NCBI GenBank assembly: GCA_021780195.1
Contig: JAJXZE010000007.1
Span: 1-48,789 of the forward strand
Direction of reading: 5' to 3'
Origin: a bacterium
GTDB taxonomy: Bacteria; Patescibacteriota; Minisyncoccia; UBA6257; 2-01-FULL-56-20
Length of the DNA stretch: 48,789 nucleotides
The notes under the pieces were generated by a model, which saw nothing but the letters and a program-made list of their open reading frames with translations, was not told where the DNA came from and did no database searches. The translations under genes were made by a program, and so were the position numbers. Each line of letters opens with the position of its first letter. Position 1 is the stretch's first letter. Shown piece by piece: positions 1 through 48,789 of the stretch.

Positions 1-813
1 TACCAGACGAACGGGAGCCAGTATGAGGTCACGGCCCTCATGGAGTCGCAGAAGCAGAAGCTTGCCCTCACCCTGAACCCCCCGATCCAGAGCTATCCCG
101 AGGTGGCGGCCCAGGGGAACAACCTCACGCTGTCGAACCTCTTCAATGCTTCGGGCCTTGTGGGCTACTGGCCGATGGACGAGGGGAACGGGAGCACGAC
201 GAGAGATCTGAGCGGGAACGGGAACACGGGGACGTGGGCGGGGACGCCCGCGGGGACGGGCGGCACCTACTATGCCGCCGGCAAGGTGGGGAGCTATGCA
301 GGGTATTTTGACGGGAGTACGGACTACTCAAACGTGTCATCCCCGATCAATATCAATATGACGGGCTCTCAGTTCACTGTTTCGGGTTGGATGAACCAAG
401 CTTCCGGAGGTCCGGTGGATCAAATGCTTCTGGCGGTCGGCAATGGAAGTCTTTCCACCGATCTCATCGATTTCCATATCCATGCCGGTGCGGGACTCTG
501 GTGTTATTTTTATAACAATGGAAGTTCCTTTATGGGTGGGGGTGTGGGAGCCGTTCCTTCCTCAGTTGGGGCATGGCACCAGTATTCATGTGTATATAAT
601 GGCACCACCCTCACCGCGTATGCCGACGGCGCTCCGCTTTCAAGCTCCGTGGCGGCCACCGGAACGGTCAATATACTTTCCGGTTCGATGATCCGCTTGG
701 GAGATGGAATTCGGTGGGGGAATTATATGAGGGGATCGCTTGATGATATCCGCCTCTATAACCGGGCGTTGTCGCCAGCAGAGATTGCGGCGCTCTACCA
801 CGCGGAGAAATAG
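1..813 (+). CDS. C-terminal part of a pseudopilin/LamG (concanavalin A-like) domain protein, truncated at window start
   Basis: Frame is open from base 1 (YQTNGSQYEVTALMESQKQKL...), matching the mid-region of the full-length paralog at 19818..21083 (YYTYTTDGSRYEITAAMESQKYKL). Shared LamG features: GLVGYWPMDEGNGS...SGNGNTGTW, DDIRLYNRALSPAEIAALY. Confidence 0.85.
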   Translation, partial: YQTNGSQYEVTALMESQKQKLALTLNPPIQSYPEVAAQGNNLTLSNLFNASGLVGYWPMDEGNGSTTRDLSGNGNTGTWAGTPAGTGGTYYAAGKVGSYAGYFDGSTDYSNVSSPININMTGSQFTVSGWMNQASGGPVDQMLLAVGNGSLSTDLIDFHIHAGAGLWCYFYNNGSSFMGGGVGAVPSSVGAWHQYSCVYNGTTLTAYADGAPLSSSVAATGTVNILSGSMIRLGDGIRWGNYMRGSLDDIRLYNRALSPAEIAALYHAEK

Positions 814-881
814 GATGCCGCGCCGCGGGAGCTCGGAAAATTTTTAGAAAGTTTTCACGGTCCGTGGGGTATGCTTGCCTC

Positions 882-2291
882 ATGGATCGTCGGCTTGCGG
901 CGGGGGATACGGCGTTCGGAGTCGCGCTCGCGTTCGTTGCGGGTGTTTTCTGCGAGAGCATGGATTGGGCGCCGTCGCTCATATTGGTCGGTGCGCTTGC
1001 CGCGGGTGCCGCGGTGGCGGCACGGAAGCATTCCCGGTGGCCGGAGTGCGCGCTTATTTTTCTCGCGCTTGCGTCCGGCATCTTCTATTTTCGCTGGCAC
1101 GAGAACCGGCTCGGTGCGGGAGTGAATCTTCCGTACGGATCTTCGTCCTCGTTCACCGCCGCCGTCGTGGACGAACCCCGCCCCGTCGAAAATTTCCTTG
1201 TCGTTCCCGCGCTCGCCGAGGCGCCGTATGCCGGCGCGCTTACGATTTTCGTTCCGCCAGGGGCGGACATCCGCTACGGGGATGAATTGAGGATCGAAGG
1301 GAAGATCCGCGCGCCGGAAGACGGCGGCGGCGCGGCGACTATTTTCCCGAAGAAGACCATCATCGCGGCGCGGAACCGCGGGTTTTGGCTCCGCGAAAAA
1401 CTCATCGATCTGAAACGCGAAATCCTTGCGGGATACCGGCGCGTCCTTGCGAGGGATGAGGCGGCGCTCCTCGGCGGAATCGCATTCGGGTCGAAGGTCG
1501 ATTTCGGCGCGGAGCTCAAGGCGGCAATGGCCGGCTCGGGGACGACGCATCTGGTGGCGGTATCCGGATACAATATCACCATCGTGATATTCGCGGTTGG
1601 AAGCACGCTTGGGAGATTTCTCTCGAAGCGGGCAACCTTCTATGCGGCGACCGTGTTTCTTGTGCTTTTTATGATCATGGTGGGGAACGCGGCATCCGGC
1701 GTCCGCGCGGCGTTGATGGGCTTCCTTGCGCTTATCGCGCGCCAGGCGGGAAGGCGGTTTAACATGCGGAACGCAATCACCCTGACTGCCGCGGGCATGG
1801 CGTTCGCGGATCCTGCGGCCCCTTCGGGAGATATGAGTTTTATCCTCTCATTCCTGAGCCTGCTCGGGATCGTTTATCTGAATCCGGTGATCACGCGCGT
1901 CTTTAGTATTGAAGACGGCGGTCTCCTTGGGTGGAAGGAAAATGCCGTGACCACCGTTTCTGCCCAGATTGCGGTCCTGCCGGTCGTGATCCGCGCGTTC
2001 GGGCGTTTCTCGCTGAGCGCCATCGGGGCGAATATCCTCATCCTCTCCACGGTGCCGCTCACCATGTTTTTTGGATGCATCCTGGCGCTCGCGGGATTTC
2101 TTTCGTCCGCGTTCGCCTTCTTCGCGGGACGGTTTGTCGGATTTATTCTGAGCTACCAGATCGACATCATGCGTTGGGGCGCGGCGGTTCATGTCCCGCT
2201 CCCCATACCATTCGGCGAGACATTCGTGGTGGCGCTCTATTATTCCGCGCTTGTACTCGCCGCCGCCGTGCTCCGTTCGCGCGCGCCATGA
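882..2291 (+). CDS. comEC: ComEC/Rec2-family competence protein, membrane (Competence) domain only
   Basis: ORF 864..2291; multi-TM, GIAFGSKVDFGAELKAAMAGSGTTHLVAVSGYNITIV motif. Start at ATG 882 preferred over GTG 864 because TATGCT (870-875) lies 6 nt upstream. Confidence 0.85.
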   Translation: MDRRLAAGDTAFGVALAFVAGVFCESMDWAPSLILVGALAAGAAVAARKHSRWPECALIFLALASGIFYFRWHENRLGAGVNLPYGSSSSFTAAVVDEPRPVENFLVVPALAEAPYAGALTIFVPPGADIRYGDELRIEGKIRAPEDGGGAATIFPKKTIIAARNRGFWLREKLIDLKREILAGYRRVLARDEAALLGGIAFGSKVDFGAELKAAMAGSGTTHLVAVSGYNITIVIFAVGSTLGRFLSKRATFYAATVFLVLFMIMVGNAASGVRAALMGFLALIARQAGRRFNMRNAITLTAAGMAFADPAAPSGDMSFILSFLSLLGIVYLNPVITRVFSIEDGGLLGWKENAVTTVSAQIAVLPVVIRAFGRFSLSAIGANILILSTVPLTMFFGCILALAGFLSSAFAFFAGRFVGFILSYQIDIMRWGAAVHVPLPIPFGETFVVALYYSALVLAAAVLRSRAP

Positions 2292-3226
2292 AGATTCTCG
2301 GAAGATTCAGCACGCCGGGCTTCATCGTCGCGCTGGTACTCGTATCGCTCGACGTATATTTTGGGTCATACTGCGCGACGTTCGCGTTCGCGGCCGCCAC
2401 GGCGGCTCCTCCGGCCGCGAGGGAATATTTTCTGGACGTCGGGCAAGGCGACAGCGAACTCATTATCTTTCCAAGCGGCGCGAAGATGATGGTCGACGCG
2501 GGACCCGGCAAGGCGGTACGCGGGGCGATCAAGGTTCCGCTCGGGGAGAGCGACCGTTATATCGATCTCGCCATGATTACCCATCCGGACCTCGACCATT
2601 TCGGCGGGTATCAATTTCTCATCGATGAAGGGTATTCCTTCGGCGCGTTCCTTTATAACGGGCGCACGCCTGATCCGGCGGATGAGGCGTGGGAAGCCCT
2701 GCGTTCAAGAATCGGCGCCGCGCGCATCCCGTTCCTCACGCTCGGCGCGGGAGACGGGATCACGACGGGCGGGGCAACGGTGGAGATCGTTTCGCCTGGC
2801 CGCGCCATGGCGGCAAGCGCGGCGGACAACGATGCCTCGATCGTCGCGCGGGTCGAAGTGGAAGGAGTGCGGACCCTGCTTACGGGAGACGCCGGATTGG
2901 CCGCGGAAAAGATACTGCTCGCGGGCGAAGGCGCCGGTGCCGGCGCGGGAGCGGGGGCGGGGGCACTAAAGGCTGAAGTGCTTAAAGTTTCACACCATGG
3001 GTCGAAGTACGCATCGAGCGACGCGTTCCTCCGCGCGGCCGCGCCGCTCGTATCCGTGATCGAGGTCGGGAAAGGGAATACCTACGGCCATCCGTCAAAA
3101 GAGGCGCGTATGCGTCTCGCCTCGTCAACGGGTGGTCGGATATTTCGCACCGACGAAGACGGCACCCTATTCTTCACGTTATTGGAGGGAACGATCCATG
3201 TGGATGCAATGCCGAAGCGCAAATGA
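2288..3226 (+). CDS. ComEC C-terminal-type metallo-beta-lactamase domain protein
   Basis: MBL motifs: DVGQGDSELI, THPDLDHFGGY, LLTGDAG, KVSHHGSKYAS. ATG overlaps the comEC stop (ATGA). Confidence 0.85.
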   Translation: MKILGRFSTPGFIVALVLVSLDVYFGSYCATFAFAAATAAPPAAREYFLDVGQGDSELIIFPSGAKMMVDAGPGKAVRGAIKVPLGESDRYIDLAMITHPDLDHFGGYQFLIDEGYSFGAFLYNGRTPDPADEAWEALRSRIGAARIPFLTLGAGDGITTGGATVEIVSPGRAMAASAADNDASIVARVEVEGVRTLLTGDAGLAAEKILLAGEGAGAGAGAGAGALKAEVLKVSHHGSKYASSDAFLRAAAPLVSVIEVGKGNTYGHPSKEARMRLASSTGGRIFRTDEDGTLFFTLLEGTIHVDAMPKRK

Positions 3227-3295
3227 ATGACATCCTGGACAAAGACGCCGCCCGTGTGTGTGCGGCTTGTGCACAGCACCCTGCCGCAGACGGTG

Positions 3296-3301
3296 TATAA
3301 T
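3296..3301 (+). promoter_or_regulatory. -10 box TATAAT, 6 nt before ATG 3308
   Basis: Perfect TATAAT; spacing implies a leaderless transcript. Confidence 0.6.
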
Positions 3302-3307
3302 AGCGGT

Positions 3308-4438
3308 ATGAATAAAACAATCGTCGGTGCGGCGGCGGTGCTTGCGGTGCTCCTGCCCGCGTTTGCGGGAGCGGCATATCTCGGGGGAGGGCCGAACGTG
3401 CTTACGGCGGGAGCGGATACCGCTTCGACGAACGCGTATATCGCGGGCGCGAGCGTTGATGTCGCCGGTCCGGTAGGCGGCGATCTTTATGTCGCGGGCG
3501 CGAACGTCCTCGTGACCGGAAGCGTGTCGCGCGACCTTACGGCCGCGGGCGCCACGCTGAATCTCGTCGGTCCTTCGGCGGCGAATGTCCGGGCGGCGGG
3601 CGCGAACGTGACCCTTACGAGCGCGGTGAAGGGCGAGGTAGCGATCGTGGGGGGACAGATCACCGTCGCCCAGCCCTCGGCGATCGGGCAGGATGCCTAC
3701 CTCGCGGGAGCCGCCGTGAACTTCCTCGGCAATGATGCGGGCGATCTTACGATCGCGGGCGGAAACGTGGTCATCGACGGAACCGTAAACGGCAATCTCA
3801 TGATCACGAAAGCGACCAAGGTGAGCTTCGGTCCGCACGCGCTCGTCAAAAAGAATTTCACGTATAGCGCTCCGACGGCGGCAGTGATGGACCCTGGAGC
3901 GAGGGTGATGGGGGAGACCGTGTTTCACGCCCTTCCCGTCCCTGCGCGCAGTGCGACGGCTTGGGGAACCCTCTTCGGCATCCTGACGGTCTGGTTCCTC
4001 GTGAAATTCGTCTCGCTTCTGCTTCTCGCCTATCTCCTGTGGTACGGGAGGCCGCGCGATTCGCGCCGCGTCATCGAATTAGTGAAGGCGCGTTTCTCAC
4101 GTGAACTGCTCCGCGGGTTCGCGCTCTTCGTGCTCGTCCCGGTGGCCGCGATCATCATCTGCTTTACGGTGATCGGGATCGCTCCGGCTATGATCGCAAT
4201 GCTGATCTACGTCGCCCTCCTTGTCATCGCCGCGCCGTATGCGTTTCTTTTCACCGGATCGCTCCTCTGGAAAGGACGCACGGAACTCAGGTGGTATCAG
4301 GTGCTTGCGGGAGGATTCGTCTTCATGGCGGTCGGCATCATCCCATTCGTCGGATGGCTCGTCTGCGGTGTCGTGTACCTTGCCGCCCTCGGAGGATTGG
4401 CGCATACTCTTGGACTTCGCCTCGGCCGGGACGAGTGA
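3308..4438 (+). CDS. bactofilin-like/polymer-forming beta-helical N-terminal domain fused to C-terminal transmembrane segments
   Basis: Signal peptide plus repeated AGA/VAGANV/TAAGA units typical of right-handed beta-helix/bactofilin folds, then several hydrophobic helices. Confidence 0.6.
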   Translation: MNKTIVGAAAVLAVLLPAFAGAAYLGGGPNVLTAGADTASTNAYIAGASVDVAGPVGGDLYVAGANVLVTGSVSRDLTAAGATLNLVGPSAANVRAAGANVTLTSAVKGEVAIVGGQITVAQPSAIGQDAYLAGAAVNFLGNDAGDLTIAGGNVVIDGTVNGNLMITKATKVSFGPHALVKKNFTYSAPTAAVMDPGARVMGETVFHALPVPARSATAWGTLFGILTVWFLVKFVSLLLLAYLLWYGRPRDSRRVIELVKARFSRELLRGFALFVLVPVAAIIICFTVIGIAPAMIAMLIYVALLVIAAPYAFLFTGSLLWKGRTELRWYQVLAGGFVFMAVGIIPFVGWLVCGVVYLAALGGLAHTLGLRLGRDE

Positions 4439-5724
4439 TGAAGATACAAAACTTCGCCTCGCTCGCGTTATCGGACGAAAGGCGCGCCCTGCTTTCCATC
4501 GCGGAAGCGGGGCTTCAGGCAATCGACACGAAGCGAGTCATGCGCGAGCTCGTTCGCCTCGACGGCGGCGTACTTCACCTTGACGGAAGCGCGATCGATC
4601 TCGCGAATGTCCGCACGCTGGTTTTTGTCGCGGTCGGCAAGTGCGCCGCGGAAGCCGCATCCGCGGCGGAGGAAATCTTCGGCGACCGCATCACAGACGG
4701 CGTCGTACTCGACGTGGCGCGGTGCGCCGGTTTTAAAAAGCTCAAAACCTTCTGCGGCACGCATCCGCTTCCTTCGGATGAAAATCTTGCGGCGACGGAG
4801 GAGATTGTCAAAACGCTCACGGGACTCACGGCGCAGGACCTCGTGATCTTCGTGGTATCGGGAGGGGGATCGACCCTTCTTTTCCTCCCCGAGGACCGCA
4901 GGGACCGCGACGAGGTCCGCATCGTTCAGGCGCTTATGGATGCGGGCGCGGACATCGGGGAAATGAATATCGTCCGAAAGCACCTTTCGCTCGCCCGCGG
5001 AGGCTATCTTGCGAAGTACGCCTATCCCGCGCGGGTATTCGCGCTCATCATGAGCGACGTCCCCGCAAACGATATCTCGTTCATCGCTTCCGGTCCGACC
5101 GTAAAAGACCTCACGACCGTGGAGGATGCGGCAACGGTACTCTCCAAATTCCATATTCTTGAGACCTGCCATCTCGAAAAGTGCGGTCTGATCGAGACCC
5201 CGAAGGAGGACAAATATTTCGCCGCCGCGACGAACTTGCTCGCGGTTTCGAATGTCCGGGCGCTTGGCGCAATGAAGGCCGCCGCGGAAGGGCTCGGCTT
5301 CCGTGCGGAGGTGCGGGGGAGCGCGCTTACGGGCGAAGCGTCGGAGGTCGGCGCGATGATCGCGGAAGCAATTCACGAAGCCCCGCCGCACTCCGTACTC
5401 CTGTGGGGCGGCGAGACGACCGTCAAGGTTCGCGGACCGGGGAGAGGAGGGAGGAATCTTGAGCTTGCGGCGTCGGTACTGCCGCTGGTCCGCGACGGCG
5501 AGGAGATTCTTTCGCTCGCTTCGGACGGGCGCGACCACGGACCCTTCGCCGGCGCGATCGGGGACATCATGACCATGCGCGCCGCGGAAGAGGCGCGCGC
5601 GGATCCGGAAGCGTTCCTCGCACGAAGCGACACGTACGCCCTTTTTGAAACGATCGGCAATTATCTCATGACCGGCGACACGGGTTCGAACGTGTCCGAC
5701 CTCATGATCGCGCTTAAAAAATAA
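4438..5724 (+). CDS. glycerate 2-kinase (MOFRL/DUF4147 family)
   Basis: VVSGGGSTLLFLPE, IVRKHLSLARGG, SDVPANDISFIASGPTV, LLWGGETTVKVRGPGRGGRNLELA, SDGRDHGPFAGAIGD. TGATG overlap with upstream CDS. Confidence 0.88.
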   Translation: MKIQNFASLALSDERRALLSIAEAGLQAIDTKRVMRELVRLDGGVLHLDGSAIDLANVRTLVFVAVGKCAAEAASAAEEIFGDRITDGVVLDVARCAGFKKLKTFCGTHPLPSDENLAATEEIVKTLTGLTAQDLVIFVVSGGGSTLLFLPEDRRDRDEVRIVQALMDAGADIGEMNIVRKHLSLARGGYLAKYAYPARVFALIMSDVPANDISFIASGPTVKDLTTVEDAATVLSKFHILETCHLEKCGLIETPKEDKYFAAATNLLAVSNVRALGAMKAAAEGLGFRAEVRGSALTGEASEVGAMIAEAIHEAPPHSVLLWGGETTVKVRGPGRGGRNLELAASVLPLVRDGEEILSLASDGRDHGPFAGAIGDIMTMRAAEEARADPEAFLARSDTYALFETIGNYLMTGDTGSNVSDLMIALKK

Positions 5725-5737
5725 AAAATACTATTTC

Positions 5738-8179
5738 ATGAAAAAACAAAAAAATATTCTGAAGTTCGAGGAGGTCGGCATCAAGGACGTCCCCCTGGTC
5801 GGAGGGAAGAACGCGTCGCTCGGCGAGATGATTCGGACGCTCGCGTCGAAGGGCGTGCCCGTGCCTTCGGGATTCGTCGTGACCGCCGCCGCCTACTTCT
5901 ATTTCCTCGAAGCGAGCGGGCTCAGGGATTTCATCCGTACCACACTCAAGGGGCTTGATACCAAAAACCTCGAAGAGCTCCAGGCACGCGGCAAGACGAT
6001 CCGCGAGGCGATCATGAAGACCGACTTCCCGAAAGATCTCCAGGAGGAGATCCGCGAGGGCTACCGCGGGCTCGAAAAGCGGTACGGAAAGAACGCCGAC
6101 GTCGCGGTGCGGTCCTCCGCGACCGCGGAGGATCTCCCCGGGGCCTCGTTCGCGGGCGAACAGGAAAGCTATCTCGGCATCCGCGGCGGGGACGAGGTGC
6201 TCCGTGCGGTGCGGGCCACGATGGCGTCGCTCTTCACGGACCGCGCGATCTCGTACCGCGCCGACCGCGGATTCGATCATCTGAAGATAGGACTGTCCGC
6301 CGGCGTACAGAAAATGGTGCGCTCGGACCGCGCTTGTTCCGGCGTCATGTTCACGCTTGACACCGAATCGGGATTCCCGCACATCGTGCTCATCAACGGG
6401 TCGTGGGGCCTCGGCGAGATGATTGTGAAGGGGGAAGTGACCCCCGACGAGTTCATCGTCTGGAAGGAAGGTCTCGCGCGCGGCGTCGCCCGGCCGATCA
6501 TAGAGAAGAAACTCGGCGTAAAAACCCGCAAGATGATTTATCGCCGCAGTGCGGACATTCAGCAGACCGCCGTGGTCGGGACGACGCCCGCCGAAAAACG
6601 GGCTTTCGTCCTGACCGACAAAGAGGTGGTCTCCCTCGCGCGCTGGGGGACGATCATCGAGAAGCACTACAGCGACCACTATAAAAAGTGGACGCCGATG
6701 GATATGGAGTGGGCGAAGGACGGCGAAACCGGCCAGCTCTTCATCGTTCAGGCGCGTCCCGAAACCGTGCATGCAAACCAGGATTTCTCGAAGGTAAAGG
6801 AATATCTTCCGCTCGAAAAAAAGACGGCGATCGTGACCGGCGCCTCGGTGGGATCAAAGATCGCGGTCGGCAAGGCGCGCGTGATCCTCGACGCGGCGCA
6901 CATCGGTGACTTCCGAAAGGGTGAGATCCTCGTGACCACAATGACCGATCCCGACTGGGAACCGATCATGAAGATCGCGGCGGGAATCGTGACGGATAAG
7001 GGCGGGCGGACCTCCCACGCCGCGATCGTTTCGCGCGAGCTCGGTATTCCTGCGGTGGTGGGCACCGAGCGCGGGACGAAGCTCATCAGCACCGGCGATC
7101 CTGTCACGGTGGACACGACGGGAAGCGCAGGAAGCGTCTACCCGGGATTCCTCAAGTTCAAGGTGGCGGAGCACGATCTCAGAAAGATCCCGCATCCAAA
7201 GACAAAGATCATGGTGAACGTGGCGATCCCGGATAATGCATTCGCGACCTCGTTCCTGCCGAACGAAGGCGTCGGTCTCGCGCGCGAGGAATTCATCATC
7301 GCTTCGAAGATGGGCCTTCACCCCATGGCGCTTCTCAATCTGCGCGATCAGGCGCCCGGGGTGCGTCGGGCGATCGAAGCAAAGATGGCAGGATGGAAGA
7401 ACCCGAAACAGTACTACGTGGACAATCTCTCCTTCGGCATCGCGAAGATCGGCGCCGCGTTCTATCCGCGCAAGGTCATCGTGCGTTTCTCCGACTTCAA
7501 GACGAACGAGTACCGCACCCTGCTCGGCGGCGAAGCGTACGAACCGAAGGAGGAAAACCCGATGATCGGGTGGCGCGGCGCCTCGCGTTATTACGACCCC
7601 AAGTTCAAGCCGGCATTCCTGCTCGAAGCGGAGGCCATCCGGAGGGTACGCGGGGAGATGGGCCTCACGAACGTGATTCCTATGGTACCCTTCTGCCGCA
7701 CGCCCGAAGAGGGGATGAAGGTACAGGAGGCCATGGCGGAAGCGGGACTCTATACGGCGCGCACGGCACGCACCGCAAAGCGCGGACGCGGAGTGACTGG
7801 CGCCGTAACGCCGATTTACGTGATGTGCGAGATTCCTTCAAACGTACTCGACGCCGACCGGTTCCTCGATATCTTCGATGGCATGTCGATCGGCTCGAAT
7901 GATCTTACCCAGCTCACGATGGGTCTCGATCGCGATTCGGGGATCGTGGCGGGGATCGCGAACGAAAAAAATCCTGCGGTGGAGCGCCTGATCGGCGATA
8001 TCATCGCGAAGTGCCGCGCCCGCAAGAAGTACATCGGCATCTGCGGACAGGGACCTTCCGATTATCCAGAATTCGCCGAGTTTCTTGTTGAAAAGGGCAT
8101 CGAAAGCATATCCCTGAACCCTGATACGGTCGTCCGTACGACGATCGCAATCGGGAAAAAGGAGAAAAAACTACGTTAA
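5738..8179 (+). CDS. ppsA: phosphoenolpyruvate synthase
   Basis: N-terminal VGGKNASLGEM, VAVRSSATAEDLPGASFAGEQESYL, GGRTSHAAIVSRELGIPAVVG, C-terminal SIGSNDLTQLTMGLDRDSG, CGQGPSDYPEFAEFLVEKGIESISLNPDTV. Confidence 0.95.
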   Translation: MKKQKNILKFEEVGIKDVPLVGGKNASLGEMIRTLASKGVPVPSGFVVTAAAYFYFLEASGLRDFIRTTLKGLDTKNLEELQARGKTIREAIMKTDFPKDLQEEIREGYRGLEKRYGKNADVAVRSSATAEDLPGASFAGEQESYLGIRGGDEVLRAVRATMASLFTDRAISYRADRGFDHLKIGLSAGVQKMVRSDRACSGVMFTLDTESGFPHIVLINGSWGLGEMIVKGEVTPDEFIVWKEGLARGVARPIIEKKLGVKTRKMIYRRSADIQQTAVVGTTPAEKRAFVLTDKEVVSLARWGTIIEKHYSDHYKKWTPMDMEWAKDGETGQLFIVQARPETVHANQDFSKVKEYLPLEKKTAIVTGASVGSKIAVGKARVILDAAHIGDFRKGEILVTTMTDPDWEPIMKIAAGIVTDKGGRTSHAAIVSRELGIPAVVGTERGTKLISTGDPVTVDTTGSAGSVYPGFLKFKVAEHDLRKIPHPKTKIMVNVAIPDNAFATSFLPNEGVGLAREEFIIASKMGLHPMALLNLRDQAPGVRRAIEAKMAGWKNPKQYYVDNLSFGIAKIGAAFYPRKVIVRFSDFKTNEYRTLLGGEAYEPKEENPMIGWRGASRYYDPKFKPAFLLEAEAIRRVRGEMGLTNVIPMVPFCRTPEEGMKVQEAMAEAGLYTARTARTAKRGRGVTGAVTPIYVMCEIPSNVLDADRFLDIFDGMSIGSNDLTQLTMGLDRDSGIVAGIANEKNPAVERLIGDIIAKCRARKKYIGICGQGPSDYPEFAEFLVEKGIESISLNPDTVVRTTIAIGKKEKKLR

Positions 8180-8195
8180 AAATCTGTAAATCTGC

Positions 8196-8201
8196 TATAA
8201 T
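8196..8201 (+). promoter_or_regulatory. -10 box TATAAT, 8 nt before ATG 8210
   Basis: Perfect TATAAT directly upstream of the dehydrogenase start. Confidence 0.6.
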
Positions 8202-8209
8202 GACCGTAT

Positions 8210-9259
8210 ATGGCGCACAAAATAACTTTCTTCAACTTCGATCACTGGGGAGAAGAAGGGAAGGATTATATACGGCAGAGCGCGAAGCTCAAGGCCGCAG
8301 GAGTTGAGGTCGCGTTTGCGGAGGGCTTGCTCAATAAGGACCGGATTCCCTCGGGTTCGGACGCCGATTTCGACCTCGCGGGTGTTTTTATGGATTCCTT
8401 GATTAGCGCCGAAGTGTTGAACGGGCTTCCGAACCTCAGGTTCGTCGCGACACTCTCGACCGGCTTCGACCATATCGATCTTGCGACCGCGGCGGCGAAG
8501 GGCATCCCGGTGTCTTCGGTGCCGAGCTATGGCGAGAATACGGTGGCGGAATTCACCTTCGGACTTATCCTCGCGCTTTCGCGGAAGATCATCAAAGCAA
8601 ATCGTCAGGTGAGGGAGGAGGGAAGTTTCAGCACGGATGACCTGTGCGGGTTCGATCTTGCCGGGAAAACTCTCGGTGTCGTGGGCACCGGACACATCGG
8701 CCAGCACGTGGTGCGCATGGCGAAAGGATTCGGCATGAACGTGGCGGCCTTCGACGCGTATCCGAACGGGGCGCTCGCCTCGGAGTTCGGCTTTACATAC
8801 CTCACGCTCCCCGAGCTCCTCGGGACGAGCGACATTGTCACGCTCCATGTTCCCTATATGCCCGCGACCCATCACCTCATCAATAAAGACAACATCGGCC
8901 TTGCAAAAAAGGGAGCGTATCTCGTGAATACGTCGCGCGGCGCCGTAGTGGAGACGGCGGCGCTCGTTGCGGCGCTTAAGAACGGACAGCTTGGCGGGGC
9001 AGGTCTCGACGTGCTCGAGGAAGAAGGCATTTTGAAGTCGGAAATGGAATTCGTGACGGCGGGGCGCGAAGAAAGCCATGATCTGAAAGTCGTCCTCGAG
9101 GACCACGTGCTGATCGATATGCCGAACGTCATCATCACGCCGCATAACGCGTTCAACACCAAAGAGGCGTTCTTCAGGATCCTCGATACTACGATCGATA
9201 ACGTGGTCGCGTTCGTGAACGGCGCGCCGATCAACGTGGTGAAAGCGAAAAACGTATGA
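8210..9259 (+). CDS. D-isomer-specific 2-hydroxyacid dehydrogenase (D-lactate dehydrogenase-like)
   Basis: LGVVGTGHIGQHVVRMAKGFGM, STGFDHIDLATAAAKGI, LVNTSRGAVVETAALVAALKNGQLGGAGLDVLE, ITPHNAFNT. Confidence 0.9.
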   Translation: MAHKITFFNFDHWGEEGKDYIRQSAKLKAAGVEVAFAEGLLNKDRIPSGSDADFDLAGVFMDSLISAEVLNGLPNLRFVATLSTGFDHIDLATAAAKGIPVSSVPSYGENTVAEFTFGLILALSRKIIKANRQVREEGSFSTDDLCGFDLAGKTLGVVGTGHIGQHVVRMAKGFGMNVAAFDAYPNGALASEFGFTYLTLPELLGTSDIVTLHVPYMPATHHLINKDNIGLAKKGAYLVNTSRGAVVETAALVAALKNGQLGGAGLDVLEEEGILKSEMEFVTAGREESHDLKVVLEDHVLIDMPNVIITPHNAFNTKEAFFRILDTTIDNVVAFVNGAPINVVKAKNV

Positions 9260-10455
9260 AGATACGCTCTCTTACCGCGAGACCGATTCTCGACTCGCGC
9301 GGCGCGTGGACCATCGAGACCGCGATCGAGCTTTGGAACGGCGCCAGGGCAAAGGCCTCCGCGCCGCAGGGAAAGAGCACCGGAAAGGCGGAAGCACCCG
9401 CCATTCCCGCCGCGGCCGCGATCGCGAACACGAACGACCTTCTTTCCTCCCACGCGGCGCGGGTTGATTTCAGGGACCAGGCCTCGTTCGACGCGCTCCT
9501 TTGCGAGATCAATGGCGGCTCGGCGCGCGCGAAAGTACGTCTTGGATCATCCGCGACCCTCGCCGCTTCCGTGGCATTCCTCCGTGCCACGGCGCAATCG
9601 CGCGGCGTACCTCTCTGGCGGGAAGTGGGAGCGGCGTACGGGGAGCCCCTGCCCTCATGGGCCGACGCCGCAAAACCGTGGCTTTTCGCCAATCTTGTGA
9701 ACGGCGGCCTGCATGCCGGCAATAATCTTGACTTTCAGGAATATCTCGCGATCGCAAAGGGCCGCACGTTCCGCGAATCGACGGAGATCATCGCCGATCT
9801 GTACCGTGAACTCGGGAATGCGCTCGTGCGTGCCAAAGGGAAAAATGCGCGCAACGTAGGCGACGAAGGAGGATACGCGCCCGATTTTTCGAGCGCCGAA
9901 GAGCCGTTCCGCATCATGGCGCGCCTCGCGAAAAAACTGAAGCTTGGAAATAAGGTCATGTTCGGCATGGATGCCGCGGCGACCGACGTTCCCCGCGGCG
10001 CGCGGTCGCGCCTCGGGGAACGCTATGCCTCGTTCATCCGCCGCTACGGCCTCGCGTATCTCGAGGATCCGTTCGGCGAAGAAGAATTCGGGAAGTTCGC
10101 GGCGCTCACGGAGAAGTTCGGCGGGGAAATATGGATCGCGGGAGACGATCTTACGACCACAAATACCAACCGCATGGCACGGGCGCTCAAAGAGGGGAGC
10201 GTGAACGCGGTGATCGTGAAGCCGAATCAGATCGGCACGGTGACGCTCGCGCTGGACGCCGTCCGCGCCGCGCGCCGCTACGGGTGGGCGGTCATCGCCT
10301 CTCACCGCAGCGGGGAAACGGACGACGATTTTATCGCCGACTTCGCGTACGGCGTGCGCGCGGACGGGCTGAAGCTCGGTGCCCCTGCGCGCGGCGAACG
10401 GATCGCGAAATACAACCGCCTCCTCGAGATCGAAGCGGAAGCCGCGGCGGCATAA
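9256..10455 (+). CDS. eno: enolase-family protein (divergent)
   Basis: DSRG, VNGGLHAGNNLDFQEY, NVGDEGGYAPD, MDAAATD, LEDPFGEEEF, GDDLTTTN, KPNQIGT, SHRSGETDD, KLGAPARGERIAKYNRLLEIE. ATGA overlap with upstream gene. Confidence 0.9.
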   Translation: MKIRSLTARPILDSRGAWTIETAIELWNGARAKASAPQGKSTGKAEAPAIPAAAAIANTNDLLSSHAARVDFRDQASFDALLCEINGGSARAKVRLGSSATLAASVAFLRATAQSRGVPLWREVGAAYGEPLPSWADAAKPWLFANLVNGGLHAGNNLDFQEYLAIAKGRTFRESTEIIADLYRELGNALVRAKGKNARNVGDEGGYAPDFSSAEEPFRIMARLAKKLKLGNKVMFGMDAAATDVPRGARSRLGERYASFIRRYGLAYLEDPFGEEEFGKFAALTEKFGGEIWIAGDDLTTTNTNRMARALKEGSVNAVIVKPNQIGTVTLALDAVRAARRYGWAVIASHRSGETDDDFIADFAYGVRADGLKLGAPARGERIAKYNRLLEIEAEAAAA

Positions 10456-10463
10456 CCATCTTC

Positions 10464-11969
10464 ATGACGCTCCTCATCCGCAATGTGCGCATCGTGGGCG
10501 GGACGAAACCTTTCCATGATCCGGTGGATGTTTTCGTGAGCGGCGAGCGGATCTCCGCGATCGGGAGTTTCCCGAAGAAGATCGCCGCCCGCGTGGTGGA
10601 CGGCCAGGGAGCGTATCTCTCTCCGGGATTCATCGACGTCAATACCGATTCAGATCATTACCTCACGCTCTTCGACCATCCCGCGCAGGAGGATTTCCTC
10701 CGCCAGGGCGTCACGACCATCTTCGGCGGCATGTGCGGCGCTTCGCTCGCGCCGCTCCTTTACGGCACGCTCGAATCGCTCGAAAAATGGGGGGAAACGG
10801 ATCGCGCGAACGTCAACTGGCACACCATGGCGGAATTCCTGAAGACGGTCGACCGGCACCCCCTCGCCGTAAACTTCGGGACGCTCGTGGGGCACGCGAC
10901 CATACGTCGCTCGATTCTTGCGGAGGCGAGACGCGATCTCACGAAGGGCGAGTTGCAGGTTTTCGCCGGCATATTGAGGCGCGCGCTTAGGGAAGGCGCC
11001 TTCGGCCTCTCGACCGGGCTTTCCTATGTTCACGCGAGAGACACTTCCTATCCCGAGCTCAAAGCGCTCGCCGGCGTCGTGCGCGAAGCGAACGGCGTCT
11101 ACGCCACCCACCTCCGCAACGCCGCCGAAGGGATCGGGGCTTCCATCGACGAAACGATAAAGCTTTCGCGCGAGACGGGCGTCAGGACCCTCGTGAGCCA
11201 CTTCACGCCGATCCTCGGCTCCGAGGCGGGATACGGAAAAGCGCTTGACGCGATCGAGGCGCTCCCACGGGAGGCCGATTTTCATTTCGACATCTATCCT
11301 TCGCCGAATTCGCTCCTCGCGCTCTACCTGTTCCTTCCGCTTTGGGCGCAGAACGGAGGCGTTGAGGTTATGCTCGCGAACGTGAAAGACGAGTGGCTCG
11401 CGGCGCGGATCAAGCGAGACCTCGCGCCGATCGACGAGGAGCACTTCGTGATCGCCCAGGCGCCCGGAAACGATTTCCTGGTCGGCAAGAACCTCCGCGA
11501 GATCAAGGAGATCTACGGCCTCGCGGATTCCCGCGACGCCCTGCTCCGCCTCATGGCCACCATGCATATGCGCGGCGCGGTGCTCTACCGCAATCTTTCT
11601 CCGGAGCTCACGAAGCGCGCCATGAAGAGCCCGCGGAGCCTCATCGCCTCGAACGCGCCGAGTTTCGATGCAGGCAAGGGCGCGCGGCGCCTGAAATCGG
11701 AACGCACGACGAGCACCTTCACCGACTTCCTGAAATTCGCCGAAGGAGAGGGAGGCATGCCGCTCGAGGATGCGGTCGCGAAGATTACGGCGGCTCCGGC
11801 GAGGAAATTCGGCCTTGCAGGGCGGGGGACGATCGCCGTGGGCAATTATGCCGACCTCACGTGCTTCAGGGGCGGCGAGATCCGCGCCACGATCGTGAAC
11901 GGAAAAGTGGCGATGGAGAACGGGGAGTTTGGAAACCTTTTCCCGGGGAAAGCGCTCCGCCATGGCTAG
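10464..11969 (+). CDS. D-aminoacylase / N-acyl-D-amino-acid deacylase family amidohydrolase
   Basis: LIRNVRIVGG...GAYLSPGFIDVNTDSDHY, GQAFGLSTGLSY-like FGLSTGLSYVHARDTSY, YATHLRNAAEGIGASIDETI, LVSHFTPI, C-terminal GRGTIAVGNYADLTCF. ORF-track start 10131 is too far upstream. Confidence 0.85.
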   Translation: MTLLIRNVRIVGGTKPFHDPVDVFVSGERISAIGSFPKKIAARVVDGQGAYLSPGFIDVNTDSDHYLTLFDHPAQEDFLRQGVTTIFGGMCGASLAPLLYGTLESLEKWGETDRANVNWHTMAEFLKTVDRHPLAVNFGTLVGHATIRRSILAEARRDLTKGELQVFAGILRRALREGAFGLSTGLSYVHARDTSYPELKALAGVVREANGVYATHLRNAAEGIGASIDETIKLSRETGVRTLVSHFTPILGSEAGYGKALDAIEALPREADFHFDIYPSPNSLLALYLFLPLWAQNGGVEVMLANVKDEWLAARIKRDLAPIDEEHFVIAQAPGNDFLVGKNLREIKEIYGLADSRDALLRLMATMHMRGAVLYRNLSPELTKRAMKSPRSLIASNAPSFDAGKGARRLKSERTTSTFTDFLKFAEGEGGMPLEDAVAKITAAPARKFGLAGRGTIAVGNYADLTCFRGGEIRATIVNGKVAMENGEFGNLFPGKALRHG

Positions 11970-12089
11970 AGCTCATCTCAAAAATAGAGCATGCGACTCT
12001 TCCGGCCAATTTCGGCTGCAAAGCGCTCCGCGTTTTTCGCACGAAATTGGTCTGAAATCCTCACCAGCCTATTTTTGAGATGAGCTCTA
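11967..12089. repeat. nested symmetric inverted-repeat element spanning the amidohydrolase stop codon and the ftsW start codon
   Basis: Perfect 21-bp arms TAGAGCTCATCTCAAAAATAG (11967-11987) / CTATTTTTGAGATGAGCTCTA (12069-12089). Inner perfect 9-bp arms CCAATTTCG (12006-12014) / CGAAATTGG (12042-12050), with 18 nt between outer and inner arms on both sides. Confidence 0.9.
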
Positions 12090-13180
12090 AGAGGGGACAC
12101 GCGCCGGACTATTTCTTCTTCGCCGTACTCATCGTCCTTACGGTATTCGGACTCGCCATGCTCGCGTCCGCTTCGTCGAATCTCGGCAAGGTTCAGTACA
12201 ACGACACGTACTATTACCTGAAGCACCAGATCATCTTCGGCCTCGGCCTCGGTCTCGCGGGGTTCCTTGCGGGCTATTTCATTAATTATCAATATTTCAA
12301 GAAAATATCCTTCATTCTCCTGCTGGTGAGCATCGGCGCGCTCATTCTTGTCTTCACCCCGCTCGGATCGCCCGTACGCAATACGAGCCGCTGGCTCTTT
12401 CTCGGACCTTTCAGCTTCCAGCCCGCCGAGCTCATGAAGCTCACGTTCATCATTTATCTTTCGGCGTGGCTCGCAAACCCAAAATTCAAACGGGCGACGG
12501 ACTTCAAGTCTGGGCTTCTCCCGTTCCTTCTTGTGGCAGGGCTCATCATGGGACTCCTCATCCTCCAGCCGGCCACGAGCACGGTGGCGATCCTGCTCTG
12601 CGCCGGGCTCACCGTTTTCTTCATGAGCGGCGCGCCACTCAAATATATCGGTCTCATCATCCTTTCGGGCGCCGCGATCTTCGCACTCGTGATTTATGCG
12701 ACGCCCTACCGGCGTGCGCGCATCCTCGGTTTCCTCAATCCGAGCACCGACACGCAGGGGCAGAATTACCAGGTGAATCAGGCGCTGATCGCTATCGGTT
12801 CCGGCGGGGTGACGGGCGTGGGATACGGACAGTCCGCAACGAAAACGAATTACCTGCCGACCCCGGTCGATGATTCGATTTTCGCCGTGATCGCTGAAGA
12901 GCTCGGATTCGTGGGCGCGGGATCTCTGATTGCGCTTTTCGCGATGTTCACGTTTCGGTTTCTCTGGCTCGCCAAACGGACTACGGATCGGTTCGGCAAG
13001 CTCCTCCTCATTGGTTTCGGCACGACAATCGGCGTCCAGGCGTTCGTCAATATGGCGTCGATCTCAGGCCTCATTCCGCTCACCGGCGTCCCCCTTCCCT
13101 TCGTGAGCTACGGCGGTACCGCCCTCGCCATATTCCTCACGATGAGCGGAATTTCGCTCAATGTGTCAAAATATACCTGA
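12080..13180 (+). CDS. ftsW: FtsW/RodA/SpoVE-family lipid II polymerase (cell division FtsW-like)
   Basis: Multi-TM SEDS protein: PVRNTSRWLFLGPFSFQPAELMKL, NYQVNQALIAIGSGGVTGVGYGQS, SFVSYGGTALAIFLTMSGI. Confidence 0.92.
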   Translation: MSSKRGHAPDYFFFAVLIVLTVFGLAMLASASSNLGKVQYNDTYYYLKHQIIFGLGLGLAGFLAGYFINYQYFKKISFILLLVSIGALILVFTPLGSPVRNTSRWLFLGPFSFQPAELMKLTFIIYLSAWLANPKFKRATDFKSGLLPFLLVAGLIMGLLILQPATSTVAILLCAGLTVFFMSGAPLKYIGLIILSGAAIFALVIYATPYRRARILGFLNPSTDTQGQNYQVNQALIAIGSGGVTGVGYGQSATKTNYLPTPVDDSIFAVIAEELGFVGAGSLIALFAMFTFRFLWLAKRTTDRFGKLLLIGFGTTIGVQAFVNMASISGLIPLTGVPLPFVSYGGTALAIFLTMSGISLNVSKYT

Positions 13181-13198
13181 CCACGCCGCCGCACGCAC

Positions 13199-14341
13199 AT
13201 GAGAGACGAAACATTCCGTATCGTGATCGCGGGAGGAGGAAGCGGGGGGCACGTGTACCCCACGCTTGCGGTGCTTGAGGCCCTCGAGGGACGGCTCAAG
13301 GCCATGAACGCCCCAATGCGCATCATCCGCATGGGACCGCGCGACGGGTACGATGCGCTTTTTACAAATCTCGGCGCCGACATCAGGGACATTGCCGCGG
13401 GCAAGATCCGCCGCTATGCTTCATGGGCGAATCTCCTCGACGTGCCGAAATTCTTCGTCGGATTCATCGAGGCGCTTGCAAAGCTCTATGCCATCATGCC
13501 GGACATCGTTTTTTCGAAAGGCGGCACCGGCGCCCTACCCGTCGTCGTTGCGGCATGGTTCTACCGGATCCCCGTCGTGATCCACGAATCGGACGCGCAT
13601 CCCGGGCTCACCAATCTTTTCTCCGCGCGTTTTGCCCGCAAGGTGTTCGTGAGCTTTGCCGAGGCGGCGACGTATTTTGCCGCGGGGAAGACCGAGATCA
13701 CGGGAACGCCCCTTCGGACGGAACTCTTTGCCGCGAAGACCACGAAAGAACTCGCCAAGGAAACCCTCGGCTTCGATCCCCAGGCGCCGCTCACGATTGT
13801 GCTCGGCGGTTCGCTCGGATCGCGGCGCATCAACGAGTTCGTGCTTGAAAATCTCGGCGCGCTCATCCGCGAGACGCAGATCCTCCACCAGGCGGGCGTG
13901 ATGAACATTGCGGACGTGCAGAAATTATCCCGTGCGGCGCTCATCGACGAATCAACGACGCGGCGCTACCAGGCGATCGGCTACCTCGACCAGAATCTCG
14001 GCCTCATTCTGACCGCCGCCGATCTCGCGGTCATGCGGGCCGGCAGTGCCACCATCGCCGAGGTCTCCGCGTTCGGCGTTCCCGCAATTCTCATCCCGCT
14101 CGAAGAATCGGCGAACGGACACCAGCGGGTAAATGCCTACGCTTTCGTGAAGACCGGCGGGGGAGTGGTGATAGAGGAGGGAAATCTCTTGCCCGGGATA
14201 TTCCTCGGCCAGGTGAAGGCCATCCTCGGCGACCCGGCGCTCCGCGCAAAAATGAGCGAGGCCTCCGCCAAGTTCAGCATCCCCGGCGCGGCGGACAAGA
14301 TCGCGGATGAAATCATCCAGCTTGTCGCCGGCACATCGTAG
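13199..14341 (+). CDS. murG: UDP-N-acetylglucosamine--N-acetylmuramyl-pentapeptide pyrophosphoryl-undecaprenol GlcNAc transferase
   Basis: IVIAGGGSGGHVYPTLAV, SKGGTGALPVVVAAW, IPVVIHESDAHPGLTN, VLGGSLGSRRIN, VMRAGSATIAEVSAFGVPAILIP. Confidence 0.93.
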   Translation: MRDETFRIVIAGGGSGGHVYPTLAVLEALEGRLKAMNAPMRIIRMGPRDGYDALFTNLGADIRDIAAGKIRRYASWANLLDVPKFFVGFIEALAKLYAIMPDIVFSKGGTGALPVVVAAWFYRIPVVIHESDAHPGLTNLFSARFARKVFVSFAEAATYFAAGKTEITGTPLRTELFAAKTTKELAKETLGFDPQAPLTIVLGGSLGSRRINEFVLENLGALIRETQILHQAGVMNIADVQKLSRAALIDESTTRRYQAIGYLDQNLGLILTAADLAVMRAGSATIAEVSAFGVPAILIPLEESANGHQRVNAYAFVKTGGGVVIEEGNLLPGIFLGQVKAILGDPALRAKMSEASAKFSIPGAADKIADEIIQLVAGTS

Positions 14342-14403
14342 AGAATCGTTCGCCGCCGCAGGACCTGTTTTTACGCCGGATTTTGAGCTAAGATAGGGGA
14401 GAT

Positions 14404-15897
14404 ATGGCCGATGTTCCGGGAAACGCAGTGCGCGTCCGCTTCGCCCCGAGCCCCACGGGGCCGCTTCACGTGGGCGGAGTCCGCACGGCGCTGTTCAACT
14501 GGCTTTTCGCGCGGAGGTACGGGGGGACGTTCATTCTCCGCATAGAGGACACCGACAAGACGCGTTCGGAAGCGCGGCACGAACAGGACATTTTTGACGG
14601 TCTTTCCTGGCTCGGCCTCGACTGGGACGAGGGACCGCTCACGAACGGCAATCGCCTTCCCGTGGCGAGCGACAAGGGCGCCTACGGGCCGTACCGCCAG
14701 AGTGAACGCACCGCGCTCTACCGGAAATATCTCGAAGCGCTCATGGCAAAGGGCGACGCTTATTACTGCTATTGCACCAAGGACGAACTCGAGGCCCAGC
14801 GCGAAGCCGCCGCGTCGCAGGGGCTCCCGCCGAAATATTCCGGCCACTGCCGCGCGCACGCCGCGCCGCCCACGGGGAAAAAGCCGGAAGTCATCCGCTT
14901 CCGCATTCCCGAAGTGAAAGTCGAATTCAAGGATCTTGCCCGAGGTAAAGTCGTCTTTGACGCCGCGCTCTTCGGAGATATTGCGATCGCCAAAGACCTC
15001 GATACGCCGCTCTATAATTTCGCGGTCGTCGTGGACGACGAACTGATGAAGATCACGCACGTGATCCGGGGCGAGGACCATCTCTCGAACACGCCGAAGC
15101 AGATCCTCATGCAACGCGCGCTCGGCTTCCGCGAGCCGTTCTACGCGCACATCCCGCTTATCCTAAATCCCGATCGGAGCAAGATGTCAAAACGCTTTTC
15201 AGACACGACGCTCGCGAGCTACCGCGAGAAAGGATATCTCCCCGCGGCGCTCGTCAATTTTCTCGCCCTGCTCGGATGGCATCCGAAGGGAGACCGCGAG
15301 GTCATGTCGGTGAAGGAATTAATCGGCGCCTTTGACCTCGAACGGATCCAGCCTGCCGGCGCGGTTTTCAACGAAGAGAAGCTGAACTGGCTCGACCGCG
15401 AACATCTGAAGGTGTTCGACGACGGGGAGATCGCCACGCTCGTCACGCCCTTTGCGGAGAAAGAAGGATTCCACGCCGACCGCGGATTTCTCGAACGCAT
15501 GGTCGCGGTGGAACGGACGCGCGCGAACACCCTCCGCGACTTTATAGACGGCGGCCGCTTTTTCTTCGCCATACCCGCATATGAAGCCGACCTCCTCGTG
15601 TGGAGAGAAAGCACCCCGGACGAAGCGCGCGCCGCGCTCACGCGCGTGAAGGATGGTCTCGCCCTGATTTCCGCCGATGCTTTTTACGCCGAAGACCTCC
15701 GCGGCGCGGTGAGCGCCGCCGTGGGCGACAGGAAAAGGGGAGTAGTCCTCTGGCCGCTCCGCGTGGCGCTTTCCGGCCTCAGGGCGTCCCCCGATCCGAT
15801 CGAAATAATGGGAGTCCTCGGCCGCGAAGAATCGCTCCGACGCATCGAGACCGCCATTTTGCGTCTTCCGTCCGACGGGAGTACTATAAAAGCATAA
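14404..15897 (+). CDS. gltX: glutamyl-tRNA synthetase
   Basis: VRFAPSPTGPLHVGGVRTALFNWLFAR, LRIEDTDKTRS, YCYCTKDELEAQREAA, HVIRGEDHLSNTPKQI, KMSKR. Confidence 0.95.
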   Translation: MADVPGNAVRVRFAPSPTGPLHVGGVRTALFNWLFARRYGGTFILRIEDTDKTRSEARHEQDIFDGLSWLGLDWDEGPLTNGNRLPVASDKGAYGPYRQSERTALYRKYLEALMAKGDAYYCYCTKDELEAQREAAASQGLPPKYSGHCRAHAAPPTGKKPEVIRFRIPEVKVEFKDLARGKVVFDAALFGDIAIAKDLDTPLYNFAVVVDDELMKITHVIRGEDHLSNTPKQILMQRALGFREPFYAHIPLILNPDRSKMSKRFSDTTLASYREKGYLPAALVNFLALLGWHPKGDREVMSVKELIGAFDLERIQPAGAVFNEEKLNWLDREHLKVFDDGEIATLVTPFAEKEGFHADRGFLERMVAVERTRANTLRDFIDGGRFFFAIPAYEADLLVWRESTPDEARAALTRVKDGLALISADAFYAEDLRGAVSAAVGDRKRGVVLWPLRVALSGLRASPDPIEIMGVLGREESLRRIETAILRLPSDGSTIKA

Positions 15898-15923
15898 CGC
15901 ATAACGAGCTCTCACCCACGCCC

Positions 15924-16409
15924 ATGACCCTCCTGAGGCGCCTGCATATTGAAGGAACTGCGGCGGCTACCATAATCATCCTCGGCTCAGTCGCGTTCTT
16001 GATGCCACCGACGCTCTATGCCCCTGCGACGGCAAACGCATATTCGGTCGGCGGTACGGCCGCGGCGGCCGCGACGACTCCCGAGCTGACCGCCATCACG
16101 TCGGTTCCTACGGTTCAAAGTAGCGGTTTGAATACCATGATCGCGCCCTTCGAGAACTTTTTCCGGAGCATGACCTCAATGTCCGGAGGGCAGGGCCTCG
16201 GTCCGGCCTCCTTGCCGCCATCCGTGACCAACAACCCCGCGATCAACGGCGGGGTCCGCGGCGCGCTCCAGGGTTTCGATCAGTGGCTTTATGGGATCGC
16301 GGGATTTCACATCCTTGGACTTTTCGCGGCACTTCTAAACATCCTTGCGTGGATTCTCGGACTCGTGACGAGCATCGTGGACTGGCTCCTGCATCTGATC
16401 GGCTATTAA
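15924..16409 (+). CDS. hypothetical secreted/membrane protein
   Basis: N-terminal signal/TM segment, Ala/Thr-rich region, C-terminal hydrophobic helix (GLFAALLNILAWILGLVTSIVDWLLHLIGY). Confidence 0.6.
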   Translation: MTLLRRLHIEGTAAATIIILGSVAFLMPPTLYAPATANAYSVGGTAAAAATTPELTAITSVPTVQSSGLNTMIAPFENFFRSMTSMSGGQGLGPASLPPSVTNNPAINGGVRGALQGFDQWLYGIAGFHILGLFAALLNILAWILGLVTSIVDWLLHLIGY

Positions 16410-16489
16410 GCAAGATGGAGAAGCCGACAATCCTGCCCATCCTGTCGTAAAATAAACCTTGTGCGACAGGTAGTGTTTTTAATCCCCCG

Positions 16490-17854
16490 ATGAAGAAGAT
16501 ATGGTTCGTAGGTATCGGAGGCATAGGAATGAGTGCATTGGCGCGCTATTTTGCGGCGTCCGGACGCCGCGGAGGAACTCCCCGTTATAAGGGCGAAAAA
16601 TGGGCCGTAGGGGGCTCCGACCTGGCAAGAAGCCCGATTTCCGATACTCTCATCAAAGAAGGCATACGGGTCAAAATTGGGCATAGAATCGGCAATATAG
16701 GCAGGGATACCGCTCTCGTGGCCTATAACAGGGCCATTCCTTTGAATAATCCGGAGATACTGGCCGCCAAGCGCTTCGGAGTACCTGTCGTCCCCTATGC
16801 GGAGCTTCTGGGAGACATCACGCGACAGTACCGAACGATCGCCATAAGTGGTTCGCATGGCAAGAGCACGACAACCGCGCTCGCCGGATTGCTCCTTATG
16901 AAAGCGAAACTCGACCCGACCATCCTTATCGGCACGAACCTTCGTGAGCTCGGCGGGAAAAACATGCGCATGGGGAATGGGCCGTACCTCGTCCTTGAGG
17001 CGGACGACTTCGGTGCCGCATTCACGCACTATTCCCCCACCGTCGCGATCGTCACGAACATTGATCGCGAACATCTCGACTACTATGGGAGTTTTGCGAA
17101 TCTCAAGCGCGCATTCCTGAAATTCCTTGCGGCCACCCGACCGCATGGCGCCGTTATCCTGAACCGCGACGACAACGTACTCCGATCGCTCCGCGCAAGG
17201 ATCGAAAAAACCGCGGCGACAAACCGTGTGCAGGTCGCGTGGTACTCGGCGCATGGACCGGAGGAGAAAAAGATCCGCGCGGCGCTCAAAGTTCCGGGTG
17301 TGCACAACGTCTCGAATGCGGCCGCGGTACTTGCGCTCGCCAAGGTGCTCGGCATTTCCCGCGGCGACGCCCTTCGTGCCATGAGCGCGTACCGCGGCGC
17401 ATGGCGGCGCATGGAGCGGCGTGGATCGTTCCGCGGGGCACCGGTCTTCGACGATTACGCGCACCACCCGACGGAAATTAAAGCATCACTCCAGGCATTC
17501 CGCGAAAAATATCCCGCGCGGAAGATCCTCTGCGTCTTCCAGCCGCACCAGGCCAAGCGCCTCGAGGCGCTCTTCAGGGAATTCACGAATGCCTTCGATG
17601 GTGCGGATGAGACGATCGTCCTCCCCGCCTATCAGGTCGCCGGACGGGACGTTCCGCCGTCCGCGGGCCGCGGCGCCGAAGCGCTCGTTCGCGCTATCCG
17701 GGAAAAGCATCCGCGCCGTCCCATTTTCTATCTCGAAAAACCCCGCGACCTCCGGAAAGCTATCCTCGCCGCGGCCGCCCCCCTCTCGCGGCACGTCATC
17801 GTCATGATGGGCGCCGGAGACATTGTGGAACTGACCGATTCTCTGGTATCATAA
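16490..17854 (+). CDS. murC: UDP-N-acetylmuramate--L-alanine ligase
   Basis: IWFVGIGGIGMSALA, ISGSHGKSTTTALAGLLL, EADDF, IVTNIDREHLDYYG, FDDYAHHPTEIKASL, GAGDI. -10-like TTTAAT (16478-16483), 6 nt before ATG. Confidence 0.92.
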   Translation: MKKIWFVGIGGIGMSALARYFAASGRRGGTPRYKGEKWAVGGSDLARSPISDTLIKEGIRVKIGHRIGNIGRDTALVAYNRAIPLNNPEILAAKRFGVPVVPYAELLGDITRQYRTIAISGSHGKSTTTALAGLLLMKAKLDPTILIGTNLRELGGKNMRMGNGPYLVLEADDFGAAFTHYSPTVAIVTNIDREHLDYYGSFANLKRAFLKFLAATRPHGAVILNRDDNVLRSLRARIEKTAATNRVQVAWYSAHGPEEKKIRAALKVPGVHNVSNAAAVLALAKVLGISRGDALRAMSAYRGAWRRMERRGSFRGAPVFDDYAHHPTEIKASLQAFREKYPARKILCVFQPHQAKRLEALFREFTNAFDGADETIVLPAYQVAGRDVPPSAGRGAEALVRAIREKHPRRPIFYLEKPRDLRKAILAAAAPLSRHVIVMMGAGDIVELTDSLVS

Positions 17855-17859
17855 GCCGC

Positions 17860-18627
17860 ATGTTCGGCGAATATAAGGACCTCGAGGATTTCAAGGAGAA
17901 GTCGGGGTACACGATCGACGGCGTCTGGTATCCGCGCGTCACGAAGATCGTTTCCATCAAGGCAAAGCCGGCGCTATACCGCTATTACGGCGAGGCGGCG
18001 AGCTATCAGGCCGCGCAGGACGCGACCGAGCAGTCGGCGCGGGAAGGCACCATGCTCCACGAAGCGGTCGAGGGATTTCTCCTCGGGAAGACGGGCGACG
18101 TTCCGGCCGGAGTCGCCCCCGCGGTGAATTCATTCAGAGCGTTCTTCGAAAAGAACCACATCGCGGTCACGCCGGACCGCGTCGAACGCCGGATCGTGAG
18201 CTACGACCACCGCTACGCCGGCACGGTCGACGCCATTGCGCTGATCGGCGGAAAGCTTGGCGTGCTCGACATCAAGACCTCGCAGGCGGTCTATCGCGAT
18301 TACAACCTCCAGACCTCCGCGTATATGGACGCGCTCAAAGACCAGTTCCGCGACCTTGCCACGCGCTGGATCCTCCGCATCGATCAGATCCAGCGGTGTA
18401 CGAAATGCGGCGCGCGGCGGCGGACGAAAGGCGGACGCGAAAAGATCCGCACGGAATGGGGAAACGAGCTCATGAGAAAGTGCGAGCACGTATGGGGAGA
18501 TCCCGAGGGCGAGATCGAGCTCAAGGAGTTCCCCTACTGGCAGGATGATTTCCAGGCATTCCTCGGCGCGAAGAAACTCTGGGAATGGGAGAATGAATTC
18601 TGGCTGAAGAAAGTCGGGTATCTATAA
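17860..18627 (+). CDS. PD-(D/E)XK superfamily nuclease-like protein with Cys/His insertion
   Basis: EGTMLHEAVEGF, GTVDAIALIGGKLGVLDIKTSQAVYRDYNLQTSAYMDAL (motif II/III and QxxxY), CTKCG...CEHVW insertion. Confidence 0.65.
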   Translation: MFGEYKDLEDFKEKSGYTIDGVWYPRVTKIVSIKAKPALYRYYGEAASYQAAQDATEQSAREGTMLHEAVEGFLLGKTGDVPAGVAPAVNSFRAFFEKNHIAVTPDRVERRIVSYDHRYAGTVDAIALIGGKLGVLDIKTSQAVYRDYNLQTSAYMDALKDQFRDLATRWILRIDQIQRCTKCGARRRTKGGREKIRTEWGNELMRKCEHVWGDPEGEIELKEFPYWQDDFQAFLGAKKLWEWENEFWLKKVGYL

Positions 18628-18649
18628 AAAATAACATCGAACTACCATT

Positions 18650-19771
18650 ATGACCGAGGAGGAGAAAATATATACGTCGCTCAAAAAACTTTCGAACAAG
18701 AAGAGCGAGGCGGAATTCGAGGCGCAGGTCTCCCCCGCCGTGCTTGAGGAGTACGTGGCCGCCGCGCTCGCCGAGGCCGCGAGCGACTTTACGATGCCCG
18801 GCTTCCGGAAGGGCAAAGTGCCGCACGAGGTCGTCCGCGAGCATCTTGACGAGATGGAGCTTCTGGAACACGCCGCGAACGAGGCCCTGCGCGACGCGGT
18901 GCGCGAGATCGCCCAGGACGAAAAACTTCCCGTGCTCGGACGGCCTCACATTACCCTCACCAAGCTTGCGCCGAAGAACCCGCTGGGCTTCCGGGTGCGG
19001 TACGCGCTTTTCCCGGAAATCACGCTCCCCGATTACCGGAAAATAGGGCGCGAGATCGCCGAACGGAAGGATGCGTTCGAAGCGACGGACGCCGAGATCG
19101 ATGCGGCGATCCTTCGTATCAGGCGGATGCTCGCGCCGCAGGAAGCGCCCGCGGGCACGGAAGTGCTCGGTGACGCCGTCGCGCCGGGCGAAGCCGCGGG
19201 TGCGGGAGACGCGGCCGCTCACGCTGTCTCTGCAACCTCTCCCCTCCCTTCCCTCACCGACGAGGACGTCAAAAAGTTCGGCCCCTTCAAAAGCGTCGGA
19301 GAATTCCGCGAAGAACTGAAGCGCGAACTCTTGAATGAAAAGGAAACGGAGTCCCGCGACGCCAAGCGGAAGGAGATGGTGCGGGAGATCGTGAAACACG
19401 CCAGGCTCACCGTACCCGCCATGCTGGCGGACGAGGAATTCGAGAATTATCTCGCGGAACGCGACGAGCGGCTCGCCGAGGCGGGACTGCCGCTCGAAGA
19501 GTATTTGAAGCAAATGAAAAAGACCTCGGAGGAACTCGAAAAAGACGAGCGCGCCCGGCTCGAAGAAGAGCTCAGGACGAGCTTCGTGATGCAGGAGGTG
19601 CGGAAGCGTGAAGGGATCGAAGCAGACGAGAAGGAGGTGCAGATCGGCATCATGCGCCTAAAAATGAGCTACCCAAAACAACCGGAGGCGTCGCTCCGCC
19701 AGGCCGCGGAAGCAATCGCGCTCCAGGAAAAATTGTTCGCAGTACTTGAGGGAACGGACAGGGAGCAGTAG
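18650..19771 (+). CDS. tig: trigger factor-like chaperone lacking the PPIase domain
   Basis: Ribosome-binding signature FTMPGFRKGKVPHEVV and C-terminal helical region; no FKBP-like segment between them. Confidence 0.8.
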   Translation: MTEEEKIYTSLKKLSNKKSEAEFEAQVSPAVLEEYVAAALAEAASDFTMPGFRKGKVPHEVVREHLDEMELLEHAANEALRDAVREIAQDEKLPVLGRPHITLTKLAPKNPLGFRVRYALFPEITLPDYRKIGREIAERKDAFEATDAEIDAAILRIRRMLAPQEAPAGTEVLGDAVAPGEAAGAGDAAAHAVSATSPLPSLTDEDVKKFGPFKSVGEFREELKRELLNEKETESRDAKRKEMVREIVKHARLTVPAMLADEEFENYLAERDERLAEAGLPLEEYLKQMKKTSEELEKDERARLEEELRTSFVMQEVRKREGIEADEKEVQIGIMRLKMSYPKQPEASLRQAAEAIALQEKLFAVLEGTDREQ

Positions 19772-19817
19772 CGGATCCGTTTCACGCCCTTCTTCTCTCT
19801 TTGATATACTATAAGCA

Positions 19818-21083
19818 ATGACCCGTCCCCGTTCCTCTTCCTCCGCCTTCACCCTGATCGAGCTTCTGGTCGTGATCGCGATCATCGCCATCCTCGCCAC
19901 GGTCGTGATCCTGGCCCTGAATCCCGCGGAACTCCTGCGTCAGTCGCGTGACGCGAACCGCCTCTCGGATCTCGACACCCTGAACCACGCCCTCGGCCTC
20001 TATGCGACGGACGTGGGGACGGGATCCGGCACGCTCGGAAACGCGAATACTGTCTATGTATCTATCCCCGATCCTACGGCATCAACGACCGCAGGATCAA
20101 ACTGTTCATCCATCAACCTACCCACTCTTCCGGCTACTTACACGTATCACTGCGCAGGACCAAACTATTACCGCGGCACGAACGGCAACGGATGGATTCC
20201 TGTTAATTTCTCCATTATGTCGACCGGATCTCCCTTCGGACAACTTCCGGTCGATTCAATAAACAGTTCATCGTCGAGAAACTACTATACCTACACGACG
20301 GATGGTAGCCGATATGAGATCACTGCCGCTATGGAATCCCAGAAATATAAGCTCGGGGGAACGAATGATGCAATAAGTTCCGACGGAGGGCCCCTTGCCT
20401 CTGTCTATGAGGTGGGGTCCGTGCTTGGGTTAGAGCCGCTGGACTACGGCGATAGCTCGCTTGTCGGCCTATGGACTCTTGACGAGGGGACGGGAAGTAC
20501 GGCGTATGACATGAGCGGGAACGGCAATACTGGAACGTGGAACGGGACTCCGGTTGGAACCAGCGGGTATTATAGTTCCGGCAAGGTGGGGCCATGGGCC
20601 GGAACCTTTATCAATAACTACATAGACACGGGAAATAATTCGAGCTCGATGCCGAAAAGCGCGGGTACGTTCTCGGCCTGGGTCTATCCGACATCGACCT
20701 ACGGCGTTTTCATGTCGAATGGGAGTGTGCAATCCGATGTACTCGGAGTGAATTTATATATCGGCGCGGGCAAACCCATCTTCGAGGTCTGCAATAGCAG
20801 CGCCAGGAACTCCATTATTGGATCCAGCGGCTTATCTCTCAACACGTGGTATTACCTGACGGGAACATGGGATGGAACCACGGTTTCATTATATGTGAAC
20901 GGAGTGCTCATCGCTTCTTCTACCGAAACGATAACCCCCACCCCCGCATATGATCTTACCCTGGGGGAAGATGGAACGCATTGGTCAAGCTACCATTTGA
21001 ACGGCCTCCTCGATGATGCTCGTGTCTATAACCGCTCGCTTTCCGCGGCCGAGGTCTCCGCGCTTTATCGTGCGGTGAAATAA
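19818..21083 (+). CDS. type II/IV pseudopilin N-terminus fused to C-terminal LamG-like domain
   Basis: Prepilin signal FTLIELLVVIAIIAILATVVILALNPAE, pseudopilin region, then SLVGLWTLDEGTGSTAYDMSGNGNTGTW... LDDARVYNRSLSAAEVSALY. TATACT (19805-19810), 7 nt before ATG. Confidence 0.88.
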   Translation: MTRPRSSSSAFTLIELLVVIAIIAILATVVILALNPAELLRQSRDANRLSDLDTLNHALGLYATDVGTGSGTLGNANTVYVSIPDPTASTTAGSNCSSINLPTLPATYTYHCAGPNYYRGTNGNGWIPVNFSIMSTGSPFGQLPVDSINSSSSRNYYTYTTDGSRYEITAAMESQKYKLGGTNDAISSDGGPLASVYEVGSVLGLEPLDYGDSSLVGLWTLDEGTGSTAYDMSGNGNTGTWNGTPVGTSGYYSSGKVGPWAGTFINNYIDTGNNSSSMPKSAGTFSAWVYPTSTYGVFMSNGSVQSDVLGVNLYIGAGKPIFEVCNSSARNSIIGSSGLSLNTWYYLTGTWDGTTVSLYVNGVLIASSTETITPTPAYDLTLGEDGTHWSSYHLNGLLDDARVYNRSLSAAEVSALYRAVK

Positions 21084-21099
21084 TTTCTGCGAAGGTTCG

Positions 21100-22917
21100 C
21101 TACGCGCCGCTCTTCGACGACGCACGCTTGCGCTCGTTGTCGGTCAGGTATTTCTTGCGGATGCGGATGCTCTGCGGCGTGATTTCCACGAGTTCCTCGT
21201 CGCTGATGTAATCGAGCGCATCCTCGAGCGAGAGCGTGCGCGGCACTTCGAGCTGGTCGGCGAGGCCTTCGTTCTTGGCGCGGAAGTTCGTGAGTTGTTT
21301 CTCTCGCGCCACATGAACCATCACGTCGCCGTCCTTCGCGTTCTCCCCCACCACCATGCCCTCATAGACGGGCACGCCGGCACTGATGAAGAGCGTCCCC
21401 CTCCCCTGCGCGGTGACGAGGCCGTAATTGTTCGACACGCCGTTCTGGGTAGCGACGATCGAGCCGTGCGGGATGGCCGTGATCTCGCCCTTGTGGGGGG
21501 CGTAGCCGAGGAAGATTGAGTTCATGATGCCCATGCCCTTCGTGGCGGTGAGGAAACGGTTGCGGATGCCGATCAGGCCGCGCGTCGGGATCTCGAAATC
21601 GATGAACGCGGTGCGGTTCTCGTCCATGCGCATGTTCTTCATCTGGCCGAGACGCTTACCGAACATTTCGATCACGACGCCCGAATATGATTCCGGCACC
21701 TCGATCGACACGAGCTCCATCGGTTCCATTTTCTTGCCGCCTTCTTCCTTGAAGATGACCTGCGGCTTCGATACCTCGATCTCGAACCCTTCGCGCCGCA
21801 TCTTTTCGATAAGGATCGAAAGGTGGAGCTCGCCGCGTCCGGCGACGGTCCAGCGGTCGCTCTGGTCCGCCTGGGCGACCTTGAGCGCGACGTCGGTCTC
21901 GAGCTCGTGCTCCAGGCGCTCCTTCAGATTGCGCGAGGTCGTGAATTTCCCCTCTTTGCCTCGGAACGGAGAGGTATTCACGCTGAACGTCATCTTGATC
22001 GTCGGCTCGTCGATCGTGATCGTGGGAAGCGGCATCGGATGATCGGGATCCGTGATGGTCTCCCCGATCGTGATGTCCGGAATGCCGGCAATCGCCGCGA
22101 TGTCGCCCGCCTGCACCTCGTCAACCTCCACGCGGCCGAGGCCGCTGAAGACCATGACCGACGTGAGCTGTTCTTTCTTTATCTCGCCCGAGCGCGTGAC
22201 GTGCGCCACGGTCTCTGCCTTTCGGAGCGTACCGGAATACAGGCGCCCGACGGCGACCTTGCCCTTGTAGTTGTCGTACGCGAGGTTCACGGTGAGCATC
22301 TGGAGAATATCCGTGCCGCTCTCCTTGGGCGGCGGAATATGCTTCACGATCGTTTCGAAGATCGGTTCGATGCTTGTCATCTCCGAAAGTTCCTTGCCGA
22401 GGCCCGCCTTGCCTTCGCGCGCGGCCGCGTAGATCACCGGAAAGTCGATCTGTTCCTCGCTGGCGTCGAGCTCGAAGAAGAGATCGTAGGTGGCGTTCAG
22501 CGCCCATTCGGGGCGGGCGTCCGGCTTGTCGATCTTATTGATGACGACGACCACCTTGTGGCCCGCCTGGATGGCCTTGCGGAGCACGAACTTGGTCTGC
22601 GGCATCGGCCCCTCCTTCGCGTCCACGAGAAGCAGGACGCCGTCCACCATGCGCATGATGCGTTCCACCTCGCCGCCGAAATCCGCGTGGCCGGGAGTGT
22701 CCACGATGTTGATCTTCACGCCCTTGTACATGACCGCGGCGTTCTTGGAAAAAATCGTGATCCCCCGCTCGCGCTCGAGCTCGTTCGAGTCCATGATGAG
22801 CTCGGTGTCGGCGCCGGTCTTCAGCTTGAACTCGGCCGACTGCTTCAAAAGCGCGTCGACAAGCGTCGTCTTCCCATGGTCGACGTGGGCGATGATGGCG
22901 ATGTTCCTGAGCTCCAT
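21100..22917 (-). CDS. typA: translational GTPase TypA/BipA
   Basis: MELRNIAIIAHVDHGKTTLVDALLKQ, ERGITIFSKNAAV, DTPGHADFGGEVERIMRMVDG, NKIDKPDARP. TATCAT on minus strand (22931-22926), 8 nt before ATG 22917. Confidence 0.95.
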   Translation of the reverse strand: MELRNIAIIAHVDHGKTTLVDALLKQSAEFKLKTGADTELIMDSNELERERGITIFSKNAAVMYKGVKINIVDTPGHADFGGEVERIMRMVDGVLLLVDAKEGPMPQTKFVLRKAIQAGHKVVVVINKIDKPDARPEWALNATYDLFFELDASEEQIDFPVIYAAAREGKAGLGKELSEMTSIEPIFETIVKHIPPPKESGTDILQMLTVNLAYDNYKGKVAVGRLYSGTLRKAETVAHVTRSGEIKKEQLTSVMVFSGLGRVEVDEVQAGDIAAIAGIPDITIGETITDPDHPMPLPTITIDEPTIKMTFSVNTSPFRGKEGKFTTSRNLKERLEHELETDVALKVAQADQSDRWTVAGRGELHLSILIEKMRREGFEIEVSKPQVIFKEEGGKKMEPMELVSIEVPESYSGVVIEMFGKRLGQMKNMRMDENRTAFIDFEIPTRGLIGIRNRFLTATKGMGIMNSIFLGYAPHKGEITAIPHGSIVATQNGVSNNYGLVTAQGRGTLFISAGVPVYEGMVVGENAKDGDVMVHVAREKQLTNFRAKNEGLADQLEVPRTLSLEDALDYISDEELVEITPQSIRIRKKYLTDNERKRASSKSGA

Positions 22918-22967
22918 AGACCGCAATGATACCGCAGAAGCCGGCTTTTTGCAATCCGCGAGGCCGT

Positions 22968-23029
22968 GTTCCCGTATTCTTTTTCCGGCCATGGGCTCTC
23001 TTTAATGTCCGGAAAAAGAATACGGGAAC
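22968..23029. repeat. perfect 21-bp inverted repeat upstream of typA
   Basis: GTTCCCGTATTCTTTTTCCGG (22968-22988) / CCGGAAAAAGAATACGGGAAC (23009-23029), 20-nt spacer. Confidence 0.92.
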
Positions 23030-23052
23030 GCAGGCCTATGGGATATGAAAAG

Positions 23053-23086
23053 CCCCATCCGCGGATCGGTTAATCCATGGATGGGG
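23053..23086 (-). terminator. Rho-independent-like terminator after the lipoprotein-like gene
   Basis: CCCCATCCGCGGAT / ATCCATGGATGGGG (12/14 pairs) followed on minus strand by GCTTTTCAT. Confidence 0.6.
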
Positions 23087-23130
23087 TCAGGGAGAGGGCC
23101 GGTGGCAAATCCGGCCGCTGCAAAAAACTT

Positions 23131-23535
23131 TTAGTGGCGCGTGGGCTTCGCCGAATGAGAGCCGAGCAACGGCTCGTACTCGACGAAGCCGATGCCGTCC
23201 ACGCTACCCGCGCGGTAGCGGGCGCGGATCTTACTCCCCGCGCGGAGGCGACTCCACGCCCCTGGCACTCCCCCGTGGAAGTACCAACGAACTGCGCGCC
23301 CCACGCTCCCGGGAGCGCGCAGTTCAACGAAGTAAGGCGGAGCGGACCGCAGTACTTCGCCTCCCTTTCCATGCACCCTGCCCGGCGCATGGAGCGGAGG
23401 GAGATTCGCCTTGACCACGATTAACTTCGTGACACCGTGGTCGCGGCGCGCGCTCGCCGACATCGCACAGCCCTCGCAGAGGGCCGCGACGAGAGCGGCG
23501 AGGAGCAACAGCATTAGCTTAACCGATCTTTTCAT
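23131..23535 (-). CDS. hypothetical exported protein, possible lipoprotein
   Basis: MKRSVKLMLLLLAALVAALCEGCAMSAS signal-like N-terminus; AAAGGAGG Shine-Dalgarno upstream of ATG 23535. Confidence 0.5.
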   Translation of the reverse strand: MKRSVKLMLLLLAALVAALCEGCAMSASARRDHGVTKLIVVKANLPPLHAPGRVHGKGGEVLRSAPPYFVELRAPGSVGRAVRWYFHGGVPGAWSRLRAGSKIRARYRAGSVDGIGFVEYEPLLGSHSAKPTRH

Positions 23536-23709
23536 CCTCGCCGCCCTCCTTTGGCGGCAAATATCACTGCGGATACCATACCATATCGGCATCCTGTTGT
23601 CCACTGGAAATCTTCCTTCGGGGCGCGCTATACTTGAGGCGGCAATTTGACATACCTCCCGACGCTCTTTGGTGGTTTTCGGTTTACAAAAACTTCGATC
23701 ACTATCTTT

Positions 23710-24450
23710 ATGAAAAAATTATTCATTTCATTCTTCGCCCTTGCGGCGATCGCGGGCTTTGGGGGAAATATCCTGCGCGCCAACGCGCAGTCGCTCCCTT
23801 CGGGAGATACGGTCTCGCTTCAGGCGACCGTGAACGCGCTGACCGCTCGTGTGAACGAGCTCAAGGCCCAGGCGGCGGCACGAGCGACAAGGGAAGTTTC
23901 CGCCACGGTCGTGGCGGCAACTCCAGCTACGGCTCATGTCTTGACCTTGAGCCGGGATACCGAACCGTTGAAAAGCGCCCTCTCGCTTTCCGCATCGGCG
24001 CTCGCCGATGCAAATGCAAAGATTGCAACCGACCCGGCCGCGGTCGCGGGACAGGAGAAGGAAGTCGCGGCAACGCTTAGCGGCATCGGCAAAACGCTCG
24101 GCTCGATCAAGTATGCCCTGAACGGCGCCGGTCCGAGTGCGTCGATTGCTATGGCGGCCCCGCAGGGATCTCTAACACCGTTGGTCGTCGCGGCAGACCC
24201 CGCAGTGGCGACGCCAGTGGCGGTAGTGGCGGCGGAACGCCCCTTGGCTTCGGGAGATCTTGCGCAGGCCTCGGCGGCTTTGCCCCTCAAGAATCTTAAC
24301 TGGCCCTTCATCATCGTCATGGTTGTTCTTCTCGCGGCAGTGGGACTCTGGCTTTTCTGGCCCGCCAAGGCGGAATCAGTAAAAGAGGAAGCGGTAAAGA
24401 AGGATCCAGTGCCGGCGAACGGTGCGAACGAGAATCCGCAAACATCCTAA
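23710..24450 (+). CDS. hypothetical secreted protein with C-terminal TM anchor
   Basis: Signal peptide MKKLFISFFALAAIAGFGGNILRANA; C-terminal TM FIIVMVVLLAAVGLWLFW; Ala/Thr-rich middle. Confidence 0.65.
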   Translation: MKKLFISFFALAAIAGFGGNILRANAQSLPSGDTVSLQATVNALTARVNELKAQAAARATREVSATVVAATPATAHVLTLSRDTEPLKSALSLSASALADANAKIATDPAAVAGQEKEVAATLSGIGKTLGSIKYALNGAGPSASIAMAAPQGSLTPLVVAADPAVATPVAVVAAERPLASGDLAQASAALPLKNLNWPFIIVMVVLLAAVGLWLFWPAKAESVKEEAVKKDPVPANGANENPQTS

Positions 24451-24471
24451 GACAAAATATAAGGATAAAAG

Positions 24472-24497
24472 AGGCCCCGAAAGGGGCCTTCTTTTAT
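24472..24497 (+). terminator. Rho-independent terminator
   Basis: AGGCCCC-GAAA-GGGGCCT followed by TCTTTTATTT. Confidence 0.85.
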
Positions 24498-24504
24498 TTC
24501 AGCA

Positions 24505-24684
24505 TTATTTCAGCATCTCCGGATGGGCGCACGCTTCAATTATGATGGGCGCATGATTGAATTCGCGGTTCGCAAGATAGCCGGCGCCGAAGGAAAGCGT
24601 GGAGACAAGGAAAACGATCGCGGCGAGCGCCGTTTCCTTCTTATGCGCCGAAAGCCATGATCGCACGGACGTCAAAAAGCCCAT
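24505..24684 (-). CDS. small membrane protein, hypothetical
   Basis: MGFLTSVRSWLSAHKKETALAAIVFLVSTLSFGAGYLANREFNHAPIIIEACAHPEMLK; TACCAT -10 6 nt upstream of ATG 24684. Confidence 0.6.
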   Translation of the reverse strand: MGFLTSVRSWLSAHKKETALAAIVFLVSTLSFGAGYLANREFNHAPIIIEACAHPEMLK

Positions 24685-24749
24685 GCAGGCATGGTACCGC
24701 ACCGGCCGTTAAATTTTCCTTAACTGCGAGCGCGAACGAAGACGCGTCC

Positions 24750-25472
24750 CTAGAAGCTCAGATAATCCTCCCACTTCGTGTAAAGATCGCGGGTCGCGCG
24801 GAGGTCGCGCACGTTGTATCTTGCGATATCCAGGAATTTTTTCTTTTTGAAGAGCGGCCCCACATCATCGCCCGCCACACCCGCGGCCTTGGGGCTTTCG
24901 ATGCCAAAGGCGCGCGTCCAGAGGTGCAGGCTCCCCTTCCGTCGGGTGGCGCCGTAGAAACTCAGCTGTTCATAGAGGTCGATGTGAAGGGCCTCGGGAT
25001 TGTTCTGGTAGAGATAGCGTCCGCGCATGAGATCCTTCGTCGGACGGACGCCCTTGATCGCCGAACGGATCATGAGGAACGGCATGTCGAAACCGCGCCC
25101 GTTGAACGTGATGAAGACCTGGTAATGCGCGGCAAGCTCCCAGAACTTACGGAGCATTTCCTCCTCGCTCATCTGCTTGAAGGAAACGCCTTCCTCCTTG
25201 AGCTCCGGGTTCTTCTGCCCCGGCGCCTGATAATAGACCGCCCCTTCGTTCTTATGGTAATCGAGCGCGCCGATCGCGACGATCTCCCCCGTGAGGGGTG
25301 AGAGGCCGAGACCGCCCTTCATCTCTTCGAGCGTATGTTTGTATTCTTCGTCGCTCTGCGAATCCTTTTTGATCCAGCGGGTGAGATTTTCCTGGGTTGT
25401 TTTATCGAGCTTCTCAAAATCCTCCCCGATGGTCTCGATATCCACGACGAGCTTCTGGGTGGCGGTTGACAT
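24750..25472 (-). CDS. DEDD-type 3'-5' exonuclease (RNase H-like, PolB-exo2-like)
   Basis: KLVVDIETIG, FITFNGRGFDMPFLMIRS, ARYNVRDLRATRDLYTKW. TACAAT 7 nt upstream of ATG 25472. Confidence 0.8.
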   Translation of the reverse strand: MSTATQKLVVDIETIGEDFEKLDKTTQENLTRWIKKDSQSDEEYKHTLEEMKGGLGLSPLTGEIVAIGALDYHKNEGAVYYQAPGQKNPELKEEGVSFKQMSEEEMLRKFWELAAHYQVFITFNGRGFDMPFLMIRSAIKGVRPTKDLMRGRYLYQNNPEALHIDLYEQLSFYGATRRKGSLHLWTRAFGIESPKAAGVAGDDVGPLFKKKKFLDIARYNVRDLRATRDLYTKWEDYLSF

Positions 25473-25503
25473 CGCCTCCATTGTAGCATAAAATACCCTC
25501 TAT

Positions 25504-25776
25504 ATGGCACATACCAAAGCCCTCGGATCCACCAAATTAGGAAGAGATTCCGTCGCCAAGCGCCTCGGCGTTAAGCTGAACCACGGCCAGAAGGTCGCGG
25601 TCGGCCAGATCATCATCCGCCAGCGCGGCACGAAGTATCTCCCCGGCGCGAACGTGAGCCGCGCGGGCGACGACACGCTTTTCGCCGCGACGAACGGCAT
25701 CGTGCAGTTCCGCCAAAAAACGAAGCGCAAGTTCGACGGTTCGCAGAAGCAGGCGACGCTCGTCAGCGTAAAATAG
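25504..25776 (+). CDS. rpmA: 50S ribosomal protein L27
   Basis: [50 protein letters not shown]. Confidence 0.95.
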
Positions 25777-25823
25777 CGTTTTCGACCAGCGATAAAAGTG
25801 CCACCCGCAAGGGTTACCTTTTT

Positions 25824-26276
25824 TTATTTCTCCGCTTTCTTCACCACAATCCGGAGCGTCGCCGTGACGCCCTTTTTGAGATCGACGGGAATTTTGTACT
25901 CCCCCGCCTCCTTGATCGGATATTTAAGATCGATCTCGACGCGTTCTTTCGTAACAAGACCGTGATCACGGAGGGCCTTCAGTATTGATTCCTTATTGAC
26001 CGAGCCGAAGAGCGCGCCGGATTTGTCCGCGGCTAGTTCGAACTCGATCGCGGTGCCTTCGAGCTTCTTCGAGATCTCGGCGAGGCGGCCGCGGAGTTCG
26101 GCATCCTCTTTCTCGTGTTCGGCGCGCATGGCATCGAGCTTCTTCAATGCGCCCTCGGTTGCGGGCTCCGCAAGCTTGTTCGGGAAGAGAAAGTTGCGGG
26201 CGTAGCCGTCCTTCACTTCTTTCACTTCAAGCTTCAGGCCCACCCCGCGCACATCCTGGAGAAGGATCACTTTCAT
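25824..26276 (-). CDS. rplI: 50S ribosomal protein L9
   Basis: [40 protein letters not shown]. Confidence 0.95.
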
Positions 26277-27556
26277 GGATTCGTGGTACTTGCCGTGCTG
26301 GTGGCGGGCGTCGGTGGCGGCAAGGGCGTCCCGTCCACTTCCGCCTGGAGCACCTGGAGGGCTTTCGCGAGCTGGGGGTCGCGTCCGGCCGCCACATCGG
26401 CGTCGGTCAGGGGCACCACATAATCAGGGACGAGTCCGTCGTGGTCGAGGATGCGGCCGGAGGGCAGAACCCAGTGGGCCACGGTGAGCTTGATGGCGGA
26501 TCCGTCCGCGAGAGGTTCGAGCTCCTGCACGGTCCCCTTCCCGAAGCTCTTCTCTCCCACGAGCTTCACCCCGCGGTCGTCGTGGAGCGCGCCCGAAAGG
26601 ATTTCCGCCGCCGAGGCCGAGCCGTTGTTGATGAGCACCACCATGGGCACGCCGGAGAGCGATCCGTCGCCCTGCGCCGTGAAGTCCTGTTCCGGAACGG
26701 TGCGCCCCACTTCGCGCACCACCATGCTTCCCGGCTTCAGGAAGTAGCCGGAGAGATTCACCGCAACGTCCAGATAGCCGCCCGGATTGTCGCGAAGGTC
26801 GAGCACGATTCCTTTGGCGTTCGCGTTCAAGGCCTTCACGAGCGCCTGATAGAAGAGCGCGTTCGAATCGCCGGTGAATTCATTGAGCGTGATGTGAGCG
26901 AGGTCCCCCTTCATCTCGAATTCGACGTTCGGCACCTGGATGTTCTCGCGGACGATCTTGAAATCCTGCGGCGTGCTCCATCCCGCGCGGAGGATGCCGA
27001 GGGTCACCGCGGTTCCGACGTCGCCGCGGATCAGATTTACCGCTTCATCAAGCGACATATCGAGCGTCGAAGAAGCGTCGATCGAGACGATCGCGTCTTT
27101 CGCCTTCAGGCCCGCCCTTTCCGCCGGCGTCCCTTTGAGCGGCGCGACAATCACGATGTCCCCATTCGCGTCCATGCCGAGCTGGGCACCGATACCGCCG
27201 AAGTTTCCGGCGATGTTTTCCTGGAACTGCTGGTTGCTCGACGGGTCGAAGAACTCCGAGTACGGGTCGCCGAGAGAGTTCACGAGGCCGTTCACCGCGC
27301 CGTAAAGCTTTTGTTCCGGGGTCGTGCTTGGATTGCGGAGATAGTCGCGGTTGATGATGCTCCACGCCTGCCAGAACGTGCCGAAGTCCGCCGCGGTCGA
27401 GGTTGGTCCCGCGATGTTCGCCGCGTCCGTCACAACGATATTCTTCGGCGACTTCTCCCCTTCGGTCCAGCCGAGCCAGAAACCGCTGCCGAGGAGGGCG
27501 GCGGCGGCGATGACCGCGATGCCTATTTCCAGATATCTTTTGCCGATAGCGCGCAT
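26273..27556 (-). CDS. S41-family carboxyl-terminal processing peptidase
   Basis: PDZ region ([35 protein letters not shown]), [54 protein letters not shown] 9 nt upstream of ATG. Confidence 0.93.
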
Positions 27557-27635
27557 GTATTCTGCATTATACCACAGCTCTCCGACGCGGGCGAAACATT
27601 GAAAAATCGTTAAAAAATCATTATAATCCGCATAT

Positions 27636-27905
27636 ATGATTCCGACGAAGACAAAGAAGGGGGCGTATCTTGCGGAACTCAGACGGAGGGCGGCGGAGTC
27701 GCACGTCTACCGGAAGTACCAGTTGCTCGGCCTCCAGATCGCGGAGATCCTGGGTGACGAGCGTCACAAGTCCCTCTACATCAAACTCGCTAAGGAGATG
27801 AATGCCGAGCGCCTCCTCCGGCTCGCAAAAGAGGTCGCCGACCGGCGCGAGGTCAAAAACCGCGGTGCATACTTCATGTCCCTCCTCAAAAAAGATGGCG
27901 AGTGA
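27636..27905 (+). CDS. conserved-looking hypothetical protein, 89 aa
   Basis: Charged helical protein; TATAAT (27622-27627) 8 nt upstream; overlaps def start. Confidence 0.6.
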   Translation: MIPTKTKKGAYLAELRRRAAESHVYRKYQLLGLQIAEILGDERHKSLYIKLAKEMNAERLLRLAKEVADRREVKNRGAYFMSLLKKDGE

Positions 27906-28452
27906 CATCCTGGTGGTCGAAAAGCGCGCGGACGAGGATTTCCTCCGGCGCAAAACGGCGGATTTCGATTTCAAGAAATTCACGCGCAAGGAAGTGGCGG
28001 AGCTCGTCACGCGGATGCGCCGCATCATGCGCGCGGCGAACGGCATCGGCCTTTCCGCAAACCAGATCGGTCTCCCCTACCGCCTGTTCGTTGCCGAGGT
28101 TCCCGATGCGCAGGGCGGCACGAAATTCTACGCCGTGTTCAATCCCCGGCTCGAAAAGAAGAGCAAGGAGGAGGTGGCCTTCGAGGAAGGATGCCTCAGC
28201 GTGCCCGGCAAGTGGGGCGACGTCGTGCGCGCGGAGAAGATCACCGTGGGCGGATTCGACAAGAACGGAAAGCCGGCCAAGATAAAAGCGTGGGGGCTCC
28301 TTGCGCGGGTCTTCCAGCACGAGATCGACCACCTGGACGGCCATCTTTTCATCGACCGCACCAAAGCCGTCTATGGAGAGGAGCACGGCGGAGCGCCGGA
28401 CGAGGAGCGGGACGACCGACGGGACGAGAAACGGGGCCACGCCGCAAAATAA
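27895..28452 (+). CDS. def: peptide deformylase
   Basis: NGIGLSANQIGL, FEEGCLSVPG, QHEIDHLDGHLF. Confidence 0.93.
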   Translation: MASDILVVEKRADEDFLRRKTADFDFKKFTRKEVAELVTRMRRIMRAANGIGLSANQIGLPYRLFVAEVPDAQGGTKFYAVFNPRLEKKSKEEVAFEEGCLSVPGKWGDVVRAEKITVGGFDKNGKPAKIKAWGLLARVFQHEIDHLDGHLFIDRTKAVYGEEHGGAPDEERDDRRDEKRGHAAK

Positions 28453-29333
28453 TGAAGTACGTCTTCTTTGGATCGCCCCGGTTCGCTTCGATCGTCCTTA
28501 ATGGCCTCATGGATGCCGGGTTCCCTCCCGCGGCGGTCGTCTGCAATCCCGACCGCCCCGTCGGAAGAAAAAAGATCGTAACGCCTCCTCCTGTGAAGTC
28601 GCTCGTTGCCGCGCCCGTCGCCATCCTCCAGCCGGAAAAGCTCGACGCCGCATTCGCCGAAGACCTGAAGGCGCTCGCGCCCGACTTTTTTGTCGTCGCG
28701 GCATACGCAAAGATCATCCCGCAGGCGATCCTCGATATCCCGCGTTTCGGGACGCTCGGCGTCCATCCGTCGCTCCTGCCGTGCCACCGCGGCTCTTCCC
28801 CCATCCAATCGGCCATCCTTGACGGCGACCGCGAAACCGGCACCACGATCTATCTGATGGATGCCAAGATGGACCACGGCCCGATCGTTGCGCGGGAAGC
28901 CGTGCCGCTCGACGCGCTCGCGGCTTCATACGAGGACCTCGAGGCGGAGCTCGCCTCGCTCGGCGTAAAGCTCCTTTCGAAAATCATTCCGCAATTTGCC
29001 GCAAGGGGCGCCGAAGGACTTTCTTCCGCACATGCCGGTGCGCCGGTCGCGCAGGACGAATCCCTCGCGACCTATACGCGGAAATTCACGACCGAGGACG
29101 GGCGCGTGGAGGAGCGCGACCTCGGCGCCGCGCAGGCGGGCGACCAAAAGACCGCAGAAGCAATCCTCCGCACAATGAACGCCCTCGGGAAAGAACCCGG
29201 CGTATGGACCATGATGAACGGCATTCGCGTGAAACTCCTCGCGGCGCGCATCGAAAACGGCGTCCTGCACATCACGCGCATTCAGGAAGAGGGCGGTGTG
29301 CCGAAGGATGTGCGTGTGAAGCCGGCGCGCTAG
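28452..29333 (+). CDS. fmt: methionyl-tRNA formyltransferase
   Basis: [66 protein letters not shown] overlap with def. Confidence 0.94.
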
Positions 29334-29965
29334 CCGAGGCGCTTCGCGACCTCGTCCCAGTTCACCACGTGCCACCAGCTCTCAATGTATTCCGGCCGGC
29401 GGTTCTGGTACTTCAGATAATAGGCGTGCTCCCAGACGTCGAGGCAGAGGATCGGTTTCAGGCCCTGCGTCACGGGGCTGTCCTGGTTCGGCGTCGAAAT
29501 GACGGCGAGCGCGCCATCCTTCCGGACGACGAGCCACGTCCATCCCGACCCGAAGACCTTTTTTGCGGCGCCGGAGAATTCCTCGCGGAATTTTCCAAAG
29601 TCGCCGAAGGCGGCGTTGATCGCCTCCCCCGTTTTTCCGCCGGGGCCCTTTGCCAGCGCGGCCGGATCCGTCTGCACCGCACCGGTCGCGGGCGGCGCCA
29701 TAAAAGTCCAGAAGAGCGAGTGATTCGCGTGCCCTCCACCATGATTCCTTACGGCTGTTCGGATGTCTTCGGGCACGGCGTCGATCGCTCCCAAGAGCTC
29801 CTCGAGCGGCTTGTCCGCGATCTCGGGGTGCTTCTCGAGCGCCGCATTCAGGTTGTCGACATACGCCTGATGATGCTTGGTGTAGTGGACCTCCATCGTC
29901 TTCGCATCGATATACGGCTCGAGCGCATCGTACGCGTACGGGAGTTTCGGCAATTCGTACTTCAT
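29330..29965 (-). CDS. superoxide dismutase (Fe/Mn family)
   Basis: [77 protein letters not shown]. Confidence 0.95.
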
Positions 29966-30183
29966 CGGTTTATATTGGTTTTGGTTTATTTTAGGAGCGA
30001 CCCTGTCAGTTCAGTTTAACATAGATTTAATATTGTTGCGGTAGGATGAAGAAGAATGAAAACACCATGATCCCTCGCATGGTTTTTCATACAGCGAAAT
30101 CCTGGAGAGGATTCCCGTCGCAAAATCCACCCTCTCCGGATGGCTCCATTCGGTCGGGTTATCGCGCTATCAAAAGCAAAGGA

Positions 30184-30213
30184 TTGCCGGGTGGACCCAG
30201 GGGGTGGTAGAAT
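30184..30213 (+). promoter_or_regulatory. tRNA promoter, TTGCCG-18-TAGAAT
   Basis: -35 TTGCCG 30184-30189, -10 TAGAAT 30208-30213, just upstream of the tRNA. Confidence 0.6.
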
Positions 30214-30225
30214 CCAGGTGATGAT

Positions 30226-30302
30226 TGCGGGGTGGTGTAACTGGTAACACGCCTGACTTTGGATCAGGAGACTTCCAGGTTCGAACCCTGGCCCCGCAGC
30301 CA
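30226..30302 (+). tRNA. trnQ: tRNA-Gln (anticodon TTG), encoded CCA end
   Basis: Acceptor TGCGGGG/CCCCGCA, T-arm CCAGG-TTCGAAC-CCTGG, anticodon loop CTTTGGA, followed by G-CCA. Confidence 0.92.
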
Positions 30303-30438
30303 CGTTGAGACAGGTTCGGACTCAGGGGAGCTATTTGAGACAGAAGATCTCTAATGCCTCACCCTTGTCGGCAAGATTTGGCTTTGGGAATATTGTTTCA
30401 GTATTCCGACCCAAGGACGGATGTGATAAACTGCGTAC

Positions 30439-31083
30439 GTGGATAAAACCGTATACCTCATCCGGCATGGGGAAAGCGAGCACAACATCGCGCCGGTCTT
30501 CCAGGCGCCCGATTCGCCCCTCAGCAAAAGAGGAATCCGGCAGGCGGAAAACGTGGCCGAAAGGGCTGAGGGCCTTTCATTTGAAACATTGATTTCGAGT
30601 CCCCTTCCCCGCACGAAGGAAACCGCGGAAGCTATTGCGCGAAGAACCGGGAAGCAGGTCGATTATTCGGATCTTTTCGTTGAGCGGATAACACCGACCA
30701 GCATTCATGGCAAACCCTATACCGACGCCGTTGCCAACGACGTTTGGCGGGAGTGGGATAGGAGTCTCTGGACGCCGGGTCTTCGCGTGGAGGATGGAGA
30801 AAACTTCGGCGACATCGTCGCGCGAGCCGACAAGGCGCTCGACTATCTCCGCGACCGCCCCGAAACAAGTATGGTCGTGGTGACCCACGCCTATTTTCTC
30901 CGGACGATGATTGCCCGCCTCTTGATAGGAGATTTTCTCACCGCGGAAATTTTCCGTGAGTTTCAGAAGGGGGTATCCATGGAAAATACCGGCATTACCG
31001 TTCTGCGCTACCACGGAGGATTCGAGCAGGATCCGCGCTGGCACCTCTGGACCTACAACGATCATGCTCATCTCGCTCCATAA
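30439..31083 (+). CDS. histidine phosphatase (phosphoglycerate mutase-like) family protein
   Basis: VYLIRHGESEHN, SPLSKRGIRQAENVAE, LISSPLPRTKETAEAIA, MVVVTHAYFLRTM. GTG start. Confidence 0.88.
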   Translation: MDKTVYLIRHGESEHNIAPVFQAPDSPLSKRGIRQAENVAERAEGLSFETLISSPLPRTKETAEAIARRTGKQVDYSDLFVERITPTSIHGKPYTDAVANDVWREWDRSLWTPGLRVEDGENFGDIVARADKALDYLRDRPETSMVVVTHAYFLRTMIARLLIGDFLTAEIFREFQKGVSMENTGITVLRYHGGFEQDPRWHLWTYNDHAHLAP

Positions 31084-31371
31084 AGGCCCCGTCTTTTTAT
31101 CACCGGAATCATCGCCCGACGCGACATTCCATTTCCGGGCATCTGCCTTATTGGCGCATCGTACGAACAAACTCTCACGCGGAATCGGGAGAATCCCCGC
31201 TGGGGAAAAACGCCCGAACTGCAGGAGCTGGAAGCGAAAGAATTTTTCTTCGAGCAACGTCCACGCTACAAAGCGGAGGCGGAAAAATACGGTTACCCGG
31301 TCTTTGAGGATGCCGACCAAGCGTTTGAACCGGCACTGCGCTTTTTAGGGTATAATGTCGATGCAAGCTAG
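31084..31371 (+). pseudogene. start-less protein-like fragment, in frame after the phosphatase stop codon (nucleotide-kinase-like C-terminus?)
   Basis: In-frame translation after TAA 31081-31083: RPRLFITGIIARRDIPFPGICLIGASYEQTLTRNRENPRWGKTPELQELEAKEFFFEQRPRYKAEAEKYGYPVFEDADQAFEPALRFLGYNVDAS*; no ATG/GTG/TTG start. Confidence 0.45.
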
Positions 31372-31375
31372 ATCC

Positions 31376-31933
31376 ATGAAAAAAGAATTCCTTGTACTGC
31401 TCGGGGCCTTCGTCGCCATCGCCGCGCTCGCCGCGGTGCTCATGGCGTTCGTCGGTGACGCACGGCGGGGCATGGTTCCCTTCGACCCTACGAATGCGAG
31501 CTATCTCGTCGAGGGCACCGTAGTCACGCTCGTGAACGGCCAGGCGGAAGTGCCGGCCGCGCCGGGATCGGCGTCCACAGTGCGGACGTGGATCTTCGGC
31601 CTTCCGGCGATGGGCGACCTGAATGGCGACGGCACCCGCGACGCGGCGCTCCTCCTCGTGCAGAATGCCGGCGGCTCGGGCACCTTCTATTACGCCGCCG
31701 CGGCGCTTGCGACAAGCGCGGGCGCGGAAGGGACGAACGCCATCCTCCTCGGCGACCGGATCGCGCCCCAGAACATTTCTATCGCGAGCGGCACGATCCT
31801 CGTGAACTATGCGGACCGGAACGCGGGGGAACCGATGACGACCCAGCCCTCGCTCGGGGTCAGTAAATACTTTACGGTGGTGGGCGGCCTTCTCGAGGCG
31901 GCTCCGGCTCCCGGCACACCGTCGGTAAAATAA
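31376..31933 (+). CDS. hypothetical exported protein
   Basis: MKKEFLVLLGAFVAIAALAAVLMAFV signal/TM; MGDLNGDGTRDAALLLVQ (FG-GAP/Ca-loop-like). TATAAT at 31351-31356. Confidence 0.65.
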   Translation: MKKEFLVLLGAFVAIAALAAVLMAFVGDARRGMVPFDPTNASYLVEGTVVTLVNGQAEVPAAPGSASTVRTWIFGLPAMGDLNGDGTRDAALLLVQNAGGSGTFYYAAAALATSAGAEGTNAILLGDRIAPQNISIASGTILVNYADRNAGEPMTTQPSLGVSKYFTVVGGLLEAAPAPGTPSVK

Positions 31934-31958
31934 AAAAGGCGCGAGACAGACTCGCGCC
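31931..31958 (-). terminator. terminator of the minus-strand gene (possibly bidirectional)
   Basis: GGCGCGAG (31938-31945) / CTCGCGCC (31951-31958), T-tract on minus strand (TTTTTTATTTTA). Confidence 0.7.
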
Positions 31959-31983
31959 GGAAGAAAAACAGCGAATCGACCGC

Positions 31984-32289
31984 TTAGGCATCCCATGCAA
32001 ACGGCAGGACGCCCGTGCGCCGTTCCTCTTCAATGAGGCGCCGGGCGGCACACCAAAACTGCCAGAATATTGCTTCTTCGGCAGCGGCTTCGGCCGGTAG
32101 TGGAGCTCCGTTTTGTCTCATGAGCTCCACCCGTTTCTGCCAGCCGATTTCGGCATAGTTATAGCCGGTCGCCACGCACCGTCGCGCAAGGCGGGAGATT
32201 TTTTCTTCCCGACTCCCGAGCTCCGCGATCCACCGAAGCGCAAGGACGCCGGCATATCTTACGAGATCAGCTTCCCGTTGGGATTGCAT
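31984..32289 (-). CDS. hypothetical protein, 101 aa
   Basis: ORF with AGGAGG just upstream of ATG; no family recognised. Confidence 0.5.
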   Translation of the reverse strand: MQSQREADLVRYAGVLALRWIAELGSREEKISRLARRCVATGYNYAEIGWQKRVELMRQNGAPLPAEAAAEEAIFWQFWCAARRLIEEERRTGVLPFAWDA

Positions 32290-32345
32290 ATTCCTCCTGT
32301 GTATATTGAAATTTCAACGAACTTCGGAAGCGGTATTTATTGAAT

Positions 32346-32373
32346 AAAAACCTCTTCCGAAGAAGAGGTTTTT
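32346..32373 (-). terminator. UUCG-tetraloop Rho-independent terminator (minus strand)
   Basis: AAAAACCTCTTC-TTCG-GAAGAGGTTTTT on the minus strand, 12-bp stem and T-tail. Confidence 0.85.
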
Positions 32374-32403
32374 GCGGCTGGCGATGAATGGGTCGGGGTT
32401 CGA

Positions 32404-32490
32404 TTATCGCGCAAGATATCCCTTCTTCGAGAGAGGTTCGTGGGTAAACCAAAAATAGAAATTCCCGGTGAAGGTTGCCGCGTAATGCAT
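32404..32490 (-). CDS. candidate leaderless micro-ORF (28 aa)
   Basis: MHYAATFTGNFYFWFTHEPLSKKGYLAR*; TATGAT 7 nt upstream of ATG, UUCG terminator downstream. Confidence 0.4.
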   Translation of the reverse strand: MHYAATFTGNFYFWFTHEPLSKKGYLAR

Positions 32491-32571
32491 GGAATAAATC
32501 ATATCGCGCGGCGACGGGGAACGTCAAGGCGCGCTTCGAGCGTCCCCGCGCGGAGTTGCCGCGCGGAGCGC

Positions 32572-33252
32572 CTACTGCCAGACCGTGGCCACGGGGATAG
32601 TCCCCTGCTCCACCGCGACGGGCATGCTCGATGAATTCGCCACGATCTGGCCGACATCCGCGGTCCACGTACTCGAGTTTTCGTTCAGATTGAAAATCAA
32701 AAGCCCTTCGCCACCGGGGGTCTTGGGCGCGCATCCGTAGCTCGCGGAGATCCCGCCCTCGGCGATCGGCATCGTTCCCGTGAACGGCGCACAGCGCGTC
32801 CCGTCGGCGAGTTCCAGGAGCCACGCCCAATCGGACGGCGCCGAACCCTGTGCGGCCTGAGGCTTCGGAAGCGGCGACGTGAGCTTTAATACGAAGGAAG
32901 ACGTGGCGTCGGGGATGGCGGGATCCATATTGCAGAGCAGATCATTGCTCCCCGGAATATTGAAGCACGGGTCGCTGATCGAATTCCCTACGGAACATCG
33001 CCAGGCATCGGCCCGGAAAGGCGCGGCAATGGAGTTCGTCCAGCAGGATCCCTGTTCGACCGGCGTCGAGGTCGCGGGGGCCGGCGGCACGTAGGTCACT
33101 ACCTTCGTCGGCGGCACGCCCGCGGGAGCTCCCTGATGATCCGCCGCGGTCGGCGCCTGTCCCGTCTTCGGAAACGCGAAGAGCGCGGCGAGGACAAGGA
33201 GGATCGCCACTACGAGAACAAGGAGAATGATGCGGATCTTTGCGCGGGTCAT
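32572..33252 (-). CDS. hypothetical exported/membrane-anchored protein
   Basis: MTRAKIRIILLVLVVAILLVLAALFAFP N-terminal TM; TATCCT 8 nt upstream of ATG 33252. Confidence 0.6.
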   Translation of the reverse strand: MTRAKIRIILLVLVVAILLVLAALFAFPKTGQAPTAADHQGAPAGVPPTKVVTYVPPAPATSTPVEQGSCWTNSIAAPFRADAWRCSVGNSISDPCFNIPGSNDLLCNMDPAIPDATSSFVLKLTSPLPKPQAAQGSAPSDWAWLLELADGTRCAPFTGTMPIAEGGISASYGCAPKTPGGEGLLIFNLNENSSTWTADVGQIVANSSSMPVAVEQGTIPVATVWQ

Positions 33253-33271
33253 ATGCCTCAAGGATAGACAG

Positions 33272-34000
33272 CTATTTTATGAAAGTGAAAGTGCCGACGA
33301 TGCGATCCAGCACGCTCGTGAGCTTGGCTCGATCAAAGGGCTTGAGGCCGTACGAAGCGGGATAGTTCATGATCTGACCCGAGTGAATGGTGTATTCCAC
33401 CGCCCAGCACCGGCCGTCATGCACGGTGCGATAGCTCGTCGTATCGTAATAATTGCCGGCACCGACGTCCCCCGAATGGAATACTACGAACGTCGTGCCG
33501 TTGATCACCGCGGACGAGGTGGCCGCGCCCTGCGCCACGGCGCCCGGATCGGGCGTCAGGCAGCCGGCGAGCGCCAACGCGCTCCCGCTCGAACCCGCGG
33601 TGAGCGTGGCTTCGATAAGATTGGTTTGCGGTTCGAAAACCTTCGGGATCGTCAGCGTGAAGTAGAGGGAGCCGTCCGTCGCGGTATTCGCTCGCCAACC
33701 GGGCGCGGACGCCGCGCGGTAAATGTCGTTCGTCGGGAAATCGAGCGGATAGGCGATACTGAAACCGGCATCCGGCCGCATGCCGGTCTGCCAGGTACCG
33801 GTATCGGTGTAATAGGCCGCCGCCGCGTTTTCGGTTTCGTTTTGCAGGGCCATCTGGCCCGCGTTCTTTCCCGCGGCCACGTAGCCCTCAATCTCGCCGT
33901 ATCTGGTGCCGAGCCAGAAGCCGAGGAACGGAAGACCCACGAAGAGGACGAGTGCCGCGGCCTTTGAGTACCACGTCACTTTTTTCCACTCGATTTTCAT
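33272..34000 (-). CDS. hypothetical membrane-anchored protein
   Basis: MKIEWKKVTWYSKAAALVLFVGLPFLGFWLG TM; TATAAT 6 nt upstream of ATG 34000. Confidence 0.65.
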   Translation of the reverse strand: MKIEWKKVTWYSKAAALVLFVGLPFLGFWLGTRYGEIEGYVAAGKNAGQMALQNETENAAAAYYTDTGTWQTGMRPDAGFSIAYPLDFPTNDIYRAASAPGWRANTATDGSLYFTLTIPKVFEPQTNLIEATLTAGSSGSALALAGCLTPDPGAVAQGAATSSAVINGTTFVVFHSGDVGAGNYYDTTSYRTVHDGRCWAVEYTIHSGQIMNYPASYGLKPFDRAKLTSVLDRIVGTFTFIK

Positions 34001-34007
34001 ACTCCCA

Positions 34008-34754
34008 TTATATCTCTATCTTGGAGAAAAGATAGCTGCCAATGACGAGCAGGAGGGCGGTGACGACGGCAAGCACCGAAGCATCAAGCGCGAGGCCGAA
34101 CGTGCCGGCGTGGACGAGGAGGATGCGGAAGGAGTCGATGCCGTAGGACAGGGGGTCGATTCGCGTAAGCCACGCGAGGACGGCGGGAAGCCCTTCGAGC
34201 GGGAAAAGCGCTCCCGAGAGAAAGAACAAGGGCATCACGAGGAAGTTCATGATGAGCTGGAAGCCCTGCATGTCGTCGAGGAGCGAAGCGATGGCCGTGC
34301 CGAGCGCGGTGAAGAGAAGCGCCACGAGAAGCATGGCGATGAGCACGATCGGCACAAGGAACCAGTTATACGGCCGGAAGCCGAAGAGCACGGCAAGGAA
34401 AAAGACCACGACGCCCTGCATGGTGGCGACCGTCGCGCCGCCGAGCGTTCGGCCGATCATGATGTTCATGCGCGACACGGGGGCGACCATCGTTTCCTTC
34501 AGGAAGCCGAACTGGCGGTCCCAGATGAGCTCGATGCCGGAAAAGATCGCGGTGAAGATGATGCTCATGCCGATCACGCCCGGCGCGAGGAACTGGAAAT
34601 AATTCCCCTCCCCCGCCTTTTGGAACACGGCGCCGAGGCCGTAGCCAAGCGCGAGAAGGAAAAGGAGCGGCTGGCCGAGCGAGCCGATCATCCGCGAACG
34701 CGAGCGGAAGTAGTGCTTCAACTGCCGGAGCCAGAGAATATAGATGGTTTTCAT
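34008..34754 (-). CDS. ABC-2 type transporter permease (DrrB-like)
   Basis: Multi-TM, LRQLKHYFRSRSRMIGSLGQPLLFLLALGYGLG, DRQFGFLKETMVAPVSRMNIMIGRTLGG. Confidence 0.88.
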   Translation of the reverse strand: MKTIYILWLRQLKHYFRSRSRMIGSLGQPLLFLLALGYGLGAVFQKAGEGNYFQFLAPGVIGMSIIFTAIFSGIELIWDRQFGFLKETMVAPVSRMNIMIGRTLGGATVATMQGVVVFFLAVLFGFRPYNWFLVPIVLIAMLLVALLFTALGTAIASLLDDMQGFQLIMNFLVMPLFFLSGALFPLEGLPAVLAWLTRIDPLSYGIDSFRILLVHAGTFGLALDASVLAVVTALLLVIGSYLFSKIEI

Positions 34755-34777
34755 GGTGTTCGTCGTGTGATTTCTCC

Positions 34778-35584
34778 CTACCGCCTTCCGCCGCCGCGCC
34801 ACATTTTGCTGTGCGCGCGCATGCGGTCGGTCGCGCTCGATTCCTCGTCGCGGATCACTTTTCCCGTAAGCTCAAGGAACGCGTCCTCAAGCGAGGCCTT
34901 GCCCGTGCTGGCCTTGAGTTCCGCCGAAGTGCCGGAGGCGATGATGCGGCCGTGATCCACGATCGCGATGCGCTGGGCTACGCGGTCCGCCTCTTCCATA
35001 TAGTGCGTGGTGAAGAACACCGTGATCCCCTCTTTCCTGTTGAGCTCCTGAAGATACGACCACATGTGATTCCTGGTCTGGGGGTCGAGGCCGAGCGTCG
35101 GCTCGTCGAGGAAAATCACCTTCGGGTGATGAAGCAGGCCCCGGGCGATCTCGAGCCGCCGCTTCATGCCGCCCGAAAATTCTTTCACCAAGCTATCCTT
35201 CCGATCCCAGAGTTCGACGAACTTCATAAGCTCCTCGATCCGGGCGCGCCTGAGCGGCTTGGGGACGCCATAGAGCACCCCGTGGAACTCCATGTTTTCC
35301 CAGGCGGTGAGTTCGTCGTCCAGGCTCGGGTCCTGAAACACGATGCCGAAGGAACGCCGCACCTCCTCGGGATCGCGCGACGGGTCGTGCCCGTCGAGGA
35401 GAATCACGCCGTCCGTGGCCCTTAAAAGCGTGGTGAGCATTTTGATGGTGGTCGATTTGCCGGCTCCGTTCGGCCCAAGAAAAGCGAAAATCTCACCCTT
35501 CTTCACGGAAAACGAGATATGGTCCACCGCGGTGAAGTCGCCGAACCGCTTGACGAGGCCGCGCACCTCGATGATGTCTTGCAT
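34778..35584 (-). CDS. ABC transporter ATP-binding protein (DrrA-like)
   Basis: FLGPNGAGKSTTIKML, KEFSGGMKRRLEIARGLLHHPKVIFLDEPTLGLDPQTRNHMW, FFTTHYMEEADRVAQRIAIVDHGRI. Confidence 0.93.
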   Translation of the reverse strand: MQDIIEVRGLVKRFGDFTAVDHISFSVKKGEIFAFLGPNGAGKSTTIKMLTTLLRATDGVILLDGHDPSRDPEEVRRSFGIVFQDPSLDDELTAWENMEFHGVLYGVPKPLRRARIEELMKFVELWDRKDSLVKEFSGGMKRRLEIARGLLHHPKVIFLDEPTLGLDPQTRNHMWSYLQELNRKEGITVFFTTHYMEEADRVAQRIAIVDHGRIIASGTSAELKASTGKASLEDAFLELTGKVIRDEESSATDRMRAHSKMWRGGGRR

Positions 35585-35639
35585 CCTTTTAAATTAGTTA
35601 ATATACTTAACAATGTCAAACGGGTGTCTGTGGATAAGG

Positions 35640-35645
35640 TATAAT
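35640..35645 (+). promoter_or_regulatory. -10 box TATAAT, 8 nt before ATG 35654
   Basis: Perfect TATAAT. Confidence 0.6.
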
Positions 35646-35653
35646 AAGACCAT

Positions 35654-37210
35654 ATGATCAAGAAAATAAGGGAGGCAAAAAAGTGGAAACTTGCGGCAGG
35701 AGCGCTCGTAATCGTGCTTGTCGCGTGGGGAGCATACGCCGCACTGAAGCCGAAGGGCGCTCCGACTCAGCTTATCACCGTAACGCGCGGCTCGATCGTG
35801 GAAACCGTGAGCGTGACCGGCAATACGACCCCGGTCCACAGCATCGACCTCGCCTTCCAGAACGGCGGCATGATCGCGGTGGTCGCCCAGCCGGTGGGTT
35901 CCGCGGTGCGCGCCGGCGACCTCATCGCCCGCCTCGACACGACCCAGCTCAATGCCCAGCTCGCCCAGGCGCAGGCCAACGTGGACGTGCAGTCGGCCGA
36001 TCTCCGCTCCCTTCAGGCGGGTTCGCGGCCGGAGGACATCCAATCCGCAAGGGCGGCCCGTGAGAAAGCCCAGCAGGATCTCACAAATATGTATGGCAGT
36101 GTCTCCGCCACGCTCGCCGACGCTTTTGCAAAAGCGAATGATGCGGTTCGTAACCAGCTTGCCTCCTTCTTCTCGAACGCCGAGACGGTGAATCCCCAGC
36201 TTACCTTTGCGGTGAACGACTCGCAGGTCACGAACAACATCCAGAGCCAGCGGGTGGCCGCGAGCGCGGAACTGAACTCCTGGCAGACGGAACTCCTCGG
36301 TCTTGGCCCGCTTTCTTCGACCACCACACTTGACGCGGCGCTCATTAAGGGCAACGAGCACCTTGCGGCCGTGAACGCGCTCCTCATCACGGCATCCCAG
36401 GCGCTCGTCGAGCTCACGAACCAGTCCTCGGCATCCGCGGCGAACTACAAAACCTCGCTCACGGCGGCGCTTACCGAGGTATCGACCGCTATCACGAATG
36501 TGAACGCCGCTTCGCAGAACATCGCTTCGCAAAAATACACCGTGAGCGGTCTGCAGGCCGCCCTCGACAAGGCGGTCGCCGGCCCGACCGCGGACGACAT
36601 CCAGGCCCAGCAGGCGCAGGTGGAACAGGCGCAGGCGAGCGTGCAGAACATACAGGCGCAGATCGCCCAGGCCTCGCTCGTCTCCCCCATCAGCGGTGTG
36701 ATCACCGTCCAGGACGCGAAGGTCGGCCAGATCGCCTCGCCCGGCCAGACGCTCGTCTCGATCATTTCGAACAACGACCTCGAGGTTGACGCCGACGTGC
36801 CTGAAACGGATATCGGAAAGATCGCCGTGGGCAATCCGGTCTCGATGACCTTCGACGCCTTCCCCAATGAAACCTTCACCGGCAAGGTCTTTTACATCGA
36901 CCCCGCAGAAACGATCATCTCGGGCGTCGTGGATTATCTCGTGAAGACCTCCTTTGATAATCTCGACCCCCGCATCAAGAGCGGGCTCACCGTAAACCTC
37001 AGCATCAAGGCGGAGGAGAAGGACAATGTCCTCATCCTTCCCCAGTTTGCGATCCTCCAGAACGACCAGGGAACGTTCGTGGATCTTTATAAGAACGGCG
37101 CGACAACACAGATTCCGATCGTGCTCGGCATCCGCGATGACCAGGGCAACGTGGAAGTGGTGAGCGGCGTGAGCGAAGGCGACCAGGTGCTGAACATCGG
37201 CCTTAAATAG
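35654..37210 (+). CDS. MacA/HlyD-family periplasmic-adaptor-like protein
   Basis: N-terminal TM; biotinyl-lipoyl-like halves (VGSAVRAGDLIARLDTTQLNAQLAQAQ ... SLVSPISGVITVQDAKVGQIASPGQTLVSI); C-terminal GVSEGDQVLNIGLK. Confidence 0.88.
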   Translation: MIKKIREAKKWKLAAGALVIVLVAWGAYAALKPKGAPTQLITVTRGSIVETVSVTGNTTPVHSIDLAFQNGGMIAVVAQPVGSAVRAGDLIARLDTTQLNAQLAQAQANVDVQSADLRSLQAGSRPEDIQSARAAREKAQQDLTNMYGSVSATLADAFAKANDAVRNQLASFFSNAETVNPQLTFAVNDSQVTNNIQSQRVAASAELNSWQTELLGLGPLSSTTTLDAALIKGNEHLAAVNALLITASQALVELTNQSSASAANYKTSLTAALTEVSTAITNVNAASQNIASQKYTVSGLQAALDKAVAGPTADDIQAQQAQVEQAQASVQNIQAQIAQASLVSPISGVITVQDAKVGQIASPGQTLVSIISNNDLEVDADVPETDIGKIAVGNPVSMTFDAFPNETFTGKVFYIDPAETIISGVVDYLVKTSFDNLDPRIKSGLTVNLSIKAEEKDNVLILPQFAILQNDQGTFVDLYKNGATTQIPIVLGIRDDQGNVEVVSGVSEGDQVLNIGLK

Positions 37211-37213
37211 CGG

Positions 37214-37924
37214 ATGATCGTCGTCAAGGATCTCAAAAAGGATTACGCGGAGGGCGACACGGTCACGTCGGCGCTCCGCGGCATATCGTTCTCGATCGAC
37301 AAGGGCGACTTCGTCTCCATCATCGGCCCTTCGGGATCCGGAAAATCAACCCTGCTCCACATCCTGAGCTTCCTCGACCGTCCGACCGGAGGCCTCTATG
37401 CATTCTACGGGAAGAGCATCGATGACATGACGGACGCGGAGCTCGCGCACGTGCGGAACAAGGACATGGGATTCGTATTCCAGGCCTTCAACCTTCTTTC
37501 GCGCCTTACGGTCTTTGAGAACGTGGAGATTCCCCTGCTCTACTCGGACGTCCCGCCGGCCGACCGGCGGAAGCTCGTGGAGGACGCGGTGCAGTCGGTC
37601 GGCCTGCCGGAAAAGATCAACACCGAAACGGGCAAGCTCTCCGGCGGCCAGAAGCAGAGGGTCGCGATCGCCCGCGCACTCGTCAACAATCCGAGCATTA
37701 TTTTCGCCGACGAACCGACCGGCAACCTCGATTCCCAGTCCGGCGCCCAGGTAATGGGGATCCTCGACGACCTGAATCAGCGCGGACACACGATCGTCCT
37801 CGTGACGCACGAAACCTACACCGCCGAATTCGCCGACCGGATCATCCGCCTGAAGGACGGCGGGATCGAGAGCGACGCGCCGGTCGGAAAACCGCGCCGA
37901 AGCAAAGATCAGTTCTTCAAATAA
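37214..37924 (+). CDS. ABC transporter ATP-binding protein (MacB/LolD-type)
   Basis: [59 protein letters not shown]. Confidence 0.94.
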
Positions 37925-37952
37925 TCCCCCACCCCACCACCTTACCACGCCA

Positions 37953-39197
37953 ATGCGCATCCGTGATTCACTCCGCTCCGCCGTAAAGAGCTTGGGCCAT
38001 GGAAAGACCCGTTCGATCCTCACCATGCTCGGCATCGTGATCGGCATCGCTTCGGTCATCATCCTCATGTCGATCGGCCAGTCGGCGCAGGATCTCATCC
38101 TCCAGCAGGTGCAGGGCCTCGGCTCCGATCTGATCATCGTGATCCCGGGCGGTTCGACGAACAGCCGCCTTTCCTCGCCCGCCCAGTCGCAGGGCATCGT
38201 CGTCGCAAGCCTGAAGCAGGCTGACGTGGATGCGCTCTCGCGCGAACCGAGCATCGCGGGCGTCGCCGCGGAGGTGCGGGGCCAGGCATCGGCGATCTAC
38301 CAGGACAACGACATGACGGTAACCTATGACGGCGTCACGGCGAACTTCTTTGCCATGCGCAACTTCGGCATCCAGCAGGGATATGCCTTCACCCAGAGCG
38401 ACATCGATTCCTTTAATCACGTGGCGGTCATCGGTTCGTCCCTCGCGACCACGCTCTTCGGCAATTTGAATCCCATCGGTAAGCTGATGCGCCTCGGCAC
38501 CCAATCGTTCCGCGTGGTGGGCGTCCTCGAAAAGAAAGGCACCGGTGCCTTCGGTATCGACCAGGATAACATGGTCGTCCTCCCGATCACGGTCGCCCAG
38601 AAACAGATGCTCGGCATTGATTACCTGAACGACTTCATCATCCAGGCGAATGGCGCATATAACATCGACTTTGTGAAAGGCCGCGTGCAGACGATCCTCG
38701 AGCAGAACCACGGCATTACGGACCCCAATAAGGACGACTTCACGATCGAGACCCAGCAGGACATCCTTTCGCTCCTCGGCAACATCACCTCCATCCTCAC
38801 GCTTTTCCTCACCGCCATCGCCTCCATCTCGCTCATCGTGGGAGGCATCGGCATCATGAACATCATGCTCGTCTCGGTCATCGAGCGCACACGCGAGATA
38901 GGCCTCCGGAAAGCCGTCGGCGCATCGGACAAGGACATCCTCCAGCAGTTCCTCATTGAATCGGTCCTCATCACGCTGGTCGGCGGCGCGATCGGCGTCA
39001 CCCTTGGCGCGGTCTTCGTCGTCGCCATCTATTTCATCCTCTCCACGTTCTTCGCGATCGGCTGGGTCTTCGCCTTCCCGCTCTCCGCGGTCTTCATTTC
39101 CCTCGCGGTCGCCGCGGGCACCGGCATCATCTTCGGCATCTATCCCGCCCGCCAGGCGGCGCGCAAGAGCCCTATCGAGGCCCTGCGGTACGAATAA
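37953..39197 (+). CDS. MacB/FtsX-family ABC transporter permease
   Basis: RSILTMLGIVIGIASVIILMSIG, GGIGIMNIMLVSVIERTREIGLRKAVGASDKDILQQFLIES, GIYPARQAARKSPIEALRYE. Confidence 0.93.
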   Translation: MRIRDSLRSAVKSLGHGKTRSILTMLGIVIGIASVIILMSIGQSAQDLILQQVQGLGSDLIIVIPGGSTNSRLSSPAQSQGIVVASLKQADVDALSREPSIAGVAAEVRGQASAIYQDNDMTVTYDGVTANFFAMRNFGIQQGYAFTQSDIDSFNHVAVIGSSLATTLFGNLNPIGKLMRLGTQSFRVVGVLEKKGTGAFGIDQDNMVVLPITVAQKQMLGIDYLNDFIIQANGAYNIDFVKGRVQTILEQNHGITDPNKDDFTIETQQDILSLLGNITSILTLFLTAIASISLIVGGIGIMNIMLVSVIERTREIGLRKAVGASDKDILQQFLIESVLITLVGGAIGVTLGAVFVVAIYFILSTFFAIGWVFAFPLSAVFISLAVAAGTGIIFGIYPARQAARKSPIEALRYE

Positions 39198-39201
39198 ACC
39201 T

Positions 39202-39228
39202 AAAATCCCGCCTGAAAGGCGGGATTTT
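39202..39228. terminator. bidirectional Rho-independent terminator
   Basis: AAAATCCCGCCT-GAA-AGGCGGGATTTT between convergent genes. Confidence 0.88.
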
Positions 39229-39254
39229 ATCCGTCGCGTGCCCGTTGCGCCCGC

Positions 39255-39644
39255 CTAGCGGACCGGCTTTTTTGATGCCTTCTTTTTTGCGACAGGTTTC
39301 ATTGTTTTGGCCACCACCTGCGCATCCTTCATAAGGCGCTTCCACTCCGCCTTCATGTCCGCGGCGGTCTTCCGGAGCTCCGGCGCCGCCACCTTGTGAA
39401 GCGTCGCGTAATGCTTCACCGCCTTATCGACGATGCGCGCGTACTCAACCTCGCTGAGCTTCCGCGTCGCGCGGACGTTCTTTGCGATATCCTTCCGCGC
39501 CTTGACCGCCCAATCCTTCGCTTTCTTCATCTGCTTCTTGTCCGAAAGCAGGTATGCTCCCGCGGCCGCAAGCGCCGCGGCGGTCAGCACCCCCGCACCG
39601 ATCGTGAGCGCCGCCTTATTGCCCTTCTTTGCGATCTTTTTCAT
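39255..39644 (-). CDS. hypothetical Lys/Ala-rich membrane-anchored protein
   Basis: MKKIAKKGNKAALTIGAGVLTAAALAAAGAYLLS; Lys-rich tail. Confidence 0.6.
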   Translation of the reverse strand: MKKIAKKGNKAALTIGAGVLTAAALAAAGAYLLSDKKQMKKAKDWAVKARKDIAKNVRATRKLSEVEYARIVDKAVKHYATLHKVAAPELRKTAADMKAEWKRLMKDAQVVAKTMKPVAKKKASKKPVR

Positions 39645-39653
39645 GGAATACGT

Positions 39654-39941
39654 TTATTTCCGATTTTTCGACCTTGAGGTTCTTTCTTTCCCGCTGAAGA
39701 ACTTGGCGAGAATGGAAAATATCCCGCGGAGCGTGAACCCGTCGCGCCGGATCTCATCGCGGACCCCCTTCAGGTCCTCGCGGAAAAGCACCGTTTCCTC
39801 GCGCACCTGCGCCGTCACCTCCTTCAGATCGCGGAGGATCTTCACAAGATACACGAGCGCCGCGGTGAAAACGGCGGCCACAACGACCACCGCGATCGTC
39901 GTCACGAAGAAAAAGATGTCGGCGTGGACCAGGGTGCTCAT
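39654..39941 (-). CDS. hypothetical small membrane protein
   Basis: N-terminal TM + amphipathic helix; TATAAT 9 nt upstream of ATG 39941. Confidence 0.6.
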   Translation of the reverse strand: MSTLVHADIFFFVTTIAVVVVAAVFTAALVYLVKILRDLKEVTAQVREETVLFREDLKGVRDEIRRDGFTLRGIFSILAKFFSGKERTSRSKNRK

Positions 39942-39975
39942 ATGGCCTTCATTATAGCACGGTTATTTCTCCGCG

Positions 39976-40671
39976 TCACTTGCTTCCGTGGTTCCTCCTC
40001 CATTCCTCTATCTTCTTATGATCCCCTTCACGCAATGCGTTCGGCACGCGCCACGCCTTTCCTTTTTTTGGCACAAAGATCTCCGGCCTCGTGTAGGTCG
40101 GGTATGAACCCTTCATGTCCTCGAGCGATTCGCTCTTGCCGAGAAATCCGGGGATGAAGCGCGAAACTGCCTCGAGAAGCACGAGCGCGGGAAGCTCCCC
40201 GCCGGAGAGAACGTAATCTCCGATCGAAATCTCCTCGTCCGCAATATGTTCGGCCACGCGTTCATCGACGCCTTCGTACCGTCCGGCGATGAGGACAAGC
40301 TCGTCGTAGCGCACAAGCCGGCGGGCGACCCGAGCATCGAGCTTTTTGCCGCGCAAAGAAAAAAGGATCACGCGACGCTTCTTCCGCGCGACGCGCGAGC
40401 GCCGCACGATCGATTCGACCGCCCCGTAGATCGGTTCCACCTTGAATACCATGCCCGGGCCGCCGCCGAACGGCCGGTCGTCCGTTTTCCGATGCTTGCC
40501 CGTGGCGAACGCGCGGATATCGTGCGCTTCGACGGAAATCAGCTTCTTTTCCTGCGCGTGGCGGAGCAGGGACTCCCCGAGATAGGAATCCAGACCGTGC
40601 GGAAAGATCGTCAGAATATGGAACCGCTTAACGGCCGTCCGCCGTGCCGCTGACGTGGTCTTTTTTTTCAT
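39976..40671 (-). CDS. trmD: tRNA (guanine(37)-N1)-methyltransferase
   Basis: FHILTIFPHGLDSYLGESLLRHAQEKKLISVEAHDIR, KTDDRPFGGGPGMVFKVEPIYGAV, RYEGVDERVAEHIADEEISIGDYVLSGGELPALVLLEAVSRFIPG. Confidence 0.95.
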   Translation of the reverse strand: MKKKTTSAARRTAVKRFHILTIFPHGLDSYLGESLLRHAQEKKLISVEAHDIRAFATGKHRKTDDRPFGGGPGMVFKVEPIYGAVESIVRRSRVARKKRRVILFSLRGKKLDARVARRLVRYDELVLIAGRYEGVDERVAEHIADEEISIGDYVLSGGELPALVLLEAVSRFIPGFLGKSESLEDMKGSYPTYTRPEIFVPKKGKAWRVPNALREGDHKKIEEWRRNHGSK

Positions 40672-42436
40672 TATTTTTTTCTTCCTTATTCGCGCTCTCT
40701 TCTCCGGAGAGCGACTGATGGATGGCCTTGCGTAATTCCTCGATGTTCACCGACGGCCGCGGAAATGGTTTTGTGGCGGGAGGTTTCGGCGCGCGCGGCG
40801 CGGAGGCGAGCACGGAAGGCGCGGGCATCCTCACCCCGGACATTCCCGACGCTCCGTGCGCACCGGCCGCATTCGGCGCCCCCGGCGGCACGGAAAAAGG
40901 CCGCGGCGCAAAAGGTTTCCTCTCTATGTCCTGCATCTTATGCGGTCCCGCAACGCGCGCCGAGGGATTGGCCCGGGCCTGCATTGGCGGAGGCGGAGAC
41001 GGAGGCAAAGGCGCGCCCAAATCCGCGCCAGCGCCAGGGCCAGAACCGGTCGAATCCGCCCTCGGCTTCAGGACCTCGGCGAGCCGCCGCTCGTCGCGAT
41101 GCGCGATTTTTTCCTGGATCATGTCCTCGCTCGTCGCCGCCCATTCCCCCGCGATTCGCGCCTCCACGGTGGCTCTCGGCACCGCGTACTTCGCGCGCGT
41201 GTTCTTTATGATGACGTCGCGGTGCGTGACGAGCGGAACGGCCTGGGGAGGCAGGGTGGTCGCCGAAAACGGTCGCGAGGACACGCCGTCGATCATGAGC
41301 TTGATATACACGTTCGCCTTCGCGAGATTCACGAGGTCCTGCTGGAGGAATTCCGGCATGAATTCCTTCTCGAGGAATTCCGCGTCCGCGGCGCCGACGC
41401 GGAAGGAAACGATCGTCCCCACGTTGCCGAAGACCGCATCGCGGACCTTTGTGTTCCCCTCGTTCGTGACGAGCTGGCCGATGTACTGATGCGCGAGCAC
41501 GAGCGAGAGGTGGTATTTGCGCGCCTCGGAAAGGATGCTCGCGAAGGATTCCGTCGCGAAGTTCTGGAACTCATCGACGTACATGAAGAAGTCGCGGCGC
41601 TGATCCTCCGGCATGTCGACGCGCGACATGGCGGCGAGCTGGAGGCGCGAAATGATCATGGCGCCGAGGAGCGACGAGTTGTCCTCGCCGATCTTTCCCT
41701 TCGAGAGGTTCGCGATGAAGATCTTCCCCGAATCCATGATCTCGCGCATGTTGAGCGTGGAACGCGACTGGCCGAGGATGTTTCTGATCAGCGGATTCGA
41801 CACGAACTGGCCCACCTTGTTCTGGATGGCGGCCAGGGCCTCGGTCTCGAGACGCTGGGTGTAGCGCGCGAACTCGTTCTGCCAGAACGCCCTGATCACG
41901 GGATCCTTCAGGTTGTCGACGATCTGCTTGCGGTAATTCGGCTCGGCGAACATGCGGAGAATGCCGAGAAGCGTGGAGCCCGGGTATTCGAGGAGTGCGA
42001 GGAGGGTGTTGTTCAAAATGTACTCCATGCGCGCCGACCAGGCGTCCGGCCATATCTTCTTGAAGACGCCCATGATGCCCGACGCGACGAGGTGGCGGAA
42101 TTCGTTCCCGACCTGCTCCATCGGATTGAATGCGATCGGATTTTCCATGTCCGACGGGTCGAAATAAATGACGTCGTCCAGGCGCTCCTCGGGGATGAAG
42201 TCGAGGAGCTTTTCCGCGAACTCGCCGTGCGGGTCGACGATCGCGATTCCCTTGCCCGACTGGATGTCCGCGATCGCCATATTCTCAAGGAGCGTCGTTT
42301 TGCCGACGCCGGTCTTTCCGATGATGTACACGTGGCGGCGGCGGTCGTCGATCTTGATGCCGAACTTGCGCACGGCGCCGCGAGCGTTCGTGGTGCCGAT
42401 CGGCGTGATGGGAGAGGAAAGTTCCCGGATAGTCAT
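40628..42436 (-). CDS. HerA/VirD4/TraG-like P-loop ATPase (type IV secretion-like coupling ATPase)
   Basis: HVYIIGKTGVGKTTLLENMAIADIQSGKGIAIVDPHGEFAEKLL, DDVIYFDPSD, FFMYVDEFQNFATESFASILSEARKYHLSLVLAHQYIGQL; Pro/Ala-rich C-terminal tail. Confidence 0.88.
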   Translation of the reverse strand: MTIRELSSPITPIGTTNARGAVRKFGIKIDDRRRHVYIIGKTGVGKTTLLENMAIADIQSGKGIAIVDPHGEFAEKLLDFIPEERLDDVIYFDPSDMENPIAFNPMEQVGNEFRHLVASGIMGVFKKIWPDAWSARMEYILNNTLLALLEYPGSTLLGILRMFAEPNYRKQIVDNLKDPVIRAFWQNEFARYTQRLETEALAAIQNKVGQFVSNPLIRNILGQSRSTLNMREIMDSGKIFIANLSKGKIGEDNSSLLGAMIISRLQLAAMSRVDMPEDQRRDFFMYVDEFQNFATESFASILSEARKYHLSLVLAHQYIGQLVTNEGNTKVRDAVFGNVGTIVSFRVGAADAEFLEKEFMPEFLQQDLVNLAKANVYIKLMIDGVSSRPFSATTLPPQAVPLVTHRDVIIKNTRAKYAVPRATVEARIAGEWAATSEDMIQEKIAHRDERRLAEVLKPRADSTGSGPGAGADLGAPLPPSPPPPMQARANPSARVAGPHKMQDIERKPFAPRPFSVPPGAPNAAGAHGASGMSGVRMPAPSVLASAPRAPKPPATKPFPRPSVNIEELRKAIHQSLSGEESANKEEKNNEKKDHVSGTADGR

Positions 42437-42461
42437 GGCGTGCGGGGTGCGGGCGGGTGCG

Positions 42462-43784
42462 TTAATCTTCCACGATGGGGAGCGCCGCCGGCGGCGTACC
42501 CTTGCGTGATTCGACCTTCTCGAGTTCGCTCGTCGCGACCGTCATGATCGGGAAGTGGAAGATGGTGGCGAGCTCCTCGATGTTCAGGATCGGCTTATGG
42601 TGATTCTGCGTGAGGTGGCGATAGCGTTCGTACAGGATGCGCTTCCTCCATCGGAGGCGGGTCTTTTTGAAAAGCCCGCGGACGGCGTACGACGCAGAGG
42701 TAGTTTCGCGGTCCGGCCGCAGGGCGTTCATGTCCTGCGTATTGAACTGGCGTATGTAGCCGTGGCCGAGCATGACGGCATTCTCGCCCGCCTTGCCCTC
42801 GCTACGCGGATAGATGGTCACAAAGCGAAGCGTGGTCTCGAATCCAAACTTCGCGATCTTCTTCGAGATGCCTTCGGTGATCTCCTTCTCCCCGGGCGAG
42901 ATGATGAAGCGCGCCCAACTCTGGTCTTTTTTCTTCTCTTCTTTCGGCGGGCCCGGATGCTCGAAAAGCGCGCGTGCCGCTTCGTGGGCCGTGATGCCCA
43001 GGTCGAACTTCGGGAAGCGGCTTTTTTTCTTGGTGTCCTCCGATTCCAGGTGGAGTAGTTTCTGCACGAGCGCCTGCCCCTCCTTCACAAAGTCCTCGCC
43101 GGTCGGCTGGATGATGAGCTGGAGCCAGAACTGCTGGTCGCCGCGGAGCTTGGAGAGCGCCTCGACGAAGGAAGCGATAGGATCGATGCGGCGCTCCTCA
43201 GTCGGATCCTCGAACATCGGATACGTGCGAATGGGATACGGATTCGGCTTGGCGTACACCTCCTCGAACCCCGCGAGGTCAAGTTCCTTGTTCGGCAGGA
43301 CCGCCGGCATCTGTTTCAGATAATCGTCCACCTCGGTGATCTCGGCCTCCGGATACTGGCCATAGATCGCGGATTCCATCATGTTGCGGAACTTCTCGTT
43401 GAGGCGCAGATAGAAATGGGTCTCCCCCGCCCTCCCCACGAGTTCGAACGAAAAGAAGTCCTCGTGGAGGCCTTTCCAGTATTTGTCGAAAAAACGGAAG
43501 CCGTAGGAATATGGCGCGTGCGCCGCGGCGAATATCTGCTCCATCGCCTTCGGCGTCTTGAGGACGTTCTTCGGTATCTTGATCTCAAGCAATTTCCACT
43601 TGATGCCCTCGAACCAGCGCACGTGAAGATAGTACTCCCATGCACCCCAGAAAAAAATCGCAGCGATGACCGGCATGACGATCCACCAGACGTGATTCCA
43701 CACGACGAGGATGTCAATGAGGATTCCCGCAAGCACGGAAGGCATCGCGGGAAACGAGAAGAGTGATGAGATGAAATGTGCCAC
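42462..43784 (-). CDS. membrane-anchored partner protein of the ATPase, hypothetical
   Basis: N-terminal TMs then soluble domain; gene directly upstream of the ATPase; GTG start with TAGAAT 6 nt upstream. Confidence 0.65.
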   Translation of the reverse strand: MAHFISSLFSFPAMPSVLAGILIDILVVWNHVWWIVMPVIAAIFFWGAWEYYLHVRWFEGIKWKLLEIKIPKNVLKTPKAMEQIFAAAHAPYSYGFRFFDKYWKGLHEDFFSFELVGRAGETHFYLRLNEKFRNMMESAIYGQYPEAEITEVDDYLKQMPAVLPNKELDLAGFEEVYAKPNPYPIRTYPMFEDPTEERRIDPIASFVEALSKLRGDQQFWLQLIIQPTGEDFVKEGQALVQKLLHLESEDTKKKSRFPKFDLGITAHEAARALFEHPGPPKEEKKKDQSWARFIISPGEKEITEGISKKIAKFGFETTLRFVTIYPRSEGKAGENAVMLGHGYIRQFNTQDMNALRPDRETTSASYAVRGLFKKTRLRWRKRILYERYRHLTQNHHKPILNIEELATIFHFPIMTVATSELEKVESRKGTPPAALPIVED

Positions 43785-43851
43785 GCTATTATTCTATCAA
43801 AAATCCCCGAAAAGCGCGCGCCGACTCCAGCGCCTGCCGCACCCTTGCACG

Positions 43852-44895
43852 TTATGCCTCGCGCACCCGGTACCTGCCGTCCGCCAGGCGCTCGAAACGG
43901 CTACGATTCTGCAGATTGATGAGGATCGTATTCGGCTTGAAAAAGCGCTGTTCGTTCACCCGTGTGACCACGTCCGTCGGGGCAAGAGGACCGTGGTGCT
44001 TCAGGACCTTCGCGATGACCTCGCGCGCGGTGCCCGGCTCATACCCCGCCTCCTTCAGGCCGTACATACCGCGGCCGACGAGCACGAAGCGGCCATCCTT
44101 GATGAGCTCGTTGTGCACCGTGGGCGCAAGCGCGGGAAGATTGTCGAAACCGACGCGGTTGATGTGCTTCGCGATGTCCTCAAAGTGGAGCGGCGCTCCC
44201 TTCTTTTTGAGGACGAGATAGATTTTGTCGCGCACGGTCATCGGACGGATTTCCGGCCAGTGCCGGAGGCCGACGTCGCCGTACGGGTTTTTCCGGATGT
44301 GCTTTGCGAGCGCGAGGTAGTTATCCGCCGCCGCTTCCGTCGCGCCCCTCGCCTTCGTGAAATTCGCGAACTGCGTTTCGTACGCCGCCGCCGATCCGGC
44401 GAGCACCTTTTCCTTGTGCGATTCGAGGAACGCGATCCAGGATTCCACGAAGGAAAGGATGCCCTTGAGATCCTTGTCCGTCGCGTAATAAAATGCGGTG
44501 AAGTCGGCGTCCTCGGCGTACGCACTGAATGCGCCCGATATTTCGGCGAGAAAATCAAGCTGGTGCTCCTTCAGGCCGCGGATGAGCGTCTGGGCGTATT
44601 GGACCACATCCGACCGCCTCGCCACCCCGCCGCGCGCCGCAAGATATTTCCTCACCTTCTCGATCACGCCCGCCGCCGCCGCGTTTTTTTCGAGATTCGC
44701 CCGCGCCGCCGCGGCGGCCGCGCTTTCGATCTGGCGCACCCGCTCTCGGGTTACCTTGAGGCGTTCGCCGATTGCCGCGAGGGTCTCCCCTTTCCCGCTC
44801 TCTTTCTCGAGACCAAAACGGGCGAGGAGCACTTCCCTCTGGTTTGCCCTGATGCCGGACAAGGCAGTATTGACTATCCTCGTAATCGTTGCCAT
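43852..44895 (-). CDS. sigma-70 region 4-like HTH fused to HARE-HTH (RpoE/delta-like) domain
   Basis: ANQREVLLARFGLEKESGKGETLAAIGERLKVTRERVRQIESAA, then GAPLHFEDIAKHINRVGFDNLPALAPTVHNELIKDGRFVLVGRGMYGL. Confidence 0.75.
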   Translation of the reverse strand: MATITRIVNTALSGIRANQREVLLARFGLEKESGKGETLAAIGERLKVTRERVRQIESAAAAAARANLEKNAAAAGVIEKVRKYLAARGGVARRSDVVQYAQTLIRGLKEHQLDFLAEISGAFSAYAEDADFTAFYYATDKDLKGILSFVESWIAFLESHKEKVLAGSAAAYETQFANFTKARGATEAAADNYLALAKHIRKNPYGDVGLRHWPEIRPMTVRDKIYLVLKKKGAPLHFEDIAKHINRVGFDNLPALAPTVHNELIKDGRFVLVGRGMYGLKEAGYEPGTAREVIAKVLKHHGPLAPTDVVTRVNEQRFFKPNTILINLQNRSRFERLADGRYRVREA

Positions 44896-44963
44896 GGTGC
44901 TAGTATAACCAATTAAAAGTGTTTTGGCAAGAGTATCCGCACGGCGACGGCGAGTGCCGAGGG

Positions 44964-45863
44964 TTACGCCTCGCCCTTCGGCTTCAGAAGCACGAGCGCG
45001 GGGCTCGCGATAAAGATCGATGAATAGATGCCGGTCGTGACCCCGACGAGGAGCGTGAGCACGAAGAACCTCAGATCCGCCGGGCCCACGAAATAGAGCG
45101 CGAGAAGGACGAGGATAAGGGTGAGTGAAGTGTTCACCGAGCGCGCCATGGTTTGGTTTACGCTGTCATTTACGATGGTCGCGAAGGGCGCCTTGCCGCG
45201 GTGCGTCAGAAGATTCTCGCGGATGCGGTCGAAGACGACGATCGTGTCATGGACCGAAAAGCCCATCACGACAAGCAGGGCCACGATGAAATTCGTGTCG
45301 ATCTCCACTTTATAGAAGTGGCCGAGGATCGCGAGGAGGCCCGCCGGCACCGAAACGTCATGGAAAAGCGTGAGGAGCGTGATCCAGCCGTATTTCCACG
45401 AACTGATCGGGCGCGACGCCTTGCGGAACGCGAACGCAATGTAGAGCGAGATACCGACGAGGACGAGGCCGATCGCGATCATGGCGTTCTGTTTCAGGGC
45501 GGCGCCGACCGTGGGGCCGATCGAGGAGAAGGAAAGCTCGGTGAATGAGGGCCACTCGCTTGCGGCGATCGTAAGATCCTTCTGATGCGTCGCTTCGTCG
45601 ATCGTGTTGAAGCGCGCGAGGAAGGACCGGTTCGTGCCGTCGTAGCTGATCTCCGCTCCCGGGATGTTCAGATTGGTCGCGAAAAAGCTCTGCACCGTCG
45701 GGAGCGATGGGTTCTGTCCCTGTACCTGGAACTCCCACTGCGTCCCGCCGAGGAATTCCGCGCTCTGCTTGAAGCCGAAGACCGCGATCGCGATGAGCGC
45801 GACGCCGACCAAAATACCCGAGAGCGTGAACCAGATCTTTTTCCGTCCTACGATGTTAAGCAT
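44964..45863 (-). CDS. secF: protein translocase subunit SecF
   Basis: FTLSGILVGVALIAIAVFGFKQSAEFLGGTQWEF, GFSVHDTIVVFDRIRENL, VNQTMARSVNTSLT. Confidence 0.94.
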   Translation of the reverse strand: MLNIVGRKKIWFTLSGILVGVALIAIAVFGFKQSAEFLGGTQWEFQVQGQNPSLPTVQSFFATNLNIPGAEISYDGTNRSFLARFNTIDEATHQKDLTIAASEWPSFTELSFSSIGPTVGAALKQNAMIAIGLVLVGISLYIAFAFRKASRPISSWKYGWITLLTLFHDVSVPAGLLAILGHFYKVEIDTNFIVALLVVMGFSVHDTIVVFDRIRENLLTHRGKAPFATIVNDSVNQTMARSVNTSLTLILVLLALYFVGPADLRFFVLTLLVGVTTGIYSSIFIASPALVLLKPKGEA

Positions 45864-47115
45864 GTTTTTCGTTGTGGCGCGGCGCCTGTGGCGCGTCTTT
45901 CAGGAAGGTGCGCAGGAAGAGGCGGGTCGTCGTAATGGCGCTGAAGAGGCTTACCACCACGCCGATGAGAAGCGTGAGGGCGAAACCCTGGACAAAGCTC
46001 GACGTGAAGTAATAAAGGATGATCGCCGTGATGATGGTCGAGGCGTTCGAGTCGCGGATGGACGGCCACGCGCGGCGGAAGCCCTCCTCGAGCGCCGAAT
46101 GCTTGGGAAGTCCGCGCTTGAGTTCCTCTTTGTACCGCTCGAATATGAGGACGTTCGCGTCCACGGCCATACCGATCGTAAGGATGAACCCCGCGAGGCC
46201 CGAAAGGCTGAGGGTGATCGGGATCGCTTTGAAGACCGCGAGGGTGAGCGCCGTGTAGATCACGAGGGCGAATGCGGCGAAGACGCCGAGGAGGCGGTAA
46301 TAGAAGATCATGAAAAGCATGACGAGCAGGGTGCCGATGAGACCCGCGAGCATCACCTCCTGGAGCGAATTACTGCCGAGGGTCGGACTCACCGTCTGCT
46401 GGTTCACGAGCGTGATCGGCGCCGGAAGCGCACCGGCATTGAAGCGCTCCACGAGCGTCTTCGCGGTGGTAAGCGTGAAACCTCCGGAGATGACCGCGGT
46501 GCCGTCCGTGATGGCCGACTGCACCGTCGGCGCCTCGATCAGCTGGTTATCGAGGAAGATCGCGAGCGGCTTGCCGATGTTCGCCGCCGTGATCCTGCCG
46601 AAAATGTCCGCGCCGTCCTTGTTGAAGCTGATCTGCACTTCGGGCGCGCCCGTCGTCTGGTTGAAGATGAGCTGGGCTCCCGTTACGTACTCACCCGTGA
46701 GATTCGTATAGACGAACTGGGTGGAGGAACCGCTCCCTTCCACTTCGCGGAAATCAAGAAGCGGCGTCTCGCCGATCTGCTTGATGGCGTCCGTCACGTC
46801 CTTCACGCCCGCGAGATCCACGATGAGCTGGGCCTCACTCCCCGACTGCGCGGTATAGACCTGCGGCTCGCTCACGCCGAAGAGGTTCACGCGCTTTTCG
46901 ATCACGTCGCGGAGGCCGGCGACCACGGAGTCGCGGCTCGCGGCATCAACCTTCGAAAGATCGATCTGGTAGACCAGATGGCTGCCTCCCACAAGGTCGA
47001 GGCCGAGGTGCCACGGCTGGATCTTCGCGCCCCAGCCCTTTGGATACACGAAGACGCCGGCCGCGATGGCGAGGATGATGATCAAGGTCAAAAAAAGGCC
47101 TGGATGCCGTCTCAT
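45856..47115 (-). CDS. secD: protein translocase subunit SecD
   Basis: LGLDLVGGSHLVYQID, AGFILTIGMAVDANVLIFERYKEEL, overlaps secF. Confidence 0.94.
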   Translation of the reverse strand: MRRHPGLFLTLIIILAIAAGVFVYPKGWGAKIQPWHLGLDLVGGSHLVYQIDLSKVDAASRDSVVAGLRDVIEKRVNLFGVSEPQVYTAQSGSEAQLIVDLAGVKDVTDAIKQIGETPLLDFREVEGSGSSTQFVYTNLTGEYVTGAQLIFNQTTGAPEVQISFNKDGADIFGRITAANIGKPLAIFLDNQLIEAPTVQSAITDGTAVISGGFTLTTAKTLVERFNAGALPAPITLVNQQTVSPTLGSNSLQEVMLAGLIGTLLVMLFMIFYYRLLGVFAAFALVIYTALTLAVFKAIPITLSLSGLAGFILTIGMAVDANVLIFERYKEELKRGLPKHSALEEGFRRAWPSIRDSNASTIITAIILYYFTSSFVQGFALTLLIGVVVSLFSAITTTRLFLRTFLKDAPQAPRHNEKHA

Positions 47116-47269
47116 TGGGAATTATGGTAGCACAAGCCGTGCGCGAGGGCAAATCTCTCTGCCCAGCCAGCAGCCAAGTCCGTGAACCCGCCGGGGTTCG
47201 TGTCCCAAATAGGTTTTACATGGTGCGGAGTATCAGACCAAGTTCGAACCTATTTTATAAGCAATAATT

Positions 47270-47310
47270 AAAAAGAAAAAAACGGCAAGCAAACTTTCGC
47301 TTGCTTGCCG
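47270..47310 (-). terminator. Rho-independent terminator downstream of the candidate RiPP precursor
   Basis: CGGCAAGCAA (47283-47292) / TTGCTTGCCG (47301-47310) with T-tract on minus strand. Confidence 0.88.
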
Positions 47311-47329
47311 CCTCGGTTATACGTCGCCG

Positions 47330-47482
47330 TTAGGCTTCGTAAGTGTCCTCTCCCCCGCAACTACTCTGCGTTCTGCCGAGATGCGGCGGACGGTTGGACT
47401 CGAGAGTGACGAGTTCACGTAGCTGGAATACCAGCGGCACTGACTCGACCGACTCGTTGGTTAATGGTTGAGTGTTTTCCAT
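47330..47482 (-). CDS. candidate graspetide (ATP-grasp RiPP) precursor peptide, 50 aa
   Basis: MENTQPLTNESVESVPLVFQLRELVTLESNRPPHLGRTQSSCGGEDTYEA*; AAAGGAG 10 nt upstream of ATG; terminator downstream; adjacent to MvdD-like ATP-grasp. Below the ORF-track size cutoff. Confidence 0.7.
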   Translation of the reverse strand: MENTQPLTNESVESVPLVFQLRELVTLESNRPPHLGRTQSSCGGEDTYEA

Positions 47483-47514
47483 GGAAACCCCTCTCCTTTG
47501 AAGGGCTATTTTAG

Positions 47515-47543
47515 ATGATGGGACATTTGAAGGCCATTGTCAA
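47515..47543 (-). promoter_or_regulatory. putative precursor promoter TTGACA-17-CATCAT
   Basis: Minus strand TTGACA (47543-47538), CATCAT (47520-47515). Confidence 0.4.
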
Positions 47544-47560
47544 CCTTAGCCACCACAGAA

Positions 47561-48550
47561 TCATTGCTTGGGAAATTCGGAAAGAATCTCATCAATGATT
47601 GCATCCGCAATTGGCATGCCGGTCAGCTCCTCTATCCAAAAAAACTGGGTAGCGGGATTCATCTCCAAAAAAATGATCCGACCATCCGGTGTCGCCACTA
47701 GATCGAATGAGGCAAGACGGATACCGTAATGTCGCATCATGGCAATCATCTGCCCACGCAACCGCTCATCAATGACATAGATTGAATGAGGAGTCTTATG
47801 GTCATAGTGGCGCCAATCGACCCGCGTTTGTTCCGCGACCTGTGAATCAATGCGGCAACCGAACACTTGCTGCCCCACAATAGTCACACGTAGCTCAAAG
47901 GCCTTTTCGATGTATTCCTGAAGACAAACCGGAGCGAGACAAATGGTATCAAAACGATCAAATATCTGCTTCGTTACGATGTTGGTATAAACCGTATAGA
48001 AGCCGCCCTCGACCTGCTGACCATATCCTCCCACGCTTTTGATTACTGCCGTTTCATGCAGTTCGACAAACTCCTTGGCACTTGCCGGATCGTTGGTCAC
48101 GATCGTGTCTGGAATATGGAAACCAAGCTTCTCTGCGATGGCTAATTGATCAAACTTATTCCGTCCATCGAGAATTTTGGTCTCGCAATCAAGAATGAGA
48201 CAATAGTTGCTCAGCAAATCGATGAGCCACCGGAGCGTAAAATCCATTTCGGATTCTGCAAAAACCCGCGCTTCGGCATTCTGAATCTGGTCTGCTTTCG
48301 GCCTGGTGAGCCGACGCAGCCACACCCCTCTTATGCTATCGATGGAGATACGCTTGTCTCCGATTGTAATGGTGGAGTCGAAAACACTTGGAAATCGCAA
48401 CTCAATGTTAGCCATTCCAAAGTCTTCGGCGTTCAAGCGGACATAGGGAATGTTCCGAGCGGCCATTCGATGGAACACATGATCCGCCGTTATATCATTC
48501 GTCCTCGTGACAACCAAGATGGACGATTCCGGTTTGGAATTGTTTTCCAT
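47561..48550 (-). CDS. MvdD-like ATP-grasp RiPP (graspetide) maturase
   Basis: ILVVTRTNDITADHVFHRMAARNIPYVRLNAEDF (preATP-grasp), GVWLRRLTRP, FAESEMDFTLRWLIDLL, NKFDQLAIAEKLGFHIPDTIVTNDP, LQEYIEKAFELRVTIVGQQVFGCRIDSQ, FDLVATPDGRIIFLEMNPATQFFWIEELTGMPIADAI. GAGGAGG upstream. Confidence 0.85.
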   Translation of the reverse strand: MENNSKPESSILVVTRTNDITADHVFHRMAARNIPYVRLNAEDFGMANIELRFPSVFDSTITIGDKRISIDSIRGVWLRRLTRPKADQIQNAEARVFAESEMDFTLRWLIDLLSNYCLILDCETKILDGRNKFDQLAIAEKLGFHIPDTIVTNDPASAKEFVELHETAVIKSVGGYGQQVEGGFYTVYTNIVTKQIFDRFDTICLAPVCLQEYIEKAFELRVTIVGQQVFGCRIDSQVAEQTRVDWRHYDHKTPHSIYVIDERLRGQMIAMMRHYGIRLASFDLVATPDGRIIFLEMNPATQFFWIEELTGMPIADAIIDEILSEFPKQ

Positions 48551-48613
48551 CGTTCAGTCCTCCTCATATTTATTTCAAAGCGCCCTAATCGATTTCGGTG
48601 GTGCGCTGAGGAA

Positions 48614-48643
48614 ATAGTAATATAATTAGACAATAATTGTCAA
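48614..48643 (-). promoter_or_regulatory. maturase promoter with perfect -35 TTGACA and overlapping palindrome
   Basis: TTGACA (48643-48638), TACTAT/TTACTA -10 candidates at 48620-48614; AGACAATAATTGTCA (48628-48642) 7-1-7 palindrome-like. Confidence 0.5.
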
Positions 48644-48676
48644 TCTCTGTACAGGATGCCGTGGTGAATTCTCACC

Positions 48677-48712
48677 CTCATTGCACAGGGGTTTGCAGGC
48701 TCATTGCACAGG
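48677..48712. repeat. 13-bp direct repeat CTCATTGCACAGG x2
   Basis: 48677-48689 and 48700-48712, upstream of a transposase-like start. Confidence 0.8.
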
Positions 48713-48739
48713 TCTTTTTCATAATCCATGCTCCGAGGT

Positions 48740-48789
48740 ATGTCATACACACGCATCGGAAAAGAAGATTGGACGGTCATAGCCCGCAT
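48740..48789 (+). mobile_element. possible IS30-like transposase N-terminus, truncated by window end
   Basis: MSYTRIGKEDWTVIAR...; IS30-family transposases often begin MSYT-L-x-E-R-x-x-I. Only 16 codons visible. Confidence 0.35.

Follow-up and report, generated by a model that had tools for sequence, protein, structure and literature searches.

What we know of graspetides in CPR bacteria amounts to predictions made in a single survey of 2022. That survey (Makarova et al. 2022, PMC8939145) describes graspetide loci in reduced genomes, in which an MvdD-type ATP-grasp enzyme is paired with a small precursor that has a leader of the type Phhx(1,2)h and a core that diverges from locus to locus; loci of branch 2 can also carry SPASM radical SAM enzymes. 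Many of the CPR loci came without a recognisable precursor, and the missing precursors, it was suggested, may be small proteins that gene calling passed over; the roles suggested for the peptides were host interaction, defence and the exclusion of competitors (PMC8939145). In known graspetides the nucleophiles precede the acids (PMC7823629).

The window (the whole stretch of DNA that was analysed, 48,789 bp) makes up an entire contig (C18) of a genome of 701 kb and 98% completeness, which its relatives place in Patescibacteria. The minus strand carries, at the right end of the contig, a gene for a 329-aa ATP-grasp enzyme with an ATG start (47561-48550), followed 78 bp downstream by a 50-aa ORF (47330-47482). 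Judging from sequence comparison and structural modelling, the two very probably make up a minimal two-gene, single-enzyme graspetide biosynthetic locus, and the genome has one copy of each gene. The initial annotation had called RiPP biosynthesis unexpected in a CPR-like genome; this part of it has to be withdrawn, and the kind of locus is not novel, because CPR graspetide loci have been reported (PMC8939145). The core fails the microviridin pattern TxKxPSD, the plesiocin repeat TTxxxxEE and TxxxTx(6-10)Dx(1-4)D, the last of these the commonest signature of the CPR loci, reported for most, not all, of branch 1 (PMC8939145). As in branches 1 and 2, we find an MvdD-type ATP-grasp together with a small precursor, whose residues P16-L-V-F-Q-L21 fit the Phhx(1,2)h leader, and a divergent core; a difference from the surveyed loci is that the window locus has no visible peptidase gene. 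The locus fits the survey's suggestion of precursors overlooked by ORF prediction, and unless the survey's supplementary tables already list it (PMC8939145), the precursor/core family that it represents is new, although its kind is known.

Outside the CPR, the closest solved enzymes belong to the microviridin and chryseoviridin systems (MdnA-MdnC, CdnA-CdnC), which share with the window a VP-hydrophobic, helix-type leader; the genuine leader of Nostoc microviridin resembles that of the window (ETVPFFARFLEG vs ESVPLVFQLREL). The window locus differs from these systems in lacking both the TxKxPSD core and a C39-ABC exporter, and in having one enzyme and not two. Plesiocin and thuringinin, which are single-enzyme, ester-only systems, likewise combine one ATP-grasp with two core hydroxyls followed by acids, whereas the window has a single core in place of tandem repeats and no TTxxxxEE, and its enzyme is closer to MdnC and CdnC than to the plesiocin enzyme PsnB. 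The thuringinin core begins TxxTxxxE, and this would fit the T38-S41-E45 spacing of the window.

The enzyme had been described as an ATP-grasp of the MvdD/graspetide type, a description borne out by HMMs, a PDB sequence search and the predicted fold. It matches TIGR04187 (220 bits), the MvdC model TIGR04185 (180 bits) and the MvdD model TIGR04184 (175 bits), in each case below the curated cut-off, and scores above the gathering threshold for the MvdD pre-ATP-grasp domain (PF21068). Its nearest solved relatives are CdnC, MdnC, AMdnB, MdnB and PruB (CdnC and MdnC at E about 1e-38). An AlphaFold model from a 32-sequence alignment (pLDDT 90.8) has CdnC (7mgv) and MdnC (5ig9) as its top Foldseek matches, with a TM score of 0.84 against CdnC with leader and core peptide; when folds are ranked, the CdnC-leader/core and MdnC-MdnA complexes come out best, followed by PsnB, and RimK is worse (0.64). 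K132, K171, K216, R221, D245, R247, D283 and N298 are among the residues that are invariant over 32 relatives, and E296 is nearly so. By these profile and model comparisons the enzyme is an MvdD-type ATP-grasp peptide maturase, and a putative graspetide macrocyclase, that belongs with the macrocyclases of peptides rather than with a family of small-molecule ligases.

A search of about 1,100 genomes, most of them from Patescibacteria, returned only two close relatives of the enzyme, in G146 (64% identity) and in G255, Candidatus Azambacteria (43-46%). Near each lies an orthologue of the 50-aa peptide: MDKPTCEQTPLVFQLRELVLPGSEREAYLHMTQSSCGGEDAFDGE in G146 (L054:4593-4730, plus strand; E = 3.2e-10) and MSEDDLDHSEYYSEEPLMFQLREFIEERPGEAYMSKSTGTAGREDDYDD in G255 (E = 0.08). 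The ORF is thus kept beside both of the nearest enzyme relatives, and the recurrence of the enzyme-peptide pair in two distant relatives shows that the peptide is encoded by a genuine gene. The graspetide claim of the initial annotation has therefore withstood two of its three refuting conditions, an ATP-grasp that groups with non-peptide ligases and a 50-aa ORF that is not conserved. When the window is compared with G146, 13 nucleotide differences are counted across ten codons of the leader and nine of the core (TQSSCGGED), all of them synonymous third positions, and 0 of 20,000 random placements of 13 changes left the amino acids unaltered. Leader codons P16-V25 have five synonymous and no nonsynonymous codon changes in this comparison, while the stretches before the leader and between leader and core drift freely. 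Over their whole lengths, dN/dS is 0.37/2.05 for the precursor and 0.25/4.0 for the enzyme, both rough ratios because dS is saturated. Among the 36 small ATG ORFs of the window that have a good Shine-Dalgarno sequence, nine carry a loose leader motif, and the 50-aa ORF is the only one to combine it with a core-like C-terminus. The pattern of substitution and conservation indicates that the 50-aa ORF is a real gene under purifying selection. An ORF directly downstream of the G146 enzyme (MMFGSVERV...) was considered as the precursor there and dropped; the true orthologue is on the opposite strand, about 730 bp off.

Alignment of the three precursors places the putative recognition helix at codons P16-V25 (PLVFQLRELV; 47408-47437, minus strand) and the core at codons T38-A50 (TQSSCGGEDTYEA; 47333-47371, minus strand). 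The leader block PL[VM]FQLRE and the core block [ST]xx[ST]xxxEDx[YF][DE] are kept in all three; P16, L17, F19-E23, G43, E45 and D46 are invariant, and in every sequence positions 38 and 41 are hydroxyl-bearing, position 48 is aromatic and position 49 is acidic. The leader proposed in the initial annotation (from P16, LVFQLRELV onward) is backed by the invariance of PLxFQLRE and by a strict P-hydrophobic pattern, present in 29 of the 39 precursor candidates gathered at related loci (most others are near-misses), a count that is descriptive and not a test because the candidates were picked out of ORF lists by eye. The earlier choice of ring residues needs trimming: the candidate donors T38 and S41 and the candidate acceptors E45, D46 and E49 are conserved in all three orthologues, whereas S40 is kept in two and T47 is not conserved. 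Hydroxyls stand before acids in this conserved set ([ST]38 and [ST]41 before E45, D46 and [DE]49). Across 21 precursors tested, the window-type core pattern, which was derived from the same three sequences that it describes, is limited to the three clade members, while seven other Patescibacteria precursors have TxxxTx(6-10)Dx(1-4)D. Structure prediction for the precursor is of low confidence (pLDDT 65, pTM 0.15) and does not establish a helix in the leader.

Going by what is known of the family, the segment around PLVFQLRE would fold as a helix and dock on the enzyme and, by analogy with MdnC, CdnC and PsnB, the leader block would both recruit and activate it. The enzyme would use ATP to phosphorylate the core carboxylates of E45, D46 and E49, and the hydroxyls of T38 and S41 would attack the activated carboxylates to form side-chain ester macrocycles. 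By this analogy two side-chain ester rings are probably made, and two conserved donors with three conserved acceptors suggest two rings that are perhaps nested; our best guess at the connectivity joins S41 to E45 or D46 and T38 to E49, for a mass loss of 36 Da. An unlinked protease would then cut off the leader and release a knotted peptide, which may serve as a protease inhibitor or as an interaction factor towards the host or rival epibionts. Characterised graspetides act as inhibitors of serine proteases.

Other explanations of the two genes have to be weighed against this one. The enzyme might modify the 50-mer by a different ATP-grasp chemistry, namely amino-acid or amine ligation or end joining, and not by side-chain macrocyclisation; related ATP-grasp enzymes do catalyse such reactions, amino-acid addition in the case of RimK, and the survey mentions guanidino-acid ligation and head-to-tail cyclisation (PMC8939145); the window enzyme scores under the curated cut-offs for MvdC, MvdD and SAV_5884. 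Its sequence and fold, however, are closest to the macrocyclases MdnC, CdnC and PsnB and not to RimK, and the residues conserved in the core are exactly hydroxyls and then acids, so that we judge another chemistry very unlikely. A housekeeping ligase like RimK or glutathione synthase, lying by coincidence beside a spurious ORF, would account for the Pfam RimK and GSH-S_ATP domains that the enzyme also matches, but these matches are expected throughout the superfamily, and the MvdD pre-ATP-grasp domain speaks against such an enzyme. The enzyme was absent from all 36 other genomes of the window's family in a first survey, and a wider survey of the order added one further family member with an enzyme, which falls outside the window clade; a gene so distributed is not a housekeeping gene. 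The orthologues under purifying selection refute the spurious ORF, and the combination is extremely improbable.

It is also possible to suppose that unlinked enzymes modify the peptide further through C42 or Y48, for example by a thioether or thioester. The window and G146 share C42, several other candidate precursors also contain cysteines, and SPASM radical SAM enzymes can occur in CPR branch-2 loci (PMC8939145); against this, the residue is Ala in G255, for which reason C42 was dropped as a conserved cross-linking residue, and no radical SAM gene was recognised on reading the stretches around the three loci. Such additional modification is unlikely, and a graspetide locus whose single enzyme acts on the linked 50-aa precursor is the reading that we retain.

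The layout of the locus agrees with the initial annotation as to the position of the ORF (same strand, downstream), its coordinates and residue numbering, the strong Shine-Dalgarno sequence AAAGGAG (ribosome-binding region 47484-47499, minus strand) and the terminator, an intrinsic hairpin of 16 pairs followed by a T-run (47279-47314, minus strand). Promoter-like sites, each a consensus match, precede the precursor (TTGACA-17-CATCAT, 47515-47543, minus strand) and the enzyme (TTGACA-18-TACTAT, 48614-48643, minus strand); since chance alone would put about two such sites in the region, the one before the precursor is weak. A perfect palindrome, GACAATAATTGTC (48629-48641), overlaps the TTGACA of the enzyme's site and is a possible candidate operator; it was looked for near the G146 and G255 loci and not found. 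Because the contig stops 240 bp upstream of the enzyme, upstream partners of the enzyme could be missing. A short direct repeat, CATTGCACAGG, lies in this upstream stretch near the contig end (48670-48720), and an open frame with no Pfam match runs off it. The window locus contains no dedicated protease or transporter gene; searches found no C39 peptidase in the window genome or in G146, and a search for ABC exporters in the window genome found one full-length candidate, unlinked to the locus.

The enzymes of the window, G146 and G255 form one clade (support 100/99) although their genomes are spread over three families and at least two orders. Relative to the enzyme gene, the peptide gene of the window is downstream and co-directional; that of G146 is divergent and separated from it by a PF06821 serine-hydrolase gene; and that of G255 is upstream and co-directional, a TPR-like gene on the opposite strand intervening. 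Through this rearrangement the enzyme-precursor pair has remained linked in three Patescibacteria lineages that are only distantly related, and TPR or alpha/beta hydrolase neighbours are often found at the CPR loci as well (PMC8939145). The GC content of the window enzyme gene is 48%, against 60% for the window (in G146, 49% for the enzyme and 48% for the contig), and this GC deficit relative to its contig suggests, as the simplest account, that the gene entered the window lineage by lateral transfer. With the single enzyme as query, genomes and viral contigs yielded no related locus; a three-row enzyme alignment recovered only G146 and G255 from the genomes and nothing from the viral contigs, and the clade gained no further member when more of the phylum and of G255's order was sampled. 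The G255 enzyme frame (L029:1558-2439, JALTWS010000046.1) is broken by a single TAG some 20 codons short of its end, where its relatives have a tryptophan; we attribute it to decay or sequence error, the copies in the window and G146 being intact.

More widely, an MvdD-type enzyme is encoded in 22 of 246 genomes of the order and in 24 of 388 genomes sampled from the class, and most of these enzymes have a small Shine-Dalgarno-led ORF nearby. At one such locus (L009, G245), two different precursor-like ORFs (269-466 and 484-657, enzyme strand) lie adjacent upstream of one ATP-grasp gene, resembling the tandem paralogues of CPR branch 2 (PMC8939145). DUF6624 (PF20329) proteins adjoin several Patescibacteria graspetide loci (clearly at L008:3468-3935, L051:1691-2191 and L005:2412-2876, weakly at L011 and L036), and DUF6624 is possibly one of the unnamed associated families of the 2022 survey (PMC8939145); the window genome encodes a single copy, away from the locus on contig C6, and no precursor is evident next to it. 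MvdD-like ATP-grasp proteins also occur in a Leptospira phage (KF114876.1, 59114-60049; 33% identity to the window enzyme), where a 37-aa ORF immediately precedes the ATP-grasp gene, and in Bacteriophage sp. MT835913.1 (8836-9771; 31% identity).

The missed 50-aa gene, its three-way conservation and the synonymous-only pattern together define a short, fully specified and directly testable enzyme-substrate pair, and they point to a practical route to other missing precursors, in which both strands around the enzyme are scanned for P-hydrophobic leaders. We put forward tentatively that the three loci may represent a hitherto undescribed graspetide group, marked by a distinctive ring pattern ([ST]xx[ST]xxxEDx[YF][DE]), made by epibiont Patescibacteria and moved laterally as an enzyme-peptide pair, which would serve host attachment or defence or the exclusion of rivals. 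In the window clade, selection holds the leader and the core, and the spacer and the gene order vary freely.
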